Positions 1 to 46,224 of a DNA stretch of 46,224 nt are shown piece by piece. Under the pieces are notes generated by a model that saw only the letters and a program-made list of their open reading frames with translations, did not search any database and was not told the origin of the DNA. Every line of letters begins with the position of its first letter. Position 1 is the stretch's first letter. Origin of the DNA: Deltaproteobacteria bacterium. GTDB lineage: Bacteria; Desulfobacterota; Desulfobacteria; Desulfobacterales; Desulfatibacillaceae. The position numbers were made by a program, and so were the translations under genes. The stretch lies in NCBI GenBank assembly GCA_016235345.1, contig JACRLG010000034.1, forward strand, positions 1 through 46,224, in the 5' to 3' direction.

Positions 1-362
1 GCCCCGGTTTCCGCTATCACCTTTTTCTTGCCCATCCACCTGGCAAGAAGGGCCTGGCCCAGGGTGTTGTTGATCTTGTGTGCGCCGGTGTGGGCCAAAT
101 CCTCGCGCTTCAAGTAGATTTTGGCCCCGCCCAGTTTTTCCGTGAGCCTTTTGGCCAGAAACAGGGGCGTGGGCCGTCCGGTGTAACGGGTCAGGAGTTC
201 AAGAAGCTCGGCGGTGAAACGGGGATCGTCCTTCACCCCGGCGTAGGCTTTTTGAAGCTCCAGAATGGCGGGTATGAGGGTTTCGGCAACGTACCGGCCC
301 CCGAAGCGCCCGAAATAGCCGCGTTCATCGGGAATAGCGGAATTCTGCATTATTTGGCTCAT
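1..362 (-). CDS. trpB: Tryptophan synthase beta subunit, 5' part only
   Basis: TrpB condenses indole with serine to make tryptophan, using pyridoxal phosphate. About 120 N-terminal residues are visible, and the gene runs off the left edge of the window. The N-terminus carries [17 protein letters not shown], typical of TrpB, and HTGAHKINN contains the lysine that binds PLP. The ATG at 362 overlaps the trpF stop by one base (TGATG), so the two genes are probably translationally coupled. It is the last gene of the trp operon seen here; trpA presumably lies outside. Identification is secure from the motifs and the operon context. Confidence 0.96.
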
Positions 363-1024
363 CAAAAAATCCTCCTGGTATTTCGGGGCGGCAAGGCCCT
401 TATGGCGTCCATGAAGGCCCGCACCCTTTTTTCATCCTTTTTTCCATAGGCGCTTTCAAGGGCCGAGCTTGCGTCAAGCGCGTCGGCCTTGGCGCCGGTT
501 GCGGCAAAGGCCGCGTTTTCGGCGGATAAGCCCCCGGCAAGAATCATGGGGACCTCCCCTGTTACCCCCAAAGCTTCGGTCCAGTCCCATGTTTTTGCGT
601 TTCCGCCCGGAAGCGCGCCCTCCGCACATTCCATCAGAAAGGCGTCGGGCCGGTAGAGGGCAGCGTCGATAAAATTAGGTGCGCGGTTGATAAAAAGCAC
701 CTTTATTACCCTTATTCCGCTTGCCCGAAGTTCATCCACAGTTTCCGGCGGCTCCTGGCCGTGGAGCTGGGCCCATTCTATGCCCGAAGTTCTGGCGTGG
801 GCAAGCACGCTTTGGGCCGTTTCATTGACGAAAACCCCCACAGCCGCCACCGAAGGCGGCAGGGCGTCCGTCACGGCCCGCGCCTGCCCGTCGGTAACGA
901 ATCTTGGACTTTTGGGGTAAAAAACCAGGCCCACTGCGTCGGCCCCGAAACCCGCGCACATCAGGGCATCTTCCGGGGTGGTTATTCCGCAGATTTTGAC
1001 CTGGACCCTTTCGCTTCCCTTCAT
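362..1024 (-). CDS. trpF: Phosphoribosylanthranilate isomerase
   Basis: This 220-residue protein has the usual length of monofunctional TrpF, which converts phosphoribosylanthranilate to CdRP in tryptophan synthesis. The N-terminal [12 protein letters not shown] is the family signature with the catalytic Cys. [14 protein letters not shown] and the C-terminal [10 protein letters not shown] belong to the phosphate-binding TIM-barrel strands. The ATG overlaps the end of trpC by four bases (ATGA), and the stop overlaps the trpB start. It is a stand-alone gene, not fused to trpC as in enteric bacteria. Confidence 0.96.
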
Positions 1025-1821
1025 GATGCCATGCCTTTAAGATTGCGAAGCATGGCTGTGGGGTCGGGTGATTTCACCAGGGTTTCGCCGATCAGAAAAT
1101 TGCACACCCCGGAATCCATAATCCTTAAAATGTCCTCACGGCTTTTTATGCCGCTTTCGCACACGGCCTTTTTGTCCTGTGGGAGGAGCTTGCTTAGCCG
1201 CTCCGTGGTTCCGATGTCGGTAACAAAGGTCTTTAAGTTGCGGTTGTTGATGCCGACAAGTTCCGCCCCGGCTTTGAGCGCCCTTTCAAGCTCGCATTCC
1301 TCGTGCACCTCAACAAGGGCCGTCATCTTAAACTCTTTCGCAAGCTTTATCGCCTCGGCCAGGAAAGCGTCGTCAAGGGCCGCCACGATGAGCAGAATTG
1401 CGTCCGCGCCCATCACCACGGTTTCGAAAACCTGATAAGTGGAAACGATGAAGTCCTTGCGCAGAACCGGCAGGGTGGAGCTTTGCCGTGCGCTTCCAAG
1501 GTCGCCTTCCAGGGCCTTGAAAAAGGGGGCGTCCGTAAGAACCGAGATGCAGGACGCCCCGCCTTTCTCATAGGCCCTGGCCAGGGCCGCCGGGTCGAGG
1601 TCCGGGCAAAGCGGCCCCTTGGAGGGGGAGGCCCGCTTGATCTCGGCAATGATGCAGGCATCCCGCGAGCCGGGCTCGGATAAAGCGCCGAAAAAATCGC
1701 GCTTCCTTCCCACGAGCAGGGCCTTTTCCCAGAGAGCCTCCTCGCAGGTCCTCAGGCGGGACTCCTCAACCTGCCTCATCTTTTCAACCAGGATCGTTTC
1801 CAGAAAATCCGGCTTGTCCAT
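1021..1821 (-). CDS. trpC: Indole-3-glycerol-phosphate synthase
   Basis: TrpC closes the indole ring from CdRP. The 266-residue TIM barrel shows IIAEIKRASPSKG near residue 58 (catalytic Glu and Lys), LRKDFIVSTYQVFE, LVEVHEECELERAL, VGINNRNLKTF and a C-terminal AVCESGIKSREDI followed by FLIGETLVKS. These are the canonical motifs in the right order. The ATG start has an N-terminal helix typical of the family. A 57-base gap separates it from trpD upstream, and it overlaps trpF downstream by four bases. Confidence 0.96.
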   Translation of the reverse strand: MDKPDFLETILVEKMRQVEESRLRTCEEALWEKALLVGRKRDFFGALSEPGSRDACIIAEIKRASPSKGPLCPDLDPAALARAYEKGGASCISVLTDAPFFKALEGDLGSARQSSTLPVLRKDFIVSTYQVFETVVMGADAILLIVAALDDAFLAEAIKLAKEFKMTALVEVHEECELERALKAGAELVGINNRNLKTFVTDIGTTERLSKLLPQDKKAVCESGIKSREDILRIMDSGVCNFLIGETLVKSPDPTAMLRNLKGMAS

Positions 1822-1878
1822 TATACCGTCCCTTACGGATCGAGGCGCTCTCTTCCCCCCAGAAAAGAGCCGTCTGTT

Positions 1879-2889
1879 TTAAGATTTCATGAAAGCAACA
1901 AGGTCATCCAGCTTTTTTAACGCAGCCCCGGATTCGATGGATTTTCGGGCAAGGGGTACTGCGTCGGAAAAATCCCTGGCAAGGCCCGTGACTATCAGGG
2001 CGGCGGCGGCATTGGCCACCACCACGTCGGCACAGGCTCCGGGCTCGCCCGAAAGGACCATGCGGGTGATTTCGGCATTCCGGGCCGGAGTTCCGCCGCG
2101 AAGGTCCTCTATCAGCCATCGCCTTCCTATTATCTGCTCAGGGCTTATGTCATAGGTGCGGACATGGCCGTCCCTGAGTTCGGAAATCCTGGTCTTTTCG
2201 CACACGGATATTTCATCCAACCCCTCGTGGCCGTGAACCACGAAGGCCCGCTTGGCTTTCAAGAGATTAAGGGCGGACGCGAACATTTCCGTCAGCTTGG
2301 GATCGTATACCCCTAAAACCTGATATCCCGCGCCCGCCGGGTTGGTGAGGGGGCCCAGCATATTGAAAATCGAGCGTATGCCCACCTCTTTTCTGGCCCT
2401 GGCCGCGTGCTTCATGGCCCCGTGATAAAGGGGGGCGAAGAGAAAACCTATGCCCACAGCGGCTATGGCCTCCTCCACCTTTTCTGGCGGAGCCATTACG
2501 TTGACCCCCAGGGCCTCAAGGACGTCGGCTGAACCGCTCTTGCTGGAGGCGGCCCGGTTGCCGTGCTTGGCCACGGTCACCCCCGCGCCCGCCACCACGA
2601 AGGCGGACGTGGTGGAGATGTTGAAGGTGTTCTTGCCGTCGCCGCCCGTGCCGCAGGTGTCCACCACAACTCCTCCGGGGGTCTGGACCCTGACGGCCTT
2701 CCTTCGCATGGCCCTGGCCGCGCCGGCCAATTCCTCGAAGCTCTCCCCCTTGGCTGCAAGGGCGGCCATGAACGCGCCTATCTGGGCGTCGGTCAGATCC
2801 CCGGCCATCAAGAGGTCCATCAGCCGGGTGGCTTCTTCCTCGTAAAGATCGTAACCCGCCACTATTTTCTGCAATGTTTCGGTAAACAT
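1879..2889 (-). CDS. trpD: Anthranilate phosphoribosyltransferase
   Basis: TrpD transfers the phosphoribosyl group of PRPP to anthranilate. The protein has 336 residues, the normal size for a stand-alone enzyme. The PRPP/Mg loop is visible as VDTCGTGGDGKNTFNIST, followed by VAKHGNRAASSKSGSADVLE, both diagnostic. It is not fused to the glutaminase trpG. Gaps of 61 bases to trpG and 57 bases to trpC are the loosest joints of an otherwise tightly packed operon. Confidence 0.96.
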   Translation of the reverse strand: MFTETLQKIVAGYDLYEEEATRLMDLLMAGDLTDAQIGAFMAALAAKGESFEELAGAARAMRRKAVRVQTPGGVVVDTCGTGGDGKNTFNISTTSAFVVAGAGVTVAKHGNRAASSKSGSADVLEALGVNVMAPPEKVEEAIAAVGIGFLFAPLYHGAMKHAARARKEVGIRSIFNMLGPLTNPAGAGYQVLGVYDPKLTEMFASALNLLKAKRAFVVHGHEGLDEISVCEKTRISELRDGHVRTYDISPEQIIGRRWLIEDLRGGTPARNAEITRMVLSGEPGACADVVVANAAAALIVTGLARDFSDAVPLARKSIESGAALKKLDDLVAFMKS

Positions 2890-2950
2890 GAAAGCCTCCT
2901 TTTAAATAGCCGGATGCCGAAACTTTTCTTGGGTAATGCCTTCCCGGTCC

Positions 2951-3526
2951 CTAAAGCTCTCCGGCGAGAGTCAGGAAATTCCGCAACAGCCTCTTTCCCA
3001 CAGGGGTCATTATGGATTCGGGATGAAACTGGATTCCCTCCACGGGAAATTCCCTGTGGCGGATCCCCATGATTTCGCCGTCTTCAGACCTGGCCGTGAT
3101 TTGAAGGCAATCGGGGACGTGCTCCTCAAGAGCCGCAAGGCTGTGGTAGCGCATGGCGGTAAAGGGGTTCGGAAGGCCCGCGTAAACTCCAAGGCCGTCT
3201 GCGGTGACCTCGCTGGTCTTGCCGTGCATGAGGCTTTTCGCCTGCCCCACCCTGCCGCCGAAGGCCACGCAGATGGACTGGTGGCCCAGGCACACTCCGA
3301 GGATTGGCACGGTGGGCGACAGCGCACGGATAAGGGATACCGAAACCCCGGCGTCTTCCGGTGCCTTGGGTCCGGGGGAGATCACGATGCCCCTTGGGCG
3401 GGCTGCGGCGACTTCCTCCACCGTGACCGCGTCGTTGCGGGCCACCTCGACTTCCGCGCCCAGAATTTTGAGGTATTGTACTAAATTGTATGTGAAAGAG
3501 TCGTAATTGTCTATCATGAAAATCAT
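2951..3526 (-). CDS. trpG: Anthranilate synthase component II (glutamine amidotransferase)
   Basis: TrpG hydrolyses glutamine and passes ammonia to TrpE. The 191-residue class I amidotransferase has the N-terminal IDNYDSFTYNLVQYL, the nucleophile motif GVCLGHQSI, and the His-Glu pair in IQFHPESIMTP, so the full triad is present. The start at 3526 is preceded by GGAAGGAG, which lies inside the last codons of trpE, so ribosomes probably reinitiate here. The same protein could also serve as PabA for folate, as in many bacteria with a single copy; that is inference. Confidence 0.95.
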   Translation of the reverse strand: MIFMIDNYDSFTYNLVQYLKILGAEVEVARNDAVTVEEVAAARPRGIVISPGPKAPEDAGVSVSLIRALSPTVPILGVCLGHQSICVAFGGRVGQAKSLMHGKTSEVTADGLGVYAGLPNPFTAMRYHSLAALEEHVPDCLQITARSEDGEIMGIRHREFPVEGIQFHPESIMTPVGKRLLRNFLTLAGEL

Positions 3527-3530
3527 TGTG

Positions 3531-5020
<1,490 letters not shown>

Positions 5021-5024
<4 letters not shown>

Positions 5025-6052
5025 GCTGCCCCCTTGTCGGCCAAATCATCGCGGAAAAGAGCGTTGATTTTTTCGATGTCCCGGCAAAGGTCCGCGAACT
5101 GGGCCGGATAAAGGCTCTGGCCGCCGTCCGAAAGGGCCTTTTCCGGCTGGTTGTGAACCTCGATCATGAGCCCGTGCACGCCCACCGCCGCCGCCGCCCT
5201 GGCAAGGGGCGTCACCTGGCTTCGGACCCCTGCGGCGTGGCTTGGATCGACGATTATGGGCAGGTGGCTTTCATGCTTCACCACTGGGACGGCGGAGAGA
5301 TCCAGGGTATTTCTGCTGTGCATGGCGAAGGTTCTGAGGCCGCGCTCGCACAGGATCACGTCCATGTTGCCGCCTTCAAGTATGTATTCGGCGGCCATGA
5401 GCCATTCCTCGATGGTGGCCGACATGCCGCGCTTTAACATCACAGGCTTTCTGCTCTTTCCGGCGCGCTTCAGAAGCGTGAAGTTCTGCATGTTGCGGGC
5501 TCCTATCTGGACCACGTCGGCGTATTCCTCCACCATGTCGAAGACCTCGTGGTCCATGGCCTCGGTGATTACGGGAAGACCGGTCTCCTCGCGGACCTTC
5601 GCAAGAATCTTCAAGCCCTCCAGGCCCAGGCCCTGGAAGGAATATGGCGAGGTTCTGGGCTTGAAGGCCCCTCCCCGGAACATGGTGGCCCCGGCCTGTT
5701 TCACGTCGCGGGCTATGGAAAGGCACTGTTCCAGGCTCTCCACCGCGCATGGCCCGGCCATTATGGTGAAGCCGCCGTTTCCGACCTGTGTATTGCCCAC
5801 CTTGATCACCGTGTCCTCATGCTTGAACTCGCGGCCCACCAGTTTATAAGGTTTGGTGACGGGAATGGCCTCCCTCACCCCCGGCATGGCCAGAAAGAGC
5901 GAGGCGTCCACCGGCCTGTCGTTGTGAAGGATTCCTATGGCGGTGCGTTCCCCGCCGGGAATGGGGCGGGCGATGAATCCGCTTGCTTCGACTGCCTCGA
6001 TTACGGCTTTTATGTCCTCTTCGGTGGCGCTTTTTCTCATTACCAGCAGCAT
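5021..6052 (-). CDS. aroF: 3-deoxy-7-phosphoheptulonate (DAHP) synthase, type I-beta
   Basis: This enzyme condenses PEP with erythrose 4-phosphate, the first step of the shikimate pathway. The 343-residue protein has an N-terminal ferredoxin-like domain (about residues 1-65, starting MLLVMRKSATEEDI) followed by the KDSA/DAHPS barrel. The barrel shows IMAGPCAVES, MFRGGAFKPRTSPYSFQG, VLCERGLRTF, IVDPSHAAG and a C-terminal MIEVHNQPEKALSDG. This is the two-domain arrangement known from Thermotoga-type enzymes, in which the N-domain mediates Tyr/Phe feedback. GGAGG sits eight bases before the ATG. As the first structural gene of the trp operon it falls under the Trp attenuator. Confidence 0.94.
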
Positions 6053-6096
6053 GGTTTCATCCTCCGTTGGGTTGAATCATCGATTGAACCAAAATC

Positions 6097-6131
6097 AAAA
6101 GGGGCCTTGGGTTGTATCAACCCGCAGCCCC
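6097..6131 (-). terminator. Second terminator-like hairpin between attenuator and aroF
   Basis: On the minus strand GGGGC pairs with GCCCC, then after a 3/3 internal loop GGGTTG pairs perfectly with CAACCC around a three-base loop. TTTTGATTTT follows. It lies just past the trp attenuator terminator and 45 bases before the aroF start codon. It may be a back-up terminator or a structure that affects aroF translation; the sequence alone does not decide. Confidence 0.6.
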
Positions 6132-6139
6132 GAAAACTG

Positions 6140-6174
6140 AAAAAGGACCGCAGGCCTTTGCGCCCGTGGTCCTT
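6140..6174 (-). terminator. trp attenuator terminator (3:4 hairpin)
   Basis: Minus-strand AAGGACC pairs with GGTCCTT, and after one A/C mismatch CGGGC pairs with GCCTG (one G-U) around the loop GCAAAG, followed by TTTTTC. This is a standard intrinsic terminator. It lies 31 bases past the stop of the Trp-rich leader peptide, and its 5' arm contains the sequence that can pair instead with the leader. Confidence 0.88.
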
Positions 6175-6260
6175 CCGGAAATTTTGCCTTATGAAACTAA
6201 CGTGTTACGCGGCGTTTTCTCCGAAGGGGTTTGATTGGGCGCACGAGTACGAAGTGCGCC
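6159..6260 (-). promoter_or_regulatory. trp attenuator: mutually exclusive pairings 1:2 and 2:3
   Basis: Segment 1 (6254-6260, GGCGCAC on the minus strand) pairs perfectly with segment 2 (6238-6244, GTGCGCC) around a nine-base loop. Segment 2 read as TGCGCCC (6237-6243) also pairs perfectly with GGGCGCA (6159-6165), which lies in the 5' arm and loop of the terminator. A nested CCTTC (6223-6227) to GAAGG (6171-6175) pairing would extend that antiterminator. Segment 1 overlaps the third Trp codon of the leader, so a ribosome stalled there frees segment 2 and blocks the terminator. The logic is as in the enteric trp attenuators. Confidence 0.85.
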
Positions 6261-6306
6261 AGCACCAGACCCAACCGGAAAAACCTTTTGCGAAAACACG
6301 ATTCAT
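6205..6306 (-). CDS. trpL: trp operon leader peptide
   Basis: A 33-residue reading frame starts with ATG at 6306 behind GGAG spaced seven bases. Residues 10-17 read SGWVWCWR, with Trp at positions 12, 14 and 16. The frame ends in NPFGENAA and TAA. It encodes no structural protein; its role is to sense charged tRNA-Trp. The third Trp codon (6259-6261) overlaps attenuator segment 1. The spacing between the Trp codons, the hairpins and the terminator matches ribosome-stalling attenuation. It is longer than the 14-residue E. coli leader. Confidence 0.88.
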   Translation of the reverse strand: MNRVFAKGFSGWVWCWRTSYSCAQSNPFGENAA

Positions 6307-6335
6307 GAAAAAACTCCATTTGGCATCTTATGAAC

Positions 6336-6364
6336 CTCTAATCCAAGGCCAAGCTGCCTGTCAA
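6336..6364 (-). promoter_or_regulatory. Probable sigma-70-type promoter of the trp operon
   Basis: On the minus strand TTGACA (6359-6364) is a perfect -35 box. After 17 bases TTAGAG (6336-6341) is a weak -10 box. The start point would be near 6329, about 12 bases before the leader ribosome site. The -35 is convincing, the -10 is poor. No Trp-repressor operator was recognised. Confidence 0.6.
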
Positions 6365-6409
6365 GGAAAAATAGCATTACCGGCCGCTTCATACACAATA
6401 TCCAAAGGA

Positions 6410-6763
6410 TTACAGAAACACCTTGTAACTTATTTTCAAAACCTTTCCGAGACGTTTTGCCATGTTGACGCCTATGGGCCTCTTACCGTTTTCCATTTCC
6501 GAAATATGGCGCTGGGGGATACCGGTGATTTCGGAAAGGCGCGCCTGGGTTACTCCTTCCTTGCCGCGAGCGCCGCGCAGGGCGATTCCGGCAAGCTTTT
6601 TGGCGCCATATTCAGGGAAAGCCTCGCGCCACGGGATGACCTCGGAAGCCTCGGAAAAACCCAGGCCCACCAGAATCCTTACAGCCTCTTCCCTGCAGGA
6701 CGACGGCCCGACGAACCGGAGGACGACGTTTTCAATAGGGGGCTTTTTCGTGGTTTCCAACAT
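6410..6763 (-). CDS. XRE-family antitoxin of a HigBA/RelE-type module
   Basis: The 117-residue protein has a helix-turn-helix in its C-terminal half: EGVTQARLSEITGIPQRHIS followed by EMENGKRPIGVNMAKRLGKV, a typical XRE/Cro DNA-binding fold. The ATG at 6763 has a strong GGAGGTGA four bases upstream, located inside the toxin gene, and the two frames overlap by 32 bases. It should neutralise the toxin and repress the operon, as is usual for this family. The toxin-first order matches HigBA systems. The gene ends only 46 bases before the trp -35 box, with no terminator seen between them. Confidence 0.85.
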   Translation of the reverse strand: MLETTKKPPIENVVLRFVGPSSCREEAVRILVGLGFSEASEVIPWREAFPEYGAKKLAGIALRGARGKEGVTQARLSEITGIPQRHISEMENGKRPIGVNMAKRLGKVLKISYKVFL

Positions 6764-7010
6764 ATTTCACCTCCACAAGCCGAGCGGCGTTGTCCACTGA
6801 TTCCCATATCGCAACGTAGGTGGGACGGCCAATTTTAATGTGGCAATGATGCAGGTTGACGCCAAGCCTTCCATAATTTGGCCAGTTGCCTCGAACAGGT
6901 CCTCTCGCCTCAATGTCGAGCATAAGGGCCACCAGACGGGAGCGCACCGATTCCGGCAGCCTGGAAATGGTCTTTGCAGCCTTGTCAGTGATACCGACTG
7001 TCCATTTCAT
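6732..7010 (-). CDS. RelE/HigB-like toxin
   Basis: This 92-residue protein resembles the RelE/ParE-fold mRNA interferases. LPESVRSRLVALMLDIEARG matches the helical N-terminal part, and HHCHIKIGRPTYVAIWE with the terminal EVKYVGNHEKAPY matches the strand core and C-terminus of this family. I chose the ATG at 7010 (MKWTVGITDK). A TTG two codons earlier is possible, and neither has a clear ribosome site. It is the first gene of the pair and overlaps its antitoxin gene. Target and activity are inferred from family only. Confidence 0.82.
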   Translation of the reverse strand: MKWTVGITDKAAKTISRLPESVRSRLVALMLDIEARGPVRGNWPNYGRLGVNLHHCHIKIGRPTYVAIWESVDNAARLVEVKYVGNHEKAPY

Positions 7011-7277
7011 TTGCAATATACCAAAAATTAGTATTAAGTTAAAGAGAAAAACACTCTCATCAAACCGTAATGCGTTTACTAATCTTGCCTCAATTTCTTT
7101 ATCGTGTCAACCGCCGTCTTAAGGAAACCCATGTTTCACTGAAAATGATCCGCAAGCTGAAAACCTCCTTTTAAACCGCCGACAGGTGACCGCTTTCTCT
7201 TTGAACTTGACCGGGCCGCCGGTTTTTCGTATTCTGCCTGAACTCCCATCCGTAAAACCCCATAAGGAGTCCCCCCC

Positions 7278-8354
7278 ATGAGCGAAGATATTTACAGGCG
7301 GCTGCAAAAGGTGTTGGACACGCTTCCCAACGGTTTTCCCGAAACCCCCTCCGGGGTGGAGATCAAAATCCTCAAAAAGTGCTTCTCTCCTGATGAAGCA
7401 GAGCTTTTCTGCGACTTGAAGCTGAAGTTCGAGACGGCGGAGCAGATCGCCGCCCGCACGGGCCGCCCTCTTCCGGGCCTGGAGGAGAAGCTCCACTCCA
7501 TGTGGAAAAACGGACTGGTTTTCATGGTGGATTTTGGGACCGCAAAGGTTTACAAGATGCTTCCCTGGGCCTTCGGAATCTTCGAGTTCCAGCTTCACCG
7601 CATGGACAGGGAACTTGCCGAGCTTCTGGAACAGTACCAGGACTTTTCCAAGCAGTTTTTCAACAACACGCCCCAGCTCATGACGGTTGTTCCGATTGAG
7701 GAAAAAATCCCCGCCGAACACGTGGCGCTTCCCTACGAGTCGGTTTCCGCCATCATCGAAAAGGGCCTGTCCTTTGCCGTGGCCCAGTGCATCTGCAAAC
7801 AGGAAAAAAACCTTCTCGGCAAGGGCTGTGAAAAGCCCCAGGAGATCTGCCTGGCCATAGCTCCCGTTCCGGGGGTTTTCGAGAACCATTTCTGGGGCAG
7901 GCCCATTTCAAAGGACGAGGCCAAAAAGGTCCTGGGCCTTGCCGAGGAAAAGGGCCTGGTGCATCTTTCCTGGAACATCCAGGATGGCCAGTATTTCATC
8001 TGCAACTGCTGCGGCTGCTGCTGCGGCGTCCTGCGCTCCATGAACGAGCTTGGATGCACGAACGTCGTGAATTCGGCCTTCTACGCCGAAATCGACCCTG
8101 AAAAATGCATTGCCTGCGGGCTCTGCGCCGATGAGCGCTGCCAGGTGAAGGCCATAGAGGAAGACGGGGGCGTTTACAGGGTTGTAAAAGACAGGTGCAT
8201 AGGCTGCGGGCTGTGCGTCACCACCTGCCCCGAGGACGCCATCGCGCTTGTCCGCAAGCCCGCCGAAGAAGTTGTCACGCCGCCCGCCAACGAGGATGCG
8301 TGGTTCATCGAGCGCGGCCAAAAGCGCGGCGTGGATTTTTCCAAGTATATGTAA
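7278..8354 (+). CDS. 4Fe-4S ferredoxin-type protein with winged-helix-like N-terminus
   Basis: In this 358-residue protein the N-terminal 90 residues look like a helical or winged-helix domain (EQIAARTGRPLPGLEEKLHS). The middle holds scattered cysteines (AVAQCICKQEKNLLGKGC). The cluster CNCCGCCCG follows near residue 240. The C-terminal third has two ferredoxin motifs, CIACGLCADERCQ and CIGCGLCVTTCP. Such proteins are common in sulfate reducers and probably act in electron transfer; a partner is not evident here. AAGGAG precedes the ATG. The gene stands alone and is followed by a palindromic repeat. Confidence 0.85.
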   Translation: MSEDIYRRLQKVLDTLPNGFPETPSGVEIKILKKCFSPDEAELFCDLKLKFETAEQIAARTGRPLPGLEEKLHSMWKNGLVFMVDFGTAKVYKMLPWAFGIFEFQLHRMDRELAELLEQYQDFSKQFFNNTPQLMTVVPIEEKIPAEHVALPYESVSAIIEKGLSFAVAQCICKQEKNLLGKGCEKPQEICLAIAPVPGVFENHFWGRPISKDEAKKVLGLAEEKGLVHLSWNIQDGQYFICNCCGCCCGVLRSMNELGCTNVVNSAFYAEIDPEKCIACGLCADERCQVKAIEEDGGVYRVVKDRCIGCGLCVTTCPEDAIALVRKPAEEVVTPPANEDAWFIERGQKRGVDFSKYM

Positions 8355-8381
8355 CACCACATTAAAAGGCCAAAATTTGAA

Positions 8382-8496
8382 GGCTGTCAAAAAACGACGA
8401 ACGCGGAGCGCAAAAAACCAATGAGCAAGCGTACTTCAGTACGTGGCGGAATTGGTTTTGATGCGCGACACGGTAGTATCGCGTTTTTGGGCAGCC
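8382..8496 (+). repeat. GTAC-centred palindromic repeat, copy 1
   Basis: This imperfect long hairpin has outer arms GGCTGTCAAAAAACG and CGTTTTTGGGCAGCC (13 of 15 pair). Middle arms are AACCAAT and ATTGGTT, and the apex is GTAC-TTCA-GTAC at 8431-8442. It begins 28 bases after the stop of the Fe-S protein gene. Copies at 10648, 13268 and 15275 share the outer arms and apex. Copy 1 matches copy 3 closely when one is reverse-complemented. Confidence 0.85.
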
Positions 8497-8522
8497 AGAC
8501 CGTAAGTAAGGAAATGTAATAA

Positions 8523-9626
8523 ATGTCCGCCAAAAAAAGAGGCATTCTGATCACGGGGGCAGCTCATCCGTGGGGAAGAAATCTTATTCCGCTTCTGGAG
8601 GAAGACCCGGAATTCGACCCGATAATCGGGATCGATTTCAAGAAGCCGGAAACCCCCTTCAAGCGGGTGGAGTTCTTCCAGGTGGACCTCCACAACCCCC
8701 TGATCGCCGAGCTTTTGCAGGTTGCCAAAGTTGACACGGTGTGCCACCTTTTGTTTTTGGACACCTACAAGAGCGACGAGGAATATTTCGACCAGAACGT
8801 CATGGGGGCCATGGACCTTCTGGCTGCCTGCGCTGCGGGCGAAATAAAGCGGGCCATAATCCTTTCAGACACCAAGGTTTACGGGGCCGAGCCGGGGCAT
8901 CCCAATTACATCTCCGAATACGGCGATTTCAAGGGCCGCCACAACCACCGCTACATCCAGGACCGGGTGGAGCTTGAAATCATGGTGGACCGCTTCGCCC
9001 GCCAGAACGTGACCCCCAGGCTCTGCATCCTTCGTTTCGCCAACATCGTGGGAAAAGCCATCGAAACCCCGGTCACCCGCTACCTGGACAGCCTCATCGT
9101 GCCAACGGCCTTAGGGTTCGACCCCATGTTCCAGTTCACCCACGAAAAAGACGTCCTGGCCTGCCTCTACCACACCATTAAAAGCGAGGCCACCGGGGTG
9201 TTCAACGTGGCGGGCGACGGGGCCATACCCCTTTCGCTGGCCCTAAGGCTCGGAGGCAAGATGGCGCTCCCGCTTCCGGCCACGGTGATAAAGGCCACGG
9301 GCGCGGTGTGGCGCAAGGCGGGCCTGAAGGGGCTCATGGACTCCATCCCCATAGAGGCCAACTACTTAAAGCATAGTTGCCTGGGCGACACCACCCGCAT
9401 GAAGGACTGGCTCAAGTTCTATCCCCGCTACAGCTCAAAGGATGCGGTGACGGACTTTTTCGACAATATCCGCGTGAGGCATTACCTGCCGAAGCGCACC
9501 AAGATACGCTCCGATCCCCTTTCCTCGGAAAAGCTCCAGGAGTGGATCCGCGCCCGCCGAAGGGCCACGGATTACCTGACCGATCTTATCGAGACGTTCA
9601 ACAAGGAAGGCGAACATGACCAGTGA
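8523..9626 (+). CDS. NAD(P)-dependent epimerase/dehydratase-like SDR
   Basis: This is a 367-residue extended short-chain dehydrogenase. The Rossmann start GILITGAAHPWGRNLIPLL is a variant of GxxGxxG, and IILSDTKVYG matches the Ser/Tyr region of the family. The usual catalytic YxxxK is replaced by YIQDR near residue 144, so a Lys-to-Arg change is visible. The C-terminal 100 residues (WRKAGLKGLMDSIP onward) match no motif I recognise. The gene overlaps the following acyltransferase gene by 11 bases, so the two probably act together, perhaps in lipid metabolism. The substrate is unknown. Confidence 0.8.
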   Translation: MSAKKRGILITGAAHPWGRNLIPLLEEDPEFDPIIGIDFKKPETPFKRVEFFQVDLHNPLIAELLQVAKVDTVCHLLFLDTYKSDEEYFDQNVMGAMDLLAACAAGEIKRAIILSDTKVYGAEPGHPNYISEYGDFKGRHNHRYIQDRVELEIMVDRFARQNVTPRLCILRFANIVGKAIETPVTRYLDSLIVPTALGFDPMFQFTHEKDVLACLYHTIKSEATGVFNVAGDGAIPLSLALRLGGKMALPLPATVIKATGAVWRKAGLKGLMDSIPIEANYLKHSCLGDTTRMKDWLKFYPRYSSKDAVTDFFDNIRVRHYLPKRTKIRSDPLSSEKLQEWIRARRRATDYLTDLIETFNKEGEHDQ

Positions 9627-10647
9627 CCCCGACGCCCAGGGCCAGGAAAACCGGCAGGGTGAGCCGGACGCCCGCCGGTGTCACGGAGTGACCGTAAAGG
9701 GCGCTCCATGCCGCAACAGGCCGCTTGCCGGGCAAGACTACTGCCTTTTGCACACGCCCAAGACGCAGGGCGAAAGATGGGCCGAAATAGGCGACGAACC
9801 GCCTCCGCCCCCCAAGACCGTTGAAAGCTGGAAGGAATTCTTCCAGATGATGGCCCGCCGCCACAGGGGCCGCTACGACGTGGACGATCTCGGCCTCGAC
9901 ATGGAATTTCTGGAGCAGTTCCGACCCCTTGCCCGGTGGATATATCACAAGTACTGGCGGGTTACCGTAACAGGAATCGAAAACGTGCCCGCCGAAGGCC
10001 GGGCTCTCCTGGTGGCCAACCATTCTGGCGTTCTGCCCTTTGACGGGGCAATGGTGATAATGGCCGTTCAGGAGGAGCATCCACAGCACCGCATGGTGAG
10101 GGCTCTCGTCCTGTCGCTCTTTTTCAAACTGCCCTTCACCGCCCCGCTTCTGGCCAAGACCGGCCAGGTACAGGCCAACCCCGTCAACTCCGAACGGCTT
10201 CTGAACAACGACGAGCTGGCCCTGGTCTTTCCCGAAGGAGTGAAAGGCATAGGCAAGGTTTGGCGCAAACGCTACCAGCTGGCCCGCTTCGGCAGGGGCG
10301 GATTCGTCCGGGTTGCCCTGAAAACCCGCTCCCCCATCATTCCGGTCTCCATAGTCGGCGCGGAGGAAATCTATCCGCATCTGATGAACTTAAAACCCAT
10401 AGCCAACCTTTTCGGGCTTCCCTATGTTCCCATAACGCCTTTTTTTCCGTGGTTGGGGCCTTTGGGGCTGATCCCCCTTCCCACAAGGTGGTACATCCAT
10501 TTCGACGCGCCCATAAACATTCCCGACATGAACTACAGGCGCTCGGAGGAGCCTCTTCTCATGAGCAAAATCTCCAACCAGGTGCGCGACACCATTCAGC
10601 GCAACATCCACGAGAGGCTTAAGAGTCGGCGAAGCGTTTTCTGGTAG
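9616..10647 (+). CDS. PlsC-type lysophospholipid acyltransferase with N-terminal Cys/His motif
   Basis: The acyltransferase domain (about residues 110-330) shows NHSGVLPFDGAM, the HX4D catalytic motif, and LVFPEGVKGIGK, the FPEG motif. The first 50 residues hold a separate small module, RRCHGVTVKGAPCRNRPLAG then YCLLH, a C-C-C-H pattern that could bind zinc and recalls the small DUF5763-like domain (from memory). The ATG lies inside the end of the SDR gene. It probably acylates a lysophospholipid or related alcohol at the membrane. A palindromic repeat starts at the very next base after the stop. Confidence 0.85.
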   Translation: MTSDPDAQGQENRQGEPDARRCHGVTVKGAPCRNRPLAGQDYCLLHTPKTQGERWAEIGDEPPPPPKTVESWKEFFQMMARRHRGRYDVDDLGLDMEFLEQFRPLARWIYHKYWRVTVTGIENVPAEGRALLVANHSGVLPFDGAMVIMAVQEEHPQHRMVRALVLSLFFKLPFTAPLLAKTGQVQANPVNSERLLNNDELALVFPEGVKGIGKVWRKRYQLARFGRGGFVRVALKTRSPIIPVSIVGAEEIYPHLMNLKPIANLFGLPYVPITPFFPWLGPLGLIPLPTRWYIHFDAPINIPDMNYRRSEEPLLMSKISNQVRDTIQRNIHERLKSRRSVFW

Positions 10648-10810
10648 CAGGCTGTCGAAAAACTTTGGTCCGCTTTGTTGTGCTGCGCCTCCCGGCTCGG
10701 TCACGTACAACCATCCTTATTTAGCCCAAGAACTCTGCGATTTCTTGGGCGGGTACGCTCCCTCGCCGCTCGCCTGCACGCCTTGCGGCTCATGGTTTTT
10801 GACCGGCCTG
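10648..10810 (-). repeat. GTAC-centred palindromic repeat, copy 2 with enlarged apex
   Basis: The outer arms CAGGCTGTCGAAAAAC and GTTTTTGACCGGCCTG resemble those of the other copies. ACGTAC at 10703 and GTACGC at 10753 frame a 44-base insert instead of 4-5 bases. The insert contains its own hairpin, GCCCAAGAA (10724-10732) with TTCTTGGGC (10742-10750). The right half aligns with copy 3. It abuts the stop codon of the acyltransferase gene. Confidence 0.7.
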
Positions 10811-10901
10811 CCAAATTTGGTTTTCAACAATGGGCGGGATTTAGCGGCTTTATGCCATGCGGCAACCCAATCGGCAGTGTCGGCGGAAAAGGATCAGATT
10901 C

Positions 10902-11354
10902 ATGGGAAAGGTTGAGGAAATTCTTCTTGACGGCCAGATGCGCAGCCAGGTTGCCGATGATTGCGTGGCGCTCATCGACAGCGAGGTGGCTTCCAAAAAG
11001 GGAGCCACCGGGCTCGTTATAAAGGCTGGCTACCGGAGCTTTAAAGCCCTGAAACCCGGAATTGTCGAGGCTGCGGTGGAACATCTCCTGCCCCGCTTCG
11101 CCCGGATCATGGACCGGTATTTCGAGGATTTCACCTCTCAGAAAGCTTCGGGCGGATTCGCGGACTGGATCGCCGCCAAGGCCGACCTGGTTGCCGAAGA
11201 CCTCCTGGCCATAACGGACGAGGTTGTGGCCAATAGCGAGTTGAAGTCCATAAAGCCCATATACTCCGGGCTTCGCAAAATGGGAAAAAACAACGTGGCC
11301 GCCGCCGTGCCCGCAATGGGGAGGCTGATAACGAAATATGCGGAGCAGAAGTGA
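10902..11354 (+). CDS. Conserved small protein of unknown function
   Basis: This is a 150-residue, mostly helical protein beginning MGKVEEILLDGQMRSQVADD. The ATG at 10902 is chosen because GGA precedes it and the residues upstream (MRQPNRQC...) look non-coding. CVALIDSEVASKKGATGLVI and AGYRSFKALKPGIVEAAVEH recall a small family of uncharacterised proteins (DUF6918-like, from memory). There is no signal peptide or membrane segment. It stands between a repeat copy and the fdhD-like gene. No function is proposed. Confidence 0.7.
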   Translation: MGKVEEILLDGQMRSQVADDCVALIDSEVASKKGATGLVIKAGYRSFKALKPGIVEAAVEHLLPRFARIMDRYFEDFTSQKASGGFADWIAAKADLVAEDLLAITDEVVANSELKSIKPIYSGLRKMGKNNVAAAVPAMGRLITKYAEQK

Positions 11355-11392
11355 CCGAAGGACCGCAACCACCGGGCTTCAAGAAATGACTT

Positions 11393-12106
11393 ATGGCTAT
11401 GTCTAACGATAGTAAAACCGTTTCCATAATCCGGTATCGCGGAAATGATATCACACGGGACACCGCCTGCCTCATCTCCGAGGCGGTTCTCACCGTCAAT
11501 ATAAACGGTAAAACCAGGTTCACCCCGGCGCGCACTCCCGGCGACGAAGCGGCCCAGGCGGCGGGGCTCTGCGTTGGGGCCGGAATTCCCATAGCGCCTG
11601 AAAGCATTGTTGTCAGCCCTGATGGCTCAGTTGTTGACATCACCATCCCCGAATTCGACGACCAAAATCCGCGCCCGCCCTGCCCTGTCACCGACCCTTT
11701 CAAATTTCCGGTATCCAAAATTATCGATGCCGGACGCATTCTTTCCGATGCCCAGCACCTTAGGCGCAAGACCCATAGCACCCACGCCGCAGTCATCTTC
11801 GACGCCGGTTTTTCGGTGATCGCCGCCTCCGAGGACGTGAGCCGCCACTCGGCCATTGACAAGGTGATCGGAATGGCGTTTCTAGGGGGAAAACTTTCCT
11901 CGGCCAAGGCCATAATGCTCACCTGCCGCCAGAACTCCGACGTCATGGTGAAAATCGTGAACGCTGGAATCCCGGTGCTTCTCTCGGTGTCGAGGCCCAC
12001 GGTTTCCGCCCTTCTAACGGCGAAAGAGTACGGCCTCACGGTGGCGCTTCTTGGAAGAAACGACGAGGTGGTCTCGTTCTGCGGAGAACATAGATTAATC
12101 CCGTAA
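11393..12106 (+). CDS. FdhD-like protein lacking the sulfurtransferase cysteines
   Basis: FdhD proteins pass sulfur from IscS to the Mo/W cofactor of formate dehydrogenases. This 237-residue homologue keeps the family signatures ARTPGDEAAQAAGL, STHAAVIFDAG and SEDVSRHSAIDKVIG. The CGxCG loop expected in the middle is absent; PCPVTDPFKF lies in that area with one Cys. The Cys normally in TGCTHAA is Ser here. The usual persulfide relay is therefore unlikely. No formate dehydrogenase gene is nearby. It may be a cofactor-binding paralogue with another role. Confidence 0.75.
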   Translation: MAMSNDSKTVSIIRYRGNDITRDTACLISEAVLTVNINGKTRFTPARTPGDEAAQAAGLCVGAGIPIAPESIVVSPDGSVVDITIPEFDDQNPRPPCPVTDPFKFPVSKIIDAGRILSDAQHLRRKTHSTHAAVIFDAGFSVIAASEDVSRHSAIDKVIGMAFLGGKLSSAKAIMLTCRQNSDVMVKIVNAGIPVLLSVSRPTVSALLTAKEYGLTVALLGRNDEVVSFCGEHRLIP

Positions 12107-12131
12107 CCCACACGCTCGAAAAGGAAATCCC

Positions 12132-12818
12132 GTGAACCTCATCGCGCCTTCAATTCTGTCCGCCGATTTCGCCCGTTTGGGCGAGGAGATCAAGGCCGTG
12201 GAAAAGGCCGGAGCCGACTGGATACACGTGGATGTCATGGACGGCCGCTTCGTGCCCCAGATAACCATAGGCCCGGAAATCGTTAGGGCCGCCAAGAGGT
12301 CAACCGACCTTCCCCTGGACGTGCATCTCATGATCCTCGAACCCGAACGCTACGTCGAGGACTTCGCAAAAGCCGGGGCCGACATCATCACCATCCACCC
12401 GGAATCCACGGTGCACGTCAACCGGGTTCTTGTGCAGATACGCGAGCTTGGCAAAAAGGCCGGGGTCACCATAAACCCCTCCACCCCCCTTGCCGTTTTG
12501 GACTGGGTGTGGGAATACTGCGACGTCATCATGCTGATGAGCGTCAACCCCGGTTTCGGCGGCCAGAAGTTCATACCCAACTGCCTGGAAAAGACCCGCG
12601 CCCTTGCCCTTATGCGCGATCAAAAAAAGCGCGAGGGAAAGACCAACGCGCTTATCGAAATCGACGGCGGCGTAAAAACCGACAACATCGGCTCCATCGC
12701 ACAAGCCGGGGCGGATGTCTTAGTGGCGGGCTCGGCGGTTTTCGGAAGCTCCGATTACGCGGCCACAATAAAAAAACTCAAGGAAGAGGCGGGCAAGAGC
12801 AATGGCGGATACGCCTGA
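12132..12818 (+). CDS. rpe: Ribulose-phosphate 3-epimerase
   Basis: Rpe interconverts ribulose 5-phosphate and xylulose 5-phosphate. The 228-residue barrel has APSILSADFARLGEEI, WIHVDVMDGRFVPQITIGP, LDVHLMILEPERYV, MSVNPGFGGQKFIP and IEIDGGVKTDN, all family signatures with the metal-binding His and Asp residues. The start is GTG at 12132, preceded by AAGGAAA at good spacing. It overlaps aroQ by 17 bases, so pentose-phosphate and shikimate steps share a transcript; the epimerase step is near the erythrose 4-phosphate supply. Confidence 0.95.
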   Translation: MNLIAPSILSADFARLGEEIKAVEKAGADWIHVDVMDGRFVPQITIGPEIVRAAKRSTDLPLDVHLMILEPERYVEDFAKAGADIITIHPESTVHVNRVLVQIRELGKKAGVTINPSTPLAVLDWVWEYCDVIMLMSVNPGFGGQKFIPNCLEKTRALALMRDQKKREGKTNALIEIDGGVKTDNIGSIAQAGADVLVAGSAVFGSSDYAATIKKLKEEAGKSNGGYA

Positions 12819-13266
12819 ACCCATACCTGACCGGATATTGGTCATCCACGGCCCGAACCTCAACATGCTTGGGAAACGGGAGCCGGAAATCTACGGATCG
12901 ACGACGCTGGAGGACATCAACGAAAACCTCTTCATAGTGGGTGAGGAACTGGGCTTCGAGGTCAAATGCTTCCAGTCCAACCACGAAGGGGCGATAGTCG
13001 AAAAGCTTCAGTGCGCCATGGGGAATGTAAAGGGCATCATCATAAATCCCGCAGCCTTCACCCATACCTCGGTGGCCATCAGGGACGCCCTTCTGCTCCA
13101 CAAGGTCCCCATCGTCGAGATTCACCTTTCAAACATATTCAAGCGCGAACCCTTCCGCCATCACTCGTATGTTTCGGATATCGCCAGCGCGGTAATGTGC
13201 GGATTCGGCCATAAAGGATACGAAATGGCCCTGAGAGCCATTGTTGATATGATTGCAGACAAATAG
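12802..13266 (+). CDS. aroQ: Type II 3-dehydroquinate dehydratase
   Basis: AroQ forms 3-dehydroshikimate in the shikimate pathway. The 154-residue protein shows ILVIHGPNLNMLGKREPEIY with the catalytic Tyr, then FQSNHEGAIVEKLQ, IINPAAFTHTSVAIRDAL and IVEIHLSNIFKREPFRHHS, the complete active-site set of the dodecameric type II enzyme. The ATG lies inside the end of rpe. A palindromic repeat begins one base after its stop. It is functionally linked to the DAHP synthase of the trp operon but lies apart from it. Confidence 0.95.
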   Translation: MADTPEPIPDRILVIHGPNLNMLGKREPEIYGSTTLEDINENLFIVGEELGFEVKCFQSNHEGAIVEKLQCAMGNVKGIIINPAAFTHTSVAIRDALLLHKVPIVEIHLSNIFKREPFRHHSYVSDIASAVMCGFGHKGYEMALRAIVDMIADK

Positions 13267-13267
13267 C

Positions 13268-13387
13268 AGCCCGTCTAAAAACGCGAATCGCTGTGTCGCG
13301 CATCAAAGCCAATTCCGCCACGTACTTTTAGTACGCTTGCTCAGTGGCTTCTTGCGCTCCTTGCGCTTCATCGTTTTTATCCAGGCT
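13268..13387 (-). repeat. GTAC-centred palindromic repeat, copy 3
   Basis: This is the same family as copy 1 in reverse orientation. It has outer arms AGCCCGTCTAAAAACG and CGTTTTTATCCAGGCT, and the apex is GTAC-TTTTA-GTAC at 13322-13334. GAGCAAGCGTAC and GTGGCGGAATTGG (minus strand) are identical to copy 1. It starts one base past the aroQ stop. Confidence 0.85.
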
Positions 13388-13452
13388 GTGTATCCGGCTT
13401 TTTCAACTTGCACTACTTTCTCCCCACCTCACATTTTGGAAAGGTTACGAAA

Positions 13453-15267
13453 ATGGCTCAGGTTATTGCAGACAGGCGGGACATCGATTTCGTGCTCTAC
13501 GAGCAGCTTGACACCGAAGCTTTGGTGAAGCATCCGCGTTATGCCGAGTTCAACAAAAAGACCTTCGATCTTCTGGTGAACGAGGCCCGGAATTTCGCGG
13601 TGAAGGAAATCCTTCCCATGCTGGCGGATTCCGACAAGAACGGAGCGCGCTTTGAAAACGGCAAGGTCATCACCCCGGATGCATACAAGAAGGCATACAA
13701 GAACTTCTGCCAGGGCGAGTGGATCGCCATGTCCGAAGACCCCGAAGTAGGCGGCCAGGGGGTTCCCCACACGGTGAGCCAGGCGGCCCTTGACTACCTC
13801 ATCGGCGCCTCCTTCGCCTTCATCGCCTACGGCATGGCGGGCCACGGAACGGCAAAAATGATCGAGATTTTCGGCACGCCCAAGCAGAAGGAGCTTTACC
13901 TCGGCAAGCTCTACTCCGGCGCATGGGGCGGCACGATGGTCCTCACCGAGCCCGAAGCCGGAAGCGACGTCGGAAACCTCACAACCACCGCCCGCAGAAA
14001 CGATGACGGCACTTTCACCATCACCGGAAACAAAATCTTCATAACCAACGGCGAGCAGGACTTAACGCCCAACATCATCCACCCGGTTCTGGCCCGCATC
14101 GAAGGCGCGCCCAAGGGCACCAAGGGCATATCGCTTTTCATCGTCCCCAAAATCTGGGTGAACGAGGACGGCTCCCTTGGCGAGGAAAACGACGTTGTGT
14201 GCACTGGCATCGAGGAGAAAATGGGCCTGCACGGAAGCGCCACCACAAGCCTCACCTTCGGCGGCAAGGGCAAATGCCGTGGCGTTTTGCTGGGCGAGGA
14301 AAACAAGGGCATGAGGGTGATGTTTTACATGATGAACGAGGCCCGGCTCGCAGTGGGCGCAATCGGAGCCTGCAACGCCTCCACCGCCTACCTCTACGCT
14401 CTTAATTACGCACGCGAGCGCAAGCAGGGGCGCGACCTCATGGAGGCCATGAACCCTGCGGCCCCGCCCGTTGCCATCATCAACCACCCGGACGTCAAAA
14501 GAATGCTACTTTGGATGAAGGCCCACGCCGAAGGAACCCGAAGCCTGGTTTACTACTGCGCGAACCTCTTCGACAAGATACACACCGCCGCAAACGACGA
14601 GGAAAAGGAACTCTGCCAGGGCCTGGTGGAATTTCTCACTCCCATCATAAAAAGCTACTGCACGGATCGCGGCTTCGAGGCCGCAGTTATGGCCATCCAG
14701 GTTTACGGCGGCTACGGCTACACCCAGGAATTCCCGGTGGAGCAGCTCGCCCGCGACTCCAAGATCAACTCCATCTACGAGGGCACCAACGGCATACAGG
14801 CAATGGACCTTCTGGGCCGCAAGCTCGGCCAGAAGGGCGGCAAGTACTTCCTCTCTTTCCTCAATGAAGTAAAACTGACGGCCCAACGCGCCGACGCCCT
14901 TCCGGCCCTGTCCGATCTCGCTGGCCGCGTGGTGAAGGCCGCAGACCGCCTCTCCGAAACAGCCATGGCCCTTGGAGCCACCGCCATGAGCGCCAAGGTC
15001 AAGACTGCCTTCGCCTTCTCCTTCCCCTTCCTGGAATGCGCGGGAGACCTCGTAATGGCCTGGATGCTCCTGTGGCGGGCGACGATTGCGGCGGAAAAAC
15101 TGGCCGGGACCAACGACGCCAAGAATACGGCCTTCTACGAGGGCCAGATCGCCAGCGCCCGGTACTTCATACGCAGCATCCTGCCCGTGACCCTTGGCCG
15201 CATGGACGCCATAAACGGCATGGATACGGCGGTCGAAGACATCACCGACGCCATGTTCGGGGCGTAA
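13453..15267 (+). CDS. Acyl-CoA dehydrogenase (about 600-residue family)
   Basis: This flavoenzyme introduces a double bond into an acyl-CoA. The 604-residue protein is longer than the 380-residue short forms and has an extra C-terminal domain (after about residue 450). MVLTEPEAGSDVGNLTT is the FAD/substrate region, and INSIYEGTNGIQAMDLLG carries the expected catalytic Glu. VYGGYGYTQEFPVEQLARDS is the C-terminal signature. I chose the ATG at 13453 because GGAAAGG precedes it. The closest relatives by architecture are the DmdC/AcdA-like enzymes; the true substrate cannot be read. Palindromic repeats flank the gene on both sides. Confidence 0.9.
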   Translation: MAQVIADRRDIDFVLYEQLDTEALVKHPRYAEFNKKTFDLLVNEARNFAVKEILPMLADSDKNGARFENGKVITPDAYKKAYKNFCQGEWIAMSEDPEVGGQGVPHTVSQAALDYLIGASFAFIAYGMAGHGTAKMIEIFGTPKQKELYLGKLYSGAWGGTMVLTEPEAGSDVGNLTTTARRNDDGTFTITGNKIFITNGEQDLTPNIIHPVLARIEGAPKGTKGISLFIVPKIWVNEDGSLGEENDVVCTGIEEKMGLHGSATTSLTFGGKGKCRGVLLGEENKGMRVMFYMMNEARLAVGAIGACNASTAYLYALNYARERKQGRDLMEAMNPAAPPVAIINHPDVKRMLLWMKAHAEGTRSLVYYCANLFDKIHTAANDEEKELCQGLVEFLTPIIKSYCTDRGFEAAVMAIQVYGGYGYTQEFPVEQLARDSKINSIYEGTNGIQAMDLLGRKLGQKGGKYFLSFLNEVKLTAQRADALPALSDLAGRVVKAADRLSETAMALGATAMSAKVKTAFAFSFPFLECAGDLVMAWMLLWRATIAAEKLAGTNDAKNTAFYEGQIASARYFIRSILPVTLGRMDAINGMDTAVEDITDAMFGA

Positions 15268-15274
15268 TAAATAC

Positions 15275-15394
15275 GCCTGTCCAAAAACGCGAACTGCTGT
15301 GTCAGAGCAAAGCGGGCGGGTCGGAATGTACGAAAAGTACTATTCCGACCCGCCCGCTTCACTCTTCCTTGCATTTCATCGTTTTTGATCAGGC
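15275..15394 (-). repeat. GTAC-centred palindromic repeat, copy 4, with perfect 18-bp inner arms
   Basis: The outer arms GCCTGTCCAAAAACG and CGTTTTTGATCAGGC pair at 13 of 15 positions. The inner arms are perfect over 18 bases (15310-15327 with 15342-15359). They enclose GTAC-GAAAA-GTAC at 15328-15340. It begins eight bases after the acyl-CoA dehydrogenase stop and would form a very stable RNA hairpin, a likely transcription end or mRNA 3' protector. Confidence 0.88.
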
Positions 15395-15422
15395 TTCGCA
15401 TCGAGCCGCTTTGGAGGGGTGA

Positions 15423-15662
15423 CAAAAGATTGAAGGTTTTCCAGGCAGGGCGGGTCCGAGCTTAACGGCGCGTACCCGCACTGCCATTTTCGTTTTTCTT
15501 TCCAACCCCAACCCCCCGTCCCTGAACCGGAAAAAAATGAAGGGCCTGCCCGGAATCTGGGAGGCCCGCATAACCCACGGCTGGCGCTTCACCTTCCAGG
15601 TGACGGACGATCTCTACATCCTCCGCAATATCGGCACGCATGACGTTTTGGAAAATCCTTGA
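15423..15662 (+). pseudogene. Remnant of a RelE-type toxin gene
   Basis: The open frame encodes FLSNPNPPSLNRKKMKGLPG then IWEARITHGWRFTFQV and LRNIGTHDVLENP. This is the C-terminal two thirds of a RelE/YoeB-type toxin, with the usual NP..PSL, KKM.G, WEAR and GTHD landmarks. The N-terminal helix and a normal start are missing; the only ATG (15537) would leave 41 residues. A frameshift is also possible, because a second frame reads LKVFQAGRVRA just upstream. No antitoxin lies beside it. It is probably a decayed gene next to the repeat. Confidence 0.55.
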
Positions 15663-15698
15663 TACCCTGCAGCCAACATCTTTGAGGCATGAATTAAA

Positions 15699-16214
15699 AT
15701 GAAAAAAATCATATTGATTATTGTTTTGTTTATGTCAACTTTTGTTTGGGCTGATAGCCCTCCTGATTGGCGAACCAATTATACTATTGAATCCATGAAT
15801 AAAAAATTTACTGCTGAAATATCTCCTGTGAGAATGGGTGCAAAAGAGAAACCATGGGAATGGAAGTATCAAATTGTTGTTAACGAGACAGGAAAAAAAT
15901 TACCACAGATTTGGAAAAAAGAGTATTTCCACACTGGTTATAGCGATGGGATGTTATCAAATGATGGAAAATATTTCGTATATATTGAATTTTGGTACTA
16001 TTCTACAGGAGATTTGATAACCGTATATTCATCTAAATATATTAAAGGCTGGAATGCTTCCGATCTGTCAGTCTCATCATGGTGGCTAACAAAGACAGTT
16101 TCTCACAAATTATGGTTGAGTGATGATAATTCGCCGGAATTTATTGAGAAGGATGGAAAAACAATTGGCTTGCGAATATTTACAGTCAAAGGCCAAAGAA
16201 AAATCTTCTTCTGA
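15699..16214 (+). CDS. AT-rich secreted protein of unknown function
   Basis: The 171-residue protein starts with a clear signal peptide, MKKIILIIVLFMSTFVWA, cleaved probably before DSPP. The mature part is rich in Trp, Tyr and Lys (FWYYSTGDLITVYSSKYIKG). I recognise no family. Base composition and codon use are strikingly AT-rich compared with all neighbours, which points to recent transfer. It follows the toxin remnant and a repeat copy, and ends before the convergent kinase gene. It has no obvious partner genes. Confidence 0.7.
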   Translation: MKKIILIIVLFMSTFVWADSPPDWRTNYTIESMNKKFTAEISPVRMGAKEKPWEWKYQIVVNETGKKLPQIWKKEYFHTGYSDGMLSNDGKYFVYIEFWYYSTGDLITVYSSKYIKGWNASDLSVSSWWLTKTVSHKLWLSDDNSPEFIEKDGKTIGLRIFTVKGQRKIFF

Positions 16215-16291
16215 TTATATGAAAATGAAAGATATCCCCAAAGTAAGCATTCGTCAAACAGCGCCATCACCGGTAACTGGGGCGGGAAGGC

Positions 16292-18058
16292 TCACCTCTT
16301 CGCCGAACCGGATGAACCGGCCATGCGGGCGCGGGATTTCTGGGCGCTGGCAAGGAGGAAGAAGGTTCCGACAAGGCCTGTGAAGGCTGCGAAAAGCTCG
16401 ATGAGCCCGATCTGGGCCGCGTCCCGTATGGATTTCTCCAGGGCGGAAATCTCGTTGGCGGACGCGTTGGACGAGGGATTCCAGGTCAGAAAAATAACCT
16501 CCCCTGCAACAAAGCCCGCTGTCCACAAAAAAAGCGCGTAAAAAAGATGCCGGCCCGAAAATCCGGGCTGGGCGTTTTTTGCGGCGAGCGCGGTGGAAAA
16601 ACTTCCCAGCATCCATCCAGCCACCCATAAAAGGATGTCGTACTCACCGGTCTGCCGGGCAAGAAAGGCCCCAAGGCTCCAGCCCAGGGCCACCAGAAGG
16701 ACGTGGCGGAAGAGGAAGCCGGGGGCTGCGAAGCGAAGGGCGAAGCCGGTGAGAATGCCCGCAGGGATCCAGCCCACGGCAAGGGGTGCTATAAGCTCGC
16801 CCTGGGCCATGAAAAATTCCACGCCGCCCGAAAGAATCCATCCCAAAAGGCACAGGCCCACGGTTTTTGCGAAAAGCGCAGCCCGGCTTTCGGCTGAAAG
16901 CGGCTTTTCGCAGTAGGCGCAGCGCACCTGCGACAACGAAGCGCCTCGCGCCACGCGCACCTTCTGGCCGCACGAGGGGCAGACCCTGAGCGTAAAGCTC
17001 CTCTCCCGCGTGTTGCTGCGCCCGGGACCGTTTGTGGTCCGGCGGGAAGGCCGGGCCGGTATCCTTTCCCTCACGGCTTCTTCTTCCCTGTAATCGGGTA
17101 CTGGTTCTGCCGCCGCCTCGTTCCGATCCCCAGGTGATTCCCTTTCCAGCTCCGGCCTTGGGACGAATTCCGCCGGACTCTTTTCGGCTTCTCCCTCCAA
17201 GGGGGAAAGGGCCTGGGCAACCTCGGCGAAATCGGCGTACCGGTCCTCCGCCTCAAAGGATAGGCAGCGGGAGATAACCGAGCGGATGGATTCCGGCACG
17301 TCGGTGCGCGAAAAGGTGACGCCCTGGTCGCGCAGAAGCCTCAAGCGCGCTATGAAGTCCTCCTCCTCGTAGGGAAGAACCCCCTCCCACAAAAAATAGG
17401 AAACAAGGCCGAATGAATAGATGATGGCCGGAACCCGGGCGGGCTCGGCTTTCAAAATTGTTTCCGGCGCGGCCCAGTTGGGGGTGAACTGGGCCCTTGC
17501 GGTGGAGGAAACCGACGAAAGGCGTTTTAGGCCCCCCAAATCGCCCACCACGAGGTCGCCGGAGCCGGTGAAAAGGAGGTTTGAAGGCTTGAGATCGGTG
17601 ACCAGGAAGGTTTCCCCGCACTCGGCGGTAAGGCGTTTCAGGACCTGGGCCAAATCCTTCATGAGGCCGATTATCCGGGCCGGGGGCAGGCCCTCGGCTG
17701 CGTCCACCACGTAGTCCCGAAGGTTTTTCGGGCAAAGCTCCATCATGATGACCAAGTACCCGCGCGCCTGGGTGGGGGTGACCTCCTTTCCCACCAGGTG
17801 GAAGTCATGAATCTTCATGACCCCCATGCCTTCGATTTTTTCGTAGTACTGCTGGACCGCGTGGAAGTCCTGGCTGATCTTGGAATCCATCTCGGTTCCG
17901 CTGGGCGCGAGCCGGGAGCGCTCCACCACCAGAGGAACCACCTTCACGGCGCGGGTTTTGAGGCCGTCCTCGATGCGGTAGACCGCGCCGTAGATTCCCT
18001 CGCCAAGGGAGCCGGTGACCTTGTAGGTGGGCAGGCACTGTCTTATTATTTCGATCAT
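16292..18058 (-). CDS. Membrane-anchored Ser/Thr protein kinase
   Basis: The kinase domain spans about residues 10-270. The Gly loop is GEGIYGAVYRI, AVKVVPL holds the ATP lysine, and VTDLKPSNLLF is the catalytic loop with Asp but without the HR of HRD. VGDLGGLKRL replaces DFG, keeping the metal Asp, and WAAPETIL is the APE motif. A Pro/Arg-rich linker leads to a zinc ribbon (RVCPSCGQKV and CAYCEKPL) near residue 360. Several membrane segments follow in the last 190 residues. It overlaps the upstream phosphatase gene by four bases, forming a kinase-phosphatase pair. Confidence 0.88.
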   Translation of the reverse strand: MIEIIRQCLPTYKVTGSLGEGIYGAVYRIEDGLKTRAVKVVPLVVERSRLAPSGTEMDSKISQDFHAVQQYYEKIEGMGVMKIHDFHLVGKEVTPTQARGYLVIMMELCPKNLRDYVVDAAEGLPPARIIGLMKDLAQVLKRLTAECGETFLVTDLKPSNLLFTGSGDLVVGDLGGLKRLSSVSSTARAQFTPNWAAPETILKAEPARVPAIIYSFGLVSYFLWEGVLPYEEEDFIARLRLLRDQGVTFSRTDVPESIRSVISRCLSFEAEDRYADFAEVAQALSPLEGEAEKSPAEFVPRPELERESPGDRNEAAAEPVPDYREEEAVRERIPARPSRRTTNGPGRSNTRERSFTLRVCPSCGQKVRVARGASLSQVRCAYCEKPLSAESRAALFAKTVGLCLLGWILSGGVEFFMAQGELIAPLAVGWIPAGILTGFALRFAAPGFLFRHVLLVALGWSLGAFLARQTGEYDILLWVAGWMLGSFSTALAAKNAQPGFSGRHLFYALFLWTAGFVAGEVIFLTWNPSSNASANEISALEKSIRDAAQIGLIELFAAFTGLVGTFFLLASAQKSRARMAGSSGSAKR

Positions 18059-18819
18059 GGAACCGACTCGATCCGGGCGAGGATCATGCTTGCGTTGTCC
18101 TTCATCCCCAAGGCTTTGAGCAGGTTGAAAAGCTTTTCGGCGTTTTTCAGGGGATCGTCCGAGAGCTCCTCGAAAAGGCGGCGATCAGGCAGCATGTCGG
18201 AGACGCCGTCCGAGCAGAGCATGTAAACCGCGCCGGGCTCGGCCTTTTCCTCGTAAAAGTAAATAGGCTGGTTTATGTCCCACCTGTCCGCAAAGGTGGG
18301 GCCAAGGCCGAAATCCACAAGGTTGCGAAAGGGATGGGCAAATGCCTCGGAGTCGGTTATCAGCTTGTCGTCAACCAGCCTTTGCACGAAGGAATGATCA
18401 TGGGAAAGCCTGACAAGTCCGTCCGGCCCGAACCTGTAAGCCCTGGAATCCCCGGCGTTCACCACCACCACCCGCGAGCCGTCGCAGGCCAGGGCGCACA
18501 TTGTTGTGCCGGAATCCGGGTCCACCTGGCCGCTTGCCATGTCCGCCTGAACCGCCCCGAAGGCGTTGCCTATGCCAGGTTGGTCCAGGCCGTCGGCGGC
18601 GAACACGCCTTCCAGCTTCTCGCAAACGAAACGGCTGGCGGTCTCGCCCGCCGCGTGCCCGCCCAGGCCGTCGCAGACGCCCAGAACCAGAAGGGGGCCG
18701 GAAAAAACATCTCGCATGACTATGTTTTCAGCCTGGAAAACCCGGCCAGCCGCGTAAATGGCGTCCTGCTGGTTGGGCCTTGGGCCGATGTTCATGGAGC
18801 AGCAAAGCGAAGCCTTCAT
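18055..18819 (-). CDS. PP2C-family Ser/Thr phosphatase
   Basis: This 254-residue PPM/PP2C phosphatase should reverse phosphorylation by the neighbouring kinase. Metal-binding motifs are visible: IGPRPNQQDAIYAAG (N-terminal Asp), VLGVCDGLGGHAAGE (DGxGG), VVVNAGDSRAYRFG and YMLCSDGVSDML (SDG). The length is that of the minimal bacterial stand-alone form, with no membrane segment. AAGGAA precedes the ATG. Its end overlaps the kinase start (ATGA). The pair probably senses an envelope or energy signal, but no substrate is encoded beside it. Confidence 0.92.
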   Translation of the reverse strand: MKASLCCSMNIGPRPNQQDAIYAAGRVFQAENIVMRDVFSGPLLVLGVCDGLGGHAAGETASRFVCEKLEGVFAADGLDQPGIGNAFGAVQADMASGQVDPDSGTTMCALACDGSRVVVVNAGDSRAYRFGPDGLVRLSHDHSFVQRLVDDKLITDSEAFAHPFRNLVDFGLGPTFADRWDINQPIYFYEEKAEPGAVYMLCSDGVSDMLPDRRLFEELSDDPLKNAEKLFNLLKALGMKDNASMILARIESVP

Positions 18820-18933
18820 ACCGGTTCCTTGAGTGGTGAAAATAATGTGGAATCCGAAGGGATTAACAGTCTTATCCCAAACGGGATTTTGGTGAAAGAA
18901 AAAAATCGCACAAGGCGCTTTCCATCATGGGCC

Positions 18934-18962
18934 TTGACCCGGATCATAGGTGCTGATAAGGC
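18934..18962 (+). promoter_or_regulatory. Possible promoter of mtgA
   Basis: TTGACC is followed after 17 bases by TAAGGC, about 60 bases before the mtgA start codon. The -35 box is good and the -10 box weak. The remaining 18820-18933 between the divergent PP2C and mtgA genes shows only short imperfect hairpins. Confidence 0.35.
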
Positions 18963-19024
18963 ATCCTTCGCGCATTTTGCGCCCGGAAGCACCTTCCTTC
19001 GGTTTTCAAGGAAAGAGATACTGC

Positions 19025-19723
19025 ATGTTCCGCATTACGAGATTTTTCCTTTTTCGCGTCCTTCCGGTGCTTATAGTAATTCTGACCGCTTACCAGCTAT
19101 ATATTTTCGCGCACATAATCTGGTGGCGGAACCATAATCCCAAGATGACCTCCTTCATGGAAAGCCGCCTGGAAATCCTGCAGAAAAAGGACACGGATTT
19201 CGAACTCAGGCACAAGTGGGTGCCTTACAAAGACATTTCCATAAATCTCAAGCGGGCCGTGGTGGCCAGCGAGGACGCCAAGTTCCTGGATCACGAGGGC
19301 TTTGACTGGGAGGGGATGCAGGACGCTTTCGAGAGGAACATCAAGAAGGGCCGCATCGTGGCCGGAGGCTCCACCATAAGCCAGCAGCTTTCCAAAAACC
19401 TTTTTCTCACAGCCGGAAAGACCCCCTGGCGCAAGCTGGAGGAGGCCGCGATAACGCTGATGCTGGAAGCGGCCCTGCCCAAGCGGAGGATTTTCGAGAT
19501 TTACCTAAACGTCATCGAATGGGGAAACGGCATTTACGGGGCCGAGGCCGCAGCGAGGCGCTATTACGGCGTAAGCGCCAAAAGGCTGACTGTCTCCCAG
19601 GCCGCCCTTTTGGCCTCGATGGTGCCCAACCCCCGCTACTTCGAGAAACACCGCAAGGCGAAAAAACTCCTTCGCAAGGCCAGGATCATTCAGAGGAGGA
19701 TGCGCTACGCCGACGTACCTTAA
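19025..19723 (+). CDS. mtgA: Monofunctional biosynthetic peptidoglycan transglycosylase
   Basis: MtgA polymerises lipid II into glycan strands at the inner membrane. The 232-residue protein has one N-terminal membrane segment (FFLFRVLPVLIVILTAYQLY). The GT51 motifs follow in order: VVASEDAKFLDHEGFD with the catalytic Glu, GGSTISQQLSKNLFL, RKLEEAAITLMLE and RIFEIYLNVIEWGNGIYG. There is no transpeptidase domain, which fits the monofunctional class. The ATG at 19025 has GGAAAGAG upstream. It is divergent from the phosphatase gene. Confidence 0.95.
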   Translation: MFRITRFFLFRVLPVLIVILTAYQLYIFAHIIWWRNHNPKMTSFMESRLEILQKKDTDFELRHKWVPYKDISINLKRAVVASEDAKFLDHEGFDWEGMQDAFERNIKKGRIVAGGSTISQQLSKNLFLTAGKTPWRKLEEAAITLMLEAALPKRRIFEIYLNVIEWGNGIYGAEAAARRYYGVSAKRLTVSQAALLASMVPNPRYFEKHRKAKKLLRKARIIQRRMRYADVP

Positions 19724-19756
19724 AGCCTTTTCAACAGTCTGTTAAAGCCCGCCCCG

Positions 19757-20992
19757 TCACTTGCCGAACATGCGGGCCAGAAGCGGTATCGCTATCAGGG
19801 TTCCCAGCATGGCCCCGGCGTTGGTGAAGGCCACAACCAGAAGGATTCTTGTGACCTTGTTGCGCCAGAAGCCGGAAAAGCTCATTATGTCGTCGGATAT
19901 GCTTTCCAGGTCCTTCACCTGGGGCTTTCTGACCCAGGCCTCCACGAGCCCTGCAGCCCAGCCCGTGGCCACCGCCGGGTGAATGGTGGCCACCGGGGCC
20001 GCCACCACGGCGGTAAGAATGCTTAAAGGGTGCGCCCAGGCCGCAATGGCCCCGATGCCCGCCAATACGCCGGTTACAAGAGCCCAGGCCATGGCCATGT
20101 TGAGGCCCGTGTCTTTTCCCATGAAGAAGAACCCGCCCACTATCAGGGCCACTATGGCCCCGGGTATTCCCCAGCCGAGAATCGCCCCCAGCCTTCCCTT
20201 GGGCGGCATGACATCCAGCGCCGCAAGGTCGATGGGCTCCTCCCAGTTCTTCGTTATTCCGGGCACGTGGCCCGCCCCCACCACCGCCACTATCTTTTCA
20301 CCGGGGGCTGTGCGGATTTTTTCTGCGAGGTAAAGATCGCGCTCGTCAATGAGCACCCGCCTAAGGTCCGGCATGATGTCGCCCATCTCCTTCAAGAGAA
20401 GCTCCAGGGCGTCCTTTTCCTTCAGGGCCTCGATGTCCTCTGCGGTTATGTCGTCGGCCTCGGAAAGCCCGCCTATGAGCTGAAGCAGGAGCTTGAACTT
20501 CGACTTATAGCCTAAAAGCCTCCATGCGCGGGACAGGGTGGTGCGGATTTCCCTGTCAGCAGGAACCACCAGCGCGCCCTGGTTTTCTGCGGTGATCACG
20601 GCCCGGAGCATTTCCTCGCCCGCCTTCACGTCCAGGTTTTTCGCTATGCGCTTTTGAAAGGCGGCAAGCAAAAGGTGGCTTAAAAGCAGGAAGACCTTCT
20701 TTTCCCGGATCACCTTCACGATGTCCATCTCGCGCCAGGAATCGGGCTTTCTTATGGCGATCATGCGGCTGTCGCAAAGCTCAACGCACACGGTGTCGGG
20801 CTTTTCATTAAGGATCACCCTTTCGACGGTTTCTGCGCTTTTCCTGGACACGTGGGCCGTGCCGATGAGGATGATGTCTTTCCCATTGAAAGAAAGGCGA
20901 TGGATGTCGGCGTCGCCTTTGTCGATGGTATCGATTTCAACGGTGGGTTCGTCTGAGGGTGCGAGTGCTATCTCGGCTTTTTCTTCGGGCAT
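19757..20992 (-). CDS. TraB/PrgY-family membrane protein
   Basis: The 411-residue protein starts, in my reading, at the ATG at 20992 (MPEEKAEIAL); a TTG 13 codons earlier is possible. The soluble part has the family motif IILIGTAHVSRKSAETVE, then VCVELCDSR and VAVVGAGHVPGI, the GxxH pair thought to form a metal site. The C-terminal 150 residues hold several membrane segments (ILGWGIPGAIVALIVGGFFF and others). Relatives include pheromone-shutdown proteins and archaeal TraB proteins; the biochemical role is unsettled. It lies convergent to mtgA. Confidence 0.85.
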   Translation of the reverse strand: MPEEKAEIALAPSDEPTVEIDTIDKGDADIHRLSFNGKDIILIGTAHVSRKSAETVERVILNEKPDTVCVELCDSRMIAIRKPDSWREMDIVKVIREKKVFLLLSHLLLAAFQKRIAKNLDVKAGEEMLRAVITAENQGALVVPADREIRTTLSRAWRLLGYKSKFKLLLQLIGGLSEADDITAEDIEALKEKDALELLLKEMGDIMPDLRRVLIDERDLYLAEKIRTAPGEKIVAVVGAGHVPGITKNWEEPIDLAALDVMPPKGRLGAILGWGIPGAIVALIVGGFFFMGKDTGLNMAMAWALVTGVLAGIGAIAAWAHPLSILTAVVAAPVATIHPAVATGWAAGLVEAWVRKPQVKDLESISDDIMSFSGFWRNKVTRILLVVAFTNAGAMLGTLIAIPLLARMFGK

Positions 20993-21210
20993 TTCGTTCC
21001 GGCCTTTGACGGGTGCGTGTTGGAAGGTCAAGGGGTTTTGGCGGCTTTGGTTTCCCGGCTCAAGTTTTGGCCGGAAAACGATAATGCACGTTACAGGGGG
21101 CCTTGGTCAAGGTCAATATGGAGTAATGCCAGGGGCTCATTTCAAAAATTTTTTGCATCCGGCTGCGCCTTCATCCTGGCCGACAACAAGAGCGGGCTTC
21201 GACATCCGCG
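20993..21210. other. Intergenic region without a recognised gene
   Basis: Together with the terminator that follows, this fills the 305-base gap between the GDSL esterase stop and the TraB-family start. No coding frame, tRNA or clear promoter was recognised. CTTGACC on the minus strand near 21029-21035 is an isolated -35-like match. Confidence 0.4.
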
Positions 21211-21268
21211 AAAAAAAGGGAGCCTCCCGGTTCCGAACTGTTCAAGGTTCAGGAAGCGGAAGACTCCC
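21211..21268 (-). terminator. Strong intrinsic terminator of the GDSL esterase gene
   Basis: On the minus strand GGGAGTCTTCCG pairs with CGGGAGGCTCCC (12 positions with G-U pairs). An inner TTCC/GGAA and GAAC/GTTC stem follows, and then seven T residues. It starts 30 bases past the stop of the esterase gene. Confidence 0.85.
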
Positions 21269-21297
21269 CAGTTAACCCAGGACTCTATCCCATCCGC

Positions 21298-22704
21298 CTA
21301 TCCGAAAAGGGAACTGATGAAGCAGACGCCGTCACCGCCGTCGTCGTAGGAGGTGTCCAGCCCGGCCGCCAGGGGATCGCTAACTTGGCCGACAGCCAGG
21401 TTCGAGTCGAAGGGGCCGTTGTCCTTTATGACGATGGTAACGCTCTTTCTGTCCTTGGATATCTGGGCGCCTTCCTGCCCGGCGGTACTCTTGTATATCA
21501 TCGCGAAATCCAGCCACTTGCCGTTGTTGAGCTTGAACCAGGAGTAACCCCTTGGCAGGGCCTCGGGCAGGACCACCTTGAATACTGCGGTTCCGAACAC
21601 GGACGTCAGGTCCACGTCCATAAGCCCGTAGATCATGTTGGAGGGCCTGTCGGTTTGGGGGGTCGCGTAAGGATCGGCGAAATCAAGGTCAGACACGATG
21701 CCCTGCATGGAAACGATGCCAAGGGGCTTGCCGGTGTCGGTCATGATGTAGGAAGCATTGGGCTCGTTTATGAAGAGGTCGCCGTAAACCGTGGCGGCAA
21801 GCATCCGGTGTGTCTGGGCCGTGGGATGGATGGTGTCCCAGAAGATGTAGCCGCCGGCGTTGTCGAAGGTCTTGCCGGAAAGGAGCGCGGAGTCGTCGGT
21901 GTTGGTGAAGCCGTACAGGCCGGGATAGGCCAGGGCCTTGTCAAAGAGCTCGAAGGAGCTTATGGGGTAGATGTTGACCCCCGGATGGGTTGCTGCAAAC
22001 CCGCCGAGGGCCTGGGCGAGCGCGTCGTTGAAGGCCTGGGACACTGCGCGGCCCTGGGCGGCGCCCTCCGGCGTGCCGTTGTTCCTTGGCGTTGCGCCCA
22101 AATCCGGCAGGTCGAAAACGGCAATGTCCGTTGCGCCCATGTTGTCCACAAGCCGGGTCAAACCGGTATAGATGTTGTTGATGGCGTTTCCGATAACTGC
22201 GGCGACCTGCTCCTGGGTGGAAAGGTCGGCGCTTAGGAAGTCATTGGCTCCGATCCAGACGGCAACAAGGGTGTTTTGGGGAATCGTGACCTGGGCGGCC
22301 ATGGCCTGGTTCACCTGGTCCAAAAAGTCCACCACGGGCATCTGTGCCCCTGCGCCGGTCTTCGCTCCGCCGAACGCGTTGTTGAAGAACAGGGAGCCGA
22401 AAACCGGCGGCGGGGCCTGCTGAGTAATGAGCTGGGACAGGATGAGATTGTCGGAAAGGCCCATGAGGCCGGCCAGGTCCTCGGACCAGACAGGGCCGTT
22501 GGACCACCTGCCCTGCCAGTAGTTCGCGGGATCAGGAGCCTGGCCTTGGGCCAGAAGGAACACGTTGCCGGAGTCCGAAAGACTGTCGCCGTAGACAACG
22601 AGGTTGTCGAACCTGGTCGCCGCATCGGCCTGCCCGCCGACAGGGACGAAGCCGGAAATAAGCAGCAGGCCGCAAAGGGCCAAAACCATCAGGAAGCGTT
22701 TCAT
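21298..22704 (-). CDS. Secreted SGNH/GDSL esterase with C-terminal anchor-like domain
   Basis: The 468-residue protein begins at the ATG at 22704, preceded by AAAGGAGAG; an ATG five codons earlier lacks this. A signal peptide covers about residues 1-29. Catalytic blocks are VVYGDSLSDSGN (Ser 41), AVWIGANDF (block III) and FWDTIHPTAQTH (Asp and His). These resemble secreted lipases and choline-ester hydrolases. The C-terminal 150 residues form a separate domain, with SVTIVIKDNGPFDSN recalling a choice-of-anchor-like domain. The chain ends in DDGGDGVCFISSLFG. The gene is monocistronic, with its own promoter and terminator. Confidence 0.88.
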   Translation of the reverse strand: MKRFLMVLALCGLLLISGFVPVGGQADAATRFDNLVVYGDSLSDSGNVFLLAQGQAPDPANYWQGRWSNGPVWSEDLAGLMGLSDNLILSQLITQQAPPPVFGSLFFNNAFGGAKTGAGAQMPVVDFLDQVNQAMAAQVTIPQNTLVAVWIGANDFLSADLSTQEQVAAVIGNAINNIYTGLTRLVDNMGATDIAVFDLPDLGATPRNNGTPEGAAQGRAVSQAFNDALAQALGGFAATHPGVNIYPISSFELFDKALAYPGLYGFTNTDDSALLSGKTFDNAGGYIFWDTIHPTAQTHRMLAATVYGDLFINEPNASYIMTDTGKPLGIVSMQGIVSDLDFADPYATPQTDRPSNMIYGLMDVDLTSVFGTAVFKVVLPEALPRGYSWFKLNNGKWLDFAMIYKSTAGQEGAQISKDRKSVTIVIKDNGPFDSNLAVGQVSDPLAAGLDTSYDDGGDGVCFISSLFG

Positions 22705-22846
22705 GCTCTCTCCTTTCATGGGGGAAAAGTGCTTTGCGATGGATTAAGGGCTTTGCCGGGAGAACCGTTAGCCTGGCAGAACCCAAGGCATGGCGGTTGA
22801 ACGGAACGCCTTCAGCATTTGCCGGTCAGGTGATTTGGGCCAAATT

Positions 22847-22883
22847 CCGTTAAATTATAACGGATTCGGCGGGGGCATGGCAA
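22847..22883 (-). promoter_or_regulatory. Promoter of the GDSL esterase with palindrome over the -10 box
   Basis: TTGCCA (22878-22883) and a perfect TATAAT (22854-22859) are 18 bases apart on the minus strand. CCGTTA (22847-22852) and TAACGG (22858-22863) form a perfect inverted repeat that encloses the -10 box. This could be a repressor site. The leader to the start codon would be about 145 bases. Confidence 0.65.
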
Positions 22884-23065
22884 GTTCCAAACATTGCCGA
22901 ATCCAAGTATTGTCCACTCAAGACAATTGGCTGCCCATCTTCACCCAAAGCCTGAACCAAATTCCTTCCACAGGTGAAAAATCTTCCGCCGTTAATTTAT
23001 CATTCGATTTCATTCAGAGGGCTCATCCTGTATTATGGAATAAAAAAGACCTGTTTTAAGGCCGA
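22884..23065. other. Intergenic region, no gene seen
   Basis: This is the rest of the 409-base gap between the esterase start and the korC stop. ATTGTC (22909-22914) and GACAAT (22922-22927) form a six-base inverted repeat. No convincing reading frame or RNA gene was found. Confidence 0.4.
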
Positions 23066-23111
23066 TAAACCGGCGAGGAGCGCTTCGGGCGAAACATTCC
23101 ACGCCGGTTTA
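23066..23111 (-). terminator. Hairpin at the end of the kor operon
   Basis: TAAACCGGCG (23066-23075) pairs perfectly with CGCCGGTTTA (23102-23111), starting just after the korC stop. The loop is 26 bases and contains GCGCTTCGGGCG. No long T run follows on the minus strand, so it may protect the mRNA end rather than terminate. Confidence 0.55.
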
Positions 23112-23113
23112 TT

Positions 23114-23686
23114 TTAAGCCCTCAGGGCCGCGCCTTTTTTTATGGCGGCCATGTAGTCGGCTCCGCGCGAAATGGCGGAGAGATTGAGCTCCAGAAGCCA
23201 GGGGTTCTTCTTTTCCAGCATCTGGTGCAGGTGCTCTTCAACGGTCTTGCGTTCCACGCAGCGGGTCATCTCGATAAGAGCGCCCAGGCCCACCATGTTG
23301 GAGACCTTGGTGTCGCCCACTTCCTCGGCTATGCGGGTGAAGGGGGCGTTTACAAGGGTGACGCCCTCAGGCACCGGAATTTCCGTGCAGAGACTGGAAT
23401 TGGAAAGGATGTTCGAGCCTGATATGCACTGGGGCGCGAATTTTTCCAGGGACGGCTGATTGAGGGCCACCAGGGCGTCTATGCGGGTGAAGATGGGGCT
23501 TCCGATGGGCTTGTCGGAGACGATCACCATGACGTTTGCGGTGCCGCCGCGCATTTCCGGGCCGTAGGAGGGAAGCCAGGTAACGTGATTTCCCTCGGCC
23601 ATTGCAGCCTCGGCCACGAGCTTTCCTATCAGAAGCGCCCCCTGGCCGCCGAAACCGGCGCATAATATTCTGATTCTCATGATCAC
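23114..23686 (-). CDS. korC: 2-oxoacid:ferredoxin oxidoreductase, gamma subunit
   Basis: The 190-residue subunit has the family start IRILCAGFGGQGALLIGKLV, then VTWLPSYGPEMRGGTANVMV and ALVALNQPSLEKF, all typical of the gamma subunit. It forms part of a four-subunit enzyme that decarboxylates a 2-oxoacid, probably 2-oxoglutarate, to an acyl-CoA with reduction of ferredoxin. The start overlaps korB by four bases (ATGA). It is the last gene of the operon. Confidence 0.92.
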   Translation of the reverse strand: MIMRIRILCAGFGGQGALLIGKLVAEAAMAEGNHVTWLPSYGPEMRGGTANVMVIVSDKPIGSPIFTRIDALVALNQPSLEKFAPQCISGSNILSNSSLCTEIPVPEGVTLVNAPFTRIAEEVGDTKVSNMVGLGALIEMTRCVERKTVEEHLHQMLEKKNPWLLELNLSAISRGADYMAAIKKGAALRA

Positions 23687-24450
23687 TTCTTCTCCGGCGT
23701 GGGTGTGTCCTCGACTCCCCGGTCCCTGTAAACGCCAAGCGGGAACACGGGAAGCATGCTTTCCCTGGCCCAGACCCTGCTTTTGAGCGGGTCCATGCCC
23801 CAGTTGGTGGGGCAGGTGGAAATCATTTCAACCAGGGTGAAGCCGCGCCCCTCGGCGTTGTACTTGAGAGCCTTCTTCACGGCCTTCTTGGCCTTTATGA
23901 TTTCCTTGGGCGACAGAAGGCTTACGCGCTCTATGTAATAGGTCATCTTGAGGCTTGAAAGAAGCTCGCACACCCTTATGGGATAGCCGGTGTCCTCCAC
24001 GTCGCGCCCGTAGGGGGCCGTGGTGGCCTTCATGCCCGGAAGGGTGGTGGGGGCCATCTGGCCGCCGGTCATGCCGTAAATTGCGTTGTTGACGAAAAAG
24101 ACCGCGATTTTCTCGTTGCGGTTGGCGGCGTGGACGATTTCCGCCATGCCGATGGCCGCAAGGTCGCCGTCGCCCTGGTAGGTGAAGACCACGCAGTCGG
24201 GCCGGGCGCGCTTGATGCCGGTGGCCATGGCGGGCGCGCGACCGTGGGGCGACTGGATCATGTCGCAGGAGAAAAAGTTGTACGCGAAAACCGCGCAGCC
24301 AACCGGCGCTATGCCTATGGTGCGGTCGGTTATGCCAAGCTCGTCCATGGATTCGGCGATGATGCGGTGGGCCACGCCGTGCAGGCAGCCGGGGCAGTAC
24401 GTCAGCCGGGTTTTTGTGAGCCCTTCCGGGCGTTTGGCTATAACTCTCAT
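23683..24450 (-). CDS. korB: 2-oxoacid:ferredoxin oxidoreductase, beta subunit (TPP-binding)
   Basis: The 255-residue subunit starts at the ATG at 24450 (MRVIAKRPEG), overlapping korA by four bases. YCPGCLHGVAHRII is the N-terminal motif, and the TPP/Mg site is TYQGDGDLAAIGMAEIVHAA followed by VFFVNNAIYGMTGGQMAPTT. These signatures are diagnostic for the thiamine-diphosphate subunit of the KorB/VorB group. In an anaerobe the complex may run oxidatively in amino acid and TCA metabolism or reductively to fix CO2; direction cannot be inferred. Confidence 0.93.
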   Translation of the reverse strand: MRVIAKRPEGLTKTRLTYCPGCLHGVAHRIIAESMDELGITDRTIGIAPVGCAVFAYNFFSCDMIQSPHGRAPAMATGIKRARPDCVVFTYQGDGDLAAIGMAEIVHAANRNEKIAVFFVNNAIYGMTGGQMAPTTLPGMKATTAPYGRDVEDTGYPIRVCELLSSLKMTYYIERVSLLSPKEIIKAKKAVKKALKYNAEGRGFTLVEMISTCPTNWGMDPLKSRVWARESMLPVFPLGVYRDRGVEDTPTPEKK

Positions 24451-25508
24451 TGGAAGCGCTCCCGCAGGATTTTTATGGTCTCGACCGGGGTGAAGACAAC
24501 GCCACCGGCCTTTCCGACGTGTTCGACCGGGCAGGCCCCGTTCACGGCCAGGCGGACGTCCTCCACCATCTGGCCCATGTTGAGCTCCACGGTGACGACC
24601 TTTTTGACGCCCCTTGCCGCCGCCGCGATGGCGTCGTAGGGAAAGGGCCACAAGGAGATGGGCCGCACGAGGCCGATTTCGATGCCCTGGTCCTTCAACT
24701 CGTCAATGGCGCTTTTGACCACCCTGGCCGCAGTGCCCGTGGCCACCGCCAGCATGGTGGGATTGGCGTCCACGTTGTACATCTCGTAGCGGACCTCGTT
24801 TTGCTTTATCACGTCATAGACCTCGAAGAGCTTCTCGGTTTTTTCCTTCAGCTCGTAGGGGTCTATGAAAAGGGAGTTAATGATGTGATTCGGGCGGCTG
24901 TTGCCGGTCCGGCAGCCAAGGGCCCACTCGGAGCTGTCCGCCGCGATTCCGGGCTCGTCCTCGAAAACAACCGGCTCCATCATCTGACCCAGCATTCCGT
25001 CCGCGAAGATGAGAACCGGGGTGCGATATTTTTCGGCGATGCGGAAGGCTTCGCTTGCCATGTCCGCGAATTCCTGCACGGATGACGGCGCAAGAACAGG
25101 CGTGTAGTAATCGCCGTGGCCGCCGCCCCGTGTGGACTGGAAGTAGTCGCTCTGCATGGGGGCGATGTTCCCCAGGCCGGGGCCCCCGCGCTGGACGTTC
25201 ACAATAACGGCCGGAAGGCGGCTGGCCGCCATGTAGGAAATGCCCTCCTGCTTGAGGCTGATTCCGGGGGACGAGGAGCTGGTCATTACCCGTACTCCGC
25301 AGGCTGCGGCGCCGAACACCATGTTGATGGCCGCCACTTCGCTTTCGGCCTGGAGGAAACAGCCGCCCACCTGGGGCATCCTTTTCGCCATGTACTCGAT
25401 AAGCTCGCTCTGGGGCGTGATGGGATACGCGAAATAATGGCGGCATCCTGCGCGTATGGCCGCCTCGGCCACCGCCTCGTTGCCCTTCATCAGGATTTTT
25501 TCGCCCAT
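24447..25508 (-). CDS. korA: 2-oxoacid:ferredoxin oxidoreductase, alpha subunit
   Basis: The 353-residue subunit begins MGEKILMKGNEAVAEAAIRA, followed by YFAYPITPQSELIEYMA and FLQAESEVAAINMVFGAAAC, the standard KorA/VorA signatures. RGGPGLGNIAPMQSDYFQST matches the substrate/CoA region. AAGGAG lies seven bases before the ATG at 25508. The length fits a KorA without a fused gamma domain, which is encoded separately as korC. Substrate preference (2-oxoglutarate versus branched-chain) is not certain. Confidence 0.93.
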   Translation of the reverse strand: MGEKILMKGNEAVAEAAIRAGCRHYFAYPITPQSELIEYMAKRMPQVGGCFLQAESEVAAINMVFGAAACGVRVMTSSSSPGISLKQEGISYMAASRLPAVIVNVQRGGPGLGNIAPMQSDYFQSTRGGGHGDYYTPVLAPSSVQEFADMASEAFRIAEKYRTPVLIFADGMLGQMMEPVVFEDEPGIAADSSEWALGCRTGNSRPNHIINSLFIDPYELKEKTEKLFEVYDVIKQNEVRYEMYNVDANPTMLAVATGTAARVVKSAIDELKDQGIEIGLVRPISLWPFPYDAIAAAARGVKKVVTVELNMGQMVEDVRLAVNGACPVEHVGKAGGVVFTPVETIKILRERFQ

Positions 25509-25579
25509 GAAATTTCTCCTTGCGCTCTTTCCATCCGGTTTATCGCCCTGGAGTGAGTCCCGAAGGCGGTTACCGGAGA

Positions 25580-25783
25580 TCATTTTTCTATGGTGATGGC
25601 CCCGTCCGGGCAGGTCACGTAGCAAAGGGTGCAGGCGTTGCACTCCTCCGGGCTCTTGCAAAACACCGGATGGTAGCCCTGCTCGTTCAGATGCGGGGCA
25701 TACTCCAGTATCTTCATGGGGCAGGCGTCTATGCACAGCCCGCATCCCTTGCAGTAGTATTCGTCAACAGTCATCTTGGCCAT
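25580..25783 (-). CDS. korD: 2-oxoacid:ferredoxin oxidoreductase, delta subunit (2x[4Fe-4S])
   Basis: The 67-residue ferredoxin-like subunit has two cluster motifs: CKGCGLCIDACP near the N-terminus, and CNACTLCYVTCP near the C-terminus, whose first part EECNAC is preceded by a further Cys. It transfers electrons from the TPP site to soluble ferredoxin. It heads the kor subunit genes in the order D-A-B-C, 71 bases before korA. AGGAG precedes its ATG. Confidence 0.93.
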   Translation of the reverse strand: MAKMTVDEYYCKGCGLCIDACPMKILEYAPHLNEQGYHPVFCKSPEECNACTLCYVTCPDGAITIEK

Positions 25784-25868
25784 AATATTCTCCTGTCAGC
25801 TTTCCCGGCCTTACACGGCCTTTTTAAACCGGGTTTTCACCCGCATGTAACTTTTTTTATAGCCCCGG

Positions 25869-26543
25869 TTAAAAAATCTCCCAGGGCTTTTTCATGAATT
25901 TTTTGAGGATGAAAATCTCCCTGCCCACGGCCTTGGCGTCAACGCGGTTTTCATGGCCCTCCAGAATGCAGACCCGGTTGAACAGGAGGTCTCTGGCCAG
26001 GGCGATTTCCTGGGCCGCCGCCACGCCTTCCATGATGATGTTCTGATCGGTCTCGTCCATGAGATGGCTGTTGGACACGATTTCGGTGAAGGCGAGCTGG
26101 GAAAGGTGCTGGATGTCATCCATCTGCGCCATTGCGCCTTCGGCGTCCCGGCTTCCGGGCCTGCGGGTGTTGTTGACCAGAATCATTGAATACTGGCGGA
26201 CGGAGATTTCACCGCAGTAGCGCCCAAGCACCCGCGCTCCCATCTTGTCGCCTCCCACGTCCAGAATGACCGTGCGGTCCCTCATTGTGAGAGCGCCGCC
26301 GATCTTTGGGGAAAGCATGGGAACATCGGCCTTTGCGAACTGGCCTTCGGGGGCGATGACGGATATTCCGCGCCGGGCGAAAAGGTCCCGCACGTCCCTT
26401 GTGCGAAAGTAAGGGTTCACGACGTCCATGTCCACCAGGACGCAGTCTTCCCCTGCCTCCCTGGTGCGGGCGGCGAGATTGATGGCGAACTCGGTTTTCC
26501 CCGACCCGTAGGCTCCCGACACTATTATGAGCGGAGCATCCAA
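25869..26543 (-). CDS. P-loop ATPase at the head of the kor operon
   Basis: The 224-residue protein begins with LDAPLIIVSGAYGSGKTEFA, where GAYGSGKT is a Walker A motif. VLVDMDVVNPYFRTRDV resembles the deviant switch region of MinD/CobQ-type ATPases, and VILDVGGDKMGARVL fits Walker B. I chose the TTG at 26543 because GGAAGGG lies seven bases before it; a GTG 13 codons earlier would run into the leader hairpin. Genes of this type near kor operons are familiar in anaerobes but unassigned. It may help maturation or regulation of the oxidoreductase. Confidence 0.75.
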   Translation of the reverse strand: MDAPLIIVSGAYGSGKTEFAINLAARTREAGEDCVLVDMDVVNPYFRTRDVRDLFARRGISVIAPEGQFAKADVPMLSPKIGGALTMRDRTVILDVGGDKMGARVLGRYCGEISVRQYSMILVNNTRRPGSRDAEGAMAQMDDIQHLSQLAFTEIVSNSHLMDETDQNIIMEGVAAAQEIALARDLLFNRVCILEGHENRVDAKAVGREIFILKKFMKKPWEIF

Positions 26544-26567
26544 CTTTATACCCTTCCAAGGACGTCC

Positions 26568-26593
26568 AAAAACCGAGCGCACGCTCGTTTTTT
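26568..26593 (-). terminator. Terminator-like hairpin in the kor operon leader
   Basis: The minus strand reads AAAAAACGAGC, loop GTGC, GCTCGG and five T residues. CGAGC pairs with GCTCG, and A5 with T5 after one mismatch. It lies between the promoter at 26624-26651 and the TTG start at 26543. It is symmetric and could also stop plus-strand transcription. Confidence 0.6.
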
Positions 26594-26623
26594 ACGCCGC
26601 TCATTTGGCCAGCGTAAATTTTT

Positions 26624-26651
26624 ACAATAGTTTCACCGCAAATTTTGTCAA
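26624..26651 (-). promoter_or_regulatory. Probable promoter of the ATPase-korDABC operon
   Basis: A perfect TTGACA (26646-26651) and TATTGT (26624-26629), four of six matches, are separated by 16 bases on the minus strand. Transcription would start near 26617. The surrounding sequence is AT-rich compared with the genes. Confidence 0.6.
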
Positions 26652-26735
26652 GAATTTTGTGGATCGGATGGGGTGCGATGATTTTCTCGCGTCACCAACA
26701 CTTCGGTTCCCTATAAGGGTGGCGGACGGGGCCTT

Positions 26736-27467
26736 TTAGTCCGCCGCGCCCCGTGATTTCGCAAGAAGGGTCTTCAAGTTGTCCATGGTGTGAAAAACGA
26801 AGCCGGAGAAGGCCTTGTTGGCCAGGGAGGGCGGAATGGAGCCTTCGGGCATGATCCTCGATTCGTAAACTGCCCTGGTTTTTTTCGCCCCCGCCCTTTC
26901 CAGTATCCATAGCTGCCTTGAATCGGTTATGCGCAGATGTCGCCTGGGACAAGGCACTTCCGGGGCATTTGCCGCAACCGCTTCAATGACCGCGCGGTCG
27001 CCCGAAAGCCTTGCTGAGACGTCGTAGACCGCGTCACGGTTCCAGAAAGGCCAGGGGATGCGAAACCTGTAATACACCCGTCGCCGGGCCTTTCCTTCCC
27101 GGCTCAATGTGCGGGCCTCCAGGCAGCTTGCGAACCAGCCCGTGGCCTTGGGTACATCCTCGAAAACCGCGAGAATGCTTTCGAGGGTTGCGTCGATTTC
27201 ACATTCCCCCCTGAAACTTTCGATTTCGCTTCCGGGAATTTTTTTCGCATGAACTTGAACGCCCCGGCCTTGTCTGGTAAGAATCCAGGCCTCGTCGGCA
27301 AAAATCGGGGCAGAGGAGGCCGCAAAAACAAGGGTGGCCAAAAAAAGCCATATCGCAGCAACCGTTCCGCGCCAAAGGGGGCTTCCATGAAGAGAATCGA
27401 AAAATCCCGGAAATCCCTTTTCGCCTCCTGCTGGCTTTTTCTGGCAGGGCTTTGCATGACCGGGCAT
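26736..27467 (-). CDS. Exported START-domain lipid-binding-like protein
   Basis: The C-terminal 170 residues show a START/SRPBCC-type fold: CEIDATLESILAVFEDVPKA, TGWFASCLEARTLSREG, YYRFRIPWPFWNRDAVYDV and AVYESRIMPEGSIPPSLANK. These suggest binding of a hydrophobic ligand. An N-terminal hydrophobic stretch (AAIWLFLATLVFAASSAPIFA) looks like a signal peptide ending before DEAW. The start is uncertain: ATG 27467 gives 243 residues but overlaps the divergent gene by 81 bases, and TTG 27341 would cut the signal. No ribosome site favours either. Confidence 0.72.
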   Translation of the reverse strand: MPGHAKPCQKKPAGGEKGFPGFFDSLHGSPLWRGTVAAIWLFLATLVFAASSAPIFADEAWILTRQGRGVQVHAKKIPGSEIESFRGECEIDATLESILAVFEDVPKATGWFASCLEARTLSREGKARRRVYYRFRIPWPFWNRDAVYDVSARLSGDRAVIEAVAANAPEVPCPRRHLRITDSRQLWILERAGAKKTRAVYESRIMPEGSIPPSLANKAFSGFVFHTMDNLKTLLAKSRGAAD

Positions 27468-28073
27468 TTTTGTTACGTTGCCTGGCGAACCTTTGCCGCA
27501 GGCACTTTCGGCGAAATTTTGTGGATCACCCACATCTTCACCGCAATCGGCGGAATCGGGGCCTTGGCCAAAAACCGGAAACTCGTGTCTGCGGCCCTGG
27601 TTGCGCTTTTTCTGAACCACGCCTTCTGGACAGCCGACGCCGTGGCCTGGGCCTTTACGGGAAATTTCCCCTTCGGCTTCGCCTCCTACCTTTTGGGCCA
27701 GGACGCGTGGGCCTTTCTCCAGTCCGCCAACCATCTTTTCGACCTTCCGCTTCTTTTTGTTTCGGCGCTTTTGCTAAAAGGCGTGGAAAGGCGCTCGTGG
27801 ATTTGGTCCGGCTCGATTTCGGCGATCTTAGTAATCGCAAGCCGAATTCTGGTTTCCCGTGAACTCAACGTCAACTGCGCCTATGCCCCCTGGCCGGGCA
27901 TGGACAGGCTTTATCCCGCCTTCGTGCTCGGTTTTGAAGGCGCGGCCCACGTGGCCGTGGTCATAATCGTCACCGTTTTTTTCAATCACCTGCCGGTGAA
28001 TTTTTGCCTTTTTCGCCTTTTCGAGGCCATAAACCGGAAAAAAGCCGCAGATAAACCACAAGTGCCCCGATAA
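27387..28073 (+). CDS. Multi-pass membrane protein of unknown function
   Basis: The 228-residue protein, starting at the ATG at 27387 behind AAAGGGGG, has about six hydrophobic segments. Examples are CWLFLAGLCMTGHFCYVAW, FAAGTFGEILWITHIFTAIG, SAALVALFLNHAFW and HVAVVIIVTVFFNHL. I recognise no enzyme motif; NHAFWTADAVAW and MDRLYPAFVLGFEGAAHV are distinctive. Its first 81 bases overlap the divergent START gene if that uses its ATG. Its last 92 bases overlap the convergent rhodanese fusion, whose membrane half is of similar character. Confidence 0.65.
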   Translation: MKRIEKSRKSLFASCWLFLAGLCMTGHFCYVAWRTFAAGTFGEILWITHIFTAIGGIGALAKNRKLVSAALVALFLNHAFWTADAVAWAFTGNFPFGFASYLLGQDAWAFLQSANHLFDLPLLFVSALLLKGVERRSWIWSGSISAILVIASRILVSRELNVNCAYAPWPGMDRLYPAFVLGFEGAAHVAVVIIVTVFFNHLPVNFCLFRLFEAINRKKAADKPQVPR

Positions 28074-29268
28074 AAACAGCCTCGGTCAGCTCCTCCCACA
28101 CCTCGAACCAGACAGGGGTTTCCCTGAAAACTCCGAAAAGCATGAACCTGAAAAAGGAAAAGCCCATGGCTCCAGTACCCGCCGCAAACAGGGCCTGGGC
28201 CAGTTCCATATCCCTGTTTTTCCATATAACAACGGATGCCGCGATGAAAAATCCGAAGGCCAGAACCGGGCAGTATCTGATTTCAAAAAGCTGGTATAGG
28301 GCCGGATGAGAGTAATTGTAGAAAACGCCCCAGATTTCGGAATTCAGGGAAACCATCCAAAGCCTGCCGAAAAGCGGTATCAGGGAGCACAGGGCAAGGG
28401 CGAATCCAAGGAAGATAAAGGCGTTCAAAAGGCCGCACCCGGGGTTTCCGGCGCCGCTGCACGAGCCGCACAGGGGGCGCAGGGCGCATGGGCTTCCGGG
28501 CCGTTCGTAGCGCAGAAGGTGCAATTTTACTCCCTTCGACGCGGCGTAAGCGAAAAATCCGAAGCAGAAAAGCATTCCCGTTATGTGGATGTATTCCAGA
28601 AAGTGGGAGTCGTGATCGGCGAAAAAGGTGTAGTTGGCGGCGCAGCCGTTTTCCCCCACGAAAAAGGCAGCCATGGCCCATCCCAGGAGCCGGTGGGTTT
28701 CATTCTTCGTCCGAAAAAAAATAATGCCCAGGATGAGGGCAAAGAGCGTGTACAGAGGCTTTACCCCGTAGCCGGTGAACACCTGCATGTTCTGGGGAAA
28801 GGCTCCGAGCGGAAGGCTCGGCGGAGAAGCGGGTTTTCCGCATGGGCCGAGAAAACCAAGCGGCTGGGAAAGGCCCTTTCTGCCTGCCGCCGGGATCACG
28901 GCCGCCATGCCGTCCCTCACGTTATGGGCGTCGAAGCCCTTCCGAATCAGAATCCGCACGGCGGGCGCGCTCAAAAGCCCGGACTCGCACAGAACCAGGA
29001 TTTTCTTTCCACGAAACCCGGAAAAATCCTTTTCCGCGAATTTTTCATCATAGGGCATGTTGACGGAAGGAATCAGGCGGAAGGAATCGTAATCAGCGCA
29101 GCTCCTTATATCCAGAAGCGCCACCCGGTCAGCCGCCCCTGCAAGAAGTTCCAGGGCGGTTTTGGCTTTAACCACGGGAACCCGGAAGAAAAAAAAGTTC
29201 CAGACAAGGGGAATCGCGGCCAGCACGCAAAAAATCGCCCACAGGATTTTCATCCGCCTTTTTGACAT
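27982..29268 (-). CDS. Rhodanese-like domain fused to a multi-pass membrane domain
   Basis: The 428-residue protein has one N-terminal membrane anchor (ILWAIFCVLAAIPLVW). A rhodanese-like domain follows (residues about 35-120): VALLDIRSCADYDSFRL, then the active loop VLCESGLLSAPAV with Cys present. After it come about seven membrane segments with cysteine-rich loops (PLCGSCSGAGNPGC). The soluble domain would face the periplasm if the anchor is a normal signal anchor. A sulfur-handling or redox-sensing role is possible but not shown. GGGGGA precedes the ATG. The 3' end overlaps the convergent membrane-protein gene. Confidence 0.75.
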   Translation of the reverse strand: MSKRRMKILWAIFCVLAAIPLVWNFFFFRVPVVKAKTALELLAGAADRVALLDIRSCADYDSFRLIPSVNMPYDEKFAEKDFSGFRGKKILVLCESGLLSAPAVRILIRKGFDAHNVRDGMAAVIPAAGRKGLSQPLGFLGPCGKPASPPSLPLGAFPQNMQVFTGYGVKPLYTLFALILGIIFFRTKNETHRLLGWAMAAFFVGENGCAANYTFFADHDSHFLEYIHITGMLFCFGFFAYAASKGVKLHLLRYERPGSPCALRPLCGSCSGAGNPGCGLLNAFIFLGFALALCSLIPLFGRLWMVSLNSEIWGVFYNYSHPALYQLFEIRYCPVLAFGFFIAASVVIWKNRDMELAQALFAAGTGAMGFSFFRFMLFGVFRETPVWFEVWEELTEAVFIGALVVYLRLFSGLWPRKGEKGKNSPAGD

Positions 29269-29372
29269 GGCTTTCCCCCGGAGAATTTCGAGCGGAAATC
29301 TTTGGCCAGTTAAGGAAGAAAACCCTTTAAGCGCCGCTGGCCGACGCCCGCCGAATCATGCCCATTGCATCG

Positions 29373-29401
29373 TTGACAAGTATCCCGCTTGACCTTACTC
29401 T
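29373..29401 (+). promoter_or_regulatory. Probable promoter of the AsmA-like gene
   Basis: TTGACA (29373-29378) and TACTCT (29396-29401) are 17 bases apart. Transcription would begin near 29408, close to the AGAGG that precedes a possible TTG start at 29420. Confidence 0.55.
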
Positions 29402-29443
29402 GCACCTTAAGAGGTTCCGTTGCAACATTTTCCGGGCGGTGTC

Positions 29444-32400
29444 ATGAAAAAGCGCACAAAGCGAATCCTTTTCGGCCTTTCCTTGTTCCTGCTCATGGCC
29501 GCAGGAGGTTCAGCCGCCTTCCTGGCTTACCTTTACAACAATCCCTCAGGCATTCTGCCCCTCGTGCTCGAAAGGTTTCAGGATGAAACCGGGCTTTTGC
29601 TTTCAGCCGACACCTTTCTTCTGGACAAGCCCGGCCCTCACCGGTTCCGGCTTACCGGCCACAGGGTGCGGGTGGCTGACCGCCTTGGCATGTCCACGGT
29701 GCTTTCAGCGGAAAACCTTTCGGTGATCTGCGACCTCTCACGCCTTCTCCGGGGCGTGGTGGTGGTGGAAACCGTGCGCCTTTCCGGGCTTTCCGCACAG
29801 GTGACCGTAAAGGAAGACGGAAGGATGAGCCTTGGCGGATGGGTCCTTCCAAAAAAGAAAGCCGGACGAAGGGAAAAGCCCTCCATAAGGGTGGCCGATC
29901 TGGACATAGCCCAAAGCTCCCTTAATTTTGACCTGCCCAAAAAGTGGGGCGCGGGCCGGGTGTCGGTGGCGAATTTCTTCGCGCGAGCAACGCCGGAGCC
30001 CGGTGGAGGCGCGTTTAAGGCGGGCGGGCTGGTGGGCCGGGCCGGTAAAACCGGAAAAATAGCCGCATCGGGAAAAAAGAAGGCGGGAGCCTGGAGCTTT
30101 CACGTGACCGGGGAAAATCTTCCCGCCGACGGATTCACAATTCCCGCCGCCGGAAAAAGCGTTCCGGCCATGCCTGTTTTCGCGTCGCTAAACCTTGACG
30201 GAAACCTTGTGCTGACTGACAAGGGCGCGGTTTCGGCAAAGGCCCTCGTTCGGATCAGGGACGCCTTTGCGAAAAATCACAAGGTTCCGGGCGGGCGCAT
30301 CGTGATGTCCGACTTGTCGGGTATAGCAAGCCTTGCATCGAACCCTGACTCCGGCCTGGTAGCCAATTTCACGGTAAAAAACCTGGCCCTTGCCTTTTCG
30401 CGGTTCACCGGGCTTCTTTCCTATAAAAAGGGCGGGCATGACCCGGCCCTTTTCTCGATGAATATAAATGCCGGGGATTTTTTGTGGGACGATTTCAAGC
30501 CCTGGCTGGCGGGTTTTCTGGTTCCGAGCACGGGCCTGTTTCTGAAAACCAACATCACAGACGCCCTGTGCCGGAACGTCAAACTCAGGCTCGACTGGAA
30601 CGAAAAACCGCCCAAGGGCGAGGATCACGTGAAGCTTTCGGTGACCACATCCGCCGAAAACCTTTCCATGACCTTCGACAACCAAAAGATCACCAAGGCC
30701 ACCGATGTTTCAGCCAACGTCAGCCTGGATACCATGGGGCTTACGGCCGACATCCTTTCCGCCGCAGGAATCGGCTGCAAGGTTTCAAAAGGTACGGTTG
30801 ACATAGTTTACGGGCTGCCGAAAAAAACACCTCTTTCCTTTTCGTTAAAGGGCCGGGTGGACACGGGGGCGGGCTGGCCCTGGATGAGGGACGCCATCGG
30901 CGGAGAAGGCTTCGTCAGCCGCCTCGGCCTATCGGGAATCGCGGACGCGGAAGTCTTCTGGAGCTGGTCCGACATAGCGACCTCAGGAACCGACACCTTT
31001 CTTATAAAGGCCCTTACCGGAAACATGTCGGCCAGATTCAATCAGCCAGGGCATCCGCTCGATTTCAAAAGGGTGCGCGGCCATCTTACGGTAAGCCCGG
31101 AATCCGTGGTTTTCGACGGTCTTACGGCCTTTTACGGCCCGGTTTCGGTAAGGCTTGCAGGCGACGTGGCCATAACCGACCAGGGGGCTTTTTCCCTTAC
31201 AGCAAACCTTGGCCGCCTGGAGAGCCTGCTTCCGGCCTTTGACCAGCCCGGCCACCCCTTGGCCGGATGGCGGCCCAGGTCGCTTTCGGGGCTGTGCACG
31301 GTGGAGAGAAAAAAATCCGAAACATCTCCCGCCGATATTTCGGCCAGCCTCTCCACCCGCGACGAGGCGGGGAGGGTTTTTTCTGCAAGGGCCCGGTTCT
31401 CGCAAAAGTCCTGGGAGATAAGCCAGCTATCCGGCAGGGTCGGAGGATTTTCCATATCCGGGAGCGCCGGGATACCGAAGGGCGACCTTCTTATAAAAAG
31501 CGCGCCGAAAGCCGGGCGGATTCCCTACAGCTTAAGCCTTTCCTGGAAGAACGGCAGGGCGAGGTCCGAGCTTTCAGGCCCTGAAATTCTGCTGGATGAC
31601 TTCATCACCCCCCTGCTTCCAAGGGCCACGAGCGAGGTCCTGGCTTGGATAGCGGCCCAGCCCTCAAGCAAAAAAACGCTTGGGCCGCCCTTTAGACAGG
31701 TGGATTTTTCCGCGTTCACGCCCAAGCTCAGGCTCACCCGCGACATGATCGGTCCTGCAAGGGCCACCGGAAGCATTGATCTGGGTGAAACTGGCGGGGT
31801 GATCGTCAACAGGCTCAACTTAAACGGACGCACCGCAAGGCTCAGCTATCTTGATCATCCCGACAGAAGCTCCCTTTCCATCAACCTGGATAAGGAAAAC
31901 TGGGCCGACCTTCTGGCAGTGGCCCGGCAGGCCCTTTCCCCCGCCGAGACCAGGAGGCCGTCATCCCGTCCCAGGCCCTTCGACCTTTCCATAAAGGTGG
32001 CAAGCCTCGCCATTCCCGGCCAAAAAGCCGAACCCCTTTCGGCCAGGATCGTCATCACAAGGCCCCTGGGGCGAATGAACGCCAGCGGGCATGTCATTTT
32101 GGGGGACCGCACCATTTCGGCCACCGCAGCAGAAACCCCCGAGGGCCTCTCCTCCACGGTTTCCGCCGACCGCATGGAGGCGGCCCTGGCAGGCGCCATG
32201 CTGGATGCCGTAAAATCGGACGGTAAGGGCCTTACGGCCAGGGCGGCCCCCCTGCCCTTTTCGCGAGTGGAGCTTTCGGTGGAAGCGGGCAGATTCATAT
32301 TTTCCGACAGCCTCGCCTCCGCTCTTTCCGCGACTTTTTCCGCCGGATTTTCAAGGGTTCGGGGCGGAACAAAAACTGAAATCGCGGTGAAAAGACTCTC

Positions 32401-33718
32401 AATTTTCGACATGGAGGCCAAAGGGGCGCTCAGCCTTGGACCGGGGATGAGGCGGGTCAACGCGGCTTTTTCCCGCCTGGACCTGGGAAGGGCGAAGTCG
32501 GTGGCCACGGCCATTGCGGGGCTCTTTCCCGCAGGAAGCCCCGGCGCCGAAGCGCCGCCTTTGGAGTTTTCCATAAGCGCGCCAAGGGCCACGGTTCCCG
32601 GAAAGGGCTCAATGCCGCTTGTTCTTGCCGGAAAGCTATCGTCCGGTCGGGATTCAACAGACCTGGACCTAATGAAGGCCGGGCTTGGGCCGTCCCGGGG
32701 GGCGGGCAGGCTTACCTGGGGAAAGGCCGGGTGGAAGGTTGACGCTTTTTTCGGGTTCCTGGACATGGAGGTCTTGAAGGCGGCCTTTGGCCTGTCCGCG
32801 AAAAAGGCCCAGGCCAGGCCAACTCAACCGGTGAAAAAAAAGACCCAGGCTAAACCTGCCGGAACCCGCATCGCCTTTCCCCTGCCCATACCGGACAAGG
32901 CAGTGGAAGCCTCGGTTAAGGTGGGCCGACTGGACCTCGGCAGGCGGGGCGTGATTTCCTCGGTGACGGTCAATGGTTCCAGCACCCCGGAAAAGGTGAT
33001 GCTTTCCGAAATTTCCTGGAAAAAAAAGGGGGAGGAGGCTTTCCGCCTGGCCGGGGTCCTGACAAGGCGTTCCGAGAAGCTATGGCAGGGTGAGATATCG
33101 GTGAATTTTTCCGACATGGGCGCAACCGCCGGGGTTTTCTTTCCGCTCAAAGACCCGAAGGACGAAAAATTCCCGGTGGAGGGAGGCCGGACCCACGGGA
33201 CCGTGAAGGCCGATCTGGTTCCGGCCCCGGACGGCCTGTGGATTCCCAGGGGCCGCCTGTCCTTCGTGTCCAGGGAAGGCCGCATCAACAAGGGCGGCCC
33301 CCTGGTTTTCGTGATGGGCGCGCTCTCCCCCTTCAATTACGCAAGGGCCCTGGCGGGAAAAAAATCCGAGCTTTCGGGCGGCGTGGTGTTCGATAAGATG
33401 GAAGCTGCGGCGGATTTCAACGGGGGGACGGTGACCCTTTCCAAATTCAGCTTCGAAAGCCCCTCGCTGCGCTACGTGGCCACCGGGGATTTGAACATCG
33501 AGACCAACCGCCAGAACCTTTCCGTGTGCGTGCAGCCTTTCAGCATCGTGAACCGGATCATAGCCTTCACCCCCGGCTTGAACTTTCTGCTCCAGAACAA
33601 GGATGGGGCCATAATCCAGAGCTGCTTCACCGTTACCGGCGACATGGCCGACCCCAAGGTTACCCCGGTTCCCCAGAGCATGATTCCCACCCGCCTGGGT
33701 GACCTCTTCAACCGCTGA
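29444..33718 (+). CDS. Large AsmA-like envelope protein
   Basis: This is a 1,424-residue protein with one N-terminal membrane segment (ILFGLSLFLLMAAGGSAAFL) and a very long beta-rich periplasmic part. The first 130 residues have AsmA-type features (RFQDETGLLLSADTFLL, ICDLSRLLRGVVVVETVRLS). The last 200 contain an AsmA_2-like region: GGTVTLSKFSFESPSLRYVA, FSIVNRIIAFTPGLNFLLQN, and DPKVTPVPQSMIPTRLGDL. Relatives such as AsmA, TamB and YhdP form lipid-transport bridges to the outer membrane. I chose the ATG at 29444; a TTG at 29420 with AGAGG before it is equally possible. Confidence 0.83.
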   Translation: MKKRTKRILFGLSLFLLMAAGGSAAFLAYLYNNPSGILPLVLERFQDETGLLLSADTFLLDKPGPHRFRLTGHRVRVADRLGMSTVLSAENLSVICDLSRLLRGVVVVETVRLSGLSAQVTVKEDGRMSLGGWVLPKKKAGRREKPSIRVADLDIAQSSLNFDLPKKWGAGRVSVANFFARATPEPGGGAFKAGGLVGRAGKTGKIAASGKKKAGAWSFHVTGENLPADGFTIPAAGKSVPAMPVFASLNLDGNLVLTDKGAVSAKALVRIRDAFAKNHKVPGGRIVMSDLSGIASLASNPDSGLVANFTVKNLALAFSRFTGLLSYKKGGHDPALFSMNINAGDFLWDDFKPWLAGFLVPSTGLFLKTNITDALCRNVKLRLDWNEKPPKGEDHVKLSVTTSAENLSMTFDNQKITKATDVSANVSLDTMGLTADILSAAGIGCKVSKGTVDIVYGLPKKTPLSFSLKGRVDTGAGWPWMRDAIGGEGFVSRLGLSGIADAEVFWSWSDIATSGTDTFLIKALTGNMSARFNQPGHPLDFKRVRGHLTVSPESVVFDGLTAFYGPVSVRLAGDVAITDQGAFSLTANLGRLESLLPAFDQPGHPLAGWRPRSLSGLCTVERKKSETSPADISASLSTRDEAGRVFSARARFSQKSWEISQLSGRVGGFSISGSAGIPKGDLLIKSAPKAGRIPYSLSLSWKNGRARSELSGPEILLDDFITPLLPRATSEVLAWIAAQPSSKKTLGPPFRQVDFSAFTPKLRLTRDMIGPARATGSIDLGETGGVIVNRLNLNGRTARLSYLDHPDRSSLSINLDKENWADLLAVARQALSPAETRRPSSRPRPFDLSIKVASLAIPGQKAEPLSARIVITRPLGRMNASGHVILGDRTISATAAETPEGLSSTVSADRMEAALAGAMLDAVKSDGKGLTARAAPLPFSRVELSVEAGRFIFSDSLASALSATFSAGFSRVRGGTKTEIAVKRLSIFDMEAKGALSLGPGMRRVNAAFSRLDLGRAKSVATAIAGLFPAGSPGAEAPPLEFSISAPRATVPGKGSMPLVLAGKLSSGRDSTDLDLMKAGLGPSRGAGRLTWGKAGWKVDAFFGFLDMEVLKAAFGLSAKKAQARPTQPVKKKTQAKPAGTRIAFPLPIPDKAVEASVKVGRLDLGRRGVISSVTVNGSSTPEKVMLSEISWKKKGEEAFRLAGVLTRRSEKLWQGEISVNFSDMGATAGVFFPLKDPKDEKFPVEGGRTHGTVKADLVPAPDGLWIPRGRLSFVSREGRINKGGPLVFVMGALSPFNYARALAGKKSELSGGVVFDKMEAAADFNGGTVTLSKFSFESPSLRYVATGDLNIETNRQNLSVCVQPFSIVNRIIAFTPGLNFLLQNKDGAIIQSCFTVTGDMADPKVTPVPQSMIPTRLGDLFNR

Positions 33719-33750
33719 ACAGGGGTAACGGGCCTTTCCGTCGACGGCCC

Positions 33751-35007
33751 TCAGGAAACGCCGAGAAGGCTTAAGCGCAGAATGTTGATGGCGCTGGCCG
33801 CAAACACGGCCTTGTTGCGGTCCCTGTCCCCAAAGGGAAAATATAGCCGGGTGGCGGTGGCTCCCTCAGGCGTCGCAAGGCCTATGCACACGGTGCCCAC
33901 GGGTTTTTCGGCGCTGCCTCCGGCAGGCCCGGCGATTCCGGTTGTGGATATCCCGTAGTCGGCCCCGGCTGCCCTTCGCACGCCCTCGGCCATTTCGGAG
34001 GCGGTTTCCTCCGAGACGGCCCCGTGCTCCGCAAGGGTTTTCGGACTTACATCCAAGAGGCCGGTTTTCGCCTGGTTGGCGTAGGTGACGGCCCCAAGGA
34101 GGAAATAATCGGACGAGCCCGAAACCTGCGTAAGGAGGTGACTTACAAGCCCCCCGGTGCAGCTTTCCGCCACAGCCAGAGTGGCCTTTCGGCTGCGGAG
34201 AAGCTCCCCGGCGGCCTCTTCAAGGCTCTTTCCCGAAAGCGACACCACGTGCCGGAAAAGCCTTTCGGAAACGATGCCGCCAGCCCGGTCCAACAGGCTT
34301 GCGGTTTCATCAGGCGATTCGCCCCGCGCGTAGATTTTGACCCTTATGACCGGAAAGCTCGCCTGGAGCCCCACGGTGACGCCCGGAACCAGGCCTTCCA
34401 GGTCAGCGGTCTGCTCCCCTATGGACGCCTCGGTGGTCCCGAAAAAGCTTATGACCCTTGTTCCGAAATGACCGGCGTCGCCCAGAAGGCCGCGAAGTCG
34501 GGGAATCACCTGGTCTGCGAGCATGAGCCGCATCTCGCGGGGCACGCCCGGAAGGAAGAAGAACCTGCATTCACCTATGTTTACTGCAAAACCCGGAGCC
34601 GTGCCGATGGGATTGGCGAGGATTTCCGCCCCTTCCGGAAACATGGCCTGCCTTCGGTTGGATTCGGGCATGGGCCTGCCCCAGGCCGCGAAAATGGCCT
34701 CTATCCATAAGAGGGCGTCCCGGTTCAAGACCTGTTTCACGCCACAGGCCAGGGCCGCCGCCTCGCTTGACCGGTCGTCGAAGGTGGGCCCAAGGCCCCC
34801 GGTCACCACGCAGACGTCCGCCCTTTTCGAGATGTCCCCCATGACCCTGACCAGCCCGGAAAGCTCGTCCCCCACGCAGGTGTGGCGGCTTACGGGCATT
34901 GAAAGCCCGGCAAGGACGCTTGCGATGTGGGCGGAGTTGGTGTCCGCCACGGCTCCCAGAAGGACCTCGTCGCCGGTGGAAAGAATTTCAGCCGATATCT
35001 TTTTCAT
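33751..35007 (-). CDS. cinA: CinA: competence/damage-inducible protein, nicotinamide-nucleotide amidase
   Basis: The 418-residue protein has both CinA domains. The N-terminal molybdopterin-binding-like domain shows AEILSTGDEVLLGAVADTNS and CVVTGGLGPTFDDRS. The C-terminal amidase domain shows ATLAVAESCTGGLVSHLLT, YFLLGAVTYANQAKTGLLDV and ADYGISTTGIAGPAGG. CinA hydrolyses NMN and ADP-ribose-type by-products in NAD recycling. The length matches the two-domain form. It is convergent with the AsmA-like gene and divergent from the FmdB gene. Confidence 0.95.
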   Translation of the reverse strand: MKKISAEILSTGDEVLLGAVADTNSAHIASVLAGLSMPVSRHTCVGDELSGLVRVMGDISKRADVCVVTGGLGPTFDDRSSEAAALACGVKQVLNRDALLWIEAIFAAWGRPMPESNRRQAMFPEGAEILANPIGTAPGFAVNIGECRFFFLPGVPREMRLMLADQVIPRLRGLLGDAGHFGTRVISFFGTTEASIGEQTADLEGLVPGVTVGLQASFPVIRVKIYARGESPDETASLLDRAGGIVSERLFRHVVSLSGKSLEEAAGELLRSRKATLAVAESCTGGLVSHLLTQVSGSSDYFLLGAVTYANQAKTGLLDVSPKTLAEHGAVSEETASEMAEGVRRAAGADYGISTTGIAGPAGGSAEKPVGTVCIGLATPEGATATRLYFPFGDRDRNKAVFAASAINILRLSLLGVS

Positions 35008-35084
35008 TTCGCCTCCGAAGTTGACGCGCCTCGTTTACGGCCTTATATAGAAAGCGGAAAACATTTGCCAGAAAGGATATTGCC

Positions 35085-35315
35085 ATGCCCATTTACGAGT
35101 TTCACTGTAACGTTTGCAACAAAGACTTCGAGTGCCTGTTGATAGGCAGCGACAAGCCCAAGTGCCCCAAGTGCCAGGGCGACGACGTCAACCGGCTCAT
35201 GTCGGCCTGCGGCTTCGTGAGCAAGGGCCAGGGCGGCGGAGTCACCCGCACGGCTGCAGCGGATTCCTCCTGCTCCGGCTGCTCATCGGGCTCCTGTTCG
35301 AGCTGCGGCCACTGA
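35085..35315 (+). CDS. FmdB-type zinc-ribbon protein
   Basis: The 76-residue protein starts MPIYEFHCNVCNKDFECLL, with CPKCQGDDVNRLMSACGF next, giving the CxxC...CxxC ribbon of the FmdB/CxxC_CXXC_SSSS family. The tail is rich in Ser, Cys and Gly (CSGCSSGSCSSCGH), as is typical. The function is unsettled; the family was named after a regulator of formamidase. Its stop overlaps the hemC start by one base (TGATG), so translation is probably coupled. AAAGGA precedes the ATG. Confidence 0.88.
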   Translation: MPIYEFHCNVCNKDFECLLIGSDKPKCPKCQGDDVNRLMSACGFVSKGQGGGVTRTAAADSSCSGCSSGSCSSCGH

Positions 35316-36244
35316 TGGCCGCCCGTCTGGTTCGCATAGGCACCAGGGGAAGCCCGCTGGCCCTGTGGCAGGCCCGGCACGTGGCGGGCCTTCTGGCCGG
35401 GCTCGATCCGGGAATCGAAACCGAACTTGTCGTCATAAAGACCCAGGGCGACAGGATTCTGGACGTTCCTCTCGCCAAGGTTGGCGGCAAGGGCCTGTTC
35501 ATAAAGGAGATCGAGGACGCCCTCCTTGAAAGGCGTGTCGATCTGGCGGTTCACAGCATGAAGGACGTGCCAGCCGAGCTTCCGGAAGGGCTGATGATCG
35601 CGGCAATTCCCCCGCGTGAGGACCCCCGCGACGCCCTGGTTGCGGCGGGCGGCGCAATCGACATCGCACATCTGCCCAAAGGCGGCAGGGTGGGAACATC
35701 GAGCCTTCGCCGGGCCGCCCAGATTCTCGCAGCAAGGCCGGATATCGTCATCGAGCCCCTTAGGGGAAACGTGGAGACCAGGCTTTCAAAACTCACGTCC
35801 ATGAATCTTTCCGCCGTGGTGCTGGCTGCTGCGGGCTTAAAGCGCCTGGGTTTCGAAAACCGCATAACGGCGTTCGTCCCGGCCACGGAGATGCTTCCGG
35901 CGGTGGGCCAGGGAGCCCTGGCCCTTGAAACGAGGGCTGACGACGAGTTCACGTCGGGCCTCGCCCGAAGGCTCGATGACCCGGAAACACGGGCCGCCGT
36001 AACAGCCGAGCGGGCCTTTTTAAGCCGGGTGGAGGGCGGATGCCAGGTTCCGGTGGCGGCCCACGCCAAGGTGGAAAACGGGTTTATTTCACTTGATGCC
36101 CTAATAGCGGACGTCAGCGGCTCCCCATGTTTCAGGGACTCTGTTTCAGGCCCAGTCGCCGAGGCCGCCAGTCTGGGCGTTACGCTGGCAGACTGGCTTC
36201 TCGATCGCGGGGGCAGGGAAATCATGGCCAGGCTTCTGGCCTAG
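35315..36244 (+). CDS. hemC: Porphobilinogen deaminase (hydroxymethylbilane synthase)
   Basis: HemC joins four porphobilinogens. The 309-residue protein has RIGTRGSPLALWQARHVAG, VVIKTQGDRILDVPLAKVGG, KGLFIKEIEDALLERRVDLA, VHSMKDVPAELPEG, VGTSSLRRAAQIL and LPAVGQGALALE. VEGGCQVPVAAHAK carries the Cys that binds the dipyrromethane cofactor. The start ATG at 35315 overlaps the FmdB stop; an earlier in-frame extension would cover the zinc-ribbon gene and is rejected. It supplies the HemD domain encoded next. Confidence 0.96.
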   Translation: MAARLVRIGTRGSPLALWQARHVAGLLAGLDPGIETELVVIKTQGDRILDVPLAKVGGKGLFIKEIEDALLERRVDLAVHSMKDVPAELPEGLMIAAIPPREDPRDALVAAGGAIDIAHLPKGGRVGTSSLRRAAQILAARPDIVIEPLRGNVETRLSKLTSMNLSAVVLAAAGLKRLGFENRITAFVPATEMLPAVGQGALALETRADDEFTSGLARRLDDPETRAAVTAERAFLSRVEGGCQVPVAAHAKVENGFISLDALIADVSGSPCFRDSVSGPVAEAASLGVTLADWLLDRGGREIMARLLA

Positions 36245-36313
36245 GACGTCCGGACGGTTCGCCGTTTATCCGCAGGATATCCGGCCTGATTCGATTTCAT
36301 TTAGGATGACATA

Positions 36314-37840
36314 ATGGGAAAAGTCTATCTGGTGGGAGCCGGGCCGGGCGATCCGGGCCTTCTCACGGTGAGGGGTCGCGAGCTTCTCGAACGCGCGGAC
36401 GTGGTGATCTACGATTTTCTTGCGGCCCCGGCCCTTCTGCGCCACGCGAGGCCGGACGCCCAAATCATCTATGTGGGCAAGAAGGGCGGCGACCACACCC
36501 TGCCCCAGGAGGGCATAAACGAGCTTCTGGTGCGGAAGGCCAGGGAAGCCGATACGGTGGTTCGCCTGAAGGGCGGGGACCCCTACGTTTTCGGCAGGGG
36601 GGCCGAGGAGGCCGAGGTCCTGGTGGAAGCGGGAATTCCCTTCGAGGCAGTTCCGGGCGTAACCGCAGGCGTGGCGGCCCCGGCCTACGCGGGCATCCCG
36701 GTCACCCATCGCCGTTTCGCTTCATCGGTGGCCTTCATAACAGGCCACGAGGACCCGGAAAAGGCCGGGTCGGACCTGGACTGGCCCGGAATCGCAAGGG
36801 GGGCCAACACCCTGGTCTTTTTCATGGGCATGAAGAACCTGCCGGAAATCTCCGCAAGGCTCATTGAAAACGGCAGGGCCGCCGACACCCCATGCGCCCT
36901 GGTCAGATGGGGCACCACTTCGGAGCAGACGAGCCTTTTCGGCGACCTTTGCAACATAGCCCAAAAGGCCAGGGACGCCGGAATGAAGCCGCCCGCTGTC
37001 CTGGTAGTGGGCTGGGTGGTGTCGTTAAGGGAAAAGCTCGACTGGTTCACGATTAGGCCCCTTTTCGGAAAAACAGTGGTGGTCACCCGCGCGCGGGCCC
37101 AGGCCAGCGACCTTGTGAAAAGGCTCGAGGAAATGGGCGCGCGGGTTCTTGAAACCCCCACCATAAGGGTCGTTCCGCCGGAAAATTCCGCCCCCCTGGA
37201 CGAGGCCATCGCTCGCATTACGGATTTCGACTGGGTGAGCTTCACCAGCGTAAACGCCGTTGAATATTTTTTCGACAGGCTCTTTAAATCAGGACGCGAC
37301 GCAAGGGCCCTTGGAGGCGCGAAAATAGCTGCCATAGGCCCAGCCACGGCGGCCCGCCTGAAAAATTACGGCCTTGTCACCGACATCCTTCCCGAAACCT
37401 ATCGCGCAGAATCCGTTGTCGACGCCTTTTCGGCGCTCGACATGAAGGCCAGGCGCGTGCTCCTGCCAAGGGCGGCGGAAGCCAGGCCAGTGCTTCCGGC
37501 GGAGCTTTCCCGGATGGGCGCACTCGTCACCGAAGTGGCCGCCTACCGCACCATCGCAGCAAATGAAGGCAAAAAGGAGCTTTTGGACGAGCTTCAGTCG
37601 GGCTCGGTGGACATGGTAACCTTCACCAGTTCATCCACGGTTTCCAACTTCGCGTCCCTTTTCGGGCCGGGCGAAATGGCCGGGCTCATGAAGGGCGTGG
37701 CCGTGGCCTGCATAGGCCCGGTGACCGCCGACACGGCCAGGAGCCTTGGGCTTTCGGTAAGCCTGGTTGCCGACGAGTTCACCATAGACGGGCTTTGCAG
37801 GGCCATCGGCGGTCATTGCGCAGCAAAATCCATCGGCTGA
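36314..37840 (+). CDS. cobA-hemD: Fused uroporphyrinogen-III C-methyltransferase and uroporphyrinogen-III synthase
   Basis: The 508-residue protein carries two enzymes. Residues 1-245 are the SAM methyltransferase: VYLVGAGPGDPGLLTVRG, VVRLKGGDPYVFGRGAEEAE and GVTAGVAAPAYAGIPVTHR. Residues 250-505 are the HemD fold: TVVVTRARAQASDLVKRLEE, FTSVNAVEYFFDRL, AIGPATAARLKNYG and VDMVTFTSSSTVSNFASLFG. Together they turn hydroxymethylbilane into uroporphyrinogen III and then precorrin-2, the branch to sirohaem, cobalamin and the alternative haem route. This fusion is common in anaerobes. AGGA precedes the ATG. Confidence 0.95.
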   Translation: MGKVYLVGAGPGDPGLLTVRGRELLERADVVIYDFLAAPALLRHARPDAQIIYVGKKGGDHTLPQEGINELLVRKAREADTVVRLKGGDPYVFGRGAEEAEVLVEAGIPFEAVPGVTAGVAAPAYAGIPVTHRRFASSVAFITGHEDPEKAGSDLDWPGIARGANTLVFFMGMKNLPEISARLIENGRAADTPCALVRWGTTSEQTSLFGDLCNIAQKARDAGMKPPAVLVVGWVVSLREKLDWFTIRPLFGKTVVVTRARAQASDLVKRLEEMGARVLETPTIRVVPPENSAPLDEAIARITDFDWVSFTSVNAVEYFFDRLFKSGRDARALGGAKIAAIGPATAARLKNYGLVTDILPETYRAESVVDAFSALDMKARRVLLPRAAEARPVLPAELSRMGALVTEVAAYRTIAANEGKKELLDELQSGSVDMVTFTSSSTVSNFASLFGPGEMAGLMKGVAVACIGPVTADTARSLGLSVSLVADEFTIDGLCRAIGGHCAAKSIG

Positions 37841-37849
37841 GCCGCTCAG

Positions 37850-37866
37850 GCGTGTTCGGAACACGC
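37850..37866 (+). repeat. Short perfect inverted repeat after cobA-hemD
   Basis: GCGTGTTC and GAACACGC flank a single G, ten bases after the stop. No T run follows, so it is not a clear terminator; a regulatory or mRNA-stabilising role is possible. Confidence 0.4.
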
Positions 37867-37910
37867 AGGGGATTTCCCGGCTCATCTTCGCAACGTGAAG
37901 GAGACAAGGC

Positions 37911-38885
37911 ATGAGACGTTCTTTTTTGATGGCGATTCCGCTTCTCGTCCTTTTTCTTGCGGCAGGCCCGATCAGCGTGGCCTTTGCCAAGGAGGAAGCG
38001 GTTGCCACGGTCAACGGGGTTATCATTCCCCAATCCGACCTGTTGCGCATGATGGTGAACATCCAGATGACGGCCCAGCAGGAAGGCCGCAGGCTGAGCC
38101 AGGCCGAGGTGGTTTCCTGGCGCAAGAAGGTCCTGGATCAGCTCATAGGCTATGAGCTCTTGTACCAGGAGGCGAAAAAAGCCAAACTGTCCGTTGATCC
38201 CAAATTGATCGATCAATACATAGCCAAGGCCAGAAGCGGCTTTCCGTCGGACGTGGAGTTCAAAAGGGCCTTATCCAGAAAACAGCTTTCCGAGGAGATT
38301 TTAAGAAGGGAAATCGAGCGGGACAAGCTGGTGGAGAAGTATCTTGCAGAAAAATTCCTTAAAACCGCCACGCCCACCGAGGAGACCATAAAAAAATATT
38401 ACGACGCGCACCCCGAAAGGTGGAGCGAAATGCGCGCAAGGCACATCCTGGTGGCCTTTGACGCAAAGGCTCCCGCCACCAAGGCGGCGGCCCGGAAAAA
38501 AATCGACGAGATACTGGCCAAGCTGAAAAAGGGCGCCGATTTCGCAAGCATGGCGCGCCAGAATTCCTCCTGCCCTTCCAGGGAAAGGGGCGGAGACCTG
38601 GATTTTTTTGCAAGGGGGCAGATGGTGCCGGAGTTTTCCCAGGCCGCCTTCGCCCTGGCTCCCGGACAGTTGAGCCCCGTGGTTGAAACCAAGTTCGGCT
38701 TTCACGTGATCAAAGCTGAAGAAAAACGCACCATCAGCTACAACCAGGCGAAAGATCAGATCCGTGGGGAACTGCTGGGGCAAAGCATGGAGGAATTGGC
38801 CGACCGCCACGTGGCCGACCTGCGCAGGAAGGCGCGAATAACCATTCTTCTGGATGATTCGGGAAAGCCCTCCGCGAAGAAATAG
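37911..38885 (+). CDS. Exported parvulin-type peptidyl-prolyl isomerase (SurA/PrsA-like)
   Basis: The 324-residue protein has a signal peptide (MRRSFLMAIPLLVLFLAAG, cleavage near AFA-KEE). A SurA-like N-domain follows (VATVNGVIIPQSDLLRMMVN), and then a rotamase domain at about residues 170-270: MRARHILVAFDAKA, FASMARQNSSCPSRERGGDL, FFARGQMVPEFSQAAFALAP and VVETKFGFHVIKAEE. These are classic parvulin motifs. It probably folds exported or outer-membrane proteins. AAGGAG precedes the ATG. A cysteine (SSCPS) within the parvulin loop is seen in related deltaproteobacterial proteins from memory only. Confidence 0.9.
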   Translation: MRRSFLMAIPLLVLFLAAGPISVAFAKEEAVATVNGVIIPQSDLLRMMVNIQMTAQQEGRRLSQAEVVSWRKKVLDQLIGYELLYQEAKKAKLSVDPKLIDQYIAKARSGFPSDVEFKRALSRKQLSEEILRREIERDKLVEKYLAEKFLKTATPTEETIKKYYDAHPERWSEMRARHILVAFDAKAPATKAAARKKIDEILAKLKKGADFASMARQNSSCPSRERGGDLDFFARGQMVPEFSQAAFALAPGQLSPVVETKFGFHVIKAEEKRTISYNQAKDQIRGELLGQSMEELADRHVADLRRKARITILLDDSGKPSAKK

Positions 38886-38901
38886 GGAGGACGGGCGTTT
38901 T

Positions 38902-39909
38902 TCAGGAAGCCGGAAGCGGCGGGTATTGAGCGGGCAGCGGCAGGTCGGCTTTTTGGGATTTCTGCATCCTAAGGACAACCGCCCCGTCCAGTATGGCGAT
39001 ATCAGCCTCCTTTTCCAGGGAGGTAATACCGTTTATGCGGAAAAAGCCGACGGCGCTTCTTTTGAGCTTCAATTCCCGGCTCCTGAGGGTTCCGGCGCTC
39101 ATTGGGACGAACCTTACGAAATCATGGCGAACCGGCTGGCTTGCAGGCATACGCGGAGGCCTTGCCGCCCTGGTGGCCGGGGTTGCCTCGGAGGGCGCAG
39201 TTAAGGATGCAGGCGGTTGCTGCGCCTTCCTGGGCAGTTCTGCCGCGTTTCCAGGCTTTGGCCGGGCCGAGCGCGTGGACGGGTCGTGAATGATGAGAAT
39301 TTCAGGGTTGGCCTGCCCCTTGCGGTCCACCCCGTAGCCCACCAGCGTCACCCAGTGGCCGCCCACGCGTTCGTATATTTCGGTCATGGGATCATAGGCG
39401 TACCAGCCAACGTTGAGCCACACCGCCGAATCGCCCACAAGGCCGTCCTTTATCCAGTCGATTTCAGGCGTTTCGCTCTTGCCCGACATGGCCGCCGGAT
39501 GCTCCCGCCAGCCCTGGTAGGCCAGATACTCGTAAACGTATCCCCTCTCGCCCAAAAACCTGCTTACCCCCGTCAGAAGGTCCGTGGGGCTGGTGCCCAG
39601 ATCGCCCGATGTATCCATGTATCCCGGTTTTCCGAGAAGGGCCGCCAGTTGGGGCTGGGTCATGCGGCGGTTGGCGTTCTTGGGCAAAAGATCGGGATAC
39701 CCGTTACGGGCCAGCCAGACCAGCGAGTTGGAAACCGCCACCGGGGCGCAGAAGCCCTTTCCTCCCCTTGGCAGCCGGGCCGCCTTGTCAGCCTGGCAGA
39801 GATCGGGGGTCCCCCTCAGTTTTCCGGTATAAACCGGAGGATATGCGGCGGAAACGCCGCAGAACATGAGAAGGCAGGCTGTGGTTGCGGAAAGAACGCG
39901 TTTCATCAT
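38902..39909 (-). CDS. Secreted C39-like cysteine peptidase
   Basis: The 335-residue protein starts with a signal peptide (KRVLSATTACLLMFCGVSA, then AYPPV). The papain-like C39_2-type core shows GGKGFCAPVAVSNSLVWLAR with the nucleophile Cys, and VGGHWVTLVGYGVD with the His, then ILIIHDPS. A Pro/Ala/Arg-rich insert (about residues 225-265) separates this from a C-terminal strand region ending in Pro-rich sequence. No ABC transporter or bacteriocin gene is near, so leader processing is unlikely. An ATG-ATG pair starts it; the second is equally possible. Confidence 0.72.
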   Translation of the reverse strand: MMKRVLSATTACLLMFCGVSAAYPPVYTGKLRGTPDLCQADKAARLPRGGKGFCAPVAVSNSLVWLARNGYPDLLPKNANRRMTQPQLAALLGKPGYMDTSGDLGTSPTDLLTGVSRFLGERGYVYEYLAYQGWREHPAAMSGKSETPEIDWIKDGLVGDSAVWLNVGWYAYDPMTEIYERVGGHWVTLVGYGVDRKGQANPEILIIHDPSTRSARPKPGNAAELPRKAQQPPASLTAPSEATPATRAARPPRMPASQPVRHDFVRFVPMSAGTLRSRELKLKRSAVGFFRINGITSLEKEADIAILDGAVVLRMQKSQKADLPLPAQYPPLPAS

Positions 39910-40052
39910 TATAACCGGATAAGTCCAAAGGGTTCTTGTTTCACTTGCCCAACCTATCATCAAAAGCACAATAAAGGCAAGAAAACTTGGAACAAAACCT
40001 GGAAGTGGACAGTTATCGGACATGGATGCGGAGAACAGGAAGCGGATTCGGC

Positions 40053-40817
40053 TCAGTAACCCGCCTGCGGGTTTACGGGCATGTAGCGGAAGGACGAAAA
40101 TGGCTTGAAACCGGGCATGGCTCTTGCCCGCATAACGCACATCAGCCTCTGGTGGCGCGGGGCCGGGCTTGGGTTCACCCTTTCCACCAGGACGCGAAGG
40201 GCGGCCCCCGCCTCGCGCAGCCGGGCCACCTCCTCCCCAAGGTAATGGGGCATGAAACCCGCCATCTGGTGGGGAGTCGTGGTGCGGAGAACCACGGCGC
40301 CGGGGTCGTTGGGATTTTGCCAGTCCGAAAGGCAATAAAGCTCGTGACCGGGGGAAAGGCCCAAGGCAGCCTCCTCTCCGAAGGCCACGTGTCGGATTCC
40401 CCGCACCAGGAATCGATAAAGGAGGTCATTGGTGTCGGGGTCGGTGGCGGGCAGGCCGAAAAGCTCCAGTTTTTCGGTTCTCTCTCGCCTGCTGTCCCTT
40501 GCCAGAACCAGGAAGGGGTCGCCTCCTGCAGGCACCAAGTCTAGAACCGAGGCGTTCGCGGGATCGCCAGTGCGGGAGCTTATGACAAGGCGGTTGGCGA
40601 ACATGGGGAAGAGCCCGTCCGATTCGTAAATCCCGTCCAATTCGTCGAACCCCGCAAAGGGCGTGAAGCCCTGGGCCAGGGCCGTTCTTGCGCCCTCGAT
40701 GTAGGCGAAGCTGTAACGGGGCGAGAGCCTTCGTTCCAGAAGCCTCGCCACAGGGCAGATAAAGGAGTTTTCCGGATTGAACCAGGATACGTAGAGAATG
40801 TTTTCATCACGAATCAT
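40053..40817 (-). CDS. HIRAN-domain-like protein
   Basis: The 254-residue protein has ILYVSWFNPENSFICPVARL and FAYIEGARTALAQGFTPFAG at its N-terminus, a pattern seen in bacterial proteins carrying a C-terminal HIRAN domain. The HIRAN-like part is at about residues 135-220: LVRGIRHVAFG, LYCLSDWQNPNDPGAVVLRT and QMAGFMPHYLGEEVARL. In eukaryotes HIRAN binds 3' DNA ends. The bacterial function is unknown and may relate to damaged DNA. I start it at the ATG at 40817; a GTG four codons earlier is possible. It has no obvious operon partner. Confidence 0.65.
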   Translation of the reverse strand: MIRDENILYVSWFNPENSFICPVARLLERRLSPRYSFAYIEGARTALAQGFTPFAGFDELDGIYESDGLFPMFANRLVISSRTGDPANASVLDLVPAGGDPFLVLARDSRRERTEKLELFGLPATDPDTNDLLYRFLVRGIRHVAFGEEAALGLSPGHELYCLSDWQNPNDPGAVVLRTTTPHQMAGFMPHYLGEEVARLREAGAALRVLVERVNPSPAPRHQRLMCVMRARAMPGFKPFSSFRYMPVNPQAGY

Positions 40818-40968
40818 GGCCCGTTCCACTTCCCGCCCCCTGACCGACGCGAAAACCCAAGGACTATCAGGAAACCATCATTTGTCAGTTGCCCGAAAGA
40901 GCCTTATCGGAATGCTTCGCTATTAAGCGGAGCATGGTTCTTTTCCATTTTTTAAGGAATCCGGCAAA

Positions 40969-40995
40969 GGGAGGAAATGCCCCGGCCTTCCTCCC
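40969..40995. terminator. Hairpins behind the epimerase gene
   Basis: GGGAGGAA (40969-40976) pairs perfectly with TTCCTCCC (40988-40995). A second imperfect hairpin lies at 40912-40935 (ATGCTTCGCT with AGCGGAGCAT). Both sit between the minus-strand epimerase stop (41056) and the HIRAN gene start. Neither is followed by a good T run on the minus strand. Confidence 0.4.
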
Positions 40996-41055
40996 CCCCT
41001 CCTTTTTCGGGAAAACGAAAAATGGAAATAAATTGCGCTCCCGGAAATATATTGT

Positions 41056-42006
41056 TTACCTTAAAACCCCCTTTGACCGCAACATTATCTCCATGGTCTC
41101 CCTGGTGGAGTAACGGAACCTGAAACCCAGGTCCAGGAGTTTTTTCGGGTTCATGGCCCAGGGATAGCGCACGTAGTCCACAAAGGACGGCGGGGCCTTG
41201 AGGATTGGAAGGCCCAATTTCCAGGCAAGGCCGAAGGCCGCCTTCAGCATGAGGTCGGTCATTGGCACGGCGGGCCTTTTGGTCAGGGCGTTGACCTCGG
41301 AAACGGTCATGAAGTCCGGCGGAGCCAGGTTGTAGGGGCCGGTTGCCTCTTTTTCCAGAAGAAAGAGCATGGCGCTAACCACGTCGTCCTCGTGCACGAA
41401 CTGGAAGGGCGGGGCCGAACCCACCGGCGCAAGGGCCACGGGCAGGGTGAACAGGGCCGAGATGTAGTTGTTCACGGACGGGCCGTAGATGACCGAGGGC
41501 CGCACCCAGCAGAGCTTTATTTCGGGATGTTTCGCCTGAAATTCCGAAAGATAAGCCTCCACCTCCGCTTTGTCCCTGGCGTAGGGGAAATCCGGATGCC
41601 TTCTTATGGGGTCGGTTTCGTTAAGGGGCACGGGGTTGTCGGGAAAAGCCCCGTAAGCGGTGCCGGAAGAGGTCACCATTATCTGTTTCACCCCGGCGGC
41701 GAGGGCTGCCTCCATCACGTTTTTGGTGCCGGTAACGTTCACCCTGTGCATGAGGTTCTCATCGTGAACAGGCGTCACCACAAAGGCCATGTGGATCAAA
41801 ACGTCCGGCCTGATTTCCCTTATCCAGGCCGCCGCGCTTTTTCCGGTCACGTCCAAGCGGCGTGCCTCGCCCCTTTCGTATTTCGACAAGGGGGGCTTGA
41901 CGTCTATGCCGTAAAACCGGTCGCAAAAAGCGCCCCTGTCCAGTTCCCGGCCAAGGCACTCCCCCAGATAACCGGCCAAACCCGTAACGAACACGGTTTT
42001 TCCCAT
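41056..42006 (-). CDS. NAD-dependent epimerase/dehydratase (extended SDR)
   Basis: This is a 316-residue extended SDR. TVFVTGLAGYLGECLGREL is the GxxGxxG NAD site, DVLIHMAFVV and MVTSSGTAYG carry the catalytic Ser region, and FPYARDKAEVEAYL is the intact YxxxK. FQFVHEDDVVSAMLFLL is typical of sugar-nucleotide-type epimerases. The C-terminal part (PWAMNPKKLLDLGFRFRYST) resembles that of the SDR at 8523 only loosely. The substrate is unknown. AAAGGGTGA precedes the ATG. It is divergent from the pfaA-like gene, so a link to lipid synthesis is conceivable. Confidence 0.85.
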   Translation of the reverse strand: MGKTVFVTGLAGYLGECLGRELDRGAFCDRFYGIDVKPPLSKYERGEARRLDVTGKSAAAWIREIRPDVLIHMAFVVTPVHDENLMHRVNVTGTKNVMEAALAAGVKQIMVTSSGTAYGAFPDNPVPLNETDPIRRHPDFPYARDKAEVEAYLSEFQAKHPEIKLCWVRPSVIYGPSVNNYISALFTLPVALAPVGSAPPFQFVHEDDVVSAMLFLLEKEATGPYNLAPPDFMTVSEVNALTKRPAVPMTDLMLKAAFGLAWKLGLPILKAPPSFVDYVRYPWAMNPKKLLDLGFRFRYSTRETMEIMLRSKGVLR

Positions 42007-42137
42007 GCGGAAATCACCCTTTCATCGTGGTCCAATGCGGATAACTCGTCCTCTTTTTTGCCGGGCCAGGCCCGGAGAGCCGTGTATCTTTTTGATGTGG
42101 GTAATCGATTTTTATGTTTCTTTGCCGAAGCTGTCAA

Positions 42138-42163
42138 GGCGGTTTTGGAAGGCGGTTTTGGAA
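42138..42163 (+). repeat. Tandem 13-bp direct repeat
   Basis: GGCGGTTTTGGAA occurs twice with no gap in the 303-base region between the epimerase and the pfaA-like gene. The rest of 42007-42211 shows no gene. Confidence 0.6.
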
Positions 42164-42211
42164 AGCCGCATTCCTGTAAGGTCTGACCGAAGTTGGCCCC
42201 TCAAAATGCCC

Positions 42212-42254
42212 TTGACAAATCCCTGCCAAATAAGTTAACCAACCAGTTAGTTAA
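42212..42254 (+). promoter_or_regulatory. Promoter with TetR-type palindrome before the pfaA-like gene
   Basis: A perfect TTGACA at 42212-42217 is followed by a palindrome at 42235-42254: TTAACCAAC, CA, GTTAGTTAA, with one mismatch. The palindrome covers the position of the -10 box, which is itself poor (TTAACC). A further AAACCAACC follows. The layout, and the resemblance to AAC/GTT-rich TetR-family sites (from memory), suggest repressor control. No tetR gene is visible in the window. Confidence 0.6.
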
Positions 42255-42309
42255 ACCAACCGGAAAGTAAACTTCCCCCGACCGACGCATCACTGAAGGA
42301 GCATCCGCC

Positions 42310-45300
42310 ATGGACGCCACTTCCATTGCTTCCCGCCCCAGGGCCGCCCGGCTCTCTGAAACCCCCATCGCCATAATCGGCATGTCGGCCATTCTGCCCG
42401 AATCGGAAAACCTTTCCCGGTACTGGCAGAATATTGTGGACGAACTCGACTGCATAAGGGACGTCCCGCCCGACCGCTGGAAAATCGCCGATCTGTATGA
42501 CCCTGACTCCAAGGCCCCGGACAAGACCTACTCCAAACGGGGCGGCTTCATACCGGAAATCGCCTTCGACCCCATGGAGTTCGGACTTCCGCCGAACATC
42601 CTTGAAGTCACGGACGTAAGCCAGCTTTTGGCCCTGGTGGCCGCGCGGGAGGTTCTGAAGGACGCGGGATACGCCGACGAGAAGAGCTTCGACCGCGACC
42701 GCATGGGGGTAACCCTTGGCGTGGGCGGTGGCCAGAAGCTCTACACCCCTCTGACTTCACGCCTCCAGTACCCCATCTGGAAAGAGGTGCTGGTAAAGAG
42801 CGGGGTCTCCGAGGCCGACGCGGAAGCGATCATATCCAAGATCAAAAAGGCCCACATACCCTGGGAGGAGAACTCCTTTCCGGGAATGCTTGGGAACGTG
42901 ATAGCAGGGCGGGTGGCCAACCGCTTCAATCTTGGCGGAACCAACTGCGTGCTGGACGCCGCCTGCGGCGGGGCCCTGGCTGCGGTGAAGATGGCCGTAA
43001 GCGAGCTTGTGGAGCATCGCGCCGACATCATGATTACGGGCGGGGTGGACACCGACAACTCGCCCTTCATGTACCTGTGCTTTTCCAAGACCCCCGCCAT
43101 GACCCCGGACGAGTACTGCTCGCCCTTTGACGAGGGAAGCAGGGGCATCCTGATTTCCGAAGGTATCGGGATGCTGGCCTTAAAACGCCTCGCCGACGCC
43201 GAACGCGACGGGGACCGGGTCTACGCGGTGATAAGGGGGCTTGGAACAAGCTCTGACGGAAAATTCAAGAGCATCTACGCCCCAAGGCCCGAAGGGCAGG
43301 CCAAGGCCCTTCGCCGGGCCTACCAGGACGCGGACATCTCCCCCAATACACTGGGGCTCATAGAGGCCCACGCCACCGGAACCCCTGCCGGGGACCTGTC
43401 CGAGTTCACGGCCCTGAAGCAGGTATTCGGGGAATGCGGCGCGGAGATGCAATCCATCGCAGTGGGAAGCGTCAAGAGCCAGATCGGCCACACCAAGACG
43501 GCGGCTGGCGCGGCGGGTCTCATCAAGGCGGCCCTGGCCCTTCACCACAAGGTGCTTCCGGCGACTCTCCACGTGTCCCGCCCCAACCCCAAGCTGGACG
43601 TCCCTAACTCCCCTTTTTACGTCAACACCGAAACAAGGCCCTGGGTGCGCTCAAACGGAACCCCTCGCCGCGCCGGAGTCTCGGCCTTCGGTTTCGGCGG
43701 AACCAACTTTCATTTTGTTCTGGAAGAATATGAAAAGGCAGCCGAAAAGCCTTTCCGCATTCACGGAAAAAACCGGGCCGCGCTCATCTGCGCCGATACG
43801 CCGCAAATCCTATTGAACAGGATGAATGACCTCGTTGCCCGTCTGTCCTCCCCCGAAGGCGAAAGGGCCTTTTCCGATCTCTGGCAGGCCTCCCGCTCTC
43901 TTTCCATTCCGCCGGATAGCGCCCGCGTGGGTTTAGTGGCGGATTCGGCGAAAAAGGCGGCGGAGCTTCTATGCGCCGCCGTGAAGGCCTTATCGGAAAG
44001 CCCGGAAAAGGAGGCTTTCAGCCTTCCCCAGGGCGTCCACTACAGGGTGCGCGCTCTTTCCGGCAAGGTCTGCGCCCTTTTTTCCGGCCAGGGCTCCCAG
44101 TACGTGAACATGGGCCGGGGGGCGGCGCTCAGTTTCCCGCCCGTTCACGAGATGTTCGGAAAGGCCGATCACCTTTTTTCGGAGCACGGCCTTGCCCCCC
44201 TTTCCGAGGCCGTATATCCCAGGCCGGTTTTTTCAAACGATGAAAAATCCGCCCTGGAAAGGGCGCTATCAGGCACCCGCCTTGCCCAGCCCGCCATAGG
44301 CGCGCTTTCAGCCGGGTTTTTCGAGGTTTTCCGCAAATCCGGTTTTTCGCCGGACTTTTTTGCAGGCCACAGTTTCGGTGAACTTTCCGCCCTTTGGGCC
44401 GCCGGGGCAATCAGCCTGGACGATTTTTTGAATCTTGCCAGAATCCGGGGAGAGGCAATGGCCCTTGCCCCCAAGCCAGGACACGATCCGGGAAAAATGG
44501 CTGCGATTCTTGCCTCCGCTTCCGACATCGCCGAAATTTGCGCCCTGTTCCCCAATGTGGTTACGGCCAATTATAACGGCCCAAGGCAGACGGTGATAGC
44601 CGGGCCGACGCCTGATCTTGACGCCTGCTGTGAAATGCTTTCCGGGCGCGGTTTCAAGGCCGTTCCCCTTCCGGTGTCGGCGGCCTTTCACAGCCCCTGC
44701 GTGGCACACGCGAAGGAGCCCTTCGCCCAGGCGGTTTCGGCGGTTTCCTTCAACGAAAACTGCGCCAGGGTCTTTTCAAACACCCTGGCCGGGCCGTATC
44801 CGAAAAACCCGGAAGAGGCCAAACGCCTTCTTTGCAACCATATTTTGAACCCGGTGCGCTTCACGGACGAAGTGGAAGCCATGTACGCAGCCGGAGCAAG
44901 AATCTTCGTGGAATTCGGCCCCAGGGACATTTTAAAGCGCATGGTTTCGGACATTTTGGGCGCTCGCCCGCATCTTGCACTGGCCGTTGACGCCAGGGGC
45001 AGGGACGGGGACGCGGCCTTGCGCGAAGCCTGGGCCGCCATGAAGGTTGCTGGCCTTCCCCTGGCCGACGCAGACCCGTGGGCAGCGCCGCCGGATCAGC
45101 AGGAAGCAAAACCGGGCCGGGCGGCGGTTAGGCTCACCGGCGCAAATTACGTGAGCGAAAAGACGAGAAAAGCCTATCAGGACTCAGTGAATGACGGTTT
45201 CACGGTGGGCGCCGCGAAAAAGGCAGGGGAAGGAAAGGACAGGAAAATGGAAGCATACGCCGATACGGTAACGTCAAAAGCCCTCAACAACGCCGTTTTC

Positions 45301-46224
45301 ACCACCTTGCCGCCGCACGGAACGCAGCCGCCCTGCCCCGCCGCCTCGCCTCCGGTCCGCGATACCGCAGCTCAACAGGTTTTTCAGGCGTCAGCCGCGC
45401 CCGTTGGGGTAAATCCTGCTGTGGAGCGCATTCCGGGCGTAAACAGCGCAATGCCCCTTTCCCGGCTGGAAAACGTGCTGGACCAGTTCATTTCCCACCA
45501 GCGCCAGACAACCGGGGCGCATGAGAAGTTCCTGGACAACAATTCCGAATACATCAAGGCCGTTTTCGGCCTTTTAAGCGATCAGGCCGCCCTTTTATCC
45601 AAAAACGGAAACGGGTCAAATGTGCCCGACGTTCTTTCACGGGGCATGGACGCCTTTCACGGGGTTTGGGCCGACACCGTCAGGGTTCACGGAAGATTTT
45701 TGGAGGAGGAGTCCAATAACGGCAGGCTCTGGCTTTACGCCGCATCCGGCCAGGATGCGCGGACGGCTCCCGTTGCCCGCGCCCTTCCGACGCAGCCGAT
45801 TCCCGCCATCAGCGCAAGGGCGGGAAGCCTTCCGGCTCCATCCCCCTCTCCTGTCCCGGTTTATGAGGCCCCTGCCCAAGCCGTGATCAAGCCTGCTGCT
45901 CCCGCGCCTTCCTCTGCGCCCGAAGTCCTCTTTCCGGTATCGCCCAAGCTCAAGGCCGCACAGCCTGAGCCGCCCAAGGCTCCTACCCCGTCAACACCCG
46001 CGCCGGTTGCCGACCTTTCGGGCGCGTTCCTGGAAGTTGTCTCCGAAAAAACCGGCTACCCCGTCTCCATGCTGGAGCTTTCAATGGACATGGAGGCCGA
46101 CCTTGGAATCGACTCGATAAAGCGCGTGGAAATCCTGGGAGCCATGCGGGAGCGCTTCCCCCACCTTCCGGAGTTGGAAGCGGCCGAGCTTGCCGAGTTG
46201 AAGACTTTGGGGCAGGTTGCGTCA
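42310..46224 (+). CDS. pfaA: PfaA-like polyunsaturated fatty acid/polyketide synthase, 5' part
   Basis: 1,305 codons are visible and the gene continues past the window. The ketosynthase (about residues 15-470) has IAIIGMSAILPESENLSRYW, VLDAACGGALAAVKMA with the active Cys 219, EAHATGTPAGD and GSVKSQIGHTKTAAGAAG. The acyltransferase (about 590-900) has FSGQGSQYVNMGRGA and AGHSFGELSALWAAG with Ser 688. A long Pro/Ala-rich linker includes FISHQRQTTGAHEKFLDNN, a PUFA-synthase-type segment. The first ACP shows LGIDSIKRVEILGAMRE with Ser 1269. KS-AT-ACP order is that of PfaA. AAGGAG lies eight bases before the ATG. Confidence 0.9.
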   Translation, partial: MDATSIASRPRAARLSETPIAIIGMSAILPESENLSRYWQNIVDELDCIRDVPPDRWKIADLYDPDSKAPDKTYSKRGGFIPEIAFDPMEFGLPPNILEVTDVSQLLALVAAREVLKDAGYADEKSFDRDRMGVTLGVGGGQKLYTPLTSRLQYPIWKEVLVKSGVSEADAEAIISKIKKAHIPWEENSFPGMLGNVIAGRVANRFNLGGTNCVLDAACGGALAAVKMAVSELVEHRADIMITGGVDTDNSPFMYLCFSKTPAMTPDEYCSPFDEGSRGILISEGIGMLALKRLADAERDGDRVYAVIRGLGTSSDGKFKSIYAPRPEGQAKALRRAYQDADISPNTLGLIEAHATGTPAGDLSEFTALKQVFGECGAEMQSIAVGSVKSQIGHTKTAAGAAGLIKAALALHHKVLPATLHVSRPNPKLDVPNSPFYVNTETRPWVRSNGTPRRAGVSAFGFGGTNFHFVLEEYEKAAEKPFRIHGKNRAALICADTPQILLNRMNDLVARLSSPEGERAFSDLWQASRSLSIPPDSARVGLVADSAKKAAELLCAAVKALSESPEKEAFSLPQGVHYRVRALSGKVCALFSGQGSQYVNMGRGAALSFPPVHEMFGKADHLFSEHGLAPLSEAVYPRPVFSNDEKSALERALSGTRLAQPAIGALSAGFFEVFRKSGFSPDFFAGHSFGELSALWAAGAISLDDFLNLARIRGEAMALAPKPGHDPGKMAAILASASDIAEICALFPNVVTANYNGPRQTVIAGPTPDLDACCEMLSGRGFKAVPLPVSAAFHSPCVAHAKEPFAQAVSAVSFNENCARVFSNTLAGPYPKNPEEAKRLLCNHILNPVRFTDEVEAMYAAGARIFVEFGPRDILKRMVSDILGARPHLALAVDARGRDGDAALREAWAAMKVAGLPLADADPWAAPPDQQEAKPGRAAVRLTGANYVSEKTRKAYQDSVNDGFTVGAAKKAGEGKDRKMEAYADTVTSKALNNAVFTTLPPHGTQPPCPAASPPVRDTAAQQVFQASAAPVGVNPAVERIPGVNSAMPLSRLENVLDQFISHQRQTTGAHEKFLDNNSEYIKAVFGLLSDQAALLSKNGNGSNVPDVLSRGMDAFHGVWADTVRVHGRFLEEESNNGRLWLYAASGQDARTAPVARALPTQPIPAISARAGSLPAPSPSPVPVYEAPAQAVIKPAAPAPSSAPEVLFPVSPKLKAAQPEPPKAPTPSTPAPVADLSGAFLEVVSEKTGYPVSMLELSMDMEADLGIDSIKRVEILGAMRERFPHLPELEAAELAELKTLGQVAS

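Follow-up and report, generated by a model that had tools for sequence, protein, structure and literature searches.

A probable tryptophan attenuator with six pairing segments and two serial terminators upstream of the trp operon in Desulfobacterales

Upstream of the aroF-trp operon of a Deltaproteobacteria bacterium of the order Desulfobacterales we find what is probably a ribosome-mediated tryptophan transcription attenuator, with two intrinsic terminators one behind the other and a total of six segments that can pair. Two of its alternative pairings, 2:3 and 4:5, could together disable both terminators. The window, that is, the whole stretch of DNA that was analyzed, comprises positions 1 to 46,224 of contig JACRLG010000034.1, and all the window features described here lie on its minus strand.

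Leader, operon and pairing segments in the window

The gene order downstream of the attenuator is aroF-trpE-trpG-trpD, followed by putative trpC and trpF, which we take to be these genes from their sequence motifs. The leader and the operon comprise the following features.

6359..6364 (-): candidate -35 element TTGACA, suggested by reading of the sequence
about 6340-6335 (-): possible, weak -10 element TAGAGG, read from the sequence
6314..6317 (-): GGAG, likely the Shine-Dalgarno for the leader ORF, read from the sequence
6205..6306 (-): leader peptide ORF, 33 aa, MNRVFAKGFSGWVWCWRTSYSCAQSNPFGENAA (ORF listing; Trp-cluster leaders also in relatives)
6273-6271, 6267-6265 and 6261-6259 (-): leader Trp codons 12, 14 and 16
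5021..6052 (-): aroF, DAHP synthase of B. subtilis type (PRK08673; protein family search)
3531..5024 (-): trpE, anthranilate synthase component I (best models, scores somewhat under the curated cut-offs)
2951..3526 (-): trpG, anthranilate synthase component II (protein family search)
1879..2889 (-): trpD, anthranilate phosphoribosyltransferase (protein family search)
362..1821 (-): putative trpC (1821-1021) and trpF (1024-362) (ORF listing)

A leader promoter at this place is possible on thin evidence, the candidate TTGACA being absent from the output of the promoter scan, which totalled 2 against 1.2 in shuffles. Directly upstream of the leader are two small genes (6410-7016, minus strand), one coding for an XRE-type helix-turn-helix protein with a weak HipB-family match below cut-off and the other an overlapping 94-aa ORF; they look like a toxin-antitoxin pair.

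The leader overlaps the first of six segments, which are arranged in the order of transcription as follows.

6254..6260 (-): segment 1 (GGCGCAC), overlapping the third Trp codon (fold; kept in sister genome L003)
6237..6244 (-): segment 2 (GTGCGCCC), within the leader ORF, partner of segment 1 or 3 (fold, duplex search)
6223..6227 (-): second block of segment 2, CCTTC, partner of 6175-6171 (sequence, duplex search)
6159..6176 (-): segment 3, 5' arm of terminator 1, with the 2:3 target GGGCGCA at 6165-6159
6141..6176 (-): terminator 1 (T1, pairing 3:4), -23.3 kcal/mol, U-run 6144-6140 (hairpin detector; covariation in 30 families)
6144..6155 (-): segment 4, 3' arm of terminator 1, free once 2:3 forms and complementary to segment 5
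6120..6131 (-): segment 5, 5' arm of terminator 2; 4:5 has 12 consecutive pairs
6101..6131 (-): terminator 2 (T2, pairing 5:6), -22.0 kcal/mol, followed by TTTTGATTTT at 6100-6091 (hairpin detector)

A first-pass annotation had placed a complete, enteric-type attenuator at 6140-6306, with a 33-codon leader that has Trp at codons 12, 14 and 16 and overlaps segment 1; we find the same ORF and the same overlap, which includes the third Trp codon. The 2:3 pairing that it proposed is exact, TGCGCCC (6243-6237) being the complement of GGGCGCA (6165-6159), and the additional pairing of CCTTC (6227-6223) with GAAGG (6175-6171) was recovered with it when an unprompted duplex search returned the same two blocks. 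The predicted fold of 6130-6320 has an energy of -73.3 kcal/mol (z -4.3), a value reached in none of 200 shuffles, and in it 1:2 pairs 6244-6238 with 6260-6254. Pairings 1:2, 2:3 and 3:4 are mutually exclusive. A terminator scan of the 2.5 kb region included 6166-6151; it found 3 terminators against 3.8 in shuffles and, since this total is not above chance, the scan alone is no evidence.

The second hairpin (6131-6101), which has a U-run of its own and ends 35 nt upstream of the aroF Shine-Dalgarno, was overlooked in the first-pass annotation. Its 5' arm is complementary over 12 pairs to segment 4 (6155-6144 with 6131-6120). Because of this terminator-like hairpin we place the end of the attenuator unit, as read from the sequence, at about 6091, beyond the 6140 given previously. 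The words complete and enteric-type thus hold in part: both the leaders of relatives and covariation in 3:4 give good support to a ribosome-stalling Trp attenuator, but the second conserved terminator-like hairpin and 4:5 had been missed, and E. coli trpL has one terminator.

Recurrence in relatives and preferential preservation of 4:5

With TrpE as the anchor, 251 trpE-upstream regions were collected, 181 from or titled as Desulfobacterales, 63 from elsewhere in the phylum and 7 from archaea. The 181 are loci and not genomes, some genomes appearing twice (for example L007/L032, L011/L033, L083/L114), and locus counts disregard relatedness except in the one-per-family sets. A first leader detector called wrong ORFs in L006 and L091, which were then put right, and in L059 and L065, which were removed together with the duplicate L032; a stricter detector took its place. 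Of the 251 regions, 204 (162 of the 181 in the order) have a leader with clustered Trp plus a T-run hairpin, and the remaining 47 yielded no such combination. Reverse complements score 51 of 251, so some of the calls are false. At least three clustered Trp together with two hairpins occurred in 123 regions and in 2 reverse complements (of 251). Trp-cluster leaders, whose conservation the first-pass annotation had made a test of its reading, recur in relatives far above the reverse-complement control, with 2 to 5 Trp and most commonly 3.

A fixed spacing rule identifies tandem terminators at 119 of 181 loci of the order, 21 of 63 elsewhere in the phylum and 0 of 7 archaeal loci (62 and 42 loci of the first two groups were not called), and in 31 of 42 loci when one per family was taken. 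T2 falls within 70 nt after T1 in 119 of 145 order loci, as compared with 191 of 1450 dinucleotide shuffles. Removal of exact duplicates of the T1-T2 stretch left 139 distinct tandem loci. Several loci of Desulfobacter type carry a single terminator. A Trp-containing leader with one detected terminator is present at L048 and L050 (Desulfobacter), L052 (a member of the Desulfobacterales) and L053 (Desulfospira); from these sequences the second terminator looks to have been lost or gained within the order.

The computation establishes, at the level of sequence, the leader, the pairings and their conservation. In an alignment of 30 of 32 family representatives, one sequence per family (L082 and L088 omitted), 3:4, one of the pairings in which the earlier annotation had proposed to look for covariation in related operons, is 96.3% paired with two-sided changes, and 5:6 is 92.3% paired, likewise with two-sided changes. 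Over the 139 tandem loci, 2:3 has a mean z of -2.57 against shuffles (93 loci below -2; window -1.8). The 1:2 pairing, clear in the window fold and in sister genome L003, is on average better than shuffles family-wide but weaker and less uniform: z averages -1.57, with 91 of the 139 loci under -1 and the window at -2.0. The position of segment 2 within the leader frame was correctly noted before and is shared with other genomes. Among the 139 tandem loci, segment 2 finishes within the ORF in 103, spans the stop in 32 and follows it in 4, which makes the inside position the norm of the clade. In the window its distance to the stop is greater than the median of the tandem loci.

The strongest alternative, which we regard as unlikely and yet serious, is a conventional one-terminator Trp attenuator, where the second hairpin is only a back-up terminator or a duplicated relic and 4:5 simply follows from the resemblance of the two hairpins. 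T1 and T2 do have a common CCGTGG/CCACGG core, and leader, 2:3 and 3:4 would be enough to control T1. If resemblance were all, however, 4:5 and its mirror pairing 3:6 would be expected to be equally good, and 3:6 is the poorer. With whole arms, the stronger of the two is 4:5 at 119 of the 139 loci (means -15.4 and -11.4), and with the GC cores only, at 104 (104 to 34); among the 32 family representatives the figures are 27 to 4 and 23 to 9. Pairing within a locus is better than across loci for 4:5 (z -11.8) and also for 3:6 (z -5.2), so plain T1/T2 resemblance does contribute.

In the 30-family alignment, three of five measures set 4:5 above shuffles: pairing (95.1% against 92.3%, 0 of 500 shuffles reaching it), covariation (0.348 against 0.282, 0 of 500) and double-change cells (10 against 2.9, 3 of 500). 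The other two, which relatedness inflates least, are at shuffle level: the number of pairs changed on both sides is 3 against 2.1 (165 of 500) and that of pair types 16 against 15.0 (154 of 500). This speaks for the one-terminator alternative. In these families the mirror pairing 3:6 is 74.8% paired, not above shuffles.

Transitions between T1 and T2 that leave a G-U pair number 43 in 4:5 and 3 in 3:6. Thirty-six of the 43 are at purine-side positions, with T1 the weaker hairpin, as could result from a weak T1 alone; pyrimidine-side transitions likewise favour 4:5, 7 to 1. Column 48/78 contributes 23 of the 43, and with this column excluded 15 families are for 4:5 and 3 for 3:6. A second set, consisting of loci elsewhere in the phylum or before other genes, came from 79 of 312 loci searched, where 98 matches were reduced to 60 by removing opposite-strand and identical rows; here transitions keep 4:5 in 45 cases against 16 (per locus 24 against 6, with 30 ties), in a sample that was chosen by an alignment-derived model and is thus not fully independent. 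Finally, in 67 control tandem terminators located elsewhere 4:5 is weaker (median -10.2 against -15.4), which counts against resemblance as the whole explanation. The controls lean to 4:5 too, 41 to 24 (Wilcoxon p 0.17; sign test p 0.046), and some of them are probably missed attenuators (L013, L016), which tilts the control towards 4:5. Together, these computations show 4:5 to be preferentially preserved relative to 3:6 in the sequences compared.

Proposed switching, folding energies and known systems

We infer ribosome stalling, termination at both sites and a kinetic order of events. When Trp-tRNA is sufficient, the ribosome would pass the Trp codons and 1:2 would form, so that RNA polymerase would encounter terminator 1 and then terminator 2 as a back-up. 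When Trp-tRNA is short, the ribosome would stall on Trp 12-16 and mask segment 1, allowing 2:3 to form; segment 4, thus released, would pair with segment 5 on its emergence, segment 6 would be left partnerless, both terminators would fail and aroF-trpEGDCF would be transcribed.

Evaluated each alone, the energies are -45.9 kcal/mol for 3:4+5:6, -38.0 for 2:3+5:6 and -35.0 for 2:3+4:5. In the window 5:6 is therefore more stable than 4:5 even with 2:3 formed, a further point for the one-terminator alternative. Since both terminators win at equilibrium, releasing them together would have to be a kinetic effect. For RNA free from 6246, the case of a ribosome on Trp 16, the best fold changes as the transcript grows: it is 2:3 with segment 3 out, 3:4 just after segment 4 appears, 2:3+4:5 with segment 5 out (transcript to 6120) and 3:4+5:6 after the emergence of segment 6. 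With RNA free from 6252 or 6258 and segment 5 emerged, the best fold is 3:4 and not 2:3+4:5. In these models 4:5 is consequently favoured only transiently, and in one of three ribosome positions. On the other side, under the one-terminator alternative an intact back-up terminator would stop expression after read-through of T1.

The second hairpin might instead be a separate element outside the ribosome switch, for example a stem that binds a protein or stabilizes the mRNA, or an attenuator in its own right that answers to another signal. This appears improbable. The core sequence of T2 is strongly conserved in the alignment, as such an element would have it, and conserved core motifs are described for tandem terminators of rimP leaders in the accessible part of PMC2965389; however, T2 carries a U-run, stands at a near-constant distance from T1 (median 41 nt between T-runs in the tandem loci) and is complementary to segment 4, and the only nearby ORF of at least 20 aa on the strand (6120-6040, TTG) starts inside T2 and has no Trp cluster. 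That a T-box, TRAP or a riboswitch senses Trp or tRNA-Trp without a ribosome, as happens at other trp operons, is very improbable in view of the recurrent Trp-codon clusters, of Phe/Tyr-rich leaders at sites of the same type elsewhere, and of an Rfam search of the window that gave no family at gathering score, with three weak matches (E 1.4 to 3.7) around the site and none to the T-box model.

Returning to the six-segment attenuator, it resembles the enterobacterial trpL (RF00513, whose Trp_leader model likewise gave no match in the Rfam search of the window) in having a Trp-codon leader, a putative 1:2 protector, a 2:3 antiterminator and a 3:4 terminator before a trp operon. E. coli trpL has WRTS after its Trp codons and TGGCGCACTTC in the DNA, and both recur in the window. 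Unlike E. coli trpL, in which the same hairpin detector finds one terminator, the window has two and a 4:5 pairing, its leader is longer and its segment 2 lies inside the ORF. Judged by its sequence, the element has most of the tested properties of a ribosome-mediated trp attenuator.

The enterobacterial his leader, according to the portion of PMC10989985 that was available, alternates stem-loops AB/CD/EF with BC/DE, with uridines after EF only. The chain of six segments (1:2/3:4/5:6 against 2:3/4:5) is alike in complementarity and conservation, switching in our case being predicted; the middle hairpin of the window has a U-run as well, unlike that of his, and the codons are Trp or aromatic instead of His. 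Two terminators in series, with a potential antiterminator, also occur in the rimP leader of some Gammaproteobacteria, where the accessible text of PMC2965389 describes no amino-acid leader peptide and where genes and lineage differ. In Desulfovibrio, a related delta-proteobacterium, tandem THI riboswitches precede thiSGHFE, each with a terminator (PMC545781, in part); there one metabolite sensor serves each of the serial terminators, in contrast to one leader ORF and two terminators in the window. Salmonella mgtCBR has tandem attenuators with two short ORFs (extract of PMC3641672), and so more than one attenuation step before one operon; in the window one ORF serves both terminators. The ilvBNC attenuator has three hairpins and one terminator (extract of PMC11857589).

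Within the accessible parts of these sources, PMC545781 makes no mention of trp, aromatic or leader peptide in connection with delta-proteobacteria, and PMC2965389 and PMC4833913 make none of delta, Desulfo or Geobacter taxa. A full-text literature search, with most subscription papers outside its scope, returned no description of the two-terminator design. Work by Vitreschak et al. in 2004 and Merino et al. in 2008 is said to treat trp attenuation and could contain related predictions. We judge ribosome-mediated attenuation to be known, and two serial terminators under one predicted cascade to be new.

Related sites before other aromatic genes

A covariance model of the T1-T2 stretch had matches in 147 of 198 phylum genomes at E up to 0.01. 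Such matches are not only trp sites but also other sites, copies on the opposite strand and, in at least one case (L288), a tandem terminator at a gene end. In the window's own genome the trp site has E 1.1e-7 and the next listed hits E 0.037 and weaker; two matches were counted there at E up to 0.01, and this genome may hold a second site. The weaker hits L256 and L257 were considered as further copies and on inspection taken for other hairpins.

We inspected 33 hits from the top of the model list, which are not a random sample and of which at least two precede trpE (L272, L308). At 29 of the 33, a short ORF that includes 4 or more aromatic residues in 8 ends near T1, whereas random positions within these loci give 99 of 1980; no such ORF was found at L278, L288, L295 and L304. 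Two hairpins each with a T-run are present at 28 sites; L294, L295 and L300 have two hairpins, one without a clean T-run by our rule, and L301 and L305 have one terminator only. An NCBIfam search of 25 downstream proteins, trimmed to at most 400 aa, gave the following assignments and no family for those at L296 and L298.

L283, L292, L294, L300: TrpB-like
L290, L295, L311: DAHP synthases
L275, L293, L302: 2-amino-3,7-dideoxy-D-threo-hept-6-ulosonate synthase
L272, L308: TrpE
L312: trpD
L301, L303: PaaK
L305: indolepyruvate oxidoreductase
L285, L286: aminotransferase
L297, L307, L310: ABC substrate-binding proteins (below cut-off)
L278: acetolactate synthase
L304: acyl-CoA dehydrogenase (no aromatic leader)

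The TrpB-like genes stand behind Trp-containing leaders and two hairpins, a hint from sequence context that these enzymes function in tryptophan supply. The hept-6-ulosonate synthase, which in archaea provides another route into aromatic synthesis, is preceded in its three loci by Phe/Tyr-rich leaders and tandem terminators, with look-alikes at L279 and L281. The PaaK leaders read FFFFFYF and FFYFSYF (L301, L303) and that of indolepyruvate oxidoreductase WWRWWW; of these three loci L303 alone has the tandem form. Such leaders suggest that PaaK and indolepyruvate oxidoreductase help to make Phe and Trp from arylacetates, and not to degrade them. Tyr- or Phe-rich leaders are likewise found before the genes of the three ABC substrate-binding proteins, whose weak matches are of branched-chain type and which may bind aromatic amino acids. 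At L278, tandem terminators and a Leu/Val/Ile-rich frame (LVLIVV) before acetolactate synthase represent a possible branched-chain version of the same design. At L288, two near-identical terminators lie between apparently convergent genes; duplication of tandem terminators therefore occurs outside attenuators too, as the one-terminator alternative would have it.

We tentatively extend the proposal to a phylum-wide class of two-terminator, six-segment elements that would govern an aromatic amino-acid regulon in Desulfobacterota. One stalled ribosome would disable both terminators by a pairing cascade, the interlocked pairing would freeze the CCGTGG/CCACGG core, and the leaders would reveal TrpB-like proteins, PaaK, aminotransferase and certain ABC transporters as parts of aromatic amino-acid supply.

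Two serial terminators, if relieved by one ribosome event, would shut the operon off more tightly than the textbook trp attenuator does and still need a single sensor, and they would be a natural experiment on the evolution of RNA folding cascades. The structure can be found phylum-wide by a covariance model, and the leader peptides hint at the amino acid served by each downstream gene, suggesting roles for proteins such as PaaK.
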